Source: Thermoguttaceae bacterium
GTDB lineage: Bacteria > Planctomycetota > Planctomycetia > Pirellulales > Thermoguttaceae
Direction of reading: 5' to 3'
DNA length: 64,000 bases
Assembly (NCBI GenBank): GCA_025060325.1
Contig: JANXBW010000002.1
Coordinates: forward strand, 1 to 64,000
The notes beneath the pieces are model-generated. The model did no database searches. It saw only the letters and a list, made by a program, of their open reading frames with translations, and had not been told where the DNA came from. How positions within the stretch are numbered: position 1 is the first letter of the stretch; the number at the start of each line of letters is the position of its first letter. Positions 1 to 64,000 of the stretch are shown here, piece by piece. The position numbers were made by a program, and so were the translations under genes.

Positions 1-203
1 AAAAGGGCCTGGGTACCTAGCATATTCAGAAGGTATTCGAAGGAGGCCTCCGGGAAACCCGGCGGGGGCGTTTCTTTCCCCGAAGGCATCTGCGCCTTCT
101 GCGTCTGTTGGCGACGAATCGCCTCCCGCTCGGCCTCCACTTTCTGCTTCCAGTCCTCGTCGATAATTATCCGCCGCTCGGACGGTTCGGACGTGTTGCT
201 CAT
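1..203 (-). CDS. DUF1844 family protein, N-terminal part (cut by window edge)
   Basis: The first 67 codons of a leftward gene run off the left edge. The start is ATG at 203-201, preceded on the coding strand by a GGAG motif. The visible protein begins MSNTSEPSERRIIIDEDWK, continues with a charged helix rich in Glu, Arg and Gln, then reaches a Pro-rich stretch and the segment FEYLLNMLGTQAL. An I-I-x-D-E-D-W-K head followed by a hydrophobic helix containing L-G-T-Q-A-L is what I know of DUF1844 proteins, small proteins of unknown function common in planctomycetes. It lies 150 bases downstream of pyrG on the same strand and could be co-transcribed. The function is unknown. Confidence 0.75.
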   Translation of the reverse strand, partial: MSNTSEPSERRIIIDEDWKQKVEAEREAIRRQQTQKAQMPSGKETPPPGFPEASFEYLLNMLGTQAL

Positions 204-352
204 TGCCTTCACTCCAGCTCGGTGCTTCATGCCAACAATTGCCCCACACCGTCCCCTGCCCTGCCGGTAAGCAATCTTGTCGGCATGACAGCAAGTTCTT
301 ACCAACCTTGGTTACTTGCCCCGCGCGGGAAAGCTGGCCGACAGGCGACCCT

Positions 353-2035
353 TTAGCTTGCCAGGTGGGCCACACTGGAAGCGGCCTCGGTCTCCCCTCG
401 TTTGCCAACTGACTGCCGACGGGCCAATGCTGCCCGAACAAACCCGACAAATAGAGGGTGAGGTGCCGTGGGCTTGCTCTTGAATTCTGGGTGGAATTGT
501 ACCCCCACAAACCAGGGGTGGCTAGGAATCTCGACAATCTCTACCAATTTCCTGTCGGGACTAGTAGCGGCCACTGCCAAACCGGACGCCGTCAGTGCAT
601 CCAGATACTGCGTGTTGAGCTCGTAACGGTGCCGGTGCCGCTCCCAGATAACATCAGTGCGATAACACTCGGCAGCGCGACTGCCCGGCACGAGCACGGC
701 CGGCTTAGCCCCCAGCCGCATGGTTCCCCCCTTGTCGGTTACATTCCGCTGCTCGTCCATAAGGCAAATCACCGGATATGGGGTCTCCCGGTCAAACTCC
801 GTGGAGTTGGCCTCCCGCCACCCTAAGACGTTTCGGGCAAATTCAATGACGGCACACTGCATTCCTAGGCAAATGCCAAAAAAGGGTATTCGCCGCTCCC
901 TGGCAAAACGGATCGCCTGAATTTTCCCTTGAATTCCCCTCTCCCCAAATCCCCCCGGGACCAAAATCCCGTCAACCCCACTTAAGAGCCGCTCTGCCCC
1001 CTCCCGTTCGATCAACTGCGTGTGGATTCGCTGGATTTGGACTTGTGTGCGATTGGCAATTCCCCCGTGGTCCAAAGCCTCATAAATGGACTTATAGGCA
1101 TCTCGATGCTCGGCGTATTTGCCGACAACCGCAATCGACACCTCGTGTTCCGGGTTCCGGATGATGCGAAGAAGTTCAATCCAATCGTCCATCTGCGGCT
1201 TCGGAGTCCGTAGCCCGAGCCGCCTGACGATCAACTCATCCAAACCCCGCTCCATTAGGCTAAGCGGGACTTCGTAAATGGAAAACTCTTTGTCCCGCTC
1301 TTCAATAACCGCCTCGACAGGCACATTGCAGAAGAGGGCAATCTTCGCTCGCTCTTCCGGGCCTAAGGGCTTCTCCGTCCGACAGATGAGGATGTCAGGT
1401 TGAATTCCGATCTGGCGAAGTTGCCCCACCGAATGTTGAGTCGGCTTCGTTTTTAGCTCATCTGCCGCTCGGAGGTAAGGGACAAGAGTCAAGTGGATAT
1501 AAAGGCAATTCTCTTTTCCCACATCCAAGGCGAATTGTCTGATGGCTTCCAGAAAAGGCTGGCTTTCGATGTCGCCTACCGTTCCGCCAATCTCTGTGAT
1601 GACAACGTCAACATCATTTCCGGCCAGTTTTGCAATCGCTGCTTTTATCTCGTTGGTGACATGTGGGATAACTTGCACCGTCTGCCCTAGGAAGACCCCC
1701 TGCCTTTCCTTCCGGATCACTTCTTGGTAAATCTGGCCGGTGGTCCAATTAGAGTCGCGCGTCAACGGGCTATTGGTGAAGCGCTCATAGTGACCTAGGT
1801 CGAGGTCCGTTTCGCTCCCGTCGTCGAGCACGTACACTTCGCCATGCTGGTAGGGACTCATCGTGCCCGGGTCGACGTTGATGTATGGGTCAAATTTCTG
1901 CATGCGGACGGAGAGTCCCCGCCGCTCAAGCAAGAGTCCGATAGAGGCGCTAGTCAACCCCTTCCCGAGGGAGCTAACCACGCCGCCGGTGACGAATATG
2001 TGCTTTGTTCTCCGCATGTGCCAGTTTTCGCTCAT
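353..2035 (-). CDS. pyrG: CTP synthase
   Basis: Makes CTP from UTP, ATP and glutamine in the cytoplasm, the last step of pyrimidine nucleotide synthesis. Reading from ATG at 2035 gives 560 residues, close to the family's usual 530-560. The synthetase domain opens with the nucleotide loop [10 protein letters not shown] near residues 17-26. The glutamine amidotransferase domain covers about 300-540, with nucleophile Cys389 in GICLG and the His515/Glu517 pair in FHPEF. The start is uncertain: the ATG at 2017 ([12 protein letters not shown]) matches most family starts equally well, and neither has a strong ribosome-binding site. It lies downstream of kdsB on the same strand. CTP is the co-substrate of KdsB, so the pairing makes metabolic sense. 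Confidence 0.97.
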
Positions 2036-2791
2036 GAGCAAGTTGAAAAACGTTCGCCACCGCTCCGATTTCCGTAAACACTCCTTGGGCAGCGATGTTA
2101 ACCGCCCGGAAATCCGGGACCTATTGACCTGCAGGGTTGGCAGGTACAGTCCGCGAGTGTTGTAAAAGCGCCGACTTCACGATGCATGGATGCAAAAACT
2201 GGCCGGCTAAGGACCCGCGCTTCCCAAACCGATTCGGCCGGGACAGCTCCCCGGGTCGATAGCCTCATTCCTCCACCTTAAGAAAGGCGGAAAGAAGGCC
2301 CAGACCGACTCTCCGGTAGGGGGCTAAAAAACCTCCCACCGCGAAGCTTTGGACCACGGCCTTACTAAGGCTCGATTATACGCCATTGCGGCCGCGCTCT
2401 TGGGGCAGGAAGCAAAATTCCAGAGGGCGGAGCATTACTCCTAGAATCCCATGGATTCTTCACAGTCGTCCCTCCAATCACTTGCGCGTGCGTCTTTCCC
2501 GACGAAGAGCGAAGTTACCCCGGTTAGTGCGAGCGCACGAAGAGAAGAACCTGCTGTGCTCGTTCGAAGATACTGATCCCCAGGCGCGGAGATAGTCACG
2601 CCTGGGCCTTCGAACTTGCGAAAGATGAGAAGCTCTAGGAAGTGGGTCTTGGGCGATGGTTGGCTCAAGCCGCGGCCCATTCGTGCAGAGGGACGGCCGG
2701 ATGGGAAGCGGGGCTCGGGCAGTTCGATCCGAAAGGTAGCGCAGGAAATTCGGCGGCAGGCTGTTTCGGTCGAAATCCCCCGGAAATCTGC
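2036..2791. other. Gap between kdsB and pyrG, no gene seen
   Basis: About 750 bases separate kdsB from pyrG. Open frames here have no ribosome-binding site and low-complexity, Arg/Pro/Ser-rich products typical of chance reading in GC-rich DNA. I see no RNA gene, and no clear terminator or promoter. Confidence 0.5.
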
Positions 2792-3628
2792 TCAGACTTT
2801 GGGGACACTTTGCGCGGCGGGTGCATGGATCGAGCTGGTGGGCAGGCCTTGGGCAAGACGGGCATGATAACGGGCCAGAAAGGCTGAATAATCGGCCGGG
2901 GTATCGATTCCGCCGGAATGCTCCGCCACGATACCCACCTTGATGGTCATTCCGTGCCAAAGTGCCCGGAGCTGTTCAAGGCTTTCGGTAGCCTCAATGT
3001 CCGCCGGTGGGAGGCTCGTGAAACGAAAAAGCGACTTAACCCGGTACGCGTAAATCCCCACGTGCTGCCAAAAAAGAGGCGGCTCTTTTGTCAAAAGGGT
3101 ATCTTCCCACGTTCGCGGACAAGGAATCGGGCTTCGGCTGAAATAAAGGGCCGTCCCGTCAGTGCGGAATACCACTTTGACACAGGCTGGATCAAACAGG
3201 ACTTGCTTGGATCGAATAGGAGTAGCGAGGGTTGCCATATCCGCAATCGGATCGCTGGCAAGAAGATCAACGAGGTGATCAATGGCCGTCGGGTCGATCT
3301 CGGGCTCGTCCCCCTGAAGATTCACAACCACCTCCGGCACACCGCCGCCATTCTCAAGAAGGATTCGTACCGCCTGAGCCACTCGGTCAGTCCCGGATCT
3401 TAGGTTCACAGGAGTCAGGATAACCTGGGCACCAAAGGCAGCAGCCACCTCGGCAATTTCATGGCTATCGGTGGCAATGAAGACTGCCTCAGCGCGGCGC
3501 GACGCGCAAGCTGCCTCCCAGGTGTGGATGACAAGTGGCTTCCCCGTCTGTGCCAGGAGCATTTTGCGTGGAAGTCGTGTGGAATGGAGCCGAGCCGGGA
3601 TGACAATAAGTCCCCTTAGGCAGCTCAT
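2792..3628 (-). CDS. kdsB: 3-deoxy-manno-octulosonate cytidylyltransferase (CMP-Kdo synthetase)
   Basis: Activates Kdo with CTP to give CMP-Kdo for the inner core of lipopolysaccharide, so its presence argues for an LPS-bearing outer membrane. From ATG at 3628 the protein has 278 residues (family about 250). The N-terminal nucleotide-binding signature PARLHSTRLPRK is at 11-22, LRSGTDR at 76-82 and NLQGDEP at 103-109. I chose ATG 3628 because a GAGAGG motif sits about 10 bases upstream; a GTG at 3652 and an ATG at 3637 are also in frame. The last 20-25 residues extend beyond typical KdsB. pyrG follows on the same strand after a long gap. Confidence 0.95.
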   Translation of the reverse strand: MSCLRGLIVIPARLHSTRLPRKMLLAQTGKPLVIHTWEAACASRRAEAVFIATDSHEIAEVAAAFGAQVILTPVNLRSGTDRVAQAVRILLENGGGVPEVVVNLQGDEPEIDPTAIDHLVDLLASDPIADMATLATPIRSKQVLFDPACVKVVFRTDGTALYFSRSPIPCPRTWEDTLLTKEPPLFWQHVGIYAYRVKSLFRFTSLPPADIEATESLEQLRALWHGMTIKVGIVAEHSGGIDTPADYSAFLARYHARLAQGLPTSSIHAPAAQSVPKV

Positions 3629-3921
3629 TTTTCGCATTCCTCTCAAACTCACAGAATAGCCGACTCAAACGGGAGGAAGCTCAACGTCCGCTAGGTAACT
3701 GGAGACTACTTAGGCGCGGAAGCTCCCGACAAGTCGGATTGCCGGGACTAACGCCCCCACAGCGTTGAGTGCTATCGCAAGCGGGTCTAAAATTGCGGTG
3801 AGTTAGTGTGAGAAAAACTGATGGCGAGGGTCGTATGTCGCTCGCGTTGGGGGTTAACGTGGGCTTAGACTCGGGTTGCCAAACCCGATTCATATAACCT
3901 GGAAGCGAGATTGGCTTAGGA

Positions 3922-5598
3922 ATGGAAGGTGCCAAAGTTCTGCCCCTGCCGGTTCGGCACATTGGAGGGGAGCTTTTTCCCCACCCGGCGCCGAGGTTGG
4001 AATCGGAGGATACGCCGCGAGACGAATGTGGTGTAGTGGCGGTTTACCAGCTGGGGCCGGTTAGTAATCCCGCTCGATGGTCACTCGCGGAGGGGCAACC
4101 GGTCACGCGGCTTTTGCCGCGGATGCTTCTGGATGTTCAGAACCGCGGTCAGCTTTCCGCGGGAGTTAGCACCTTCTCTCCAACCCGGGGCGAGTTACTG
4201 TCTACCTACAAGGCGGTAGGAACGGTTTCGGAAGCCTTTCATTTGCAAGACCCCGAGACAGCGGAGCGGCTCCTTCGTCAGCTGGACGGCCAGGCCGGGA
4301 TTGGTCACGTCCGTTATGCAACTTGCGGCACAGAGGAGTGGGCCTTTGCCCAGCCTTTTGAACGACCCCACATCAAGCGGCAAAAGTGGTTCGCATTCGC
4401 GTTTAACGGTCAGCTTGCCAACTACAGGCAACTGGAGAGCGAAATTCTCGCGGACCCGACTAACTATCTTGCCCGGCACACCGATACGGAGGTGATTCTC
4501 CATCTGATCTCCCAAGTCTTGTCACGTGGTGATCACGTGCCTCTCCGAGCGATTTGCGAGGCCTTTGCGGAGAAGTTCGACGGGGCATACAGCCTGGTTT
4601 ATCTGGACGCTGCTGGCCGAATGATGGTCGTGCGGGACCCACTTGGTTTTAAGCCCCTCTGCTATGCCGTGGGGGATCAGCTTTTTGCGGCAGCCAGCGA
4701 GAGCGTGGCGCTTCTTAACTTGGGGTTTAGCCCCGATGAAATCCATTCCCTTGAGCCGGGGTGTGCTGTTTTCATTGAAAATGGGCAGTGGCATGTCGAG
4801 CGATACTGTTTCTCTCAGCGGCGGGCGCACTGTTTTTTCGAATGGGTTTATTTCGCAAACGTCGCAAGCACTCTGGACGGCCGCAGTGTTTACTTAGTCA
4901 GAAAGGCCTTGGGCGAGGAGCTCGCAAAGCTTGAGACTGTCCCCCTTGACGAAGACACCATAGTCGTCCCCGTGCCTGATACCAGCAAAGCGGCGGCAGA
5001 TGGAATGGCCTACATGCTCGGGGTGCCCTGTGTCGAAGGCCTTATCCGTAACCGGTATACTGGCCGAACGTTCATCGAGGGAAGCAATCGCCGCGAGTTC
5101 CGTGCCCGTCTGAAGTACACCCCGCTGCGGGAAGTCCTCGAGGGAAAGAGGGTCATCCTGGTTGAGGATTCCATCGTTCGTTCCACGACGATGAGAGTCC
5201 TTCTTCGGCGGATGCGGGAGGTGGGACGACCGAAAGAAATCCATGTGCGAGTAGCCAGTCCGGCGATCATCGCCCCGTGCTTTTACGGCATCGACATGTC
5301 CACGATCGAGGAGCTTTTCGCCCCGCGGTTTATCAGCTCGCCGGAAATATCCGAGGAAACCGCTCGGATGATGGCCGAGGATTTAGGTGCCGATTCGCTC
5401 CGCTACCTACCGATCGATGCTTTAGTCCGGGCCATTGGCTTGGACGCAGACGACCTGTGCAAGGCGTGTATCACCGGATGTTATCCCACAGCCTGGGGCC
5501 AGAAGCTTTATCAAATTGCCCTCCAGTCTCCTCGTTGCGAAAAACCAGGGCGCATCCTAGAACAACCGATTTGCTCGGCGGAACCAGCACTGCGTTAG
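3922..5598 (+). CDS. purF: Amidophosphoribosyltransferase, iron-sulfur type
   Basis: Catalyses the first committed step of purine synthesis, PRPP + glutamine to phosphoribosylamine. The 558-residue protein has an N-terminal Ntn glutaminase domain with catalytic Cys36 in DECGVV and a C-terminal phosphoribosyltransferase domain with the PRPP loop VILVEDSIVRSTT at 411-423. Cysteines at about 304 (AHCFFEW), 453 (APCFYGID), 513 and 516 (CKACITG) match the [4Fe-4S] ligands of the Bacillus-type enzyme. Cys36 must become N-terminal, so the first 35 residues would be a propeptide, longer than the roughly 11 residues of B. subtilis PurF. No other purine gene is adjacent. Position 36 could be shortened if translation starts later, but no better start is evident. 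Confidence 0.93.
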   Translation: MEGAKVLPLPVRHIGGELFPHPAPRLESEDTPRDECGVVAVYQLGPVSNPARWSLAEGQPVTRLLPRMLLDVQNRGQLSAGVSTFSPTRGELLSTYKAVGTVSEAFHLQDPETAERLLRQLDGQAGIGHVRYATCGTEEWAFAQPFERPHIKRQKWFAFAFNGQLANYRQLESEILADPTNYLARHTDTEVILHLISQVLSRGDHVPLRAICEAFAEKFDGAYSLVYLDAAGRMMVVRDPLGFKPLCYAVGDQLFAAASESVALLNLGFSPDEIHSLEPGCAVFIENGQWHVERYCFSQRRAHCFFEWVYFANVASTLDGRSVYLVRKALGEELAKLETVPLDEDTIVVPVPDTSKAAADGMAYMLGVPCVEGLIRNRYTGRTFIEGSNRREFRARLKYTPLREVLEGKRVILVEDSIVRSTTMRVLLRRMREVGRPKEIHVRVASPAIIAPCFYGIDMSTIEELFAPRFISSPEISEETARMMAEDLGADSLRYLPIDALVRAIGLDADDLCKACITGCYPTAWGQKLYQIALQSPRCEKPGRILEQPICSAEPALR

Positions 5599-5793
5599 TC
5601 CCTGGGCTGCGCTTCGTCCCTCCAAACCGCGGCAGGGACAACCCGATTCTCGTCTGAACACAACGCGAATTTCGGTCTTAATTTTGCCTAAAAGGCTTGC
5701 AATTGGCCGGCACCCCTCATGGCAAACCCGCACCCGGTTACTTCCGCCACCAGGGAATGGTGGTTTGCTATGGGGCGGCAGAAGGGGCGTCGC

Positions 5794-7203
5794 TCACGTA
5801 GCCGGCAAAAGCTCCAACCGGCTAAGACCTTTCGGCAAATCGAAGCAGCAGACGACTCGACCTGTGGCGCCTTGTGGATCAAGCGTAAAGGTCCCGGGCT
5901 CCAGGGCCAGAACCTTCGGTACCTCTTGGAGCGGGGTCGGTCTGCCTTCGGGCAGTTTGAGGAGCCGCGGAGTTTGCCCCGGCTTTAGATTAATAGCCAC
6001 GGTGAACGCCGGACAGGCAAAGGGGGCAAAAAACTCCACGCCGCCGGGCACCAAGCTTATCCGTGTTAATTCCTTCGCCGCCCAATATCGGGCAATTTCA
6101 CTCAATTTCATCCACAAGAGGTGGTCATACCGCCGATGGAGCCGGGAGACGACTTCCTGAAAGATCTTAAAGCCGATTTTGTCGCCGTTGTAATAAATGC
6201 CGGGCCAGTGGCAGACAAGAATGGCCGGTTCCTTTCGCTCGATGACGTCGACAAGCCGGCCGCGGGAAAGATCGGGCGTTATAAACAGGTCTGGGTTCCC
6301 GGGCGTCAACCCATCCCAGCCTCCGAACCAGTCGCCCGTGCACCCGATAATGGAAACTACACACCGTGGATCAGGTCCCTCCAGGTCGGCGGCGTATTCT
6401 ACTCGGGGTGCAACGCTCCGTTGGTCTGTGTACAAATCCCGGAAGTAATGGGGTATTTCCACCCGGAAGACATCACGACAAGCTGCCAATGTGGCCTGCG
6501 CAAGCTGGGGTCGCGCCCGGCTGCCAAAACCCCCAGGGGTCGTGATACCTTCGCACGGAAGGTCAATATTCCGCAAAATCCGTAACGCATAGGCGATGTA
6601 ATCAGTGAGTTCATCTACAGACCGCCCCTCACTCCACCCCCAATTTTCCATAAAGCGTGCGGAGCGCTCCGGATAAGGTCGCCCGGTCTTTGTATCAATC
6701 ACCCAGGTGTGAGTGACCATCTCCGGGTGGATGTCCCAACTGGGCAATAGCCGCTTTTGAACAAGCTCGATGCTTTCTACCAGTTGACGACGGGTCCACC
6801 CCGGCAAGAATCGGTCCAGCCAACCGACACAAGCCGGGTAGGGCACTACGCTGTATTTGCCTTTGATTCCTCGCTCGGCACACCACTCCGCGAACTCAAG
6901 CACAAAAGAATCCGGAATTTCCCTAGGCAGCTTTTCCCACGGTTTCTTATATTCATTCCGGTCGGGCCAAACCTCGGCAAATTGGGGCATGGCAAAATGC
7001 GCGAGGTTCACCAAACAGGTGGAATCGTCGATGATAAACGAGACGGGCACTCGTCCCCGGGGATTGAGAACCTCTACTTCAGGCGCTTGAGGCAATCGTT
7101 GGCCTGGTTCCTGGGCCAAGGCGGTCATGCACGCCTTCACACCCCCGCCCAGGACCAACGCCGCACTGGTCCGAAGAAAATCGCGCCGTGCCAAGACGGT
7201 CAT
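5794..7203 (-). CDS. Tat-exported NodB/polysaccharide-deacetylase-like protein
   Basis: 469 residues from ATG 7203, which has a strong upstream GGAGGGAGAG; the open frame continues 22 codons further without a site. The N-terminus MTVLARRDFLRTSAALVLGG is a twin-arginine signal (RR at 6-7). The mature part starts with PVSFIIDDSTCLVN, resembling the Asp pair opening the NodB fold. It contains HPEMVTHTW and a GFGSRARPQ segment, then a C-terminal domain rich in Pro and beta strands. I infer an extracytoplasmic carbohydrate-active or metal-dependent hydrolase; the substrate is unknown and I do not recognise a named family with certainty. The next gene upstream on the same strand is a sugar isomerase-like protein, consistent with carbohydrate processing. 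Confidence 0.7.
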   Translation of the reverse strand: MTVLARRDFLRTSAALVLGGGVKACMTALAQEPGQRLPQAPEVEVLNPRGRVPVSFIIDDSTCLVNLAHFAMPQFAEVWPDRNEYKKPWEKLPREIPDSFVLEFAEWCAERGIKGKYSVVPYPACVGWLDRFLPGWTRRQLVESIELVQKRLLPSWDIHPEMVTHTWVIDTKTGRPYPERSARFMENWGWSEGRSVDELTDYIAYALRILRNIDLPCEGITTPGGFGSRARPQLAQATLAACRDVFRVEIPHYFRDLYTDQRSVAPRVEYAADLEGPDPRCVVSIIGCTGDWFGGWDGLTPGNPDLFITPDLSRGRLVDVIERKEPAILVCHWPGIYYNGDKIGFKIFQEVVSRLHRRYDHLLWMKLSEIARYWAAKELTRISLVPGGVEFFAPFACPAFTVAINLKPGQTPRLLKLPEGRPTPLQEVPKVLALEPGTFTLDPQGATGRVVCCFDLPKGLSRLELLPAT

Positions 7204-7548
7204 GACTCTCCCTCCACCTGCCAAAATTCGGGTTTCGTCAGCGACGAATTCCGAGCCCAGCCGAACCAACCCAGTCCCCGGCTAGCCGATCACACAATCT
7301 ACGCCACGTTGGGCAAAAACTGAGGCGCACTAAGGCGGAGAACGGGAAAACCGGCCTTTCCCTTTGGAGGCACTTAAAGCTCCGGCCATCACCAGACCAA
7401 GCACTGATAGCGTGGGGCAAACCCCGACCGCTGCTGCCGAGCCTCGGCCGCAGCAATCCCTGCTTGGTCTAGCTTGGTTTAAATTGCGGCGGGTTTGGGT
7501 CCGAGGTTCTTTTAGTCTTGTGGCCTGGCCTGTGAAAGCACACCGTCG
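7204..7548. other. Gap, no gene seen
   Basis: 345 bases between two leftward genes. Apart from the ribosome-binding site of the downstream gene I see nothing recognisable. Confidence 0.4.
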
Positions 7549-8382
7549 TTATTTCTTGCCCAAAAGGGCTTTCAAGTGCCTGACGCTTCGCTCGGCTTGT
7601 TCAATCGTGCCGCATTCGACTGAAAGAACTATGTCACGAGGCGCCCGGCGAATAATCTCGATCACCCGGGCCCAGTCGATTACGCCGTCGCCGCAGGCAC
7701 ACCCCACGGGTGTTCCGGTGACTTTGCCCCGCTCGGCTTCGGCATGCTCCACGGAAATGTCCTTGGCGTGGACGTGGATGAGCCGGTCCAGGACGTGTTC
7801 TAACCAGGCATACGGATCCTGCCCCGCCAGGTACGCATTGCCGGTGTCCAAGTTGATGCCGATCAACGGTGATTTGACGAGGTTGTAAATGCGGTCAAGC
7901 CCCTCCGGGGTCTGGGAATACTGCGCGTGACATTCAAGCCCGATCATGATCCCGCGCGGCTCGGCCACCTGCACCGCCTCGTAAAGCGTGTACCGCATGA
8001 GGACAAAATCCTCCTCTTCTGTCGTCCAAGGGGCTTTGATTCCCTCGTCGGTAACCACCATCGGAGCACCGCACTCGGCGGCAAAGCGGATGGCCAGTTT
8101 GAGGTATTCCCCATGCCGGTCCGGCCTTCCTAACGGACCGTGGGCCGAAAGCGCCGAGATCTTAAGCCCGTACTTTTCAGCCGCCCGACGGACCCGGTAC
8201 GGATCATCGAAGAGGGACACAGTGTGATAATAACCGGCCTCACTCATCAGCTCGCGGCCAAAGTGGACCATTGGCTCGATATACTCGTACCCCAGCTCAG
8301 CCGCTTTCTCTACTCCCCATTCGAAAGGTTTCTCGTGCCGCCGCGTCGCCTCCAAGTTCATGCCGATGTAAATTTCCCCCAT
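7549..8382 (-). CDS. Sugar phosphate isomerase/epimerase-type TIM barrel (AP endonuclease 2 superfamily)
   Basis: 277 residues from ATG 8382, which follows a textbook AAGGAGG site; the 34 upstream in-frame codons are not needed. Family features are a Glu at the end of an early strand (YEYIEPM), the segment LKISALSAHGP, and three metal-binding type positions: GLECHAQ, NLDTGNAYLAG and HVHAKD, ending with a Glu in LSVECGT. These are the divalent-metal ligands of xylose isomerase-like barrels such as IolE/IolI and hydroxypyruvate isomerase. The reaction is probably a keto-sugar isomerisation or epimerisation in the cytoplasm; the substrate cannot be told. It is upstream of the Tat-exported NodB-like gene. 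Confidence 0.85.
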   Translation of the reverse strand: MGEIYIGMNLEATRRHEKPFEWGVEKAAELGYEYIEPMVHFGRELMSEAGYYHTVSLFDDPYRVRRAAEKYGLKISALSAHGPLGRPDRHGEYLKLAIRFAAECGAPMVVTDEGIKAPWTTEEEDFVLMRYTLYEAVQVAEPRGIMIGLECHAQYSQTPEGLDRIYNLVKSPLIGINLDTGNAYLAGQDPYAWLEHVLDRLIHVHAKDISVEHAEAERGKVTGTPVGCACGDGVIDWARVIEIIRRAPRDIVLSVECGTIEQAERSVRHLKALLGKK

Positions 8383-8857
8383 GGCGTTCCTCCTTGTTAA
8401 CTGGTGCTGAGACCCCGAACCTGCTAGGTTGAAAGACCACTTCCTGCCGTCAACAAACAGGTGCCCGGTAGGGCAAGGTGGCACTCGACCGAGCCGGCTT
8501 AGCCGGGCTTCGGTGCCTTCTTAGGACACTCGCTTTTCTTACCGCCAATTCCCGAAGGACTAGGAACCAAGGATCGTATTGTGTGCCCGGGATCCTACCT
8601 CGGCAAGCCGTCGGGTGAACTATCCGAAAAACACTTGATTCCGGCCTTTCCCCACTATTAAATCCGGCAGTTGATTTACGTTGCGCGCCACGCCACAAAC
8701 GCGGCATCAGCACATGGGGAATTAGTTGCCGTTGACGTGCCAGATACCACATGTCCGGCGACGATGAGACGAAGGCACGTACTTGGCAACGTGCGTTTTT
8801 GGCTAGAGGCTACGTGGTGATGCTGAAAAGCAATAGCAGTCTTGGGAGCCAGCATCG
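8383..8857. other. Divergent intergenic region
   Basis: 475 bases between the leftward isomerase gene and the rightward NIPSNAP gene, so promoters for both should lie here. I could not identify convincing -10/-35 pairs or an operator. Confidence 0.4.
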
Positions 8858-9649
8858 ATGAAGCGAAGAGATTTCTTGGCCACTTCGGCAATTTTCGGAA
8901 CAGTGGGCACGGTGATAACCGAGGCCGGCCAAGGCGTTATGGCGCAGGGTTCCGGCTTGCAAAAGGAGTTTTATGAACTCCGTGAGTATCGCTTAGCTTC
9001 ATTGGCAAAGCGCGATGTTTGGGAAAAGTTTTACGCCGAAGTGGCAATCCCCGCATTAAATCGGTTGGGACTTGGACCAATCGGGGCATTCAAACTGGCG
9101 GATGATTCCAGCCCTAATCTGTGGGTGTTGATTCCGCACGCAACCTTGGAAACCGTCGTAACCCTTGCCGACCGGTTGCTCGCTGATCGCCAGTTTGTGG
9201 AGAGGGGAGCAGCTGTGCTCCAATCTCCGCCGGATGATCCGCCCTATCTGCGGATGGAGAGCACGCTACTTTGGGCGTTCGATCACATGCCCAAGCTGGC
9301 CATTCCCGCTAAGGGGCCAGAAAGAATCCTTCAGCTGCGGATTTACGAAAGCGCCACTCGAGCAAAAAACAAGAAGAAAATCGAAATGTTCAATGAAGGG
9401 GGCGAAATCCGCATCTTCCTCAAGACCGGCTTGACCCCGGTGTTCTTTGGCGAGGCAATCATCGGCCCGCGCATGCCCAATCTGACCTACATGTTGGGGT
9501 TTGAAACCAAAGCGGAAATGGACTCAGCCTGGAAGCGGTTCCTTGAAGATCCGGAATGGCTCAAGCTCAAGGGCGATCCGCAATACAAGGATACGGTGTC
9601 CAACATCACCAACCTGCTACTGCGACCAGCCCAAGGCTCGCAAATTTAA
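8858..9649 (+). CDS. Tat-exported NIPSNAP-family protein
   Basis: 263 residues. The N-terminus MKRRDFLATSAIFGTVGTV is a twin-arginine signal. Two ferredoxin-like NIPSNAP units are visible: the first begins KEFYELREYRLAS near residue 36, the second ERILQLRIYES near 160. The duplicated alpha/beta-barrel layout with Y-E-L-R-E-Y and Q-L-R-I-Y starts is typical of planctomycete NIPSNAP proteins with a Tat leader. The biochemical role is unknown; the fold is shared with dimeric monooxygenase-like barrels. An exported nitrilase-family gene follows 340 bases later on the same strand. Confidence 0.85.
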   Translation: MKRRDFLATSAIFGTVGTVITEAGQGVMAQGSGLQKEFYELREYRLASLAKRDVWEKFYAEVAIPALNRLGLGPIGAFKLADDSSPNLWVLIPHATLETVVTLADRLLADRQFVERGAAVLQSPPDDPPYLRMESTLLWAFDHMPKLAIPAKGPERILQLRIYESATRAKNKKKIEMFNEGGEIRIFLKTGLTPVFFGEAIIGPRMPNLTYMLGFETKAEMDSAWKRFLEDPEWLKLKGDPQYKDTVSNITNLLLRPAQGSQI

Positions 9650-9988
9650 GCCCGCGGATTGCGCAGGGGGATTGAGGTTAGGTTTTGGCTGAATTCGCGC
9701 GGGACCGCCTAGAAGGCCTCACAAGCGAGGAATAAGGCCGCCACTAAATTTTGTGCGGTGCGTATTTCCTTTCCTGTCGGCAAAGGCCCGGAGAACACTC
9801 TGTTTTGGGCCGCGATAGGAATTCCGTCCCGAGCCGTCCTGTTTCGCTACCTAAGGAAGCGACGCGCCGACCCGCTTGTTCCGATGATACCGTGGCCGCC
9901 GAAATGCGACTGTGTCGCGCGGTAAAGGACCACAAGTTTGGAAGAGCGCGGGACTTTGCAGAAAACACTATCATCCGGAGGCCAAAAC
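9650..9988. other. Gap, no gene seen
   Basis: 339 bases between two rightward genes. A CCGGAGG ribosome-binding site ends it, 7 bases before the next ATG. No stable hairpin with a T-run was found. Confidence 0.4.
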
Positions 9989-11413
9989 ATGAAAAGCGCA
10001 AACTCTCCCCCGGGGAGTTTCATCAACGCCTCGGCCCGGTTGTCCTACTATTTAAAAGGCCCGTTCTGCTGGCTGGTTCTCGGGATTGGACTAGTAACGC
10101 CGGGCTTATCAAGCGCTGGGGAGCAACTTGTCCGTAATCCCGATTTCAGTGTGCGGAGCGATGACGGCCAACCGGCGGAGTGGGAACTCTGGCAACCGGG
10201 GTTCCGGGAAAATGCGTGCCGAGTTCGCGCCACAGCAGAGGGCGTGGTAGTGGATGCCCCTGGCAAGCCGTACGCCGTGGGTGGGCTCACCCAGACAATT
10301 AGAGGAATCCGGGCCGGCCAGGCGTATAAGGTCTCGGCCCAGTGTCAAGTCAATAACATCGCATCTGTTTATAGGTCGTTGATGATCCGTTTGACATGGC
10401 TTACCGGACAAAAGCCTGTTCACCCTGCTGGGATACTTATCCGCGGGCCATTTCTCAAGGGTAATATCGCCGCGTTTGAGGACGTGGTGGTAGCCCCGGA
10501 AGGCGCTGATCAGGCGATAGTTTCCTTGGAGGTTAAGTGGCCCGGCGATGGAAGCGTCATTTGGAAATTCGTCAACATTGAGCCGACCGATCCCCCGCCG
10601 CCTCGTCGAGTCAAAGTGGGAACTGTTCATTTCCGCGCCCGAAACAGCACGCCGGAAAAGAATTTGGAACTTTATTCGCAATTTATTCTTGAAGCAGGTC
10701 GGTTAGGTCTTGATATTGTTTGCCTCCCCGAGCTTATCACCGTGGTGGGCACAAATAAGAAATCCTTTGAGGTGGCCCAACCAATTCCCGGACCGGATAC
10801 GGACTATTTAGGCCGGGCGGCTCGCGAGGCTCGCGTTTGGGTGGTTGCGGGCTTGGCGGAGAAAGACGGCCCGAACATTTACAACACCGCTGTCTTGCTA
10901 AATCGCGAGGGGCAAGTTGCCGGAAAGTATCGGAAAGTTCATTTGCCACGGGAAGAGTGGAAGGAAGGCATCACCCCCGGGACGGACTACCCGGTGTTCC
11001 AAACCGACTTCGGGCGAGTGGCCATCCAAATCTGTTACGACTGGTTCTTCCCGGAAAGTCACGCCAATTTCGCCTTACGTGGTGCGGAAATCATCTTTGC
11101 ACCCACTTGGGGGGAAACGTTCCCAGATTCGGAGGGACGCGTCCACGGCGAGAATGTCTTCCGAGTTCGTGCGCGGGATAACTGTGTGTTTTTGGTCGCC
11201 TCGGTTTACGACGGTAGCAGTATGATCATCGACCCGATGGGCCGAATCCTCGTCTCAAACCAGGGCAAAGAGGGGCTGTTCTGGTGCGAGATCGACCTGG
11301 CCCAGCGCGAGCCTTGGTGGTGGGTAGGTTATTGGAGGGCAATCGGTCCACGGGACCGGATGCCGGGTACATACAAGATGCTAACAGAAGAGCCGAGGGG
11401 ACCCACTTACTAG
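9989..11413 (+). CDS. Exported carbon-nitrogen hydrolase (nitrilase superfamily) with N-terminal beta domain
   Basis: 474 residues from ATG 9989, chosen for the GGAGG site; the frame opens 17 codons earlier. A hydrophobic signal segment (FCWLVLGIGLVTPGLSSAG, about residues 26-44) is followed by a beta-rich region (about 45-205) resembling carbohydrate-binding modules. The catalytic alpha-beta-beta-alpha domain runs from VKVGTVHF at about 209. The Glu-Lys-Cys triad is visible: Glu248 in CLPEL, Lys316 in YRKVHLP and Cys349 in QICYDW. The family hydrolyses amides, N-carbamoyl compounds or nitriles. A signal peptide is unusual for this superfamily and suggests a periplasmic amidase. The substrate is unknown. 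Confidence 0.87.
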   Translation: MKSANSPPGSFINASARLSYYLKGPFCWLVLGIGLVTPGLSSAGEQLVRNPDFSVRSDDGQPAEWELWQPGFRENACRVRATAEGVVVDAPGKPYAVGGLTQTIRGIRAGQAYKVSAQCQVNNIASVYRSLMIRLTWLTGQKPVHPAGILIRGPFLKGNIAAFEDVVVAPEGADQAIVSLEVKWPGDGSVIWKFVNIEPTDPPPPRRVKVGTVHFRARNSTPEKNLELYSQFILEAGRLGLDIVCLPELITVVGTNKKSFEVAQPIPGPDTDYLGRAAREARVWVVAGLAEKDGPNIYNTAVLLNREGQVAGKYRKVHLPREEWKEGITPGTDYPVFQTDFGRVAIQICYDWFFPESHANFALRGAEIIFAPTWGETFPDSEGRVHGENVFRVRARDNCVFLVASVYDGSSMIIDPMGRILVSNQGKEGLFWCEIDLAQREPWWWVGYWRAIGPRDRMPGTYKMLTEEPRGPTY

Positions 11414-11560
11414 TCGGCTTTCCTAGTGAGTTGCGAGCTTCCTGTCGGCGTGGTACGAAAGTTGAGGGCGGGAGCAATCTGCTTTGTCAACGAGCTTACG
11501 GGCATAGCATCCTATCGCCTTTGTGTGCCCGCTTGGGAATCGACAAGGCAAGGATCCCGT

Positions 11561-14302
11561 TTACGTTTCCACAAAGATCAGCTTTTGGCCGCCCACCTCC
11601 GAGAAGATTCGGAAATGCAGGCGTGCTTTCTTATGAGTCTTCTCGAAAAATTCAAAGCGCCAAAGAGCGGCGTCGAGGTTCCGAAGCTCGATTAAAAGCT
11701 GGGCTCTTTCCCTTTCGGCGGGAGCCTTAGCTTTGTCCGGCGGATTTAACTTTTTTTCGATTTCCCTCCGCTGTTGCTCAATCGAATTACGAATAATAGT
11801 CCACTGTTTAGGCTCGCGGGGGATAACGCGAAACGTGTCTGCGTCCAGAATCAACCGGGCGGTCAGTCCTCGACTCGAGGAGGAGAAAATAACCCGCATG
11901 GCCGCTCCCGGCTGGGTATTCCCATCACGGTCCTTCCGCACAACGAACAAATTAAAATTGCCCTGGGGCGCGGCTGGCAACTTATCCTGAGCTTGGATCG
12001 ACTGCCCGTATTCGTCAAGCCCCACCAGTTCCCAAAGGAGGAAGTCCTCCGGCAGCCACTTAGCCGGTAAGTTGACACTGATGGCCGCCCGGTCGAAATC
12101 AAGCGCCGGCATTTCCACGCGAACCGGTTGGCGTAAGCGCAGGAGCCGATTAGCACCATCGACGCGAACCTGCAATAAACAATTTCGTAAGTAATTTGCC
12201 TGGGGGAGAGGCGCCTGGGCATCCCATTGGAAATAGAGCCGAACACCCTCCCGCCAAATCTTGGCCACCGGGCTAGCTTGGGTCTTGCCACTGAGCCCGG
12301 GCTCAAGCTGAACTAACCAACTTTGCCCTCCCTCCCCGCCTAGCAATTCGTGGACGGTAAACTGCCACCCTTTCCGATAGGCGCGGTCACCCCCAAGCAA
12401 AATAAGTTGCCATTTGGCCTCAGGCGGACCTCCTACCCGACCAAGTTCAAACGGCGCCGACTCTTGCCCCGTTTGCGAGGTTGACAATTCCGGAAGATCG
12501 ACTACTTCCGGGAAATCGCGGAACGGAGCCTCGCCCTGTGTAGTCTCGGGTGAAGAACTAGGCGGAGCTTCCGGCTGCTTCCCCACGCCGTCGGCAGTCT
12601 CGCCGGGAGCCGGTTTGTCGCTCTCTTTCTCCGGGATCGATTGGGCGCTCGGCTGATTTGCCGCCGGAACCTGCTCAGGCGGTTTTTCTGCCGGCGCTTG
12701 GCCCGTTGACGAGCTTTCGCCGGGGGGCGAAGCCGGTTCAGCCGAGCTTGGGACCACCTCCGGAGAAGATTGGTTGGGCTGAAGGGCCGAGGAGTGAGCG
12801 GACTCCGCCTGCCTGCCGGATGACTTTTCGCCAGCCGCCGCCGGCTGATCAAACTTCGTGGGATCGAATTCTAGATCCGGTTTAATTTCCGGGAAAATCG
12901 AAGAGGACCGGCTAGCGCTTGCGGCAGGACGGCTCTCGCTGGGAGTTCGCTTAGCTGCCGAGGCTTGGGAACTTGGGGCCCCCCTGCCTAACAACCAAAT
13001 TGTTATGCCCGCCCCCACTAGAACCAGGAGCACCGCTAGCCCTAAACCCGCCGAAACCATTTTCCACGCAGGAGTCAACGCCTGCCATTTTTGAAGCGCA
13101 ACTTGCCAGAGCGGGATCTTGGCCTTTCCCGTGGCCGCAGTGCTGCCTTCGGCCGCGGCAGCAATAGTTAATTCTTCAGCTCCTGGCTGAGCAGGTGAGA
13201 CCGAAGCTTCAACCGGGCCTTTCTCGCCTCCGAACTCCTCAGCATATTCGGTCCTGACCGAAGCTATCGACGCAGCCTCGGCGACCTGTGGTGGCTCGGC
13301 AAATTGGCTTACAGCCTCCTCGCTGGGGGAGGTCACGACGACAAGCGGCCGAAGCTCATCCATAATCTCACGAGTACTGGAGGGCCGACGGTCAGGATCG
13401 ATCTCAAGAAGACGGGCCAAGAGATCGGTCAACTCCTGAGGCAAACCGTCGGCATCTGCCAGCTGCTCGTTTCGCCAAATCTCCGGATCTTGATTCCGAG
13501 GAATAGGCCGAGGCTCCCGTCCGGTGGCAGCAAAAAGTAAACAAGTGCCAAGCGAGAAAAGGTCGCTGCGGATATCGGCAGGTGCCCCCTTGACCACCTC
13601 CGGCGCGTGCCAGCCAGCACACCGTTCGTCTCTGTTTTCCGACGAAACGGCCCCTTGATCTGCTAGCCAGAGCGAGAAGCCCCGGTCGAGGAGCCTCACT
13701 GAACCCTCGGGCGTGATCATGATCTTTGTCGGTCGCAGGCAGCCGTAGACAATCCCCCGGCTGTGGAGCGCGCCGAGAGCCTCCGCGGTCTCGTAAGCTA
13801 ATTGCAAGAGCGCCTCCGGTGGCAACGGTCCAGAATCATTGACTAGCTGTTTCAGGCTCTCTCCGTCGACAAACTCAAGTACCAGAAAATATCGGCCGGC
13901 GTCTTGCTCTGCATTGTAAGTTCGCACCAGTCGCGGATGTTCCAAGGACGCCCAAAGTTGGGCCTCGGCTAAGAATCGGTTCCGCCACTCCTCAGCCTGC
14001 GACAGACTCTTGGCCAGCACGCGAAGAACAACCTTCCGTTGCATGGCCCGGTGCTCGGCCAGGAACAGCGGGTTTACCTCGTCTGGGCTCAGGACATCGA
14101 TCAAAATGTATTTGCCGAGCAGAATATTACGACCGAGTACAAGCTGGCCCGCCTGCCAAAGTGTCAACTTGCCCAGTCGGACGAGTTCTCTCGCGAAACT
14201 GCGAACATCGGGAAGGCGTTCCGAAAGTTCGCGAAGCTCGTCAAGCTCCGGCTCAGCGAAAAGGCCGGTCTTTTCCAGTTTGTCGAGGAGCCCCCGGCTC
14301 AT
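11561..14302 (-). CDS. Membrane-anchored Hanks-type pseudokinase
   Basis: 913 residues from ATG 14302 (GGAAGGAAG upstream; the longer frame starts with TTG). Order: a planctomycete-type leader (1-62), kinase fold (about 63-335), Ala/Ser linker, a transmembrane helix (VSAGLGLAVLLVLVGAGI), a long Pro/Ser/Glu-rich extracytoplasmic linker and a C-terminal beta-rich domain ending in a Glu/Lys-rich helix region. Key residues are lost. The glycine loop is degenerate, the VAIK lysine is Arg94, HRD is replaced by YGC (catalytic Asp is Cys188), the metal-binding Asn is Lys193, and DFG is DRG at 206-208. The APE motif is kept at 233-235. I infer a signalling scaffold or receptor rather than an active kinase. 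Confidence 0.88.
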   Translation of the reverse strand: MSRGLLDKLEKTGLFAEPELDELRELSERLPDVRSFARELVRLGKLTLWQAGQLVLGRNILLGKYILIDVLSPDEVNPLFLAEHRAMQRKVVLRVLAKSLSQAEEWRNRFLAEAQLWASLEHPRLVRTYNAEQDAGRYFLVLEFVDGESLKQLVNDSGPLPPEALLQLAYETAEALGALHSRGIVYGCLRPTKIMITPEGSVRLLDRGFSLWLADQGAVSSENRDERCAGWHAPEVVKGAPADIRSDLFSLGTCLLFAATGREPRPIPRNQDPEIWRNEQLADADGLPQELTDLLARLLEIDPDRRPSSTREIMDELRPLVVVTSPSEEAVSQFAEPPQVAEAASIASVRTEYAEEFGGEKGPVEASVSPAQPGAEELTIAAAAEGSTAATGKAKIPLWQVALQKWQALTPAWKMVSAGLGLAVLLVLVGAGITIWLLGRGAPSSQASAAKRTPSESRPAASASRSSSIFPEIKPDLEFDPTKFDQPAAAGEKSSGRQAESAHSSALQPNQSSPEVVPSSAEPASPPGESSSTGQAPAEKPPEQVPAANQPSAQSIPEKESDKPAPGETADGVGKQPEAPPSSSPETTQGEAPFRDFPEVVDLPELSTSQTGQESAPFELGRVGGPPEAKWQLILLGGDRAYRKGWQFTVHELLGGEGGQSWLVQLEPGLSGKTQASPVAKIWREGVRLYFQWDAQAPLPQANYLRNCLLQVRVDGANRLLRLRQPVRVEMPALDFDRAAISVNLPAKWLPEDFLLWELVGLDEYGQSIQAQDKLPAAPQGNFNLFVVRKDRDGNTQPGAAMRVIFSSSSRGLTARLILDADTFRVIPREPKQWTIIRNSIEQQRREIEKKLNPPDKAKAPAERERAQLLIELRNLDAALWRFEFFEKTHKKARLHFRIFSEVGGQKLIFVET

Positions 14303-14540
14303 ACACAACGCTTCCTTCCGAGTAATATGTTGCAAGCGCTTGCCGAGGAGGATCGCCCCGGCAGACGCGCGTCGCTTTCCCTACCGGAACTATCGCTTGG
14401 CGAATGGTCAAGCTGGGAGCTACGGTGCGCCCGGCTTGGCCATCCGCGTCGCAAGGGATTGACTCTCCACTGGCAAGAAAAGGAAGTTAACCTTTCGTTC
14501 AACTATCCCTTTTTGGGCAGGGTTCCCACCTCGCGACCCG

Positions 14541-16082
14541 TTAATTATCCGCTACTCGCACAAGCCTAAACGCGATGTCGTTGTCAAATCGCGGTGTCTC
14601 GAGGCTCGTTCCCCCCTCGATCGCCTGCAGCTGAGTTTTGGCCAACGATTCCCCCGTTACGGGGCTTATCCATTCAAGTTGATAGACCCCGGCAGGCAAT
14701 TTTAAGCCGAAGGATACTTGTGCATTGGGCCGCAAATGGTCCGCTAGGTTCTTGGGTCGGCTGGGAAGACTGACCGCCAGATAACCGGCGTAAGTAACAC
14801 CAGGCTGACCAAGTATCCGCAGATTGAAGCCTTCCGGTCGGCTGATGATGAGATCCTGGCACGGCTTCATCCGGAGAAAATCAAACGATTCGATAAACCG
14901 CTTAAGAATGCCCAGTTGTTTACGAAGTTCCGGCGACCCGCCCCCCGGCGACCTATAATCGCGGAATGTTCCCTCAGGGTGTTGACAAGTGAATGAATAG
15001 TCGAGGTGGCTAAAAAGACCACCGCCTGCTAAGATGAACTCCCATGCCTCAGTCCGATAGAGAATGTCCTCTCGTCCTCGGAATCCTGTCTCATTTTCGC
15101 CGATCACCCGGTTAAGATCGTAATTGAGGGCGACGGCATCTGGCGGATAGCAATAATGAAAGTTCAAAATCCCTACCGCCGGATGCGGATTCTCTACACG
15201 CTTCGAGCCGTTTGCGATATTCATCGAAATAAGATGCTTATTCGGGAGATTCTTCTCCGTTTCGACGATGGTTTCGATAATCTTATATTGCCAGTCTAAG
15301 GGCACATTCTTAACGTAAGGCTCATTACAAACTTCAAAGTAGAAGTTGTCAAACTCGTTTAGTGCCTCCACTACCCGGCGGACAAAGGCAACTTGAACCT
15401 CGACTAAGTCCGGATGTTTTAGCGTCAACACCTCCGTGGATGGGCAATTGCCGATCCCGTTGATGTTGTTGCGAGCATTCATTGGCGAGGCCCGCCAAAG
15501 CTCCTCGTCGTAAAGTGGACAAAACAAATTAAATTCGACCACCACGCCATGTCGGCCTGCGCAGGCCATGAACCGGCGTAAACGCTCAAAATAGCGCGGG
15601 TCAAATTTCGTCAGATCAAATTTGTTCCCGCCGTCGTAGTACCCGGGCTCATCGCTTCGCGCCCACGGGGCAAGATAATACCCCGGTGCCGGGGCCAGAG
15701 TATTGTCGGTAATACCGAAGGAACCGGGGACCTCTCGATATGTGCCGGAAAAAGTCCGTGTGTGATTAAGGCCGTCTTTTTCTAAGGCAGCAAAATATCG
15801 CTCGAAGTCAAATGCCGTGTTGAGAAGGGCGCCATAGTGTTCCCCCGATCCTATAAGGATCGTAGGCCTTCCCCGCCACAAAAAGTAGCGCGGGTTTTCC
15901 GGATGTTGCGCGAGGGGCTGCCCGGCTAACGCTAGATTTCCACAAAGAGTTACATAGACTACCAGGCAAAAAACTGAGATAACCCAGGGAAAAAGCAACC
16001 CGCAGCGCCGGAGCGAAAGCCGCACTCGGCCAACGTCAACCGCGTGGACGATTTCCCACGGGAAGTTTGTCCCCATCCCCAT
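14541..16082 (-). CDS. Secreted clan-A glycoside hydrolase (cellulase/GH5-like)
   Basis: 513 residues from ATG 16082, which follows GGGAGGGGC; a second ATG two codons later is equally possible. A signal or anchor segment lies near 30-53 (GLLFPWVISVFCLVVYVT). A (beta/alpha)8 barrel follows: the acid/base Glu about residue 254 is in the diagnostic FEVCNEP, and the likely nucleophile is one of the Glu in GENETGF near 329-331. The last 100 residues look like a small beta-sandwich (GVYQLEWISPVTGES), as in planctomycete and Bacteroidetes glycosidases with a C-terminal accessory domain. The protein should act outside the cytoplasm on a plant or algal polysaccharide; the exact family and substrate are undetermined. 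Confidence 0.82.
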   Translation of the reverse strand: MGMGTNFPWEIVHAVDVGRVRLSLRRCGLLFPWVISVFCLVVYVTLCGNLALAGQPLAQHPENPRYFLWRGRPTILIGSGEHYGALLNTAFDFERYFAALEKDGLNHTRTFSGTYREVPGSFGITDNTLAPAPGYYLAPWARSDEPGYYDGGNKFDLTKFDPRYFERLRRFMACAGRHGVVVEFNLFCPLYDEELWRASPMNARNNINGIGNCPSTEVLTLKHPDLVEVQVAFVRRVVEALNEFDNFYFEVCNEPYVKNVPLDWQYKIIETIVETEKNLPNKHLISMNIANGSKRVENPHPAVGILNFHYCYPPDAVALNYDLNRVIGENETGFRGREDILYRTEAWEFILAGGGLFSHLDYSFTCQHPEGTFRDYRSPGGGSPELRKQLGILKRFIESFDFLRMKPCQDLIISRPEGFNLRILGQPGVTYAGYLAVSLPSRPKNLADHLRPNAQVSFGLKLPAGVYQLEWISPVTGESLAKTQLQAIEGGTSLETPRFDNDIAFRLVRVADN

Positions 16083-16468
16083 ACCTAAAGCCCCTCCCGG
16101 GGTTGCGAGATTGCTTATCGATGTTTGTTGACCGTCTCCAATGCGTCCTCGTTGATAAAAGCCGAGGCTAGTCCGACAGCTGATCACACTTTCGGCCGAT
16201 TAATCACCTGCTTAAGCGCGTCCAAATCGCTCCTCAAGCCAGTCCTGGGTGACCCACCATAAACAAGCAAGCCGACACCACACTTAAAAAATCGCCCAAT
16301 TTATCAACAAAATCCAACCGACGATCGACGCCGCCCCCAACGAAAGCTTCGGTCACATCCGAGGAAGAATCCCTGCTTTTATCCACGGACCAAAGCGCCA
16401 TCTCTCGAGGAACGTTCTTGCGGTGCCCTATATCTCAACGCAGGGGGATTTGTTGACCAATGTCCGGG
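16083..16468. other. Gap, no gene seen
   Basis: 386 bases upstream of the glycoside hydrolase and downstream of the CBS gene. It must carry the hydrolase promoter or be read through; no motif is convincing. Confidence 0.4.
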
Positions 16469-16909
16469 CTAAGTTTGGATATATCGCCGCATAAACTTGT
16501 TTTCCATCTCCAAGCGATCCAATTCCGCTTTCACCAGGTCGCCGATCGACACGATGCCGACCAGTTTTCCGCCGGAAACCACGGGCAAGTGTCGAATTTT
16601 CAGTTGGGTCATGACCGCCATAGCCTCTTCCACCGAACAGGAGGGATCCCGCGTGTGGGGACTCCTCGTCATGACCTCGGCCACCTTCGTGTCAGCTGCC
16701 GATCGGTCCTTGTGAGCCACGAACCGCAAGATGTCGCGCTCAGTGATAATGCCACATAGTTTTTCGCCGTGCTCTAAGTCACGCTCGCAAACCACCAAAG
16801 CCCCTACGTTGTGCCTAACCAGTTCCTGGACAGCGGCCTCTACCGTCTCGTCGGGGTGGATTGTGTGCACCTGGCTGCCTTTTACTTTGAGGATGTCAGC
16901 AAGAGTCAT
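16469..16909 (-). CDS. Two-CBS-domain protein
   Basis: 146 residues made of a tandem pair of CBS motifs (about 8-63 and 77-132) with the characteristic D-E-T-V-x-E-A-V, V-G-A-L-V-V and G-I-I-T-E-R-D-I-L in the first and H-L-P-V-V-x-x-G-K-L-V-G-I-V-S-I-G-D-L-V in the second. CBS pairs bind adenosine nucleotides or S-adenosyl compounds and act as energy or ligand sensors. No catalytic domain is attached. A GAGG motif precedes the ATG at 16909. It may regulate a partner protein; none is suggested by position. Confidence 0.93.
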   Translation of the reverse strand: MTLADILKVKGSQVHTIHPDETVEAAVQELVRHNVGALVVCERDLEHGEKLCGIITERDILRFVAHKDRSAADTKVAEVMTRSPHTRDPSCSVEEAMAVMTQLKIRHLPVVSGGKLVGIVSIGDLVKAELDRLEMENKFMRRYIQT

Positions 16910-17318
16910 GGGCGGAACTCCTCGGCTCCGAGAAAGGCCGGCTCAGACCCCACCAAAAAAGCCCGGTCTCCCACAAACAAGCCTTCTGCGATTAAGGCTA
17001 TTCTCTGCCGCTTTCTCCCTTTGCCTTAAGCAATTTAACCGGGGGAGTTACCCGCAGTCAAATTCCAAGGACGTAATCTGGCAGTGTTCCCATGCTTTAG
17101 AAAGAGCATAAAAACACGGGTTGCCTGTCATTCAAAGCGGAATAGTGCGCGGCACCCACGCTTGAAAGCTCTGGCTGGTGCCGCAATGAATACTAGTGGC
17201 TCGCGGCTCTACACTCCCCACCGCCCGACACACAAACGATCAGGCTACCAGAGTTCTGACCCTTCCACAATTACGCGAACGCCGGATAAAAGGTTTCCTC
17301 GGATCACCCAAGCGAGGA
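16910..17318. other. Gap, no gene seen
   Basis: 409 bases between ymdB and the CBS gene. Nothing recognisable on either strand. Confidence 0.4.
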
Positions 17319-18200
17319 CTAGTGCGGTCGATACTCCTGGGCGGCCAAATAGTTCGCATGGAGTTTTTCCGCCTGCGCCCACGTGACTTGAAGCCGGCGG
17401 ATACTGATGGCTCGTCCCGTGCTCGGGTCAACATCTACAATTGAGCCATTCAAGCGAACGTCACCGCTTGCCACTGTGAAGCTAGTCGGCCGAAACGTAC
17501 GCACAGTAGTCAGAACCTCGTCGATTCGCCGCCCGATAATGCTTTCATGCGGACCGGTCATCCCTAAATCGCACTGGAAGGCCGTGCCGCCCGGGAGAAT
17601 CTGCTCATCGGCGGTGGGAACGTGCGTATGAGTACCAACAACAACACTGACCCGGCCATCAAAGCAGCGTGCTACAAGCTGTTTTTCGCTGGTGGCTTCC
17701 GCGTGGACATCGACAATGATGCACCTGACCTGCTCGGGAAGAGCCGCCAAAATGCCCTCTAGCGCCTCGAAGGGACAGTTCGCCGGCCCCATGAAAATCC
17801 GTCCGACCACGCAAGTAACGGCCACGGGAGTACGATCCGCAGCCTCCACAATCGTGTAAGCCCGGCCGGGTGCCGACTGTGGATAATTAGCCGGTCGCAC
17901 AAGCCGGTCTGCCTGATCAATAAAACTCAATATGGCTTTCCGACGGTACACGTGGTCGCCCATCGTGATGCAATCAACGCCGGCCGCCAAAAGCTCGTCA
18001 TAACAGGGACGAGTTAACCCGGAACCGCCCGCCGCATTCTCTCCGTTGGCGACAACAAAGGAAATGTTTTCAAAGAAGCGGAGCGCCGGAACGGCTTTCT
18101 TGACAATCTCGCGACCAGGTTGGCCCACAATGTCGCCGATAGCCAGGAGTCGGAGCACGCGGCCCTTTCCGAGTTGATCATCTCCGCTGGAGGGGACCAT
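17319..18200 (-). CDS. ymdB: YmdB-family metallophosphoesterase (TIGR00282)
   Basis: 293 residues, typical length plus a short N-terminal extension. Metal-binding motifs of the dinuclear phosphoesterase are clear: GDIVGQPG at the start, ANGENAAGG, GDHVYRRK (in place of the more usual GNH), DVHAEATSEK and GTHTHVPTAD. Known members hydrolyse 2',3'- or 3',5'-cyclic nucleotides and affect RNA turnover and biofilm formation in Bacillus. The start at 18200 (ATG) has only a weak site; an in-frame GTG at VLRLLAIGD with GGAAAGGG upstream would remove the extension. It sits directly downstream of RNase Y on the same strand with an 88-base spacer, the arrangement conserved in many phyla. Confidence 0.93.
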   Translation of the reverse strand: MVPSSGDDQLGKGRVLRLLAIGDIVGQPGREIVKKAVPALRFFENISFVVANGENAAGGSGLTRPCYDELLAAGVDCITMGDHVYRRKAILSFIDQADRLVRPANYPQSAPGRAYTIVEAADRTPVAVTCVVGRIFMGPANCPFEALEGILAALPEQVRCIIVDVHAEATSEKQLVARCFDGRVSVVVGTHTHVPTADEQILPGGTAFQCDLGMTGPHESIIGRRIDEVLTTVRTFRPTSFTVASGDVRLNGSIVDVDPSTGRAISIRRLQVTWAQAEKLHANYLAAQEYRPH

Positions 18201-18288
18201 AGGTGTCTCGCTTTCGGCAATCTTGCCGGCAGGCCGGCCGGGAAATGACCCTACGGAAAATCACCAACAAGGCGAGGCCGGCATCATG

Positions 18289-19842
18289 TTATTTGGCCAC
18301 TTCGCTGAAGCGCACTTCGCGGAGCACGGTGACCTTAATTTCTCCGGGGTAGCTTAACTCAGATTCGTAGGCCTTGACGATATCGCGGCAGATTTTAGCG
18401 GCCATTTCGTCCGTGGTGTCTTTTGCCCGAAGAATGACGCGCATTTCTCGGCCGGCTTGGATGGCATAGGCCTGTTCGACGCCGGGGAAACGCATCGCAA
18501 TTTGTTCGAGCTCTTCCATGCGCTTCAAATAGCGCTCCAAGGTTTCGCGCCGTGCACCCGGTCGCGAAGCACTGCATGCGTCAGCAGCCGCGACAATAGC
18601 AGTATACGGTCGGTCGACGCTAAAGCTTTCATGGTGACCTGCTGCCGCATGGACCACTTCCGCAGGCTCTCCGTAGCGCTTGAGGATCTCTGCCCCCACT
18701 TTGGGATGCCCACCTTCCAATTCGTGATCAGCTGCCTTGCCAATATCATGCAGCAGCCCGCACCGACGCGCAAGCGCTCCGTCCAACCCAAGTTCGTCAG
18801 CAATCATTCCGGCGATAAACGCTACTTCAATCGAGTGCCGGAGCACATTCTGGCTGTAGCTCGTGCGGAAGTGGAGCCGACCCAATAACCTCACCAAGTG
18901 CTCGTGCAGGTTGGTAATTCCCACCTCCTGACAAGCTTCCTCTCCCAGTTTTAGGATGTGCTCCTCGAGCTCCCGTCGGGTTTCTTCCACCACCTCCTCA
19001 ATGCGGGCGGGATGAATTCGGCCATCCTCGATTAGTTTGACCAACGCCAGCCGGGCTACCTCGCGCCTAACGGCGTCAAAGGAGCTCACCACCACCACCC
19101 CGGGCGTGTCGTCAATGATGACGTCGACACCCGTGATTTTTTCGAAGGCTTTGATATTGCGACCCTCGCGGCCAATTATTCGGCCCTTCATTTCGTCGTT
19201 GGGGATATCCACCACACTGGTGGTAACCTCCGCAGTGTGGGGAGCTGCATAACGCTGGAGGGCCGACAGAAGAACCTCTCGAGTTTTGGCTTCACACAGT
19301 TCTGTGACCCGCTTTTCATGGCGCAGAATAATCGCCCCAACTTCTTGCTGGAGCTCTTGTTCCACCATCTCCAGGAGGCGCTTGGTCGCCTCTTCTTTGG
19401 TGAGATTGGAGATCTCGTGGAGGGTCTGACGCTGAAGGTCGATTAGCTTGGCTAGCTCTTCGGCGCGGCGATTGCACTCCTGGATCTTCTCCGCCAGCTT
19501 CCGCTGGGTACTCTCAATGATGCGTTCTTGCTTTCGCAATTGCTCGCTTTGCTGTTCAAGAGCATCCTGGCGTTTATCGAGAAGCCGTTCCCGCTGGTGG
19601 AGATCTTCGCGAATCTTACGCAGTTCAGCCTCGGCTTCCTCTTTGTACTTGAGAGCCAGCTCTTTGAGTTCAAGCTCCACTTCGCGGCGCCGACTTTCGG
19701 CTTCTTGCTCGGCACGAGCGATGATATCCCTGGCCCGAGCGGCTGCCTCCTGCCGCCGAACCCGGTCCCAAACGCGCACTGCCACAAATGTTAAAAAAGC
19801 AGAGACGACAGCGGCTGATATTACTGTGATGAGTGGGTCCAC
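18289..19842 (-). CDS. rny: Ribonuclease Y
   Basis: 517 residues from GTG 19842, which is preceded by AAAGGGGAAAC; the frame extends upstream by 56 codons, but these lack a site and would put a non-family tail before the membrane anchor. Order: transmembrane helix 4-24, long coiled coil about 25-170, KH domain with [15 protein letters not shown] from 220, and the HD phosphohydrolase domain with [10 protein letters not shown] (His365-Asp366) ending in a conserved C-terminal domain. RNase Y is a membrane-bound endoribonuclease that starts mRNA decay. Length and order match the family exactly. ymdB follows in the same direction. Confidence 0.96.
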
Positions 19843-21396
19843 GGCGGTTTCCCCTTTGGTTGGTAGCGAATTGGTAAGCAGGGAATCCGCCGGGGGATTA
19901 CAGCTTTCATTCCGACCGCGGCTAAGCAAGACACACGGCTGGACAAACCCGGGAGCGAACCGCGCCGAAAAGAACTTCTTGCGGTGACCGCAGCGGAGGA
20001 CCGAAGCCAACCCATGGCGCCCCCAACCGCCACGGTCCTACGCCAAGGGGCACAAACTTGAAGCTCGCTCCCTGGCCAAGCCCAGCCGAGTCGACAAGGG
20101 GCATGGCTTTCCGGACGGGGTAACCTACACGGCCAGACACAAACGTGGGGGGCGGGTCACCCCATGGCGCGAGTGTATCCCCGCACTTCAGGCGACTCCT
20201 CGACACTGGGAACCCTGATCCGCGGAGAACCCCGCGCATCGCACGAGTCTTCGGCCCCCGTTGCGTGCGCCGACCACCGGCTGCGGCGTTTTCTCTTGGG
20301 CTTGCCGTCCGGGGGCGATCAGATCGACGCTGGCCCAGCAGCAAGAGGCCCGTCAGGCAGAAAAGCCAACAAGTTACCCCGCCGACCAGAATCTCACTCA
20401 CAGGCTCACTTAGCTGCGTTTCGGAATTGCTTTTCCCGGCGAACTCCAGCAACTAGTTCGTAATTCATACATCACTAAAATCGGGATTTCAGTAAATATC
20501 GATCCGGTCACGCATTGCGGTTTGCCGATCCTCATGGGCCCAGCTCGGCGACCACCGGGATGCAGCCTCGAAACCCCACTGTAATCACCTCGTTAAGCCC
20601 ACGAAGCGGCACCTCTCCACTAATGTTACTGCGTCCCCAAAGAATCGCAAACATCAAGCGACAAATTCCTTTATTTCCTTGCAATTTTCGACCTGAGTCG
20701 CCCCCACATAGCTGGGTCTTCGCGTGCCCCATCCGTACGTTGCTGACCGTAGGGAGCAAGGAGACCTCGGGTTTCAACGGGGTCTGGCACTGGGTTTTGC
20801 TTCGAAAGATGGTTCTACCGTTTGCGCAGAGGATCCGCTTAAAAAGGGTTCCAAAGCTTGCTACCTGGCCGGAAAAGCCACTCCGCCAACACTCGCTAAG
20901 GAGGGGGCAAGGCGGACCGAGCGTCGGAGCCGTCAAAGTAGTTTGCAAGGGGGAACTTTCCGGGGAACTTGCGCGAGAGACGTCTAGTACTTTTGGTGCA
21001 GTCTAGCTATTTTGCCCCTTTTTTATTCGAACCCCACAAAGTACGTCCTCTCCCGTAGGGCCAAATGCTTCTAAAGCGCTCTCCCCTGACCCGATGAAGA
21101 GATTTGCCCGCACCCTAAGCGGTAGGCTGTGAGGCTACACCCCCGGCTGATTCCTTATTCCCAGGCTCACCGGCAACCAAGAAGGGAAATCTCTCGTGGA
21201 CAATCACCAATAGGGGGCCGGCCTCACTCGGGTAATTCCCGGAGGCCTCAATTGGGAGTCGTTTTCGCTCGCAGTCCCTGCGGCTAAAAACCCGGGCCTT
21301 TTCGCTTGTAAAACGGACTCTTGCAAGTATCTTTGACCAATAACGGATTTTCCGGTCGAAAACTCGGCAGCGAACCCCGATCGGAGGTTGAGGACT
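19843..21396. other. Long divergent gap, about 1.55 kb, no confident gene
   Basis: This stretch separates the leftward rny from the rightward symporter and should hold both promoters. The longest leftward frame (19922-20452) starts with TTG, has one hydrophobic segment and then low-complexity Arg/Gly/Pro-rich sequence; I do not trust it. A T-run (T6) occurs near 21020 without a convincing stem. No tRNA, tmRNA, RNase P or SRP RNA signature was seen. Confidence 0.45.
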
Positions 21397-23736
21397 ATGG
21401 CTCCCAATGACTTTGCGCTGACGACTTTGGACGGAATTCTCTTCGCGGCGTACGTGCTGGGAGTTGTGCTTTTTGCTGTGTTTATGTCACGGCGGGAGAA
21501 GACCTCCGAGGACTATTTCCTAGCGGGCCGAGGCCTTACATGGTTCTTAATTGGGGTCTCACTTATTGCCTCAAACATTTCCACGGAACATTTCGTGGGA
21601 ATGGCCGGCGCGGGCTTTGCTACGGGATTAGCCATCGCCTGCTACGAGTGGACGGCGGCCATCGCGATCGTCATTGTGGGGCTTTTCTTGCTTCCCCGCT
21701 TCCTGGCGCGGGGAATCTATACGATACCGCAATTCCTCGAATTTCGCTACAGCGCCGGCGCTCGTGGGTTGATGGCGTTTTACATCATGGCCGCCTATAT
21801 ATTCGTCATCATTTCTGCCGTGTTGTACGCCGGGGCTTTGGGTTTGGATACGATCTTCGGCGCCTCGGTTAAAGAGTGGTACCAAAATACACCGTGGCTT
21901 CACCAGCTTCAGTTAGAGCGGTGGCTGGGCGCCAATTGGGTTATCATTGCTGCCGTGTGGACAATTGGTCTTTTGGCAGGGTGTTACACAGTTTGGGGTG
22001 GTCTGAAGGCAGTCGTTTGGGCCGACTTAATTAACGGCTTGGCCCTGATCATGGGTGGTGCACTTATCACTGTACTAGCATTTTCGGCCTTGGTGGAGCA
22101 ACTGGGCGGGGGGAGCTTGGCTAAAGGGATCACCGAATTCTTTGCTCGCGCAGGGGATAAGCTCTCGGCCGTTAAACCGTGGGATCATCCGGAGGTACCG
22201 TGGATCGCTGTATTTATCGGCGGTTTGTGGATTCCTCAATTCTATTACTGGGGACTTAACCAGTTTATTACCCAGCGTGCCCTGGGAGCGCGAAGCGTAG
22301 CACAGGGGCAAAAGGGGATGGTTTTTGCCGCGTTTTTGAAAATCCTCATGCCCTTCATTATCGTTTTCCCAGGGATTATTGCATTCGAGCTTTACAGTGC
22401 TCAAGTAAAAGAGGCGGACCGCGCATTTCCCCATTTGGTGCGGACGATTCTCGGCCCTGGCTTTCGCGGACTAATGCTAGCGGCGATGTTTGGAGCCGTC
22501 ATGAGCTCTCTGGACTCGATGCTTAACTCCGCCTCCACCATCGTCACTGTTGACCTTTACAAACGGTATTTACGCCCGGGAGCAAGCGACCGAGCACTAT
22601 TGGTGATTGGTCGGATTCTCACAGCGATCTTCGTGATCTTAGCGTGCCTTTGGGCACCCCAGTTGGGTTGGATCGCGGGCGGGAAAGGTGTTTTCGATTA
22701 CATTCAGCGAACATGGGGATTCATTACACCGGCAATTGTGACGGTTTTCTTCTTTGGCCTTAGCTTCTCCCGGGTAAGCGCCCAGGGAGCCGTTGGGGCC
22801 CTCCTTTTGGGACCGGCGTTTTACATGTGGTGCCTCAAAACAATGCCCGAGGTAGCCTTCCTCCATCACATGGCATTTACATTTGTCGTACTAAGCTTTT
22901 ACTTATTGGCAGTCAGCTTGTTGACGCCTGTTCGGGAAGAGGAGGTCAGGCCTGGCGTTACCGAGCTGCCCTCACCTTGGGGAGCCATCGAACGGCCACG
23001 CGGTTTCCTGCGAGGTGTTGTTGTCCCAATCCTGACCATAGCGATTGGCACGTACTGGATGAGCGTGGCCCTTTTTGACTTTTCGTGGCTCATTCTTGTT
23101 CGCATCTTCCACAATTGGCAACTGGAACGTTTACCCGATTGGCTGCCATTCGTCACCACGTTCGTCCCCGTTGCCATTTATGCCCTGGTGGGACTTTGGT
23201 TGTTGCACTTACCTTTCCCGCAGGTACGGTACATCTTGCCGTCCTACGCGCGACCTTCCGTCGGAGTTTTTCGGCCGCTGTGGGCAATTGTTGGCACGTT
23301 TGTCCTCGCGGTCTTGGTTGGCCTTCATGTTTACCTATTCGCGATCTTCAATTTAAAACCCTCGGCTCAGGCTGCGGAAGCCTCCGACCAAGGGGCGTCA
23401 TTTGGCGCAATTTATCGACAGCTTTGGGACCAGGAGGTGGTGGTCGACATCCCAGTGGTCATGCCTGCCGATCCTGAGCGCCAGCCTTTGGTCCACTTAG
23501 GTCATTTACAGGTTGCGATGATGCCGATAAAGCTGCGGATGGCGCCGCTAATGATGGCTGGGATAGCCGGGGCACTTTTCTTCCTCGGGTCGCTGCTCCT
23601 GTGGGCCATCGGGTGCCGGCCGGGTATAACCGTCAAACCGGGTGTGACAATCGACCTAAGGCCGAGTCCGAGCGCAGCCATTTTCGGCCTGTTGGCAATC
23701 GTGCTCGTTTTCGTGGTGTACTACCGCTTCTTCTAA
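21397..23736 (+). CDS. Sodium:solute symporter family (SSS) transporter
   Basis: 779 residues from ATG 21397, with GGAGG nine bases upstream. The first 500 residues form the SSS core: an N-terminal helix (LDGILFAAYVLGVVLFAVFM), the motif SEDYFLAGRGLTWFLIGVSL, then SNISTEHFVGMAGAGFATG, and about a dozen further helices including VMSSLDSMLNSASTIVTVDLY, a family hallmark. A roughly 200-residue C-terminal extension with three to four more helices and a soluble loop is longer than in typical SGLT proteins; planctomycetes often carry such long forms. It probably imports a sugar, myo-inositol or similar solute with Na+ across the inner membrane. Confidence 0.93.
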   Translation: MAPNDFALTTLDGILFAAYVLGVVLFAVFMSRREKTSEDYFLAGRGLTWFLIGVSLIASNISTEHFVGMAGAGFATGLAIACYEWTAAIAIVIVGLFLLPRFLARGIYTIPQFLEFRYSAGARGLMAFYIMAAYIFVIISAVLYAGALGLDTIFGASVKEWYQNTPWLHQLQLERWLGANWVIIAAVWTIGLLAGCYTVWGGLKAVVWADLINGLALIMGGALITVLAFSALVEQLGGGSLAKGITEFFARAGDKLSAVKPWDHPEVPWIAVFIGGLWIPQFYYWGLNQFITQRALGARSVAQGQKGMVFAAFLKILMPFIIVFPGIIAFELYSAQVKEADRAFPHLVRTILGPGFRGLMLAAMFGAVMSSLDSMLNSASTIVTVDLYKRYLRPGASDRALLVIGRILTAIFVILACLWAPQLGWIAGGKGVFDYIQRTWGFITPAIVTVFFFGLSFSRVSAQGAVGALLLGPAFYMWCLKTMPEVAFLHHMAFTFVVLSFYLLAVSLLTPVREEEVRPGVTELPSPWGAIERPRGFLRGVVVPILTIAIGTYWMSVALFDFSWLILVRIFHNWQLERLPDWLPFVTTFVPVAIYALVGLWLLHLPFPQVRYILPSYARPSVGVFRPLWAIVGTFVLAVLVGLHVYLFAIFNLKPSAQAAEASDQGASFGAIYRQLWDQEVVVDIPVVMPADPERQPLVHLGHLQVAMMPIKLRMAPLMMAGIAGALFFLGSLLLWAIGCRPGITVKPGVTIDLRPSPSAAIFGLLAIVLVFVVYYRFF

Positions 23737-24201
23737 CAAGTAGCGAGGGCGTGAGCGGAACTTGAAGAGAGCTACGATAACGCCCGCCTTGCTCCTTTGT
23801 ATTCCCGATATTTGTCTTCGGTCGAGACGGTCCCAATACCCGTTAGGGGTCTCGGCTTAAAAGGATGGCCTAAGGGCTAGATCATCCCCAAATAATTGAG
23901 GCGAAGGGCTATCTACGGGCACGCCTTTGCTGTCTTCACCGTGCGGAAAAAGGCCGCGCTAAGGACGAGGTTAACCCTCCTCGGGGAAGATGGGTTAATT
24001 ATTTAGAGTTCGGGGATAACCGGCCCCTAGAGCGGCAGTTGCTCTCTGACTGAATCGCGATTCTTACCTGCCCACCGTGGCCCTGCCAGAGCAAGGTGCA
24101 AGCGCTTTTATCCTGCAGGCTACCTGGCGGTTAACGCAGCTTATAAGCGCTCGTTGCCGGCGGTAGGCAAGGCCCACAAGTCAACAAGTGGCTGGGCACG
24201 G
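23737..24201. other. Convergent gap, no gene seen
   Basis: 465 bases between the ends of the symporter and the leftward HD gene. A bidirectional terminator is expected; short stems exist (for example near 23970-23982) but none is long enough to call. Confidence 0.4.
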
Positions 24202-25548
24202 TCAGAGTCCGGCTTCCGTTTGGGAAACAGCCTCGCAGACAAGCTCGTGCAGGTTCGGCAGGGCCCTAAGCCGGGGGGCAATGCGGGGATGGGCAAAGAT
24301 CCGCACTCGCTTGACGTAGTCATCGAATTGCTTTTCTGCTAGAGTCCGCACGACAGGAGAGACTTCTGCCAGCGGCCGATAGCGATCCTCTTTAAGGAAG
24401 TAAACGTCAACGGCGAATTCAACCTCTCGCTTGACCGGCGGGGCATCAATTAATATCTCCTCCGGCCGGATGGACGTGCCAGTCTCTCGGGTTACAACCT
24501 GAGCCAAATTGCCACTGCACGCGACAAGCCAAGGGTACGGCCGGCGAGCAAGGAGGCGATAGATTTCTCCGTTCTCAAAAAAGCTATATTGGGCCACTCG
24601 CTTGTAAAGACATCTGGTTGCTCCGAAAAGGCCCTCAAGGAGGTTCTCTGCCGGTTTTCCCTTGGCAGCGGAGCTTAGCTCCGCAACCAATTCACCCTCT
24701 GTCATCCGGAAAAGCTGACGGAGCTCGACGGTCTTATAGAGATGAAAAAACGCGCGCTGAAGCATCGCGGTGGCCGCCCGGACCGCATGGTGCCAGTAAA
24801 CTTCGCTAAACATCACATACCGAGCAAAGACCAAAAGTTCGGCGGCCGTCTTGCCTTTGTCGGTAATGGCAAGTCCATCCCCTGAGGCGTTGAGACACAA
24901 GCTGCCAATAAGCCGCTCCTGGTCAAAGTGTCGGCCGTATGGTACCCCCGCATGGAGACTATCGCGAAAAAGATAATCCATTTTATCGACATCAACTGGC
25001 CCGGAAAGCATGCTTGCTAAAAGACGTTTCGAGGGGCAAGTTGCTCGGCCGGCAATAAGCTCAATGAGTTCCTTCGGGGCGACCGCCCACTCATTTTCGA
25101 GAATTTCCGCGATTTCCGAGCATTCGACAAATTCGCGGACCAGCTCCTCATGGCTGGGTACCTCGGGGAGCTCGAGATCTTCGATCGGATGGCAAAATGG
25201 CCAATGCCCCAGATCATGAAGGAGGGCCGCAACAATAAAAAGGTTCACCTCGCAGGGCGCAACAATTTGGGGAAACCTGGGGTCGTAGGCCAATCGCTTC
25301 GTCACAAGAAGCGCCAGTCGATAGACACCAAGGGAGTGCTCAAACCGTGTATGAAGTGCTGCCGGATAAACCAAGGATACCAGGCCCAGTTGACTAATTC
25401 GGCTTAAGCGGCGAAAAGCGGCTGTGTCGACGATCCGCCGGACGCGATCGGTCAGGGGCACGTCCAATTCGGGCGGAATGCGCACAAGCTGCCGACGGCT
25501 ATCAAGGCCGACAATTTCCGGAATGGTCAGGATCTCATTTCGGGCCAT
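24202..25548 (-). CDS. HD-domain phosphohydrolase (dGTPase/SAMHD1-like, COG1078)
   Basis: 448 residues. The HD metal site is complete: His66 in ALHTRFEHSLG, His111-Asp112 in LLHDLGHWPFCH and an Asp at 186-188 in GPVDVDKMDYL. The order H-(HD)-D and the sequence DKMDYLxRD are diagnostic of the YwfO/SAMHD1-like branch that hydrolyses deoxynucleoside triphosphates. The C-terminal 150 residues are the family's extra helical domain. It likely acts in the cytoplasm on dNTPs or related nucleotides. No nucleic-acid or defence gene is adjacent, so nothing suggests an antiphage role here. Confidence 0.92.
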   Translation of the reverse strand: MARNEILTIPEIVGLDSRRQLVRIPPELDVPLTDRVRRIVDTAAFRRLSRISQLGLVSLVYPAALHTRFEHSLGVYRLALLVTKRLAYDPRFPQIVAPCEVNLFIVAALLHDLGHWPFCHPIEDLELPEVPSHEELVREFVECSEIAEILENEWAVAPKELIELIAGRATCPSKRLLASMLSGPVDVDKMDYLFRDSLHAGVPYGRHFDQERLIGSLCLNASGDGLAITDKGKTAAELLVFARYVMFSEVYWHHAVRAATAMLQRAFFHLYKTVELRQLFRMTEGELVAELSSAAKGKPAENLLEGLFGATRCLYKRVAQYSFFENGEIYRLLARRPYPWLVACSGNLAQVVTRETGTSIRPEEILIDAPPVKREVEFAVDVYFLKEDRYRPLAEVSPVVRTLAEKQFDDYVKRVRIFAHPRIAPRLRALPNLHELVCEAVSQTEAGL

Positions 25549-25748
25549 AGCCCCTCTGGCTCTTTAGCTTACGATGAATTTGGCACCTACAAATGGCTTT
25601 ACCGGTGGCACCGAAAACTTTGGCCTGGGAGGCGCAGCCCTAACGATATGTTAGCTCGAAGCTGCAAGATAAAGGCGGCAAGCTTTATCCCACTTTGGCC
25701 GTGCTGCCTGGGCCACCGGCTGGTTCACGAGAAGCAGCCTCCCCAGAC

Positions 25749-26624
25749 CTACCAAAGCCAAGCCACCAGGGCACATGCTGCAAGTAGCCAACCGACAAGC
25801 GGAATGCGGCCCAAGCCGGCGAACCAATGCCCGAGGATTCGGCCGACCGTGTACGCAAAAAGTGCCCCCGTGCCCACCACCAGAGTTCGGGGCGCCCCGA
25901 GAAGAAGGCTCGCGCTGTATAAAGCCGGGGCAAATCCACGTCGCACATCGGTTCCCAAAAACCATGCCGCCAGAAAGACAACAAGAGCTGCAGCAGCCAA
26001 ACTTGCTCCCGCCCCAAAGGCTGCCTCGATGGGATCGGCCGTTTGTTGAAGACCAAATTCCGGTAGCCACGGCAAAATGAGCCAAATCACAAGCCCTAAA
26101 ATCCACATGGGGAGAAAAATCCTAGCCGGCACAGCCTGGCGCTCCCCGACAATCACCGTCGATGCAAGAAGTGTACACAAAAGAAGCGAGTACTCTACAG
26201 TACGGAGGGCTATTGCTAGCCAGCCCAATTGGGATGGGGTAGCGGTCGTCTCGCCCAGGTGTCCAAAGATGCTCGCCGTCCAAAGCGGTCCAAACGGCGC
26301 CGAGTGCGGTAGCTGACGACCAGGAAGACAACTTGCCCAAAACACCGCGGTCACGAGCACAGCCGTTGTTGCTTCAATCAAGGGATATCGCACCGATATT
26401 GGCTGACGGCAATGCCGGCATTTTCCACGAAGCAAAAACCAACTCACGATCGGAATGTTATCGTACCAAGCAATGGGCTGGTCACAGCTGGGGCAGTGGG
26501 AAGGCGGGTAGATAATGCTTCGGCCCCTAGGCAGCCGATAAATAACCACATTTAAAAAACTGCCGATAACCGCTCCCAGGGCAAAGATCCACACGAGAAG
26601 AAAGATCCAAAGACCCTGGCTCAT
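25749..26624 (-). CDS. Prepilin peptidase-like membrane protein lacking the catalytic aspartates
   Basis: 291 residues with about 7 hydrophobic helices. The N-terminus is a canonical prepilin peptidase: ALGAVIGSFLNVVIYRLPRG, then a zinc-ribbon with Cys44-x2-Cys47 (CPSC) and Cys69-x2-Cys72 (CRHC), and SVRYPLIEATTA. Active type IV prepilin peptidases carry an Asp in I-D-x6-P-D after the fourth helix and a second in G-x-G-D. Here the first site reads VIVGERQAVPAR and no GxGD appears. I infer loss of protease activity with the N-terminal domain preserved. No pilus genes are nearby. It could alternatively be a divergent leader peptidase with a moved active site. Confidence 0.8.
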   Translation of the reverse strand: MSQGLWIFLLVWIFALGAVIGSFLNVVIYRLPRGRSIIYPPSHCPSCDQPIAWYDNIPIVSWFLLRGKCRHCRQPISVRYPLIEATTAVLVTAVFWASCLPGRQLPHSAPFGPLWTASIFGHLGETTATPSQLGWLAIALRTVEYSLLLCTLLASTVIVGERQAVPARIFLPMWILGLVIWLILPWLPEFGLQQTADPIEAAFGAGASLAAAALVVFLAAWFLGTDVRRGFAPALYSASLLLGAPRTLVVGTGALFAYTVGRILGHWFAGLGRIPLVGWLLAACALVAWLW

Positions 26625-26966
26625 CGCTTCTCTCCCCTGGAAAGCGTTTAATGCCAGTGGCGGTTTCTTTCCTTGCTGAGACGTCCCTACAAAGCCAATT
26701 TTCTTACAAGAATTCGGTTCTTAACGGTTGTCCCCCCGCAAGCTGAGAGCTGTTGGAAACCGGTACCCCGCGCACAGTAACAAATCGTTGTCCCCTCGGA
26801 AGCTGAGAGCTGTCACTGGACATAGTGGGGGTACAAGCGGCCCATTTGCATAGCCTACCGCCTGGACACCCAGCCCCGAAAGCTCTCTGGCAGGGGCCCC
26901 GTCGCTCCCTGATGGGAGTTTTCTCATGTTAGGCTTCCCAGGGCCCGGCAAATCGACCCGGGGAGT
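26625..26966. other. Gap containing a repeated element
   Basis: 342 bases between two leftward genes. It carries the two-copy repeat described separately (26727-26813). No gene is supported; the frame 26721-26951 is an artefact of the repeat. Confidence 0.5.
26727..26813. repeat. Two-copy 27-base direct repeat with 60-base period, CRISPR-like in size
   Basis: Copy 1 begins at 26727 and copy 2 at 26787. Over 27 bases they differ at two positions (10th and 13th). Both contain AAGCTGAGAGCTGT. Copy 1 is followed by TGGAAAC, an ending seen in some CRISPR repeats; copy 2 diverges after the shared core. The spacer between the 27-base cores is 33 bases. No third copy was seen on either side and no cas gene is in the window. 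It may be a degenerate mini-array or an unrelated intergenic repeat. Confidence 0.55.
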
Positions 26967-27959
26967 TTACGGTTCCAGGACGATCTTCCCCGTCAAAGTC
27001 CCAGCCTTGCCTATGGTGTTTTCCTCTTGGAGGCGATGGGCTTGAACAGTTTCCGATAGGGGCATCACTCGACCGATGACAGCGCGGAGCTTTCCTTCCG
27101 CGGCCCATCGGTTGATGTCGTCGGCACAAGCCCGCTGCTTTTCCGGCGAGGCGTTAAACATGGCAAAGCCGAAGGCGGAACAATCACGGACGTAGAAGGG
27201 GCCGACAGGGAAAACCGGCTTCGAATCCCGGCCGGCCATTAAGATAAGCCGACCAAACGGGGCCAGGAACTGGACCGCCCTTTCCAGGTTCTGTTCGCGA
27301 AGGGTTTCCCACCAGATGTTCACGCCCCCTGGTGCTACTTCCCGGAGCACCTGGTCGATGTCCTCCTTGGTGTAATCAATAACAACATCGGCCCCAAGTT
27401 CCCGGCAAAGCTTAGCTTTTTCTTCCCCTCTGGCCGTAGTGATTACTCTGGCGCCTGCGATCTTCGCCATTTGAACCACGCAGGAGCCTACTCCCCCTGC
27501 CCCGCCGTAGACAAAGACCGTCTCGCCCGGCTGAAGCTTGGCCTTGTCGAAAAGCCCAAGATGTGCGGTGATCGCCACCAGTGCCAGGGCGGCCGCATCT
27601 CGATCGGATACATTCGCCGGTGTCGGATAAAGCCAACATTCATCTACCGCCACATATTCGGCGAATGTCCCCTGCCGACCCAAAAGTCCCTGGTTGCTTC
27701 CCCACACGCGATCCCCCGGTCTAAACCGCTTCACCTCTGGTCCGACATCCTCCACCACCCCAGCCAAGTCACAGCCCACGATGAACGGTTTGGGCAGGTC
27801 CCACGGGATCATCCCCGCTCGGACATAGGTGTCGACGGGATTTACCGATACTGCTTTGACCCGCACGAGCACTTGAGAGCCCCGAGGGACCGGCTTAGGA
27901 AGTTCCCCGTAGACAATAACCTCCGGCGGACCAGTGCGTTCAATGAAGGCCGCTTTCAT
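26967..27959 (-). CDS. NADPH:quinone oxidoreductase-like MDR protein
   Basis: 330 residues from ATG 27959, eight bases after a GGAGG site. Medium-chain dehydrogenase fold: an N-terminal GroES-like domain (PRGSQVLVRVKAVSVNPVD, CDLAGVVEDVG) and a Rossmann domain with VYGGAGGVGSCVVQMAKIAGARVI near 140-165. The catalytic-zinc Cys/His set of alcohol dehydrogenases is absent, so it belongs to the zinc-free quinone reductase or zeta-crystallin branch. It reduces quinones or enals with NADPH in the cytoplasm. The segment ARG after the glycine motif is consistent with NADPH preference. No operon partner is evident. Confidence 0.9.
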   Translation of the reverse strand: MKAAFIERTGPPEVIVYGELPKPVPRGSQVLVRVKAVSVNPVDTYVRAGMIPWDLPKPFIVGCDLAGVVEDVGPEVKRFRPGDRVWGSNQGLLGRQGTFAEYVAVDECWLYPTPANVSDRDAAALALVAITAHLGLFDKAKLQPGETVFVYGGAGGVGSCVVQMAKIAGARVITTARGEEKAKLCRELGADVVIDYTKEDIDQVLREVAPGGVNIWWETLREQNLERAVQFLAPFGRLILMAGRDSKPVFPVGPFYVRDCSAFGFAMFNASPEKQRACADDINRWAAEGKLRAVIGRVMPLSETVQAHRLQEENTIGKAGTLTGKIVLEP

Positions 27960-28678
27960 CGCAGTAACCTCCGTCAACGCGCTCGGAAGATTGCCACTCC
28001 TCGTTTCCAATAAGGCGACGCAAAACACCGATTTTTGGGCAGCGAGGGCAAGCCAGCCCCCCACTGCTTCGGCTTTCCACAGATGTAGAAGGCTGCAACT
28101 TCGCAGGTGTCATCATTATAACCGGGGCACCCCGGGCCCTAGGCGTGACCAGGATTGATGGGCATACAGGCTCGGCTTGGTTGCGGGGCAACTAGCCCTT
28201 GGGGTCCAGCAAGGCTCCTCTCCCGGGACATCAGCAGCGTCCTGCGCAGGTCCCCTGATGTGTTCCGGCAAGTACCCTCTCAATGCGAAAATCCCCAACC
28301 CGTGACGCTCAACCCGAGGCAACTCTTCCCACCTTACAACCGTTCCCAGGTTTAAGTATCTTGATTAGACACCGCCAAACTGATGTTTCAGCAAAGCGGC
28401 ACGGCTGACTATTTTGTTTACGAACTATTGCCAACAAGCCGATGTTTCAAGCTCTCCGTTAGAAGAATAGCCACTGAGAACCGCCAGCGCCTGGGAAGAG
28501 TGGATATCCATTTCGCAGTCAAGAGAGGTGAGGCCGGGAATTCCGAACATCCGCCACCTTGGCCTTCCGCGCCTTCGCAGGAAAGGATCGTGGGCTGAGC
28601 CTATTGGACCCTCCGGGTAAAAGGTCTTTCAAAAAGTTCTCCCATTTCCATGGCACAGCACCGAAGGAGCAACCTGTT
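27960..28678. other. Divergent gap of about 720 bases
   Basis: Lies between the leftward oxidoreductase and the rightward nucleoside transporter; promoters for both belong here. The transporter frame is open 40 codons upstream of its likely start, but that part is low-complexity and without a site. No riboswitch-like structure was recognised. Confidence 0.4.
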
Positions 28679-29893
28679 ATGGCGGCGGCAATCAGTTTTT
28701 TGGGCCTTCTGGTGATGCTTGTCCTAGCCTGGCTGTGCTCCGTGGACCGCAGGAGCATGAATTGGCGGCTTATTATTAGCGGAGTCGCATTAGAGCTCCT
28801 CTTGGGGCTCATCCTTTTGTGGACGCCAGCCGGTCAAGAGAGTTACCGCGCTGCCGGGCGATTTATCACCTTAATTAACCAGTGGTCAGACGCGGGGGCG
28901 GAATTTGTCTTTGGCGAAGGCATTCGCCACAGCCCGTTTGCTTTTTCGGTGCTGCCGGTCATTGTTTTTACCGCTTCCCTGACGGCCATACTTTTTTATC
29001 TCGGGGTGCTTCAGTGGATCGTAAAAGTTATGGCCCGGATCATGGTGTGGGTGATGGACACCTCGGGGGCCGAATCTTTAGCAGCCGCTGCCAATGTGTT
29101 CGTCGGGATGACAGAAGCGCCGCTTGTAATCCGGCCTTACTTGGCAAGCATGACGCGATCGGAAATCATGGCTCTCATGACCTCCGGCATGGCGACCATC
29201 GCTGGTAGTGTGATGGCTGCCTATGCGATGATGCTTGCTAAAGTCGGGGCAGAACCAGGCCACCTACTGGCCGCTTCTATACTTTCCGCACCGGCTGCAC
29301 TCGTGATTGCCAAGATCATGGTGCCGGAGAAAGAGGACTCGCTGACCAAAGGTACAGTCCGGGTGGTGGTTCCCAGGCAAGACGTCAACTTGTTGGACGC
29401 CGCCTGTCGAGGGGCTTCGGAGGGACTTAAGCTTGCCCTTAATGTGGGAGCAATGCTCGTCGCCTTTGTGGGATTAGTGGCGATGGTTAACTGGTTTTTG
29501 GCGGGGCTACCTCATCTGGGAGGGCAGCCGATTACTTTGGAAAGAATACTCGGTTACCTTTGCGCCCCGCTTGCCCTTGTGATGGGGGTGCCGTGGGACG
29601 ACTGTGTGGAGGTAGGTATGCTCCTGGGCAAAAAGACGGTGCTAAACGAGTTCCTGGCGTACATGGATCTTGTGGCGATGAAGGACCAGCTCTCCCCCCG
29701 CTCGTTTATCATTGCCACTTACGCCTTGTGTGGATTTTCTAACTTGGGATCGATCGCGGTGTTGATAGGTGGACTCTCGGCCTTGGAACCGAGCCGCCGG
29801 GCTGACTTCGCCCGATACGGTTTTCGTTCCATGATCGGGGGTAATCTCGCTGCCTTCATGACTGGGACAGTGGCCGGAATTTTCCATCCGTAG
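28679..29893 (+). CDS. Concentrative nucleoside transporter (NupC/CNT family)
   Basis: 404 residues from ATG 28679, following GAAGGAG. About ten hydrophobic helices. Family motifs are present: GEGIRHSPFAFSVLP, FYLGVLQWIVK, a segment with ESLAAAANVFVGMTEAPLVIRPYL that matches the CNT core (G-Q-T-E-A-P in most relatives, here G-M-T-E-A-P), MTSGMATIAGSVMAAYA, and the C-terminal YALCGFSNLGSIAVLIGG. It imports nucleosides with H+ or Na+ across the inner membrane. A nucleoside hydrolase gene lies about 7 kb away, a plausible but unlinked partner for nucleoside salvage. Confidence 0.95.
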   Translation: MAAAISFLGLLVMLVLAWLCSVDRRSMNWRLIISGVALELLLGLILLWTPAGQESYRAAGRFITLINQWSDAGAEFVFGEGIRHSPFAFSVLPVIVFTASLTAILFYLGVLQWIVKVMARIMVWVMDTSGAESLAAAANVFVGMTEAPLVIRPYLASMTRSEIMALMTSGMATIAGSVMAAYAMMLAKVGAEPGHLLAASILSAPAALVIAKIMVPEKEDSLTKGTVRVVVPRQDVNLLDAACRGASEGLKLALNVGAMLVAFVGLVAMVNWFLAGLPHLGGQPITLERILGYLCAPLALVMGVPWDDCVEVGMLLGKKTVLNEFLAYMDLVAMKDQLSPRSFIIATYALCGFSNLGSIAVLIGGLSALEPSRRADFARYGFRSMIGGNLAAFMTGTVAGIFHP

Positions 29894-30312
29894 TTGTTCT
29901 GATTACTGCTGGAAAGATTGTGACCAGTGGCGGGAAATGCAGTTTTTGTTGTATCCTCGAACGTCTTGTTTCGGCGACTAAGGAAAACAGAATGCCAAGC
30001 TCGAGGGGGTAAGGAACCTAAGCCGCAAAGCCCCGGCATAGGCCGCGCAAGGAAACGGATGCGCTGCTAGTCATTCGGTGGGCGCTAGGACTCGTTTAGG
30101 CACAGCGAACACACGCCTCGTCCAAGTGGCGGATAATGCACGAATGGACAGCCATGCAATTAGCGCCATGATATTCCCAGCAGACGCAGAGTTCGGGAAC
30201 CCGGGCTTTCTTGAATTTTCCGACGACCGCAGTTCTTATCCGGTGGCCTCGGCATATAGCAAAGGGTTAGCTGGCGTGAACTTTACCAGTTAAGAAAAAC
30301 GAGCCAAAAGGG
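29894..30312. other. Gap, no gene seen
   Basis: 419 bases between two rightward genes. A short A/G-rich stretch (AAAAGGG) precedes the next ATG and may serve as its ribosome-binding site. Nothing else recognisable. Confidence 0.4.
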
Positions 30313-31866
30313 ATGAGAAGGTTCCGCAGGGGGATAACAGAACTTGCGGCATTCGGACTTCTATATTTGGCCATTGCCCTGCAAGGGGCCTGGCCTGTCC
30401 CTGACGTCAACGAGCCGCATTATGTGGGCAAAATGATTGCCTTTTGGAACCCGAGCTGGGTTCAGAACGACCCGTTCCTTTCATCAGCGGACGCTCATCC
30501 GATCTTCTATGCCGTTTTTGGCTGGCCCTCTCGGTTTCTTGAAGCGGAAAGTTTTACCTGGCTTGCGCGGGCCGTGGGTTGGCTTTTGGTGGCCGGAGGT
30601 TGGTATGTCTTTGCGCGACAATTACTCCCCAGCCCATGGGCAGCAATGCTTTCTGGGCTTTTGTTCGGGCTGCTTCAAGAGCGTTTTAACATGGCGGGGG
30701 AATGGGTCATCGGGGGTATCGAGGCTAAGGTCCCGGCTTACGGTTTTGTCTTTTTTGGGCTTGCCGCTTTAGTTCGCGGATGGTGGAACATCGCGTTTGT
30801 CAGCTTGGGGTTGGCCAGTGCCTTTCATGTACTTGCCGGGGGGTGGGCGCTCATTGCCGCGGTGATGACATGGCTCATTTACAACCGCCGGGAGATAAGT
30901 TTCTGGCAAATCGTCCCGGGGGGTGCAATCGGTTGCCTTTTGGCTTTCCCCAATGTGATGGCTGCCCTTCGCCTAAGCTGGGGCGTAGAGCCGGAGGTCC
31001 TTCGCGAGGCTTACCAGATTTATCTATACCGACTGGGGCATCACCTGTCGGTTTTCCGCATTCCCTCCGGAGCTCTAGATAGATTCCTCCTGCTTACCTT
31101 CCTTTGGTATCTCCTTCAGCCGATGCTCCAGCGAGGCGAAGCGCACCAAATCCTGCGAATCTTCGTCCTCAGTAGTTTGGGAATAGCTGGGGTCGGTGGC
31201 CTGCTCAGCTTGCTAGAGCTCATAAACGCCGAGCTGGCTGCTACTCTTTTGCGATATTATTTGTTTCGGCTAGCCGATGTTATGGTCCCCGCGGCCGTCG
31301 CTATCGCTGGCGGAAAGATCATCCTGGCCTACCAAGATAGCGGCGCCCCTGAGAGGCGCGTTCTGCCTTTTCTTCTTTGGTGCATTGCCGCCATTCATGT
31401 TGTCTATTGTGGATATTCTCGACTGGCTGCGCGGATGCCTCGAGCAGACGAAAACCAAGTCGAAGATTACGACGCCTGGCGTGACGTATGCCGCTGGGTA
31501 GCGACAAGTGACAAGGTACCCGAGGGGAGCCGGTTCCTCACGCCGCGAACTTCTTATACGTTCCGGTGGTACGCCCGCCGGGCGGATGTTGTCAATTGGA
31601 AAGATATACCTCAGGATGCGCCAGCAATCGTCCGGTGGTGGCACACACTCTGCAAAGTACATGCGTATCGGGATGCAACTGGGCGGCTTCGGTGGCTCCC
31701 TAATCTAGCCTATGCAGGTGCCGAGCGGCTTCAAAAGGTTGCTCGGGAGGTAGGAGCGGAATTTGCCATAGCGCCTACCTGGCCTCCGCTTGACTTGCCA
31801 ATCTTGTATAAAAACGAGACTTACGCTGTCTACCATCTTACCCAACCGGCTGAGTCACCCAGGTAA
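30313..31866 (+). CDS. Polytopic membrane protein, glycosyltransferase-like architecture (possibly DUF6798)
   Basis: 517 residues: about eight to ten hydrophobic helices from residue 10 to 365, then a soluble C-terminal domain of some 140 residues. The segment PVPDVNEPHYVGK near 27-39, in the first extracytoplasmic loop, carries an acidic pair like that of GT-C type enzymes, and the C-terminal part has FLTPRTSYTFRWYARR. The layout is that of uncharacterised planctomycete membrane proteins sometimes grouped as DUF6798. I cannot name a substrate. A role in envelope glycan or lipid modification is inference. The ATG at 30313 has AAAAGGG upstream. Confidence 0.75.
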   Translation: MRRFRRGITELAAFGLLYLAIALQGAWPVPDVNEPHYVGKMIAFWNPSWVQNDPFLSSADAHPIFYAVFGWPSRFLEAESFTWLARAVGWLLVAGGWYVFARQLLPSPWAAMLSGLLFGLLQERFNMAGEWVIGGIEAKVPAYGFVFFGLAALVRGWWNIAFVSLGLASAFHVLAGGWALIAAVMTWLIYNRREISFWQIVPGGAIGCLLAFPNVMAALRLSWGVEPEVLREAYQIYLYRLGHHLSVFRIPSGALDRFLLLTFLWYLLQPMLQRGEAHQILRIFVLSSLGIAGVGGLLSLLELINAELAATLLRYYLFRLADVMVPAAVAIAGGKIILAYQDSGAPERRVLPFLLWCIAAIHVVYCGYSRLAARMPRADENQVEDYDAWRDVCRWVATSDKVPEGSRFLTPRTSYTFRWYARRADVVNWKDIPQDAPAIVRWWHTLCKVHAYRDATGRLRWLPNLAYAGAERLQKVAREVGAEFAIAPTWPPLDLPILYKNETYAVYHLTQPAESPR

Positions 31867-32442
31867 GCCTCTAAAACCGGCTGCCGCTTCGCATAGCGCA
31901 TCAAGAGACTCGCTTACTTGGTTGCTTCCCGCTCCCTTTGCCAGGGCATCCATGACCTTCTCAGGGGAAAGAGTCTAAACCGCAAGTAAGCCGAAAGGAC
32001 TTCCAGCGTCAAATCCAGGCCACCAGCCGTGACAGAGGCGCTCCGGTGCCCAGCCGCGGCCAGGGCGCCCTGGCGGGCCACTTTTTTTCAATGCGGATTG
32101 CTATAAAATTCGGTGATACCTCATAACCTCCGGGGTGATGTGCCATTATTCCCGCCTGTTAGGCCTTGGCCGACTCTCCACGTTGACACGGTTCATATAA
32201 CCTGCGGAACTGGGTCCAATTAAAAGCAGAAGTCACCAGCCGTACGGGTTTTGAGCGGCGGGAATCACGGGGCAGATCTTCACGCGGTAAGATGCGATAA
32301 CATTCCAGGCGATCACTCGCGGGAACAGAAAGTAGGCGGGTGTCAGTATGCTTCGATGGTTGGCAGTTTGCAAGTGGGTGAACGACCACGGCCGACCGTA
32401 AATTATTTGTGCAGCAGGCGACTCGTAAGCGATAACACCCAG
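31867..32442. other. Gap with a possible terminator
   Basis: 576 bases between two rightward genes. A perfect palindrome and T-run at 32059-32088 (see separate entry) is the only structure noticed. The following dsbD frame is open through 64 extra upstream codons that look non-coding. Confidence 0.4.
32059..32088 (+). terminator. Possible rho-independent terminator
   Basis: A 16-base perfect palindrome (GCCAGGGCGCCCTGGC, 32059-32074) is followed after seven bases by CTTTTTTT. It lies 190 bases beyond the stop of the membrane-protein gene. The spacer between stem and T-run is longer than ideal, so the call is moderate. Confidence 0.4.
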
Positions 32443-34311
32443 ATGGATAAGTCACGGTTGACCATGTCCGCAAAGCGATACCCGTTGACAAAGCGCGTTT
32501 TGGTAGTCGTTGTAGGTTTCCTTATTTCCGTTGGTACCGCTTACCAAGAGCTCTACGCCCAGTTGACGGGGTTTGCCGTGGGCGGCGGCGACCATCTTCA
32601 GCTTTCCGCGGAGTTTACAGCCCCGGAGGGAAATCGCCCTAGTTATCTGTTTATCACCGCACGGATCAAAGCCGGTCATTACATCTATTCGCTTACTCAG
32701 CCGCCCGGAGGACCGCGCCCGACACGGATCCGCGTGGAGGAGTCGGGGGATTTTCGTCTTGCGGGGCAATTTCAATCAAGCCCACCCCCCCAGCGGAAGC
32801 TTGACCCTCTCTTCAATAATCTGCCTGTGGAATATCACGTGGAGGAAGTGACGTGGTTTGCTCCTATCACGTGGAGCGTGGGAGTAGACCTTGCCAAAGC
32901 TGTGATTAAAGGGCGGGTACAAGTACAGGTTTGCGACCAGACGAGTTGTTATCCGCCTCAAGATTATCCTTTTGAGGCCCGGCTTGGAGCCGGCCGTGCG
33001 ATTCCCCCTGAGACAGAGCAAGCGGCGGCTGCCGCCCCAGAACAAGCGCCCAGTGACACCTTGCCGAGCGCACCGGCTGCTCCCACCTCTCTGGCTGTGT
33101 GGTTGGGCATATTAGCCGGCGCTTTTTTGGGCGGGCTGATTCTGAACCTAATGCCATGCGTGTTGCCGGTCATCAGCCTAAAAATCTTTGCCCTGATCGA
33201 GCAGGCTGGTCAAAGCCGGGGGAAAATACTGGCTCTTAATCTTTGGTACACTTTCGGCCTTTTGAGCGTGTTTTTTATCCTCGCCACCTTCTCCGCAGCA
33301 TTTAACTTGGCTTGGGGCCAGCAGTTTACGTACACATGGTTTAAGGTGGCACTGACGGGGCTGGTGTTCGCCCTTGCCTTAAGCTTTCTCGGAGTTTGGG
33401 AGCTACCCATCCCCGGTTTTGCCACAGGCGGTCGAGTCACCCAGCTTCAAATGAAAGAAGGTGCGGCCGGGGCGTTTTTCAAGGGTGTATTTACAACAAT
33501 TCTGGCGACGCCCTGTGCCGGGCCGTTTCTCGGTTCGGTCTTTGCGTTCACGTTGGACAAGCCGCCCCTGGTTTCCTACGTAGTTTTTGGCATGGTAGGG
33601 ATCGGCATGGCGGCTCCGTATCTTGCTGTGGCCATTTTCCCAAGCGTCCTGCGATTTCTGCCCCGCCCCGGAGCGTGGATGGAGACGCTGAAGGAAGTTA
33701 TGGGCTTTTTCCTTTTGGGCGCAGTTGTTTACTTGTTTAGCACGATCAATCCCAAATACTTCATTCCCACCCTGGCCTTCGTGGTCGGGTTGTGGTTTGC
33801 CTGCTGGCTCGTAGGGAAGGTACCTCTTACCGTGGGAACTCTGCGGAGAGGGATTACCTGGCTTGTTGCCTTGGCCATTGTGGCAGGAAGTGCGGGATTT
33901 TCGTTTACTGCCCTTATGCCGCGAGAATTGATCCCGTGGGAACCATTCTCGCCTGAGCGAGTGGATGCGGCCCGGCAAGCGGGCCGGACCGTGATGATCG
34001 ACTTTACCGCCGATTGGTGTCCGAACTGCAAATTTAATCTGGCGACGGCGATTGAAACAAATCGCGTGGCTCAGCTTGTGGCAGAGTACAACGTGCTGCC
34101 TCTTCTGGCTGACTGGACGGATGAATCACCGGTGATCAAAGATTTCCTAACCCAGCGTTTACGGCGCCGCTCGATTCCGGTCCTTGCCATTTACCCGCCT
34201 GGGGCAAACGATGAGCAGGCAATCATACTCGACGGAATCCTGGTCGAATCGCAAGTGCTAGAGGCCCTCCGCCGGGCCGGCCCCTCACGAACTAGTTCAG
34301 GAACGAACTAA
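32443..34311 (+). CDS. DsbD-like thiol:disulfide interchange protein
   Basis: 622 residues from ATG 32443 (a second ATG at 32464 is possible; neither has a strong site). Signal segment about 17-35. The periplasmic alpha domain carries Cys164 and Cys169 (VCDQTSCYPP), a spacing like that of the DsbD N-terminal domain. An Ala/Pro linker precedes the eight-helix transmembrane core with Cys239 in NLMPCVLPV and Cys358 in ATPCAGPF. The C-terminal thioredoxin domain has the redox pair WCPNC at 525-529. The protein moves electrons from cytoplasmic thioredoxin to periplasmic disulfides or cytochrome c maturation. The next gene encodes a Cys-rich-headed outer-membrane protein. Confidence 0.94.
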   Translation: MDKSRLTMSAKRYPLTKRVLVVVVGFLISVGTAYQELYAQLTGFAVGGGDHLQLSAEFTAPEGNRPSYLFITARIKAGHYIYSLTQPPGGPRPTRIRVEESGDFRLAGQFQSSPPPQRKLDPLFNNLPVEYHVEEVTWFAPITWSVGVDLAKAVIKGRVQVQVCDQTSCYPPQDYPFEARLGAGRAIPPETEQAAAAAPEQAPSDTLPSAPAAPTSLAVWLGILAGAFLGGLILNLMPCVLPVISLKIFALIEQAGQSRGKILALNLWYTFGLLSVFFILATFSAAFNLAWGQQFTYTWFKVALTGLVFALALSFLGVWELPIPGFATGGRVTQLQMKEGAAGAFFKGVFTTILATPCAGPFLGSVFAFTLDKPPLVSYVVFGMVGIGMAAPYLAVAIFPSVLRFLPRPGAWMETLKEVMGFFLLGAVVYLFSTINPKYFIPTLAFVVGLWFACWLVGKVPLTVGTLRRGITWLVALAIVAGSAGFSFTALMPRELIPWEPFSPERVDAARQAGRTVMIDFTADWCPNCKFNLATAIETNRVAQLVAEYNVLPLLADWTDESPVIKDFLTQRLRRRSIPVLAIYPPGANDEQAIILDGILVESQVLEALRRAGPSRTSSGTN

Positions 34312-34917
34312 GCTGTGTTGACTGCTGGCCCGGCCCCGGCTACCCTAGGAGTTCTTGGCCGCGTTTACGGGCTTCGGTAGCCCAGTATTTAAAAGTTGGC
34401 AAGGAGTGTTGACCCGGCTAGGCCGGTTGGCGAAAGTGGGGGGCGCAAGCTGAGGCTATTTCTTTCCCAGATAACCCTCACAAACTGGGCATTACGCTAC
34501 TACGGATCTCTATCCCCGAGGAGCGCTCTTCTCCATACAGGGAGCCCACCCTCCTCCGTTTCTTTCTTCGACTGTGTTTGTTTTGTCCCGGGACCCTAGA
34601 CTACCGGCCCTTTCAGTGAAAAGCGGGTGTGAAGCCATGATCTGCAAAACCTAAATTGGGCCCCGGCCCAATGGCGCGCCGATACCGACTAGTCTTATCG
34701 AGCGACGTTGGGGGTACCCCTGCCAGTTTGAGAAACGAGGCAACATGGGTCGCCTTGGGAAAATGGCTAATATTTGCGGAGGGCCCGGAGCTCCTTCTAG
34801 TACTCAAGTGGAGTTTTCCGATTGCGTCAAAAGGTAGATGAGCCCGGCGGGCGGAATAATGTGGGAATAGACAGGTACGGTTGTTCTCCAAGGACTGGGT
34901 TTTTAGGAGGGTAAACC
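34312..34917. other. Gap upstream of the outer-membrane protein gene
   Basis: 606 bases with no supported gene. It ends in a strong ribosome-binding site, TAGGAGGG six bases before the GTG start. The promoter of a presumably highly expressed barrel protein should lie here, but I could not fix its -10/-35. Confidence 0.4.
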
Positions 34918-35874
34918 GTGAAGCGACTACTCTCTCTGAAAGTCGGTGTCGCGCTTTTGGTAGGTCTGCTGTGCGCAGGGACGGCACTTGCGTTAGACGG
35001 GTTGAGCCGGCCTCGTTACGATGCCGTCGCATTTGTGCAGGATGATCAGAAAGCGGCCCAAGCTGAGACTGCTTGCTCCACCTGCGGTGACATGACTTGC
35101 GCCGATTGCTGCCGGTGTCCTGGCCTGATTGGGGGAGCTGAGTTGCTCTTGATGGATCCCCACACTTCAGCCGGTAATAACTGGGGTGGTCCTGGTGGCC
35201 CATTTACCGAATGGGGCTACGAGCCTGCATGGCGCTTCTGGCTGGGCTATCAGGGTGCCAATGGCGCGGGTGTTCGAGTTCGGTACTTCGAATTTGACCA
35301 CAACCAGACGTACTTCGACCCTGAGAAATTGGAAAACGCTAACGTCCGAGATATCAGCCTTGATTACGACGCCTGGTATGTGGACATCGAGTATTTTGAC
35401 AATGTTCAAATTGGCCACTGGAATGCCATTCTCCACGGTGGTGCGCGTCATGCCGAGTTAACGCGCTTTGATAGCATCCGGTGGCTAGAGGATCCGATTC
35501 TGTATGAAAACCGGGTTTTAGCGAAGGGTTGGGGGCTCACCGCTGGCGTGGAGCTTCGCCGGCCCACCGTGTGGATGATTAATCTGTATGCCGACCTCCG
35601 TGGGTCGATCCTCTTTGGCGATAGCGTCGGCCAAGCTTTCCAAAACGGCCAGCAAGTAGACGGCTCCTTCTTAGAAAACGGCACCGGTGCGATCCTTGAG
35701 ATCTCGACAGGCGTAGAAAAGGCCTGGGATCTCGCAAGTGGAGCCCAGATCTTCGGCCGGTTGGGTGCCGAAGCCCAGTACTGGGACGGCTTCATCCGCG
35801 AGTTTGGAAACGCTGAGCAGGGTGAGGCATTCGGACTGTTCGGCTGGACCTTCGCCGTCGGACTACTCCGATAA
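34918..35874 (+). CDS. Outer-membrane beta-barrel-like protein with cysteine-rich N-terminus
   Basis: 318 residues from GTG 34918 behind a strong AGGAGGG site. Signal peptide 1-25 (VALLVGLLCAGTALA). A short cluster of six cysteines at 53-67 (CxxC-x4-CxxCC-x-C) follows. The rest is alternating hydrophobic/aromatic strands with turns, ending ...FAVGLLR, as in outer-membrane barrels; phrases such as WRFWLGYQ, YDAWYVDIEYF and WGLTAGVELRR are typical of the planctomycete surface-protein type related to Lpg1974 porins. I infer an outer-membrane or envelope protein. The cysteines may form cross-links or bind metal, and the DsbD-like gene just upstream suggests redox handling. Confidence 0.82.
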   Translation: MKRLLSLKVGVALLVGLLCAGTALALDGLSRPRYDAVAFVQDDQKAAQAETACSTCGDMTCADCCRCPGLIGGAELLLMDPHTSAGNNWGGPGGPFTEWGYEPAWRFWLGYQGANGAGVRVRYFEFDHNQTYFDPEKLENANVRDISLDYDAWYVDIEYFDNVQIGHWNAILHGGARHAELTRFDSIRWLEDPILYENRVLAKGWGLTAGVELRRPTVWMINLYADLRGSILFGDSVGQAFQNGQQVDGSFLENGTGAILEISTGVEKAWDLASGAQIFGRLGAEAQYWDGFIREFGNAEQGEAFGLFGWTFAVGLLR

Positions 35875-36402
35875 GATTCCGCAAGTCAGTACCGACGGGG
35901 GTTCCAACCGAAGTGGGCTGGCCGAAGGGTGAACCTGATTAAAACCGCAAGTGCGGATGAGTGAGGTGGCTCGGCTGTGCGGATAACCTGCAGTAACCAG
36001 CTTTTAGCCGGCCACCGAGTGTAAGGAAGCTCCTTAACACCGCCAGCAACCCACCGACTTAACGGCCAAGTTAAACGGGGTAACAACCAACCGGGCGGCA
36101 GAGACCATATTCTGCCGCCCGGGTTCTTTGCGCAACTTTTCCCCCTCTTTTGGACCTTGCGTCATGAAATACCCGAGAGGCAACTGAAAAAACAAGCCGA
36201 CGGTGCGTTCGCTCTCAGCTTTCCAAATCAGATCCAACCCCAAGGCGGGTACGAGTCGTGCCGAGCCCCGTACCGGGAGGGACTTAAGGTGCCGCAAAGG
36301 GATGTGAACACATAATACGAAAAGCACCATGCAGGCATCAGCCGGCCAACCGCGGTCCCGATCTGTGCGCTCTTTGCCGATTTCGTCCGGGTCCCAATTT
36401 TA
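35875..36402. other. Convergent gap with hairpin terminator
   Basis: 528 bases between the ends of the outer-membrane protein gene and the leftward nucleoside hydrolase. Its only clear element is the 12-base-pair hairpin at 36091-36122. No gene supported. Confidence 0.45.
36091..36122. terminator. Strong hairpin, likely bidirectional terminator
   Basis: CCGGGCGGCAGA (36091-36102) pairs perfectly with TCTGCCGCCCGG (36111-36122) around an eight-base loop. GTTCTTTG follows on the plus strand. It is 217 bases past the rightward outer-membrane protein gene and 281 bases past the end of the leftward nucleoside hydrolase gene, where a shared terminator would be expected. The flanking T-run is short. 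Confidence 0.65.
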
Positions 36403-37566
36403 TTAGCGGCACGGCGGTTGGCTACAGAGCAGGGCCTGGGCCTCCCGGACTCGGATGATTTGCTGCGGGGTGGCGATCAGATAGCGATGTTTGCCGGCCT
36501 CGTCCCGACGGAAATGCGTCCGCCCACGATCGTCAACGTTCACCCACCCGGGCGGCGACAAGTTGAAATATCCATGCTGAGGCCGCACCGCATACAAAAC
36601 AGCCGTTAGGTCCCAAGTAGGTTGATCGTTGGCCAGGCCCCGGTAATAGTCGTACGCCTCGCGCAACGGGTGATGGCGTACAAAGCGGTAGTCAAGCTGC
36701 ATGCTCTGGGCCGGATGTGCAATGGCCACGCCAATTTCGAATCCGCTTACAACAATTTCCGTGGGCCAGTCCGCAAACAGCTTCTGGGCCGCCGGGATAT
36801 CACCCCGTACATTAAACTCCACGAAATTTTTTGCCTGAAGTTCCTCGCTAAATGCCCCGGCCATTACGGACAGAAGCCGGACTTTTTGCTCTGCCAACGC
36901 CCGTCCATCAAGCGGACTGATGTCGTCCGGTTGTGAAACCAAAAGCCGAGCAAGATTTGTGGAAAACCCCACTTGCACGATCACAACGGACCGATCCGGT
37001 TGAGAAGCTAACACACGCCGAAGGACCTGGGTGGCTTCCGGCACCTCCTCGCGGGAGCGGAGGCGATGCGGATAACGCAAGATGCCGCTGTCCTCCGCCT
37101 CGGCGACTCGACGGATATAGCGGCCTTCCTCCGGATGGGAACCACCACGGACCATTCCGATTGGAATGTCCGGCCGGCCGTAGAAAGTATTCATTAGCTC
37201 CACGAACCTGGCCGCGTAAACATTGTCTTTCGTCAAAGTTACAGCTAACAGTCGGCATTCATTGCGGCTTTGGAGGGCGTGGATGAGCGCCAATGCCATG
37301 GCGTCATCAACATCGTTGCCTAAATCCGTGTCGAAGATTAACGGCACAGGCTCCGGCATTTGATCTTGCCCCCAGCTCACCTGGCCCAACAGGATAAACC
37401 CAACAAAGAGGGAGCTTCCCAAGGCAAACAGAATTGCACCTTGCCGGAGGACTCCTTTCTCTCGGGTCGAGACGCTCACTTTCCTTCCCGCCGAGTAGAC
37501 ACACTTCGGCAGTCTCCAGCAACGCTTGCCGCCTACCCAGGAGCGTTCGAACAGCAGCGCGTGCAT
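36403..37566 (-). CDS. Membrane-anchored or exported nucleoside hydrolase (IUNH family)
   Basis: 387 residues from ATG 37566 with AAGGAGC upstream. A cytoplasmic-looking basic stretch of about 40 residues precedes one hydrophobic helix (ILFALGSSLFVGFILLG), then the hydrolase domain opens with the Asp cluster IFDTDLGNDVDDAMAL that binds Ca2+ in the IU-nucleoside hydrolase family. Also visible: VVIVQVGFSTNLARLL and EFNVRGDIPAAQKL, corresponding to the N-x-x-x-D region. The enzyme cleaves N-glycosidic bonds of nucleosides. An N-terminal signal or anchor places it in the periplasm, where it could feed the nucleoside transporter. Substrate preference is not deducible. Confidence 0.87.
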   Translation of the reverse strand: MHALLFERSWVGGKRCWRLPKCVYSAGRKVSVSTREKGVLRQGAILFALGSSLFVGFILLGQVSWGQDQMPEPVPLIFDTDLGNDVDDAMALALIHALQSRNECRLLAVTLTKDNVYAARFVELMNTFYGRPDIPIGMVRGGSHPEEGRYIRRVAEAEDSGILRYPHRLRSREEVPEATQVLRRVLASQPDRSVVIVQVGFSTNLARLLVSQPDDISPLDGRALAEQKVRLLSVMAGAFSEELQAKNFVEFNVRGDIPAAQKLFADWPTEIVVSGFEIGVAIAHPAQSMQLDYRFVRHHPLREAYDYYRGLANDQPTWDLTAVLYAVRPQHGYFNLSPPGWVNVDDRGRTHFRRDEAGKHRYLIATPQQIIRVREAQALLCSQPPCR

Positions 37567-37724
37567 TTTTGCTGCTCCTTGTTGACTAACCCGGATTGCC
37601 TCCCTCAGCAAATTGGCCGGCCTTTAAAATCATCCCCCATTCGGCCGGCTTTCACGCCACACCTTGTGGGCCAGCAAACCAGCATCCCCCACGGGACAGA
37701 GCTCTGCCAAAGTAAGCGCGATGC

Positions 37725-38687
37725 TTATTTTCTACTAGGCAAACCTTTCTGGTCTTGCCAAGCTATCAATTTCTCAAGATGCGTGGCGACCGATTCGGCC
37801 AAAGCTTGCGGATGATATCCCCCTTCCAGGACGCTGATGACCCGACCTTCTGCATAAAGATCGGCCAGACCTAGAACGGTCTCAGTCATTCGGCCAAAGT
37901 CTTCCGTCTCTAACCCGAGGTTACCAACCGGGTCAAGCCGATGTGTATCAAAGCCCGCGCTAATGAATATTAGCTGCGGCCTCATTTTAGCCGTAAAATC
38001 CTCAAGCGCGGACCTAAACCGATCGAAGTAGTCTTCCCGGGAAATTCCAAACGGTACTGGGACATTGCACGTTGTGCCTTTGCCTGGTCCCTCCCCCACT
38101 TCTTCTGCCCGTCCTGTCCCCGGATAGAACGGCCAACGGTGGATGGAGAAAAAACCTACCTGTGGATCTTCCCAAAAGATGGCTTGTGTACCGTTACCGT
38201 GGTGAATATCCCAATCAATGATGAGGACTCTGTCCAGGCCGAAAAGCTCGACGGCCATCCGCGCCGCCACCGCAACGTTGTTGAATATGCAAAAACCCAT
38301 GGCTCGATCCGGGAGCGCGTGATGACCCGGCGGTCGGACAAGACATAAGGCCTGTTTGTCCTCGCCCTTGACAACCCGCGTTGTCGCGTCGCAAACGGCA
38401 CCAACTGCATAGAGCGCCACATCATAAGAGCTGGGACTGACGACAGTGTCCGGATCGGCCTCACCCCCACCAGACTTTGACAACGCCCAAATCTCATCGA
38501 TATATCGTGGATAATGAACCCGGGACAACACCGCCCGACTTACAGGCTGCCATGAGGGGGTTCGACACCGCTGAAGAAGGCCTGCTCCTTCGAGGTACTG
38601 GGGTAGGTCCCGAATCCTGTCGGCATTCTCCGGATGGTTTCCGGTTTCATGGTGGAGAAACGTAGCATCGATGTAAACAAGTGTCAT
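37725..38687 (-). CDS. Histone deacetylase family protein (AcuC/acetylpolyamine amidohydrolase-like)
   Basis: 320 residues, full family length. Catalytic landmarks: HPENADR near the N-terminus, RPPGHHALPDRAMGFCIFNN with the tandem His, IDWDIHHGNGTQ with two zinc ligands (Asp and His), SAGFDTHRLDP with the third zinc Asp, and VLEGGY near the end. This arginase-deacetylase fold removes acetyl groups from lysine or polyamines with Zn2+ in the cytoplasm. The sequence does not say which. The start at 38687 lies close to no obvious partner; the next leftward gene (nucleoside hydrolase) is 158 bases on. Confidence 0.95.
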   Translation of the reverse strand: MTLVYIDATFLHHETGNHPENADRIRDLPQYLEGAGLLQRCRTPSWQPVSRAVLSRVHYPRYIDEIWALSKSGGGEADPDTVVSPSSYDVALYAVGAVCDATTRVVKGEDKQALCLVRPPGHHALPDRAMGFCIFNNVAVAARMAVELFGLDRVLIIDWDIHHGNGTQAIFWEDPQVGFFSIHRWPFYPGTGRAEEVGEGPGKGTTCNVPVPFGISREDYFDRFRSALEDFTAKMRPQLIFISAGFDTHRLDPVGNLGLETEDFGRMTETVLGLADLYAEGRVISVLEGGYHPQALAESVATHLEKLIAWQDQKGLPSRK

Positions 38688-38929
38688 AACGCGTTAACAC
38701 CTGAAACTGAAAAATGCGTTGTTAGTTAGGAGAACCCGGTTGCAAGCTCACACAGAGCTTCCCATTAACCTCAGACTTCCGCGCGAACTTTTAGACCATT
38801 CACTCATTCCCTCCGCTGACTTTACCTGTCCACATTCCCTAATTTTCTTATTCCGCATGGGTGAAGTTAGCGCAGATATTCCCCGTTTAGAGGCGATTCA
38901 TGCATGCCGATGATCATCAACGCTCACTC

Positions 38930-40417
38930 CTATTCGACCGACACCGAAGTCTGGCGGCCCGGCAGCGACGACAGCTTACCCGGCCGATTAGGCGTAGGCA
39001 TGGGTGCCCCCACGCGCTTTCGCCAGGCCAGAAGCTCCGCGTGCAGATCCGCCACTTTTTCCGGCAACTTTGCCGCAAGATTCTCCCGTTCTCCCACATC
39101 CTCCGCAAGATTGTACAGTTCCAGTCGCCCATCCTCGAAAAACTCCATCAGCTTCCATGGGCCTTTACGGATTACGCCGACCGGAGTTGTACGCCAAGTA
39201 TTTTTCCCGGCGCCGAGATAGCCGGGAAAATGCCAAAAAAGGGCTCGCTCCGGCCAATCGCTGCGGCCCGGATCAACTAGGAGGGGCAGAATGTTAAGAC
39301 CGTCCAAAGGATAGTTGGGCGGTACTGGGACACCGGCCAACGCAATAAACGTCGGAAAGAAGTCCACGCTGTGTATCAGCTGATGACAAATCCTTCCTGC
39401 CGGGATAACACCTTTCCAGCGGAAAATAAACGGCACGCGAATGCCGCCTTCGTAGAGCATGCCTTTTCCGCCCCGCAACGGGGCATTGTCTGTAACGTCC
39501 CGGGCCGCGATACCCTCGCGACCGTAGCCACCCACGCCTCCGTTGTCACTTGTGAAAATAATGAGCGTCTTTTCCCCCAGACCAAGCTGATCAATCGTTT
39601 CTACGACGCGCCCAACACTTTCGTCCAAACTGGCGATCATGGCCGCGTAGACGGGATCGTAATGTCCCCCGACTGGCGCCTTGCCCCTAAAATGTTTCAC
39701 GAGCTCCTCTTTGGCATCGTAGGGAGAGTGTACAACGAAATGCGCAAGCACAAGAAAAAATGGGCTATTTCCGGCATGCCGACGAATAAACTGAATGGAC
39801 CTATCGGTGAGAAAGTCCGCAAGATAAGTTCCTGGTGGGTATTCCACCCGCGGTCTGGTGACAAAATCGAAGTGCTGCCCTGCCGAAACGATCGCCTCGT
39901 CAAATCCGCGAAAGTGGGGATGATAAGGCTCTTTGTCGCCCAGATGCCACTTCCCGAAGTAGCCCGTCCGATAGCCTCCTTCCTTCATGACCTGTCCTAA
40001 AGTTCGGCAGGTAAGCGGCAGCTCCGTGACATTGTCAACGGGACGAAGGGGCCGACTTTGCCAATTGAACCGATCGATACTTCCTACCGTGTACACTCCT
40101 GTGCGCGGGGTGTATTGGCCGGAAAAGATCGCCGCCCTCGTGGGCTGACAATTCGGGCCCGCCGTGTACCCTTGTGTAAACCTAACTCCCTCAGCCGCCA
40201 GACGGTCTATGTGCGGCGTTTCATAAAAGCCGCTGCCGTAGCAGCCAAGATCGGTGTATCCCAAATCGTCGCCGATGATGAGGACAACATTCGGGCGTTT
40301 AGGCCACTCTGGTTCTTGCGCCCATAACAAAGAAACCGCAAATGTCCACGCAAATAAGCCGGCAGTCAACATAGGAGCTATCCGCCTACGTAAAAGGGTT
40401 GCTCTTTCTTGTCCCAT
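38930..40417 (-). CDS. Secreted arylsulfatase
   Basis: 495 residues from ATG 40417, preceded by GGGAG. Signal peptide about 14-33 (MLTAGLFAWTFAVSLLWAQ). Sulfatase hallmarks: metal-binding NVVLIIGDDLGYTDLGCYG near 43-61, and the formylglycine signature NCQPTRAAIFSG with Cys90; the fourth position is Thr, where Ser is usual, but C-x-P-x-R is kept. Further motifs are TGYFGKWHLG, FTSDNGGVGGYG and the C-terminal LYNLAEDVGE. It would cleave sulfate esters in the periplasm or outside the cell, typical for planctomycetes living on sulfated polysaccharides. A maturation enzyme gene (anSME or FGE) is not in the window. Confidence 0.95.
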   Translation of the reverse strand: MGQERATLLRRRIAPMLTAGLFAWTFAVSLLWAQEPEWPKRPNVVLIIGDDLGYTDLGCYGSGFYETPHIDRLAAEGVRFTQGYTAGPNCQPTRAAIFSGQYTPRTGVYTVGSIDRFNWQSRPLRPVDNVTELPLTCRTLGQVMKEGGYRTGYFGKWHLGDKEPYHPHFRGFDEAIVSAGQHFDFVTRPRVEYPPGTYLADFLTDRSIQFIRRHAGNSPFFLVLAHFVVHSPYDAKEELVKHFRGKAPVGGHYDPVYAAMIASLDESVGRVVETIDQLGLGEKTLIIFTSDNGGVGGYGREGIAARDVTDNAPLRGGKGMLYEGGIRVPFIFRWKGVIPAGRICHQLIHSVDFFPTFIALAGVPVPPNYPLDGLNILPLLVDPGRSDWPERALFWHFPGYLGAGKNTWRTTPVGVIRKGPWKLMEFFEDGRLELYNLAEDVGERENLAAKLPEKVADLHAELLAWRKRVGAPMPTPNRPGKLSSLPGRQTSVSVE

Positions 40418-40724
40418 CGGCCATCTCCCTTCTTCCCTCCCGGAAGACATCCCTCAAAGCCTCGAGGAACACATAGCCCCGACTTGTTTAGCCCACCGGA
40501 CTGTCTGAATTTCGCTAATGTAGTTTCCGTCGACAGCTGCCTACCACCGGGCACTGGGGCGGCCTACCACCGCGCGGGGGGCCTTGCCGTCCTTTTCTGC
40601 AGTCAAGTAAACAAGGCCGGGATAACTCCCCGGGGAATAAACCCGGCGCCTCCCACCTCTGCCCAAACCGCGGAAATGCCGCCATATTGGTCCACGGCGC
40701 CCGCGAGAAATTACTTGTGGCGGC
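40418..40724. other. Gap between xseA and the sulfatase
   Basis: 307 bases. The expected small partner gene xseB was looked for and not found. No other feature seen. Confidence 0.4.
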
Positions 40725-41969
40725 TCAACTCCTTTCGTCAATAACCGCTTCAACCCGGCTCAGGACCGACCCTCGTTCCAGATGTGTTTCAAGGAGCGAT
40801 CCCATCTTTGCTTCGGCGGCATCCCGAAGGATGGTCCGCTGGGGTAAAAGATAGGTTAAACTGTATCCTCTTGCGAGCACCGCTAGCGGGCTTAGGCTTT
40901 CCAGCCGCGCCCCGAGCTGAGCCAAACGACTCTTCGACCGCTCAAGAACAAGTCCCATCGCCCGCTGGATTCGCAATGCCATTTCGTCAACGTAGCGGCT
41001 CCGTTCGTAAATCCAATCTTTCGGGCGGCGAAACACCGGGGAACGAGTAGCAAGCTGCCATCGAAGTCGTGCCTGGCGGAGCCGTTCCCGAATTGCGGCT
41101 TGCATCCGCCTCGCCACTTGTCCCAATTGAGCAACAAGCTCGGTCCGGTCAACGCTAATTCGCTCTGCCGCTTCACTAGGAGTAAGCGCCCGCACGTCGG
41201 CCACCAGGTCACACAGCGTGAGATCCACTTCGTGGCCGATAGCAGAAACAACTGGCAACTCCGAGCTGGCCACGGCGCGAACCACCTCTTCTTCGTTAAA
41301 AGCCCAGAGGTCTTCGGCACTTCCACCGCCCCGCGCAAGCACCAAGCAGTCGTAGCCCCGAGCCACCTGATTAGCCAGTCGGATAGCAGCGGCAATTTCG
41401 GTGGCTGCCCCCTCCCCTTGTACCCGAGTGGGAACAACCAGCACGAAGCCTCCGGGCCAACGTCGCGCCAGGATTTGCAGAAAGTCATGGATCGCTGCTC
41501 CCACCGGGCTTGTGACTAGCACTACCCGCCGAACAAACCGCGGCAATGGCCGTTTGCGTTCCCGGTCGAACAGCCCCTCTTTGGCAAGCCTCTCATACAG
41601 TTGACGAAACGCAAGTTCCCACGTGCCAATTCCTCGCGGCTCGATATGGTAGATAACTAGCTCATATTTACCCTGAGGTGGATAAATGTCCAAGTAGCCG
41701 AAACAAATAACCTCCAGACCGTCACGCAGTTCAAACTTCAGGCTGGAAGCAATCGAGCGCCACAGCACAGCCGAGAGCTGGGCCTCTTCGTCCTTAAGCG
41801 TTAAGTACACGTGGCCGGAGCGTGGGCGAGACAAATTCGATATTTCCCCGACTACCCACACTGCCGGAAAAGTTTGCCCCACCACTTCGCGTAGCTCTGC
41901 CGTCAACTCGCTGACCGTGTAAACCTTTAATTGCAAACCCAAAAGGGGACGAGAAGTTTCCGCAACCAC
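40725..41969 (-). CDS. xseA: Exodeoxyribonuclease VII large subunit
   Basis: 414 residues starting at GTG 41969, with GAGGGTGG upstream. The N-terminal OB-fold (about 13-110) has VWVVGEISNLSRPRSGHVYLTLKD, the family signature. The catalytic core contains VVLVTSPVGAAIHDFLQIL, VLARGGGSAEDLWAFN and SAIGHEVDLTLCDLVAD, then a coiled-coil region and a C-terminal RGYSLTY motif. It degrades single-stranded DNA as a complex with XseB. The tail is slightly shorter than E. coli XseA (456). No xseB is adjacent, though the two are often linked elsewhere. Confidence 0.96.
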   Translation of the reverse strand: MVAETSRPLLGLQLKVYTVSELTAELREVVGQTFPAVWVVGEISNLSRPRSGHVYLTLKDEEAQLSAVLWRSIASSLKFELRDGLEVICFGYLDIYPPQGKYELVIYHIEPRGIGTWELAFRQLYERLAKEGLFDRERKRPLPRFVRRVVLVTSPVGAAIHDFLQILARRWPGGFVLVVPTRVQGEGAATEIAAAIRLANQVARGYDCLVLARGGGSAEDLWAFNEEEVVRAVASSELPVVSAIGHEVDLTLCDLVADVRALTPSEAAERISVDRTELVAQLGQVARRMQAAIRERLRQARLRWQLATRSPVFRRPKDWIYERSRYVDEMALRIQRAMGLVLERSKSRLAQLGARLESLSPLAVLARGYSLTYLLPQRTILRDAAEAKMGSLLETHLERGSVLSRVEAVIDERS

Positions 41970-42457
41970 TGAGCCACCCTCTTTTGTGCTGAAAGCTAGT
42001 AGGCCACCTTTCGTGACATGCAGAGTAAGTCCTCGTTAAAGGAAGCTGGCGCGCGTCAGTTTGATACCGTTGGCCGGTTGCGTCGCTTGTCCTGTTCGGT
42101 AAGAGGGCTGCTTATCGACCTAGGTCATCGCCCTAATGTTCGTTCACCATCCCTTAGAGAGGCAGATGGTGGGGCCAACCCGCTGGTAGCAGCTCTGTCG
42201 CTATGAACGGATTCTCTCATCAGGATAATCCGCGAGCCGGGGGTTTATCCCGGCATCGCTTCTCGCGTGAGAGAACTTGCACTATTCTATGGACCTCTGC
42301 ACGAAGCAACGGTGCCTGGCAAAGGCTTAAGCTTCGAAACTTCGCGCACTTTCTGCAGAACCGTGCCCCCCGAGGGAACATTTTCGGGGCTTCGGCCAAG
42401 CATGTCACCACCCAGCAGGCAACCTCATGCCAGGAGGTATTAAAGAGGAGGCAAGTG
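41970..42457. other. Divergent gap, no gene seen
   Basis: 488 bases between the leftward xseA and the rightward nitroreductase. The nitroreductase frame is open upstream to 42203 but that part has no site. An AAGAGGAGG ribosome-binding site ends the gap. Confidence 0.4.
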
Positions 42458-42991
42458 ATGGAGCTTTTGGAAGGCATCCGTACTCGACGGAGTATCCGCA
42501 AGTTCGACCCGCGACCAGTGCCCTCGCAGCTTATCCGAACGATGTTGGAAGCGGCCATGTACGCGCCAAGCGCGCGGAATGCCCAGCCATGGCACTTTGT
42601 GATCATTGATGATCGTCAAACACTGGCGGCCTACGGCCAAAAGCACCCTAACGCGGAGATGGCAAGAGAAGCACCTCTAGGCATTTTGGTATGCGGGGAC
42701 CTCCGGCTAGAACTTTCCCCAGGGTATTGGCCGGTCGACTGTGCGGCGGCGGTACAGAATTTACTTTTAGCGGCCCACGGTTTGGGCCTGGGTGCGGTGT
42801 GGACAGGCGTATATCCCCGAGAAGATCGGATGAATACCCTCCGGCAGATGTGCCAGCTGCCGCGGGAGGTTATGCCCCACAGTTTGGTGCTTGTCGGCTA
42901 CCCCGGCGAGTCACCGCCTATTCCGGATCGATTTCGCGAGGACAGGGTCCACCATCAGCGATTTGGCCAGCCATACCGATTTGGGGCCTAA
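42458..42991 (+). CDS. Nitroreductase-family flavoprotein
   Basis: 177 residues from ATG 42458, directly behind AAGAGGAGG. FMN-binding motifs: TRRSIRKFDPRPV near the N-terminus, MLEAAMYAPSARNAQPWHFVII near 30-52, and LLAAHGLGLGAVWTGVYPRE near 107-126. Length and order fit small nitroreductases (Pfam PF00881). It uses NAD(P)H to reduce nitro compounds, quinones or flavins in the cytoplasm. The physiological substrate is not evident and no neighbour helps. Confidence 0.94.
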   Translation: MELLEGIRTRRSIRKFDPRPVPSQLIRTMLEAAMYAPSARNAQPWHFVIIDDRQTLAAYGQKHPNAEMAREAPLGILVCGDLRLELSPGYWPVDCAAAVQNLLLAAHGLGLGAVWTGVYPREDRMNTLRQMCQLPREVMPHSLVLVGYPGESPPIPDRFREDRVHHQRFGQPYRFGA

Positions 42992-43522
42992 CCCGAGTGC
43001 ATTCCAGTCGGTGAGCCACTGGCTGGAACTGCCACACTCTTGGCGTTAGCCGGGTTTTCCTTGGCAAACCGCACAGATCGGCAATCTAGCTTCCCCAGGG
43101 ATGATCAGCAGGCAGTACGATAAGCCCCGCATGGAGGTTCCGATTAGCACAGCCCCTTTCGGAAAATCCGGCAAAGATAGGCCGACTAGAGGAGTTGGAG
43201 GAAATGCGTTCGGGTTTGCCGCCGAACTGGATTCGCGGTCGGTGCCCGCAGCCGCGGTGACAGACCCGACAGAATCGGGGAAAAAATTAGAACAGCGGTT
43301 ATAATCTACCGCACAAGAAGACTTTCCCTCCCACACGGGGCCGGATAAAGTGCGCGGGCCGGTCCCGAACCATACGAAAATCAGACCAATCCTGAGAAAC
43401 ATAATTGCTTCGCTGATGATATCTCCCCTCAGGCAGCGAGCTTGCTAAGGTTCACCTGGAGTAGCCGCTGCTTGAGCCCGGGCGCTCGGAGGCGCTACCG
43501 GAAACCCCAAGGAGCTAGCTTC
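42992..43522. other. Gap, no gene seen
   Basis: 531 bases between two rightward genes, ending in AAGGAG nine bases before the kinase ATG. No RNA gene or convincing hairpin recognised. Confidence 0.4.
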
Positions 43523-44656
43523 ATGTCTGGGACGACTTACCTTGCCACGACGGCCACCCTGAGTTCCGTCACGCTTACCTTAGGAGGCCACCCACACGAA
43601 AGACCCGTCGCCAAGCTTGTCGAGCAATATCAAGCCATTCTTAAGGAGGAGCGGCTCAGCTGGACGGTCCATCATCGGCTTATTAGACGGCTTGGTTCTG
43701 GCGGCCAAGGTGTGGTTTATCTCAGCGAGCGCCGGGGCACCGATCACTTCACTCTGCCCGTCGCGCTAAAAATCTTCTCCCCTGAGAAGTATGACAGCGA
43801 CTCGGCCTATGAAGAGGCCATGGGGCGAATCGCCCAGATTGCCGCTCGGGTGGCACAAATTGGGCAAGATAATTTGATAGACGTCCACAACTGGATTGAG
43901 CGGTATCGCATCCGCATCATGGAAATGGAGTATGTGGACGGATATGATCTAGCCCGGCTGCTGACCAATAGCATGCTGGAACGTGTCCGCGAGCGAGTCA
44001 GTCAGCAGCGGTGGTGGTACATCAACGAGGTGGTGGCAACCGCTGGGCCGGAACAACCAAGACTTAAGCCGGGAATTGCGATCGCGATTATCCGGGAGTG
44101 CCTAGCAGCACTCTTGGCCCTCCACCGCAAAAAGATTATCCACGGGGACTTAAAGCCCTCCAATATCATGCTAAAAAGAACGGGCAACGCCAAAATAATC
44201 GACATCGGCTCGGCATTTTGCTCTGACGAGCCGCCCCGACCGCGGGCTTGTACGCCTCAGTATGCTGCGCCGGAGGTGTTAGAGGAAAAACCAAGTACCT
44301 TTACGTCCGATCTTTGCAGCCTGGGCTACGTGCTAGTGGAAATGCTCTCGGGACGTCGCCTATTTAACAACATTCGCGATCGCGATCAGCTCATCCAGGC
44401 CAAGTATTTCCTCCCGCAGCAGCTTGAACACATCTTGCCGGCCGATGTCGCTAGCAGTCGGCACCTCATGACTTTCTGCAAACGCCTCATCGCTCCGGAT
44501 CCTGCCAAGCGTTTTCAAAGTGCCGAGGAAGCAGAAGTTGGTCCCGACGGGGCCGCCAATTTCCACCGGGAATTGGTCAAAGGTAACCTTGCGAGCGAAT
44601 ACACAAACGATATCCGCTATTGGTTGCAGGAGCTGAGCGAGGACGAGCCTTCCTGA
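43523..44656 (+). CDS. Hanks-type serine/threonine protein kinase, probably active
   Basis: 377 residues from ATG 43523. All catalytic residues are visible: glycine loop GSGGQGVVY at 58-66, Lys83 in VALKIF, catalytic Asp209 in HGDLKPSN, metal ligand Asn214, DIG in place of DFG at 227-229, and APE at 249-251. HGD instead of HRD is common in bacterial kinases that are not activated through an RD arginine. An insert of roughly 35 residues sits between the hinge region and the catalytic loop (about 148-183). There is no transmembrane helix, so it is cytoplasmic. In contrast to the pseudokinase at 11.6-14.3 kb this one should phosphorylate. The FHA gene 4 kb on could be a reader. Confidence 0.92.
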   Translation: MSGTTYLATTATLSSVTLTLGGHPHERPVAKLVEQYQAILKEERLSWTVHHRLIRRLGSGGQGVVYLSERRGTDHFTLPVALKIFSPEKYDSDSAYEEAMGRIAQIAARVAQIGQDNLIDVHNWIERYRIRIMEMEYVDGYDLARLLTNSMLERVRERVSQQRWWYINEVVATAGPEQPRLKPGIAIAIIRECLAALLALHRKKIIHGDLKPSNIMLKRTGNAKIIDIGSAFCSDEPPRPRACTPQYAAPEVLEEKPSTFTSDLCSLGYVLVEMLSGRRLFNNIRDRDQLIQAKYFLPQQLEHILPADVASSRHLMTFCKRLIAPDPAKRFQSAEEAEVGPDGAANFHRELVKGNLASEYTNDIRYWLQELSEDEPS

Positions 44657-44827
44657 ACGAATGGCCACCAGCCCGCATTTTAACCGGCGTGGTCGTTTAG
44701 AAGCTCCCCGGGAACGAAGACGTTAGCTCATGGCTTAGGGGATAGCTGCCCCTGCAGGCGAGCGGAGCGCTATTTTTCCGGGACTTCGTGGCAAGTTTCT
44801 TTCTTCCGCCAATGAGCGGCTTGTCGA

Positions 44828-46105
44828 TTAAGGTCCAATAGGCACGTTAGCAACCAGGGCGTTGTCCACACCGGCGACAGCCCGCCATAACGCAGCGGCC
44901 TCAGGGGTGATGCGGCCAGGATTTCCGTCGGGTGAGATGATCGCCCACGCAAACTCTGGCCAGGCAAGGGATATTCTTTGGCCCGACGGTCCAGCAGTAG
45001 GTTGTTGACCGGCGATGATCGTCTTCCCATTAAGTGCCGCGCTTTGCACGTGGAGCACGCCATCGCTCAAGAGGAAGGTCAATGAAAAGTCATCAATCGG
45101 GACCATTGCCCGCCCAATCCCTAAATCAGCCAGCTTCGCACGAAATGCTTCACAAAACCGGTGGAGAATTTCAGCTCTTATCGCTCCGCTGACAAGTTTG
45201 ACACTACCAGTCACTTCGGTCCATTTGCCGTTTCGGGATAAAGCCTTGTGGACAATAAACTCACCTTGTCCACAAGCAAGTTCCGCATAGGTCCCTGCCA
45301 AGACCTTCTCTAGATTTGCGAAGCGATACACGCCGCAAACCTCGGTTCGTTCGTTGCCACTGTCTAAGACCTGCCAGACGTATCCCTGAAAAATCGCGTC
45401 ATCCCCAGCCAAACGAAAGCTCGGCAACCACTCCCCAATAACTTTCACCGGGATGCCAGCGTCTCCAGTATGAAAACCCCAGGCTTTCGGCCCTCGCGAT
45501 TGCCGGGTCTGCACAAAACGTATTTCAAGCGGCTGCGTTGATGTATTGCGGTCCTTCCAAAGCCGGATAATGCCACGAAGCTCTGGCTGGATAAGCTCCA
45601 CCTCGCACACTGCGCTGACAAAATCCTCGGAGGTATGCGGACAGGTGATGCTGACTTTGTTTATGCTTAGCCGAAGCGACGCTTGGGAAGCCCCTAGCTG
45701 GGTTAACGAGTAGATCACATCCCTGGCGAGGTCCCCGCACCGAGCAGGTTCCCCAAGACGGAGCGAAGCATGCTCCGCCCAGGCCTCAAATTGAAACAAG
45801 TCGCCTTTTCGCTTCCGTGTCCAAGAAACGTCACGAAGGGTGCAGACCGCCTCCGTCTCAGCCGGCTTGCCTAGTGTCAACAGGCAGAAGTGACCGACCC
45901 CCGGACGAGGGTAAGATAACCGCTGGATGAATGCAGGTTCCCCGACGATCGCCGTAATCTGTTGCTCCAAAAGTTTACGGGCTATCGGACTACGAATCCA
46001 CAAGGCTTTGCCAACTATGATGAGGGCTGGAACAAGCCCCAGTCCAATGACAAGAACAATACGGCACAAGCACCAAACTTTTCGCCAAGCCAGGCTCATC
46101 GCCAC
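44828..46105 (-). CDS. Hypothetical protein with N-terminal membrane anchor
   Basis: 425 residues. One hydrophobic helix near 14-33 (CRIVLVIGLGLVPALIIVG) is followed by a soluble, beta-rich domain without cysteine or histidine clusters that I recognise. Phrases such as LLEQQITAIVG near the anchor and long alternations of strands are reminiscent of AsmA-like membrane-anchored proteins, but I cannot support the family. It begins 57 bases downstream of aroC on the same strand and may be co-transcribed with it. I infer an inner-membrane-anchored periplasmic protein of unknown role. Confidence 0.7.
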   Translation of the reverse strand: MAMSLAWRKVWCLCRIVLVIGLGLVPALIIVGKALWIRSPIARKLLEQQITAIVGEPAFIQRLSYPRPGVGHFCLLTLGKPAETEAVCTLRDVSWTRKRKGDLFQFEAWAEHASLRLGEPARCGDLARDVIYSLTQLGASQASLRLSINKVSITCPHTSEDFVSAVCEVELIQPELRGIIRLWKDRNTSTQPLEIRFVQTRQSRGPKAWGFHTGDAGIPVKVIGEWLPSFRLAGDDAIFQGYVWQVLDSGNERTEVCGVYRFANLEKVLAGTYAELACGQGEFIVHKALSRNGKWTEVTGSVKLVSGAIRAEILHRFCEAFRAKLADLGIGRAMVPIDDFSLTFLLSDGVLHVQSAALNGKTIIAGQQPTAGPSGQRISLAWPEFAWAIISPDGNPGRITPEAAALWRAVAGVDNALVANVPIGP

Positions 46106-46161
46106 ATCCTTGCGGCTATTACAGCAGCCATCCTACTGGTGGCTAAGCTAACGACGTAAAC

Positions 46162-47367
46162 TTAGCTACCCTGTTGACAGGAGCTTTTCTGCGCCTCCTC
46201 TGCCCGGCGTTTGCGGCTTTCCAGCCGGTTTCTTGCAAGTTGGTAGAACAGTTCCACGCGGGCAGTAAGCTCATCGATATGGTCGCCGCCAAATTTTTCC
46301 ATAACAGCCCGAGCAATTTCGAAAGCCACCACATTCTCCACAATCACGCTGCAGGCGGCGATAGCGCAGACGTCGCTCCGTTCGTAGTCGGCCTTATCTG
46401 GCTGGAGCGTGTCCAAATTCACCGACGGCAAGGGGCGGGCAAGAGTAGAGATTGGTTTCATAGCAGCCCGAACGATGATCGGCTGCCCGTTGCTCATGCC
46501 AGCCTCCAAGCCCCCGGCGTTGTTACTGGCCCGGAGGAACCCCAAGCTGCGGCCGGAAATCTGGTCCGGGTTAAACCCAATTGGGTCGTGCACGCTGGAC
46601 CCACGCCGAACCGCCGCCTCGAAGCCCAACCCGATCTCTACCCCTTTTATCGCCTGCACCGACATAACTGCCCGGGCCAACCGCCCATCGAGTTTTCGAT
46701 CCCATTGGGTATGGCTACCGAGGCCAAAAGGCACGTTCTCCGCCCGGACCTCAACGATGCCGCCGAGAGTGTCACCGGCGCGTTGGCACTCAGCGATCAT
46801 CTGGGCCACCTCTTCGTCTCGGTCCGGCTGCAGGCTGTAAATTTTGCTTAAGTCGCGGAGCTTTCGCAGCTCATCAAGCTGGGTGTGAGGCACAGGCAGG
46901 CGGATCGGCCCCACACCCACCACGTACCCGAGGACAGAAACTCCAATGTGCGCTAGCAACTGCTTGGCCAACGCCCCTGCTGCCACCCTGCCGACTGTTT
47001 CCCGGGCACTTGCCCGCTCAAGTACCCCCCGGATCGATCCAAGAAATTTGATCGCTCCGGCCAAATCCCCATGCCCCGGTCGCGGGGCGGATAAATCATC
47101 AAGTTTGTCGATTCTGTAATCTTTGTTGGCCACCCAGAGTGCTACAGGGCTTCCGATGGTTACACCTCGCCACAGTCCGGTGAGAATTTCCACCTGATCG
47201 CTCTCAAGACGCTGTCTCCCACCCCGACCGATTCCACCTTGCCGGCGGCGCAGTTCCGCATTGATGGCCTCGGTATCGACCTGGATGCCGGCCGGCAGCC
47301 CTTCCACAAGCGCAAGAATCCCTTTTCCGTGCGATTCACCCGCGGTGCGATAGCTCAGACTTGCCAT
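46162..47367 (-). CDS. aroC: Chorismate synthase
   Basis: Last step of the shikimate pathway, EPSP to chorismate, with reduced FMN. 401 residues. Signatures: TAGESHGKG near residue 8, then GRGGRQRLESDQVEI, PRPGHGDLAGAIKF, RASARETVGRVAAGALAK, and DRKLDGRLARAVMSVQAIKGVE. The length is at the longer end of the family owing to a charged C-terminal tail (ESRKRRAEEAQKSSC). The downstream hypothetical membrane-anchored gene may share its transcript. No other aro gene is in the window. Confidence 0.97.
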   Translation of the reverse strand: MASLSYRTAGESHGKGILALVEGLPAGIQVDTEAINAELRRRQGGIGRGGRQRLESDQVEILTGLWRGVTIGSPVALWVANKDYRIDKLDDLSAPRPGHGDLAGAIKFLGSIRGVLERASARETVGRVAAGALAKQLLAHIGVSVLGYVVGVGPIRLPVPHTQLDELRKLRDLSKIYSLQPDRDEEVAQMIAECQRAGDTLGGIVEVRAENVPFGLGSHTQWDRKLDGRLARAVMSVQAIKGVEIGLGFEAAVRRGSSVHDPIGFNPDQISGRSLGFLRASNNAGGLEAGMSNGQPIIVRAAMKPISTLARPLPSVNLDTLQPDKADYERSDVCAIAACSVIVENVVAFEIARAVMEKFGGDHIDELTARVELFYQLARNRLESRKRRAEEAQKSSCQQGS

Positions 47368-48412
47368 TGAGGCCCCGCCGCCTAAAAGTCAACCAACGAC
47401 CAAAAGATTCGTTTATTCCCAAAAGATGGGGTAACTATTCCGGCGCCCCGCTCGCTGGGCCGAAATCCGCCCTGCAAAGCGCGACCGAGCCAAACCGCCA
47501 GTTGCCGCGATTCGCCCTGCAGACTCGACCCGAGCTGGCGAACGATCCCCCCTTCCTGACCCAACACCTCCTTGTTTGGGCAGTGTCAAGCTGGCCGAAT
47601 TGTTGCTCCCACAGTCGAAGCTGGCAATATCATCCCGCCGCGGAGCTCCTGGGCCGGTGGGAAGCCCGTTACCGGTGGGTAGGGTCTGGGTGCTTTGGCT
47701 CGAAGTACCTTCTCTCGGCGCCGGCCCGCGGGCTAAACAGTGCCAGTTGAAGAAGCAAAAAGACCACTCTACCCCTACGTCGGGACTCCCCTTTACCCTG
47801 AGTCTCACGTTTCGCAGCCCGGTGGACGTCGCAACTTGACGGGGAAAGCCAGACTCCTTGATCGGCGACAGCTAGGTGCCATCCGACGGATGGGGTGGGC
47901 AGGTGCCCAAATCGGGGAAGCAAGGCTGTTGGCTGCCATCCCTTTTTGCCCCTCAAAGGCGGGCTGATTATGGGCATCGACAACTTTGGGGGCAATTAGG
48001 GCAAAAGGCGCCCAATAGGACCCGGTCTAAGGAGAGGAGATTAAGTTCCGGCAAAGCGTGACTAACCCGGCTGCCAAGGCGCGAAAGGCACCCCGAGAAA
48101 GAGTGTGCCCGCGTTGATGGCCCGGCACTATCTGTTGGTTAGCCACCGTTAGCCGAAGGTTTATTTCGGTTTCGAATGCGTGTTCTCCAAAGGACAAAAG
48201 GAAAACGCGTCGCCGGGTGTTAAGATAAAGCAGGATTTGCTGACCTCGGCCAGTAGCCGGGATCTCGGCCTAGCTGACAAGCTTCCGGTGCTCCCAAGAC
48301 CGGCCAGGTGCGGTGGCTGGGAGCCGCGGTGGCTCCCCGGGGCTCTCTGAGGGGAAATCAGGTTGCACGCGTTGCGCGGTGGTTTACGCCCTTCGATAGG
48401 GGATGGTTGACG
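47368..48412. other. Divergent gap of about 1.05 kb, no gene seen
   Basis: Lies between the leftward aroC and the rightward FHA gene. Frames on both strands give Pro/Arg/Gly-rich products with no site or homology I recognise. No structured RNA signature noticed. Confidence 0.45.
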
Positions 48413-49108
48413 ATGGCTTCCGTGTGGCTGCGGGTTCTCGATGGGCCGGATCGCGGTGCCTGCTATGAAGACCTTCCCACCCCCGTGACGGTTGGGCGAG
48501 AAGAAGGGAACCACGTGCAGCTTCGCGACGAACGAGTGAGCCGATTCCACCTCAAAATCCAGGAGGACCGGGGACGAATCATCCTGACCGATTTACAGAG
48601 CACAAACGGCACTCGCGTCAATGGAGAGACCGTGCAAATATGGCAACTTCGGCCGGGAGACATCATTCAAATTGGCCGAAGTGTGCTTCTTTTCGGTTCC
48701 CCGGAAGAAATCGCCGAAAGGCTACGTCAACTTCGGGGGGCTGCCTCGGCGGGGCGGAATCTAGCCCCGATGGCCGACGCTGACGAATGGGACAGCACCG
48801 AGATATATCGTCAACTACAGTCGGAATTCCTAGGGGCTGAGGCGGATGACTTTGCCCCGCTTCACCTTTTGCTCCCACCGGAGCTTCCGTATGGTCTTTC
48901 ACCAGGCCAGGTGGCTCAATTGGCCGAATTACTGCAATACATTCACCTGCGTTTACGATCGATTATCCGCACAGGTCGGCCAGCTGCCCACGGTGATCGC
49001 GTGACCATCGAACAGCGGCAGTGGCAGAACCTGCTTGATCTTTACGGTCAGATTGCAAGTTATCTTCGGCAGATCGGCGAGCCGGAAGACGATTCCAGCT
49101 TGCAGTAA
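48413..49108 (+). CDS. FHA-domain protein
   Basis: 231 residues from ATG 48413; the frame opens 35 codons earlier without a site, and the one used (AGGGGATGG) is modest. An N-terminal forkhead-associated domain (about 3-95) shows VTVGREEGNHVQL, ERVSRFHLKI and LQSTNGTRVNG, the Arg, Ser-Arg-x-His and Asn-Gly-Thr residues that bind phosphothreonine. The remaining 130 residues are helical and unrecognised, without a membrane segment. FHA domains read phosphorylation by Hanks-type kinases, one of which is encoded at 43.5 kb. Confidence 0.93.
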   Translation: MASVWLRVLDGPDRGACYEDLPTPVTVGREEGNHVQLRDERVSRFHLKIQEDRGRIILTDLQSTNGTRVNGETVQIWQLRPGDIIQIGRSVLLFGSPEEIAERLRQLRGAASAGRNLAPMADADEWDSTEIYRQLQSEFLGAEADDFAPLHLLLPPELPYGLSPGQVAQLAELLQYIHLRLRSIIRTGRPAAHGDRVTIEQRQWQNLLDLYGQIASYLRQIGEPEDDSSLQ

Positions 49109-49224
49109 CCGGCCCAAGATTCTTGTCCAACGGGCTTGGGCAGCGGCAGGGATGAAAACGGGGCCACCAACCGACCAGAATTTTTCGCTCACAGAAGAAG
49201 GAAGACAAGCCCGGCCGATATTTG

Positions 49225-50340
49225 TCAACAATTGGCTACCACTTGTCTTTCTTTGCCAAGCCACTGCTCGCGAACATAGGCGGTAATCACTGCCGCCGCT
49301 TCATCCAAATGAAACTGCCGGTTCACGTGTCCCTGGGTGAAAGCGACCTTGTTCATTCCGTAAACATCCGAGCTTGCTTCATCTTGGCCAAGGACATAAC
49401 CGCCTGCCTCCCGGATCACCCGGCACCCCTCCACACCATCGCGTCCCATGCCGGTCATGATAACACCCAAGATCCGCGGGCCAAAGACTCGCGCAGCACT
49501 AATCATCATGACGTCCACACTGGGTTTATGCCCGCTTACAGGATCGCCGTCGCGAATAACAACCTTGGCGGCCCCGGCAGAGCGGGTAACCTCGAGGTGT
49601 CGGCCGCCGGGAGCGATGTACACTCGGTTCGGTTGAAGGAAATCGCCGTGATCAGCCTCTTTGATCTCTAGCCGGGAAAGCGAGTTCAATCGCCAACTTA
49701 GGGCTTTTGTGAAATTCGGCGGCATGTGCTGAACGACCAGAATAGGGGGCATTGGCGGCGCAAGCTCGGAGAAAAGCCGCGCAAGTGCCGGGGGGCCACC
49801 TGTAGAGATACCAATCGCAATGACAGCTCGTGAAAGTGCCCCAGGAGCATCGAACGTTTTAGGCTTTATCACAGGCCCGCTGGCAGAAAGGGCCGCCACC
49901 CGTCGCCGATGAGCTTGGCGAATCTGGAGAATCCGGCGGATGTCAGCACCCGCTGCCAGCCGGATCTTCTGGATAAGTTCGGTGCGGAATTGGACCTCAT
50001 CTTGGACCCCAAATTCGGGTTTGGCGACATAGTCGAACGCCCCTCGCTCAAGCGCTTCGAAGGAGATGCTTGCACCCTTTTGCGTCAGGGTGCTGACCAT
50101 GACCACAGGGAGGGGAAAACGCTCCATGATGGCGTCAAGAGCACTTAGCCCATCAAGGCCGGGCATCTGGATGTCCAAGGTGACGACGTCAGGCCGAAGC
50201 TTCGGGATAAGTTCGAGAACCTCCTGGCCGTTCTTCGCCCGTCCGACCACGGTCATGCCGGGCTCTTTGTTGATATAGTCACAGAGAATGTGGCGGATAA
50301 CCGCTGAGTCGTCCGCGACAAGAACTTTGATATCTGGCAT
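49225..50340 (-). CDS. cheB: Chemotaxis-type protein-glutamate methylesterase CheB
   Basis: 371 residues from ATG 50340 (GGAG upstream); 11 extra codons upstream are less likely. Receiver domain 1-120 with acidic pocket Asp10/Asp11 and phospho-acceptor Asp56 in VTLDIQMPG, and Lys in DYVAKPE. The C-terminal methylesterase domain has its Ser in GISTGGPPAL, His in VVQHMPPNF and Asp in MTGMGRDGVEG. It removes methyl groups from, or deamidates, chemoreceptors. No cheA, cheW, cheR or receptor gene is nearby. Confidence 0.95.
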   Translation of the reverse strand: MPDIKVLVADDSAVIRHILCDYINKEPGMTVVGRAKNGQEVLELIPKLRPDVVTLDIQMPGLDGLSALDAIMERFPLPVVMVSTLTQKGASISFEALERGAFDYVAKPEFGVQDEVQFRTELIQKIRLAAGADIRRILQIRQAHRRRVAALSASGPVIKPKTFDAPGALSRAVIAIGISTGGPPALARLFSELAPPMPPILVVQHMPPNFTKALSWRLNSLSRLEIKEADHGDFLQPNRVYIAPGGRHLEVTRSAGAAKVVIRDGDPVSGHKPSVDVMMISAARVFGPRILGVIMTGMGRDGVEGCRVIREAGGYVLGQDEASSDVYGMNKVAFTQGHVNRQFHLDEAAAVITAYVREQWLGKERQVVANC

Positions 50341-51430
50341 TAGTTGGGAATCTCCACGGTTTGTTGTTGACATCCCCGACCCGCCGCAGGCGGCAAGTGG
50401 AAACCTCCGCCTCCAAGCCCCGGTCTCTTTGGCGGCCCTCCGGCTCTGGCAGGTTTAGCCCGAAGGGCTGGAACAAGACTTAGCGTTCCTTAAGCCAGCC
50501 CAGATACTTCGCCCATTTGGCCGCAATGTTCGGAAAAAAGTTGGTCCCCTCTGGAAAAAGTAGGTTACAAACGGGCTTAGCCGCGGACCCGTGCCGGTTG
50601 ATTCCCTACGAAAAGCCCTCGGCGGGTCGGAATATACAACTTCGTCAATAAGGATAGTGTCATTTCGCCGCTTATAGCTGTGACTACCAACCCCCTCCGC
50701 AAAAACCTCTTGGCTCGGTAGTGGGGGCTTAGTGTGGAAACACCGCGCTGCGGCGTTGCTCAAACGAAGGCAGCTTACTGACGCCGCCGAGAACCCGCGT
50801 CCACCGACTCGGCTCGCAGGTTGGCGAAGGCTGGCGGGGCTTAGCCCACCTTATACTAAGCCCCATTCGATTCGGGGCGGCCTTTCGCGGGCCTAGCCAG
50901 CAGGTCCATCTTGTTTCGGACGGATTCCCTCACCAATCTGTTCTTGCGCCGGCAACCGGTATGGCCTCGGTGGAACGGCGCGCTGAAGGGCCCTCCCTAC
51001 AATGAGGAGCTTGGCCGGTGTGTCCCGAACGGAGAAAAACTGCGCTACCGGAGCCCGCTTTAGGCTGGGGCTGAGACGTTCGGCTAAGCGTTTTTGCCGC
51101 CTGCCCCGAGGACTGTGAAGGCAACAAGGTGTCTCATCGCAGGGGATTTGCCCGACCGGGCGGCGAGGAGTCGTCAACTTGGTCTCTAAATAGGAGTCGA
51201 CGAGGGGTGGGGAGGAAGCAACGTCTTGCCTCTGGACCAGCGTCCGTGCTGATGCCAGCAGTTCTGGCAAGAGCGAAAAATCGGTTCTAGCATATAACTG
51301 ACTAAGATGGCAAAAGCCTAGTTACTCCTTAAGCAGGACTAGGGCTTCCACGGCTATTAGAAGTTCAAGACTAGCTCCGTTTTTGAAACAGGAAGAACGA
51401 AGTCGACAGAGGACCCTCGGGACATCCACC
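50341..51430. other. Divergent gap of about 1.1 kb, no gene seen
   Basis: Lies between the leftward cheB and the rightward dehydrogenase. A frame at 50893-51270 (leftward) has no site and a Pro/Arg-rich product. A short stem (GCCCC/GGGGC) near 50860-50880 is too weak to call. No RNA gene recognised. Confidence 0.45.
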
Positions 51431-52459
51431 ATGAACTCCCGAAAGCTTGGTGTTGCCATTGTCGGTGCAGGGCAAGTCTCTTATGCCCATGTGGCAAGTT
51501 GGCTCAAAAATCCCCATGCGCATATCGTTTGGATCGTGAGTCGCCTTTTAGAAAGCGCTCAGAAGCTGGCCCGGCATTTTAACCTGGAATGCAAAGTGGG
51601 CACGGATTACGAGGCGGTTCTTTCCGACCCCGATGTACACATTGTCAACCTTAGTGGGCCGAACCACGTCCACACGCCTCAAGCAGTAGCGGCGGCACAG
51701 GCCGGCAAGCATCTCCTTGTGGAAAAACCGATGTGCTTGTCGATGGAGGAAAATCGGCAGATACGCGATGCGGTGGCGGCCGCCGGTGTTAAATCGGTGG
51801 TCAGCTTTGTGCTCCGTTGGAACCCGTTAATACGCAATATCAAGACCTTGCTTGAAGCACAGGCCATTGGTCGGCTGTTTTATGTGGAGATTGACTATTG
51901 GCACGGACTTGCCGAATGGTGGCCGGGGTTTGAGTGGGGCCGCACATGGGCCAGTGGACGAAGCGCGATGCTGACCGGCGGCTGCCACGCTGTGGATGCT
52001 ATTCGCTACCTTGTGGGCGACGAGATTGTGGAAGTTTCCGCCTTCGCTAACAATGTCAGAGGTAAATTCGAATACCCGGCCAACGTGGTGGCCATCCTCC
52101 GCTTTGCCTCTGGAGCTATCGGGAAGACCTCGGCCCTATTTGATGCGGAGATGCCATACCAGTTCAATATCGACCTTGCGGGCACCGAAGGCACAATTCG
52201 TGACAACAGAATTTGGTCTCGTCGGTTGTTTCCGGGTCAGACGGGCTGGACGGTGATGCAGACTATCCTTCCCGATTCAGGAGCTGTGGAGCACCATCCG
52301 TTTGACGACGAGATCAACCACTTGGTCGATTGTATTTTGCAGGACCGCGAATCTCACGTCAACGTGGCGGATGCCTACAAAACGCATGAGGTTTGCCTGG
52401 CAATCGATCGCTCAATTGAGCTGGGGGGTGCGCCCGTCCGATTGCCGCTGGAAGGTTAA
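51431..52459 (+). CDS. Gfo/Idh/MocA-family oxidoreductase
   Basis: 342 residues from ATG 51431. The Rossmann N-terminus LGVAIVGAGQVSYAHVASW binds NAD(P); the family catalytic motif HLLVEKPMCLSMEE has the conserved Glu-Lys-Pro at about 97-99. The C-terminal alpha/beta domain has LTGGCHAVDAIRYLVGD, matching the G-G-H/D-x-x-D substrate-site pattern with His and Asp. These cytoplasmic enzymes oxidise or isomerise sugars, inositols and similar polyols. A UroD-family gene follows after 121 bases on the same strand; the two may be one operon. Confidence 0.93.
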   Translation: MNSRKLGVAIVGAGQVSYAHVASWLKNPHAHIVWIVSRLLESAQKLARHFNLECKVGTDYEAVLSDPDVHIVNLSGPNHVHTPQAVAAAQAGKHLLVEKPMCLSMEENRQIRDAVAAAGVKSVVSFVLRWNPLIRNIKTLLEAQAIGRLFYVEIDYWHGLAEWWPGFEWGRTWASGRSAMLTGGCHAVDAIRYLVGDEIVEVSAFANNVRGKFEYPANVVAILRFASGAIGKTSALFDAEMPYQFNIDLAGTEGTIRDNRIWSRRLFPGQTGWTVMQTILPDSGAVEHHPFDDEINHLVDCILQDRESHVNVADAYKTHEVCLAIDRSIELGGAPVRLPLEG

Positions 52460-52580
52460 AGAGTTTTCGTCAGGCATAGCTTGACCTAGAGTCCACTAGG
52501 AATAGGTTTACAAATTGGGGAACCACCCAGAGAACCAGGCGTTAGATGGCCACTTTTCCGGGCATAATCCGAGATTTCAG

Positions 52581-53690
52581 ATGACCCACGCCGAAAACGT
52601 CGGTGCCGAAGCCCTCAGTGAGCACATCTCTGCGCCCATGACACCTCGGGAGCGATGGCTCGCCCTTCTTGCTGGCAAGTCCGCCGATTGTATTCCTTGC
52701 GATTATCAGGCCACACCGGAGGTAACGGCCCGGCTGCTTCGTGAACTTAATTGCGTTGACGAAGAAGCACTTTACCTTAAATTGGGCATCGACGCTCGGC
52801 GATTCGTGGAGCCGAAGTGGAAGCTACCTCATCACCCCAATGATCCGCAGGCCGACATGTGGGGTGTGCGCTACCAGCGGGTTTCTTACGGAAGTGGCGA
52901 ATACCTGGAAGCTGTCTGGCATCCTTTGGCGGATGCTGAGACTTCTGCCGACATCGAGCGATTCCGGTGGCCGGAGCCCGAGGATTTCGACTACGACTCC
53001 GTCACCCAGGCTGTAGACAAACTGGACGACTTTCGCCCGATTCACGCCGGCCACTTCGAGCCGTTTATGATTTATTGCTTCATGCGCGGCATGGAGAGGG
53101 CATTTGAGGATCTGGTGCTTCGGCCCAAGGTGGCGGATGCCATCTTAGGACGACTTAGCGATTTTTACTTCGAACATCATCGGCGTATCTTCCATGCTGG
53201 CCGGGGACGAATTGATCTTACGTGGGTCGCCGAGGACTTGGGTGCTCAAACAGGTCCATTAATTAGCCTCGCCACTTACCGACGTTTTTTCCTACCCCAT
53301 CAAATTCGCCTGGCTGACTTGGCCCGGTCATTTGGCGTCCACGTGATGTATCATTCCGATGGATCAATTTGGCCGTTCTTACCCGATCTAATCGACAAGG
53401 TTGGGATAGAAATCCTTAATCCTATCCAGTGGCGGGCGGCTGGCATGGATCGTCGTCGGCTGGTTGAAGAATTTGGCCGTCATGTAATATTCCACGGATC
53501 GATCGACAATCAGCAGACCCTCGCTTTTGGTACCCCTGAGGATGTCCGTCGCGAGGTCGCAGAAAGCGTCGAAATTTACCGCAACGCTCGATGGATTTGC
53601 GCCCCTTGTCACAACATTCAACCCATCACGTCCACGGAAAACATCCTAGCGCTTTATGAAGCCATCCACGAATTCGGTGGCCGAGGGTAG
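52581..53690 (+). CDS. Uroporphyrinogen decarboxylase (UroD)-family protein
   Basis: 369 residues from ATG 52581; the frame opens with TTG at 52515 and another ATG follows at MTPRERW. The TIM barrel shows MTPRERWLALLAGKSAD at the N-terminus, HFEPFMIYCFMRGMERAFEDL, a strand ending MYHSDGSIWPFLPDLIDKVG, and the C-terminal PCHNIQPITSTENILALYEA. True HemE has an FAGAR-type site, absent here. The His in MYHSDG and the Cys in CAPCHN resemble the zinc site of corrinoid methyltransferases (MtaA/MtbA type). It is more likely methyltransferase-related or of unknown catabolic function than a haem enzyme. No corrinoid protein gene is adjacent. Confidence 0.87.
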   Translation: MTHAENVGAEALSEHISAPMTPRERWLALLAGKSADCIPCDYQATPEVTARLLRELNCVDEEALYLKLGIDARRFVEPKWKLPHHPNDPQADMWGVRYQRVSYGSGEYLEAVWHPLADAETSADIERFRWPEPEDFDYDSVTQAVDKLDDFRPIHAGHFEPFMIYCFMRGMERAFEDLVLRPKVADAILGRLSDFYFEHHRRIFHAGRGRIDLTWVAEDLGAQTGPLISLATYRRFFLPHQIRLADLARSFGVHVMYHSDGSIWPFLPDLIDKVGIEILNPIQWRAAGMDRRRLVEEFGRHVIFHGSIDNQQTLAFGTPEDVRREVAESVEIYRNARWICAPCHNIQPITSTENILALYEAIHEFGGRG

Positions 53691-53891
53691 GTTTGACGTC
53701 GCAGACTTCTCTATAGGCTGCTAAGGTCCACGCCCGAAGGTTCCCTGGCCGCAAGGAGGACTGTCATTCAAATCAAATCAATTCTTTTTCGCAGTCGAGG
53801 AGGTTTAGAATTTGCTAGCTGAAACATCCTGCCCGCTAAGCGACCACCCAGTCCTCAACATGAGGGAGAAAATATGAGATAGGGCGCCAGA

Positions 53892-54920
53892 GTGCAGATG
53901 GTAGAAACATTCCCGCAAGAGAAGCAACCTCCTGAGGAGCCTGAGCAGTTTCCTCCAATTTTGGATGCTTGGTACTTGACCGGTCCTACCGCCTCGGGGA
54001 AGACCGCCGTCGCGGTCGAACTTGCCCGCCGGCTGGGTGCGGAAATTATTTCCTTGGATTCGATGGCGGTTTACCGGGGAATGGACATCGGTACAGCGAA
54101 ACCCTCGCCAGAAGAGCGCCGTCTCATCCCGCATCATCTGGTCGACTGTGTGGATCCCAACGAGGAGTTCAGTGTCGCCCAATATCTGCAAAAAGCTCAT
54201 GAATTAGTCCAAGAAATCCGCGATCGGGGAAAAGTCCCGTTATTTGCCGGCGGAACACCTCTTTATTTGAAAGCCCTCTTGCGCGGTCTTTTTATCGGTC
54301 CGGCAGCGGATTGGGATCTACGACGGCAGCTTATGGCCAGGGCCGATCGCGAGGGGCCCGCCGCCCTCCACCGCGAGCTTGCTCAGGTCGATCCCACAAC
54401 AGCGGCGCGACTTCATCCACAAGATACTCGACGGATTGTCCGGGCTTTGGAAGTGTATCTGAAAACGGGTCGACCAATAAGCAAGTTGCAGCAGCAATTC
54501 AATCGAGAAAATCCGCCGGAGAAGTGCCGCGTCTTTGTGCTTCTTCGCACGCGAGAAGATCTTCGTAAGCGAATCGCTCAGCGAGTGGCTGGGATGCTCG
54601 AAAGTGGGCTTGTTGACGAAGTAAGAAAGCTCCTTAAACAATTTGGCTCGCTTAGCCGCACGGCCCGCCAGGCCGTCGGGTACCGGGAAGTATTAGCGTT
54701 TCTTGAAGGCCGATGCCGGCAGGAAGAGTTAGCGGATCTGATTGCCACCCACACTTGGCAACTTGCCCGAAGACAACTTATTTGGTTCCGAAGCTTGCGC
54801 GAGTGCCGATTTGTACCGGTAGGCCCCTTCGACGCCCCGGAGGAAATTGCCGAGCGAATCTTGGCCTTGGCGGCGGGCGATGGGCCGTCCCTGCGCGAGT
54901 CTTCCTCAAAACCTCTTTGA
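53892..54920 (+). CDS. miaA: tRNA dimethylallyltransferase
   Basis: Adds a dimethylallyl group to A37 of tRNAs reading U-starting codons. Up to 342 residues; the start is GTG 53892 or ATG 53898, neither with a good site. P-loop YLTGPTASGKTAVAVELARR at about 28-47, then IISLDSMAVYRGMDIGTAKPS, FAGGTPLYLKALLRG, DTRRIVRALEVY and the C-terminal TARQAVGYREVLAFLEG and TWQLARRQLIWFR. All are conserved MiaA motifs. mutS follows on the same strand after 315 bases. Confidence 0.96.
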   Translation: MQMVETFPQEKQPPEEPEQFPPILDAWYLTGPTASGKTAVAVELARRLGAEIISLDSMAVYRGMDIGTAKPSPEERRLIPHHLVDCVDPNEEFSVAQYLQKAHELVQEIRDRGKVPLFAGGTPLYLKALLRGLFIGPAADWDLRRQLMARADREGPAALHRELAQVDPTTAARLHPQDTRRIVRALEVYLKTGRPISKLQQQFNRENPPEKCRVFVLLRTREDLRKRIAQRVAGMLESGLVDEVRKLLKQFGSLSRTARQAVGYREVLAFLEGRCRQEELADLIATHTWQLARRQLIWFRSLRECRFVPVGPFDAPEEIAERILALAAGDGPSLRESSSKPL

Positions 54921-55235
54921 TAACTCCTGATCCAAACCGCTTCTCCGCGGGTCAGGCTGTGACCGGACTCCCCGGAGACCGGCTTTCGCCCCTTCGGCCT
55001 TGCCAGCGACAATAATAGTCCAGGCGCAAGCTCCGCTACTTCAAGCGATATAACACAGAATGTAACTAAAGCGACAATCGAAGTGATTTTTCGGTTGAAC
55101 CTTCCGTTGCAGCGGAGGCCGCTTCAATTCCTTGCACGCCGGTACGAGTGTGTCAGCGATGGCAGGTGGGATTTCCCGCTGATTAAGACCCGGCGACAGC
55201 CACGTTTCTGATCAGGTCCACCAGCATTTTCGGCA
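54921..55235. other. Gap between miaA and mutS
   Basis: 315 bases, no gene. A weak site (ATCAGG) precedes mutS. No terminator stands out, so read-through from miaA is possible. Confidence 0.4.
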
Positions 55236-57887
55236 ATGTCCGAAAACCTCACCCCCATGATGAAGCAGTACATGGAGGCAAAGCAACTTTGCCCCGATGC
55301 TCTGCTTTTGTTCCGAATGGGGGATTTTTACGAGCTTTTCTTCGAAGATGCCAAAGTGGCTGCCCGAACGCTGGGGATCGCCCTAACCAGCCGGGAGAAA
55401 GGCCCCGATGCCCCTCCAATGGCGGGTTTTCCTTATCATCAGCTTGACACTTATCTCGCCCGGCTCATTGCCGCGGGTTTCCGTGTGGCGATTTGCGAAC
55501 AGGTCGAGGACCCCCGCGAGGCCAAAGGCCTGGTTCGCCGGGAAATCACTCGCATTGTCTCCCCAGGCACGATCACGGAGGAGCTTCTTCTCGATCCGCG
55601 GCGAAGTAACTACTTAGTCGCCCTCTGGCTGGAAGATTCGGCCGGCATTGCTTGGGCAGAGCTTACCACTGGCGCCTTTTTCGCCGGGACTGTGCCGCGA
55701 AAATTTGTCGCCGAGCAACTTGCGCGACTCATGCCGGCCGAGTGCCTCCTGCCGGAGTCCATGCGGCTAAACACTGAAGAAGCGTCAAGCGTGGGAGCGG
55801 TCACGAAAAGACCCGATTGGAGCTTCAGCCTGTCGGGTGCCATTGAACGGCTGACCCAGCAATTTGGCACGGTCAACCTCGAGGGTTTCGGTTTCGACCA
55901 CAGTCGCGATGCCCCAGCCTTGCGGGCAGCAGGGGCACTTGTTGACTATCTTTGGGAAACGCAGAAGACTTCCCTTCAGCATATTGATCGGCTTCTTCCG
56001 TTTCGGCTGGGGCAGTGTTTAGAGATTGATCCGGCCTCCCGGCATAGCTTGGAAATAATTCGCACTGCCCGGGAAGGCCGCCGCGAAGGATCGCTTCTTG
56101 GGGTCCTTGACCGGTGCGTGACGCCGATGGGATCCCGGCTACTTGCGGAGTGGCTAAGTTCCCCTCTTGTGGACGTTAAGGCAATCAACGATCGGCTCGA
56201 CGCTGTCCAAGAACTTGTCAGCCATCCGCAAACCTTGCAGGCTATTCGCGATAAACTTCGGTCTGTTTGCGATATTGAGCGGTTGTTAACACGAGCGATT
56301 ACCGGCCGGGCTGGACCGCGGGATCTTCGCACGTTGGCCGAAAGTCTGCAGAGCCTCCCCGAGATCCGCGAAAGCTTAGGCAGCCGAGAGTCGTCGCGCT
56401 TACAGGCGATCACCGCGGCGATTAGCCCCTGTCCCGAGCTTGCCTCGCGTTTACTTGCAGCACTTGAGGATAATTGTCCAAGTTCGCCTCGCGAGGGTGG
56501 TTTCATCCGGGGTGGTTATTCACCCGAACTTGATGAGCTTAGAGCAATCGGCCGGGGTGGGAAGGATTGGATTGCCCGTTATCAAGCGGAAGAATCCGCG
56601 CGGACGGGAATCCCGAATTTGCGCGTCGGGTACAACAAGGTCTTTGGCTACTACATCGAAGTGACCAAGAGTTACGAGGACAAAGTCCCGGCGCATTACA
56701 TCCGCAAACAAACCATCAAGAATGCCGAGCGGTATGTGACGCCTGAACTGAAGGCTTATGAGGAAAAAGTTCTGTCTGCGGAAGAAAAATCGCGAGAACT
56801 AGAATACGAGCTTTTCCTCGAGCTTCGATCCCAGGTGGTTGAGGCTCGCCACGAGCTCAAGCAAACAGCAGCTGCTTTGGCCGAGCTGGATGTTTACGCT
56901 TCGCTTGCCGATTTGGCCATCAAGCGGCGATACTGTCGGCCGCGGCTTGTTGATGAACCCGTGCTTCACATCGTGGAGGGTAGGCACCCTGTACTGGATG
57001 CCGGGGACCTGGGCGGTCGTTTCGTGCCGAATGACACACACATTGATGAGACGGCCGGGAAAATTCTCGTCATAACCGGGCCCAACATGGCCGGCAAGAG
57101 CACATACATTCGCCAGGTGGCGCTCATTGTTTTGATGGCGCAAATTGGAAGCTTTGTGCCGGCTCAACAGGCCACGATTGGGATTGCCGACCGCATTTTT
57201 GCTCGCGTCGGTGCAAGCGACGAGCTTGCCCGCGGACAGAGCACGTTTATGGTCGAAATGCTTGAGACAGCGCGAATCCTCAACCTGGCTACGTGCCGGA
57301 GTTTGGTGATCCTTGACGAAATCGGGCGCGGAACAAGTACTTATGATGGCATCTCGCTCGCTTGGGCCATCGTGGAATATCTCCACGACCACATTGATTG
57401 CCGAACTTTGTTTGCCACGCACTATCACGAACTGACAGACCTTGCCAAGGCGTGTGAAAAGGTGCGGAACTTCAACGTAGCGGTGAGGGAGTGGGGCGAT
57501 CAGGTGGTCTTCCTCCACAAAATTGTGGAAGGAGCGGCCGATAAGAGCTACGGTATTCACGTGGCCAGGTTGGCGGGGATTCCTAAGGCGGTCATCGAAC
57601 GGGCCAAACAGTTACTCGCTCAGTTAGAAAGCGATCATCTGGACACAAAGGGCCGGCCTAAACTGGCAAGGAAGCGACGCTGGGTTGACCGCGATAGCCC
57701 CTATCAGCTCATGCTGTTCGTGCCGGCTTCCCATCCAGTGCTGGAGGCTATCCGACAGCTTGATGTCAACGCGATTACACCTTTGAAGGCACTGGAACTA
57801 ATTGCGGAGTGGAAGGCTTCGCTCCTTCGCGACCAAGACGTCGCCCGTGAGGCACTGGGCGAGCAAGTTCCATCGACAAGTTCGTAA
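55236..57887 (+). CDS. mutS: DNA mismatch repair protein MutS
   Basis: 883 residues, standard MutS length. The N-terminal mismatch-binding domain has LLFRMGDFYELFFEDA with the intercalating Phe-x-Glu pattern near 28-35. Connector, lever and clamp domains follow, with GYNKVFGYYIEVTKS near 465-480. The C-terminal ATPase has Walker A GPNMAGKST near 615-622, STFMVEMLETARI, LVILDEIGRGTSTYDG (Walker B) and FATHYHELTDLA. It recognises mismatched DNA in the cytoplasm with MutL. mutL is not in the window. The start ATG at 55236 fits the family well. Confidence 0.98.
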   Translation: MSENLTPMMKQYMEAKQLCPDALLLFRMGDFYELFFEDAKVAARTLGIALTSREKGPDAPPMAGFPYHQLDTYLARLIAAGFRVAICEQVEDPREAKGLVRREITRIVSPGTITEELLLDPRRSNYLVALWLEDSAGIAWAELTTGAFFAGTVPRKFVAEQLARLMPAECLLPESMRLNTEEASSVGAVTKRPDWSFSLSGAIERLTQQFGTVNLEGFGFDHSRDAPALRAAGALVDYLWETQKTSLQHIDRLLPFRLGQCLEIDPASRHSLEIIRTAREGRREGSLLGVLDRCVTPMGSRLLAEWLSSPLVDVKAINDRLDAVQELVSHPQTLQAIRDKLRSVCDIERLLTRAITGRAGPRDLRTLAESLQSLPEIRESLGSRESSRLQAITAAISPCPELASRLLAALEDNCPSSPREGGFIRGGYSPELDELRAIGRGGKDWIARYQAEESARTGIPNLRVGYNKVFGYYIEVTKSYEDKVPAHYIRKQTIKNAERYVTPELKAYEEKVLSAEEKSRELEYELFLELRSQVVEARHELKQTAAALAELDVYASLADLAIKRRYCRPRLVDEPVLHIVEGRHPVLDAGDLGGRFVPNDTHIDETAGKILVITGPNMAGKSTYIRQVALIVLMAQIGSFVPAQQATIGIADRIFARVGASDELARGQSTFMVEMLETARILNLATCRSLVILDEIGRGTSTYDGISLAWAIVEYLHDHIDCRTLFATHYHELTDLAKACEKVRNFNVAVREWGDQVVFLHKIVEGAADKSYGIHVARLAGIPKAVIERAKQLLAQLESDHLDTKGRPKLARKRRWVDRDSPYQLMLFVPASHPVLEAIRQLDVNAITPLKALELIAEWKASLLRDQDVAREALGEQVPSTSS

Positions 57888-58016
57888 ATGGCCAATAAAA
57901 ATGTGAGGGCCACAGGGGGTTCCGCATGGTAGCCAAAAAGGCCCAAGTGGGACGGAGCTACGGGTCACACAGCTAGTTACACATTTGTTGAAGAAGCCCA
58001 GAGAGGAATTGCCGCT

Positions 58017-58280
58017 ATGGCCGAAGTGATTTTGCCTACTTTGCTTGCAAAGGAGTTGGGGGGAATTCGCCAGCTTGATGTTCCTGGCAGTTCGGTGGCT
58101 GAGCTAGTAAACGCCATCAACGCCAAACATCCTGGGTTTCGGGACCTTGTCTGCTCAGGGGAAAAGCTGCGGCCCATCTTTCGGGTTGTGATCGATGGCC
58201 GAATTGCCCGGGAGGGTTTAGCCTCGCCGGTTCAGCCCACTAGTCGGGTGGAAATTCTTCCCGCTTTCGGCGGCGGCTAA
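58017..58280 (+). CDS. MoaD/ThiS-like ubiquitin-fold sulfur carrier
   Basis: 87 residues from ATG 58017 behind GAGAGGA. Beta-grasp layout of MoaD/ThiS proteins: an initial strand (VILPTLLAKELGG), a helix with SVAELVNAINAKHP, central strands (LRPIFRVVIDGRI) and a C-terminal EILPAFGGG. The Gly-Gly tail is the site adenylated and thiocarboxylated in family members; here three glycines end the protein. It could serve molybdopterin, thiazole or other sulfur transfer (for example cysteine or thio-metabolite synthesis). No moaE, moeB, thiF or thiG gene is adjacent. It converges with the decayed operon. Confidence 0.88.
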   Translation: MAEVILPTLLAKELGGIRQLDVPGSSVAELVNAINAKHPGFRDLVCSGEKLRPIFRVVIDGRIAREGLASPVQPTSRVEILPAFGGG

Positions 58281-58326
58281 CCTCGTTTGCCTTCCCCAGG
58301 GATCTTTAGTCTTGGCGCCTCAAGCA

Positions 58327-61300
58327 TCAACATCGTGCTACCGCCCTTACAGCCCTAGAGTCCATCGCCTTTTGCAAAGCTAAACATCGAAAAGTTCGAG
58401 CGACCGATTGGCCGAAAAACGCTAGGTCGTTTACACACTGGAAATCAAAAACACCCAGATAAAGTAAATGGTTGGTGTTAATTGTCACTTCCGCAGACTG
58501 ATCGTCGCCGGTGAGGGACCAGCGGCGCCACAGTCGGCGCGGAGGTGTCCCGTTGATTTCGGAACGCTTGACTCGCCAGGACTGTCCGTTGAGTAACTCT
58601 TCGGCCCGATTTTGGTACAGTTGGAAAAGCGGGGCGCTGGTGCCCAACGCCCGCCACCTATCCCCTTCCCACACGAGGACTTGTTCCCGGCCCGAGCCTT
58701 GCCTCTTGAGAGCGGCAAAGAGCCAGCTGCCGCGCTTGTCGTCCGCGACCACTTCCAAGGTGCCGCCTGCTTCCCAGTCATAAGACGGGTCACCGGCAAG
58801 GTAAATGGCATCCACACCCCCCTCCCCCAAAGCGGAGAATGCCCGCCCGGCTTATCGCCCAGAACACCCCTTTCTAACTTGCGATAGCCACCCATTGGTC
58901 AACGGTAAGCCGTCCACATGTCCGATCGAAAGAGGTGCCGACATTCACGAGCACAGCTCCGCTGCCGCCCGGGTAACGTAATTCGATGTTATTGTCGTCA
59001 TGCCAGCGACAGTATTTTCCGTCCTACAAAGGTGTTCCCGCCCGGCGAACAGCACTCGCCGGAGGACTGGACCACTGTCCGCTTTGCAAAGCCCACACCT
59101 GTTTACCATCGCGACTAATAAGGGCGGCGCTGCCGACCGTCGAACCGGCAAGGGTGCCGGCATCTGCGGCACGAGCTTCCGCGGGCACCGCTTCGGCTCC
59201 AATAATTTCTGCCGGGGGACCTAATTCATCGCCTCGGGCATACCGAACTGTACCGTCTGGTGTGTATAAGATAATTTCGCTGGGCGTGAGCGACATACCT
59301 ATAGGCTGGTCAAAACCGAAACCACCCCCGCCTAACCGAGCTGTCACTCGTTTGCCTGAGCCAGTCTCAAGTGTTAACGCTTTGTAAACGGTATCGCTCA
59401 CCAGGCCCCAACGCGGCCCTAAGGCTGAGCGCCAACTGACTGATTGTTCCCAAGTAGCGGCCTGAATGATGCTCTGTTGCTCGGTTGCACTGGGGGTTCG
59501 CATCCCCCGGCCCGGATCCCATATTTCGTAAACGTTCCCCGGCCAATTTACACCAAGGAGCGATCCCCCGATCACAGTTGGCCCTTTGCCGCTTGGCCTC
59601 GGCGGCTGGGAAAATGCCGCCACGGAAAAGCCACCGCGGTCATTCCGAAAAACAATTGCCCAATCCACAACCCTACGAGTAGATCACCATTCGCGCTGGC
59701 AAGGCCGGTTGCCCACTGCCAACAAACCTTATACTGATTGCCTTGTGCCTAGGGACGAAGTGTCCCGGTGATCATCCGCTGGCCATCACCTAAGCAGGTA
59801 ATCTCCAGCCGACTATGGGGATCGACTGTCTGCCACGGGCCCTGCGGCGGGATTGCAACCGCGAACGCTTTGCCGTGGAATTCAAAGGCGGACGGCCGGG
59901 CAAAAACCCGGACCACATCTACGCTTGACTCGCCCGAGGGTAGTTCACGCCATGTTTTCTTATCGAATATCCGCACGCTCGGGGCTGCGGTGCTGATATA
60001 CACATAGCGATCATCAACAGCGAGGTCGACAAAATTATCTTCCGGTAATTTTCCGCCCAACAAATCCGTCCAGGCGGTCGAACCTGTCGATCGAACTCGC
60101 ACGGACCCGTGAGAGGGCACCATGATCCACCTCCCTTGCGGATTCGGCCTGCTGCGTTGGAGTAAGCTGTTCTCCAGGGCGCAAGGGCCGGTACTCCCCG
60201 CGGTTTGTATCGTAAACAAGTAGTGAGCCGTCTGGTTCACTTGTCAACAGCACGCCACCAATCATTACCAGTTGACGCCGGAAGTTAGCGGCACCTGCAA
60301 ACTGGCGAACCTGACGCCATCCTACGGTCCCTTCGGCCCGATGCCAGATGGACCCATCGGCCAGGGACACAATAAGCTGCTTGCCCACTGCTGCGGCAGC
60401 CATTAAGCTGCCTGGGCCGCTTGCCGGTAACGCAACCTCAAAACCCTGGACCGCTCGTTGGCAATTAGCGCCCTCCGCCCTCGTCGAAATCAGAACTCCC
60501 GCCTGATCAAGTGCCCAAATTTCCTCCCCAAAGAAGTTGACATTCCACAAGGGCCCTCCAAAGGCTGTAAACGGCGCATGCTCGGGGCCAATTTGAAAAA
60601 CTTGCCTTCCGCGCGAACCATCCTGGGTGATAAGAAAGAGCTGCGATCCCGGCCAAGCAAATCGCTCGGCCTGACCCTTAACCGTCCCCAGAAACCCCCA
60701 AGCCAGCCGGCCTGGGTCGAACGTCACCACAGCCGTTTGCTGCCCTTGCCCGAGGGCAAGAACCAATTGGCCTTGCCCCTCTGTCGCAGCGGCAATCGCC
60801 GGCCAACTGCTTCCCAACAGTCGCCCAGACGAGTCAACGATCGCTGTCCACTGCTGCCCGTCGGCCGTGGCTCTCACTTCGGCGTTACCCAAAAGGATCA
60901 CTAAGTATTCGTCAACAACTTCCGCATCTTGCGCGGCTTGGGACAAAGTTATTTGCGGGAAAGTCCGCCCCAGTAGCTCGGCCCGACTGGCCCCCTGAAA
61001 CAAGCTGTAAATGGCCCGAGACAAGTCGCACTAAACCACTTTTTTCGTCAACAACGAAGTCGGCCACTAGCCCCTCCGTCCTATAAGTTTGCCACCGGGG
61101 CGGGTTTGCCTCGATCAGCTGATAAAGGCTCATACGCTGCGGGGCGTAGGCCCAAAGCCCCCCGACACCAAGCCGAAATTCTTCCACCTGAGTGGGGGTC
61201 TGGCGAACCCAATGCCGTCCACCCATCGAATAAGCCCAAAGTTCCCCATCGCTTCCCGCCCCGAATAGCCACACATCGTTCCCGATGGACCTTTCCGCGA

Positions 61301-62656
61301 CGGCCACTGATTGGCCAGGCGTGTTCACCGAGCCGGTTACCCCCGGCCCAAGAAAGAGGGTCCGACCGGTTCCGCCGCTCACCGATGCTGTAAACACCGA
61401 GGAATAGCACCCCGCCTGAGCGTCCGATTGTTTGTCGGTTATACCCGCAAGCACCCTGCCCGAGCCTGAGTCCCAGGCATCGCATATGGTCGCCCCAGAG
61501 ACGAGACTTCGCAACAAACGCCACTGCTCGTTGCCACGCTCGTAAATGAGCACATTTTTCGGGCCTACCACAACCATGTGGTCGGGCGTGGGGAATAAGA
61601 TTCGTCGCCACTGACCCACTGGAGGAGTTCCCCCACCCTGCCCTCCTAGGTCTATTGTTTGCCATTCTTCGCGGCCGGACGAACCCTCGTCATAGCCGTG
61701 GACAGTTCCCTGGCTAGCCAGTAAATAGAGACCACCAGCCCGCTCGGCTGCTCCGATAACTTCCTGGCCTCGAAGGCCGCTGGCCGATGGCGACACCCAC
61801 AGCCTTAAGCGATCGGGATCATCATCTGGGATTCCGTACACACCCCCTGAAGGCGAGAGCAAACCGACTCACCTTTCGCCATCAGCTGAAATGGCTCGGG
61901 CGGGAATTGGTGGCTCTTGACTGCCCGGGTCGCCGATAGGCTCGAAATCATCCTCGGAATCATCAGCGCCCGGAACGAAGCGAAATACTCCCCCAGGTCC
62001 CCCAAAAGCCGAGCTAGCCAATATGTAAAGAAACTCGCCGGTTGGGGCAAAAAGACAAGCTGGATCGGCCGTCAGTGTTGCCCCAGGTGATATCCGTAGA
62101 TTAAAACTTCCCCAGCTAGAGAGGACTGGTCATAGCGATGTAACCCCTGCTCATCCCCTAAAAAAGCCGGCCTTGGAACTCGCATGCCGCCACCACACTA
62201 CCCACATCTTGGGCTAACGGAGCGCCGATGAGCACCCGACGCCTACTTGCGTTAGGAAGCCAAACCAGCCGCAGCCGGTCTCTTGACTGACCCGAGCGGA
62301 TCAAAGCTACTAACCCAATGGCGCAGGCTTCAATATTTGGTACACAGTCGTCCACAAGACGACCAAAATAGTGGTGATGGCCGCCGGCAGATACCAGCTT
62401 CGGTGGGGCCAAATGAGAAGCAGGGCTGCAGCAGCCAGCCCTAACCCAGCCAGCCACAGACCATTCCTCAGAACCTGGAGGTGACAACGGGTAGGACGGT
62501 CTCATCATGGAAACGGCCAATCTACGTGCCCCCGAAGAGCCGATGAGGACCAATCAACGCTAAAAATATTCCCCCGCCGATCCCGATGGCGACCGCAGCA
62601 AGAAAAAGACGTCCGTGAATGGCCCATTTTTTCGGTGATATTCCTATTGAGGTCAT
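58327..62656 (-). pseudogene. Decayed gene for a membrane-anchored beta-propeller-like protein, about 1,440 codons
   Basis: The start is ATG 62656, 10 bases after a GAGG motif, overlapping the stop of the upstream gene (ATGA). Frame 0 reads MTSIGISPKKWAIHGRLFLA then a hydrophobic helix. Two further helices (NGLWLAGLGLAAAALLLIW and WYLPAAITTILVVLWTTVY) follow in another frame at about 62468-62320. The rest is repeats of short strands with Trp and Gly-Asp motifs, as in propellers (LGDEQGLHRYD, GSLLVYDTNRGEYRPL, DDRYVYISTAAPSVRIFD). Frame breaks lie near 62469, 62310, 62160-62165 (T6), 62110-62113 (G4), 61030, 60128, 59672 and 58845. In-frame stops are TAG 62524, TGA 61871, TAG 59751, TAG 59026 and TAG 58876. 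Coding-like sequence continues after each stop. The final stop is TGA at 58329. The alternative is sequencing or assembly error. Confidence 0.75.
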
Positions 62657-63381
62657 CTGGCGCTTACCTCAACGCCATGCGGCCTGGTACCTCCCGCCAG
62701 CCATAGAAGCGGTTCGAATTCCGGATACCCTCCCATCTGACGGTCAACTTGAGGTTTCTCCTGTTCCCGGTCGGACTCAATCAGGACGGACCTTTGAACC
62801 TGGCTATGTCAACGTGTCCTTCCATTGGCCGGTCAAGCTTGGCGAACGGGTAGCGTTCGCCACTGACGAGTGGACCAAAGCCGCAATCCCCGCCAACCAG
62901 CCTGATGTCACGGGTTTTCTTGCCCGCTTTTCGCCACCTCTTCACCACATGAGCTTTTTAAGAGGGTCAGTTGACTTTGCACCTGAGCCATCCGGTTCCG
63001 CAGGTCCTCAATCCCCTGCTCTAGCTGAGCCAGTAATTGCGCGAGGCTCAGGTATGTCTTTTCCCAAGAGTTAAGTCCACCGGGAAGCTGGTCTTTCCCG
63101 ATCCATTGGCCGATGCGACGGGCCCTCCAGCCGAGATTTTGCGCGGCAAAGCTATGCGACGTCATCACTCCCTTTGCGTCCTTTGTCCTGTTTACAGCAT
63201 CTGCAAGATCCTTTGTCTCGGGGGCTTTTTTCCGCTCCCACTGGAAGGCAAGCTTCAAAATAGGAATGGAAAGAATGCGGCGCCGTAAGCCAGCCCAAAA
63301 CACCCGGAGCCACACACTGGGAAGAAGGCAGTAAAGAGCGGGGCCTATCTGTGGGCAAAACCGCCCGATTCTGAAAAACAT
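62653..63381 (-). pseudogene. Disrupted gene, membrane/coiled-coil protein
   Basis: The start is ATG 63381 with GGAGAAAG upstream. The first 157 codons are intact: a basic, hydrophobic N-terminus (IGPALYCLLPSVWLRVFWAG), a charged middle and a coiled coil (LAQLLAQLEQGIEDLRNRM). The frame then stops at 62910, but a plausible continuation (VTSGWLAGIAALVHSSVAN) exists one frame over. It is interrupted by TAG at 62806, and after about 62775 the original frame resumes (LIESDREQEKPQVDRQ...) to TGA at 62655-62653, which overlaps the next gene's ATG. Two single-base shifts and one TAG therefore separate it from a full product of about 240 residues. A shorter intact 157-residue protein is also possible. 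Family unknown. Confidence 0.55.
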
Positions 63382-63393
63382 ATCTTTCTCCTC

Positions 63394-63916
63394 TCACCCA
63401 TCGTTGACTTGCTCAGCGTGAATTGATTGGCTTTCGCGGCCCTGTCGTTTAACTACACCCATGCGGGAAAATGTCCGCGTGGAAGCTGCCATGCGGATCT
63501 TCAGGATTCTAATAATCAACATGCGAATATATTGCCGCGGTTGCCCGATGGAGAGCACCGTTTGAAGCAAGACCTTGCGTCGGTGTGGGTCAAGTTTCAC
63601 TAGACCCAGCACCTTTGGACCCAACTTGACGATGGCCAGCGTGCCCCCCGCACAACAAGAGCACACGCAACAACCTTCTCACTCGGCGCGCAAATGGTCG
63701 AAGATCTTGCTTCACGATCTGGCGGACATCCGCCAAACCATCACGTACATCTTGCAATTTACGGTTTAGTTCGGCCATCTTTGACTTCCAACCGTTTTCA
63801 AGTTCCCTCAGGGTTTGGCGGGCCTGGGGCAGTTCAAAAACCTCCTCCCCACGGGCTGATTGAGAACCCTGTTCTTTAATCTGTGGATCCGCTGGGCTAA
63901 TACAAACATGATTCAT
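63394..63916 (-). pseudogene. Frameshifted gene, small coiled-coil protein with a membrane segment
   Basis: The start is ATG 63916 with AAGGG upstream. The first part is charged and helical (LRELENGWKSKMAELNRK, then LQDVRDGLADVRQIVKQDL), followed by a hydrophobic segment (LLRVLLLCGGTLAIV) that is complete only if the frame changes at a run of six G (63644-63649). The second frame continues VKLGPKVLGLVKLDPHRR... and ends at TGA 63396-63394, 12 bases before the start of the next gene. Restoring one frame gives about 174 residues. Unknown family. Its short spacing to the next gene and shared coiled-coil character suggest one operon. Confidence 0.55.
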
Positions 63917-64000
63917 GAACGCAGCCCTTGCCGGGAAATTCGCGTAACCCTTTTTAAACTGTTTATACGGACGCGCGGCTCGCTAATTTTGCTCTTTCAT
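63917..64000. other. Right window edge, upstream of the decayed operon
   Basis: 84 bases likely to hold the leader of the leftward operon. A TATAAACA stretch on the minus strand near 63960 could be a -10 element, but no matching -35 was identified. Confidence 0.2.

What the first reader, a model, noticed from the sequence alone, without database searches (positions are those of the whole stretch)
58327..62656. Propeller-like membrane protein gene preserved in outline but broken by 8 frameshifts and 5 stops
Reading the minus strand from ATG 62656 and switching frame where needed gives one continuous protein-like sequence of about 1,440 codons: three membrane helices, then a propeller-type region. 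Every break is a single-base indel, several at short homopolymers (T6 at 62160-62165, G4 at 62110-62113). Coding-like sequence continues past every stop. The other genes in the window show no such damage. Either this is a recently silenced large surface or signalling protein or the sequence is locally unreliable.
Basis: partly seen in the sequence, partly recalled or inferred. Interest (0 to 1): 0.6.

Follow-up and report, generated by a model that had tools for sequence, protein, structure and literature searches.

The report
Decayed remnant of MoxR–propeller gene cluster
What looked like one broken membrane gene is the leftover of a whole gene cluster, probably an anti-invader system, that a sister bacterium still carries intact at the same place and this one seems to have lost recently.

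Summary
The damage is real and local. A same-genus genome (G001; record title "uncultured Thermoguttaceae bacterium") has an intact cluster at the same chromosomal place: MoxR-like ATPase, D (525 aa), A (1,065 aa), two small frames, B (573 aa, three membrane helices) and C (3,279 aa, membrane-anchored propeller protein). MoxR and E-G were not found at this place; A and C have no second copy, and no similar MoxR was found. Under the same aligner, 31 other window genes show no break, so sequencing error is unlikely. Few stops suggest recent loss. The intact MoxR is nearest in Pfam to the bpMoxR family of MoxR-vWA-beta-propeller ternary systems, proposed anti-invader systems, but at an intermediate score, and a vWA component was not demonstrated: membership is open. 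The relic is ordinary; the rare intact cluster looks like a divergent variant of a known kind.

The parts
62316..62656 (-). Remnant of gene B (three-helix membrane protein): intact residues 7-114 of 573; 1 frameshift, 1 stop
   Evidence: start codon at 62656 read directly
58414..62343 (-). Remnant of gene C (giant beta-propeller protein): intact residues 784-2167 of 3,279; 6 frameshifts, 4 stops, one 69-residue gap; homology stops at 58414
62316..62343 (-). Junction: B residue 114 meets C residue 784; about 4.1 kb of the intact order is missing (inferred deletion)
   Evidence: coordinates against the intact order
62908..63381 (-). 157-codon open frame, relative of a 164-codon frame between A and B in G001 (E 1e-9); still open
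63659..63832 (-). Trace of a second small frame between A and B (58 residues aligned, 29% identity, E 4e-7, composition correction off)
58017..58280 (+). Intact flank: ThiS/MoaD-like small protein, next to mutS (55236-57887) and miaA (53892-54920); same order in G001

Best explanation
The feature is the decaying relic of a gene cluster that the genus shares at one site (MoxR-like AAA+ ATPase, D, coiled-coil A, two small frames, three-helix B, giant membrane-anchored propeller C). Shown: synteny with the intact cluster, kb-sized losses, frameshifts and stops over C, B, A and D, no second copy of A or C in the genome, and no similar MoxR. Inferred mechanism of the intact system: the C propeller array, with a hydrophobic segment near each end and perhaps working with B, senses something at or outside the membrane; the MoxR ring with D and A remodels the complex when a threshold is passed, as proposed for MoxR-vWA ternary anti-invader systems. 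In the window's lineage the system lost MoxR and most likely has no function; small indels, stops and large deletions are removing it.
For: Intact frames and gene order in G001; relic pieces in the same order; same outer flanks on both sides: miaA-mutS-ThiS/MoaD-like and isomerase-RNase E/G-TIGR03936-ptsI; no other A or C match in G000; best of G000's 7 MoxR-type matches 53 bits to PF20030, against 133.9 for G001's in the same search; 31 other window genes unbroken, 0 breaks in 13,172 codons against 16 in 2,516 relic codons; bpMoxR is the best Pfam hit of the intact MoxR, E 4e-51; P-loop GPPGTAKS in 4 of 4 aligned MoxR proteins, the GXXXTAKS variant named in PMC7159879; same gene order MoxR-D-A-x-C in a distant planctomycete, G377.
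Against: Against the ternary-system part: no vWA domain by Pfam in A, B, D, E, F or G; the D model has no confidence and a profile comparison of D with one ivWA protein found nothing; G001's MoxR (133.9 bits) is nearer to three MoxR genes of other genomes at 120-122 bits, with no A, C or D match on the fetched stretches, than to the canonical 324-343; NCBIfam's best match is the ordinary RavA family, far under its cut-off; PADLOC gives only coiled-coil matches in A. Against completeness: C's first 280 residues, B, D, E, F and G were not sought across the whole genome. Reads were not available.
Confidence: 0.86

Rival explanations
1. Sequencing or assembly error: the gene is intact in the organism and the consensus is wrong here.
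Against: 31 other window genes, 13,172 codons, show no frameshift or stop with the same aligner; errors do not remove MoxR, the ends of B, C and D, or bring B to C and D to A. The breaks follow the cluster.
Confidence: 0.04
2. A compact functional descendant: B's membrane part fused to C's middle, and A, still made protein in this lineage until lately or still do, with only the later indels as damage.
For: In G377 membrane helices and propellers are in one 4,208-codon frame; codon-position GC of the relic is still gene-like; the 157-codon small frame is open.
Against: 5 stops and 7 frameshifts inside the joined frame; C's homology stops at residue 2167 of 3,279; D's first 223 residues abut A from residue 136; no MoxR at the site.
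Confidence: 0.05
3. The fragments are a partial horizontal acquisition that never worked in this genome.
For: The cluster is rare and scattered in the phylum, and absent from the third genome of the genus.
Against: Same outer flanking genes as the intact cluster in a same-genus genome, so the simplest reading is one shared ancestral locus.
Confidence: 0.05

Closest known systems
MoxR-vWA-beta-propeller ternary systems (Kaur et al. 2020, PMC7159879; outline, twelve passages and section 21 seen)
   Same: MoxR whose best Pfam match is bpMoxR, with GXXXTAKS P-loop; membrane-anchored propeller component; planctomycetes among the hosts
   Different: No vWA-propeller component and no bpX domain detected; the propeller protein has 3,279-4,208 codons; in one and the same search G001's MoxR scores 133.9 bits to PF20030 against 324-343 in five other genomes; in the window itself the cluster is a relic without MoxR
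FtsH ternary systems (same paper, section 21)
   Same: Similar P-loop; a roughly 500-aa protein sits right after MoxR, as in G029
   Different: No AAA-type hit in E, F or G at E<=0.1; no ivWA hit in D by HMMER
RavA (NCBIfam NF010054)
   Same: Best NCBIfam match of the intact MoxR, E 1e-39
   Different: 136.7 bits, far under the cut-off of 681; surrounding genes other than the RavA-ViaA pair (ViaA recalled, not searched)
Periplasmic sensor propellers of hybrid two-component systems (BT4663 type)
   Same: Top Foldseek match of the C model
   Different: No kinase hit in C by Pfam; sequence identity about 12%

Membership tests
MoxR-vWA-beta-propeller ternary system (intact relative G001) | MoxR AAA+ of the bpMoxR clade | tested here: inconclusive
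   PF20030 is the best Pfam hit, E 4.3e-51, 173 bits in two stretches; G377 180.9 bits. But the cut-off is loose (60 of 60 genomes and 12 of 14 controls pass), and in that search G001's 133.9 bits lie between canonical 324-343 and ordinary MoxR at about 70 or less; no tree was made
MoxR-vWA-beta-propeller ternary system (intact relative G001) | P-loop variant GXXXTAKS (often, by the paper) | tested here: met
   GPPGTAKS in 4 of 4 aligned sequences
MoxR-vWA-beta-propeller ternary system (intact relative G001) | vWA component carrying a propeller | tested here: inconclusive
   No vWA or bpX hit in A, B, C, D, E, F, G by HMMER; hhalign of D with one ivWA protein: probability 1.3; D model pLDDT 33
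MoxR-vWA-beta-propeller ternary system (intact relative G001) | third component with membrane segment, TPR and propeller | tested here: inconclusive
   Hydrophobic segments in B and C, propeller fold in C; no TPR hit by Pfam in B or C, helical repeats of B not modelled
MoxR-vWA-beta-propeller ternary system (window relic) | MoxR present | tested here: not met
   No match at the locus; the best of 7 MoxR-type matches in G000 is 53 bits to PF20030
FtsH ternary system (intact relative G001) | double FtsH-type ATPase | tested here: not met
   No AAA hit in E, F or G by Pfam at E<=0.1, nor in B, C; A's weak AAA_13 hit (E 0.069) lies in its coiled coil
Pseudogene cluster | homology to an intact gene set at the syntenic place with several independent disabling changes | tested here: met

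The most novel reading that the evidence does not exclude
The intact cluster is a further, undescribed class of MoxR-centred system: MoxR, a partner D, a conserved-domain coiled-coil protein A and a giant membrane-anchored propeller protein (B/C) of up to 4,208 codons, scattered thinly in Planctomycetota; the window catches one copy in the act of being lost.
Probability: 0.4. Interest if true: 0.5.

Novelty: new variant of a known kind. Interest (0 to 1): 0.3.

Why it matters
As a pseudogene it is ordinary. Its value is that it pointed to an intact, rare MoxR-propeller cluster with a giant membrane-anchored propeller protein, of which the libraries I searched (Pfam; NCBIfam without C; PADLOC with half of C) name only the ATPase and a DUF1598 in F. 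Intact and relic copies sit at one site in one genus, a natural before-and-after pair for studying how such systems are lost.

Tried and rejected
Sequencing error: judged unlikely after the control (and 45, 79). Separate short genes: the C region is one frame in G001. A second copy elsewhere in G000: none found for A or C. DNA-level similarity of the A-B spacer: nothing beyond chance; protein comparison was needed. The region upstream of D's relic (67614-69286) shows no convincing match to E, F, G or MoxR. vWA by fold prediction of D: pLDDT 33, no use. Gathering ivWA proteins for a profile: 1 of 146 genomes, too few. Sequence autocorrelation of C for blade length: no clear lag (best z 2.8), so the propeller claim rests on the model, whose mean pLDDT is 56.5 and whose global TM-scores are low. 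The three other genomes with a middling bpMoxR score (G014, G017, G020) had no A, C or D match on the stretches fetched, two of them contigs under 7 kb. PADLOC: only coiled-coil matches in A. Literature (listings only): 'bpMoxR' 0 papers, 'Thermoguttaceae' with 'pseudogene' 0 papers, a broad search on loss of defence systems, nothing specific among the 10 of 107 listed.

Full report
What was checked. The finding describes a minus-strand gene from ATG 62656 to about 58327 in the window (G000:C22:1-64000; 4.78 Mb genome in 89 contigs). A search of 40 related genomes with its best open piece matched 2 of 40: the genome itself and G001, same genus, where the match lies in an open frame of 3,282 codons (3,279 from the first start codon). 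G001's contig has the same length as CALKER010000006.1, titled 'uncultured Thermoguttaceae bacterium', so the window is from a relative of that organism.

The intact cluster. In G001, reading the minus strand, the order is G (977 aa), F (426, DUF1598), E (611), MoxR (398), D (525), A (1,065, long coiled coil), two small frames (about 124 and 164 codons stop to stop), B (573, three hydrophobic segments) and C (3,279). It lies between miaA-mutS-ThiS/MoaD-like-FAD oxidoreductase-ferredoxin on one side and a xylose-isomerase-like gene, RNase E/G, TIGR03936 and ptsI on the other. Whether E, F and G belong to the system is open: G377 showed no match to them.

The relic. In the window's genome the same outer flanks enclose only scraps. 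A frameshift-aware alignment gives: C residues 784-2167 at 62343-58414, 6 frameshifts and 4 stops in 1,287 codons; B residues 7-114 at 62635-62316, 1 and 1 in 106; A residues 136-1057 at 67007-64216, past the window's end, 3 and 0 in 907; D residues 8-223 at 67614-66967, 0 and 1 in 216. Of four flanking genes in that call, the isomerase and ptsI gave no break, RNase E/G 1 frameshift and the TIGR03936 protein 1 stop; both have long open frames in the window's contig, and I read the two as alignment run past the gene's true start or end. The B and C pieces abut, so the 'one gene' is B's front on C's middle; D and A abut in the same way. Besides traces of the two small frames, no match to MoxR, E, F or G was found in the 94 kb searched. 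The FAD-ferredoxin pair of G001 has no DNA match in G000.

Real, not an artefact. As control I took 100 kb of G001 beside the cluster: of 60 ORFs of at least 200 aa, 35 matched the window at E<=1e-20, each as one piece in one frame. I dropped 2 antisense shadow ORFs, which showed stops, and 2 overlapping paralogues. With the same aligner as for the relic, the remaining 31 genes have 0 frameshifts and 0 stops in 13,172 codons, against 16 in the relic's 2,516 (Fisher p 2e-13). An earlier version by plain tblastn had 1 stop, past a gene's own end.

Age. Codon-position GC in the relic is still gene-like and close to G001's. Stops arise from about 4% of random substitutions in this sequence, so 6 stops in 2,516 codons correspond to about 0.02 neutral substitutions per site since loss; with so few stops this is good to a few-fold only. 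Third positions differ between the two genomes at 0.68-0.70 in the relic and 0.61-0.66 in the four flanking genes, first and second positions at 0.29-0.47 against 0.08-0.39. So the low protein identity (41-43%) mostly predates the loss; the flanks are 80-84% identical, except the TIGR03936 protein at 53%, so the cluster evolved fast while it worked.

What the proteins are. C is all-beta; the AlphaFold model of residues 784-1785 (mean pLDDT 56.5, best stretch about 340-800 of the model) has tandem propellers at the top of its Foldseek list (BT4663 sensor domain, Utp21) and VIA-align Z up to 12.8 against propellers (rmsd 7.1, 230 aligned). Sequence models alone were weak. C has a hydrophobic segment near each end (42-60 and 3251-3269). 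The intact MoxR's best Pfam match is bpMoxR, its best NCBIfam match RavA, under cut-off; its P-loop is GPPGTAKS. Kaur et al. 2020 (PMC7159879; outline, twelve passages and section 21 seen) describe GXXXTAKS as frequent in the beta-propeller and FtsH systems, and a third component with membrane segment, TPR and propeller. Canonical systems in G030 and G039 show bpX0, bpX1 and bpX3 domains, which the present proteins do not. D and A are conserved in two distant planctomycete genomes, G203 and G377; in G377 the order is MoxR-D-A-354 aa-C, with C a 4,208-codon frame carrying several hydrophobic segments ahead of the propeller part. B itself gave no match there, so the idea that B's part is fused to C in G377 rests on layout only.

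Distribution. A was found in 2 of 60 relatives, 4 of 392 genomes of the phylum, one of them (G354) by coiled coil only, 2 of 396 of the order, and 1 of 98 relatives of G377, namely G377 itself. These sets overlap, and the counts include G000 and other already known genomes. A pattern scan of 84,980 species found 3 loci, a lower bound as it used one 9-residue pattern. G002, same genus, has the flanking genes on two contigs and no match to A or to C; B and D were sought there only on those two stretches.

Mechanism. Shown: a multi-gene relic at a shared locus with large losses and disabling changes. Inferred: the intact system is a MoxR-driven, membrane-linked sensor complex of the kind proposed for defence; its loss took the ATPase along with the ends of the structural genes. 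Function was not tested.

Noticed in passing
L044/L072 (G377 contig C683, about 10.2-22.9 kb): A single open frame of 4,208 codons with several N-terminal hydrophobic segments followed by C-like sequence, in a groundwater planctomycete MAG.
   Followed up: partly
L004:735-3464: FAD oxidoreductase and polyferredoxin-like pair between the ThiS/MoaD-like gene and C in G001 has no DNA match in the window's genome.
   Followed up: partly
Pfam PF20030 (bpMoxR): The family's curated cut-off looks too loose: all 60 genomes and 12 of 14 control genomes exceed it, mostly at scores of about 45-70 bits.
   Followed up: partly
contig C22 72.2-72.9 kb (beyond the window; L005:18193-18939): The TIGR03936 radical-SAM-associated protein is only 53% identical between the two genomes while its neighbours are 80-84%.
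   Followed up: no
contig C22 67744-68109 (beyond the window; L005:13745-14110): 121-codon frame upstream of the D relic, no Pfam or NCBIfam match and no convincing one to G001's E, F, G or MoxR.
   Followed up: partly
window 62908-63381: Small frame, weakly coiled-coil-like, is still open although every long gene of the cluster around it is broken or cut; probably chance survival of a short gene.
   Followed up: partly
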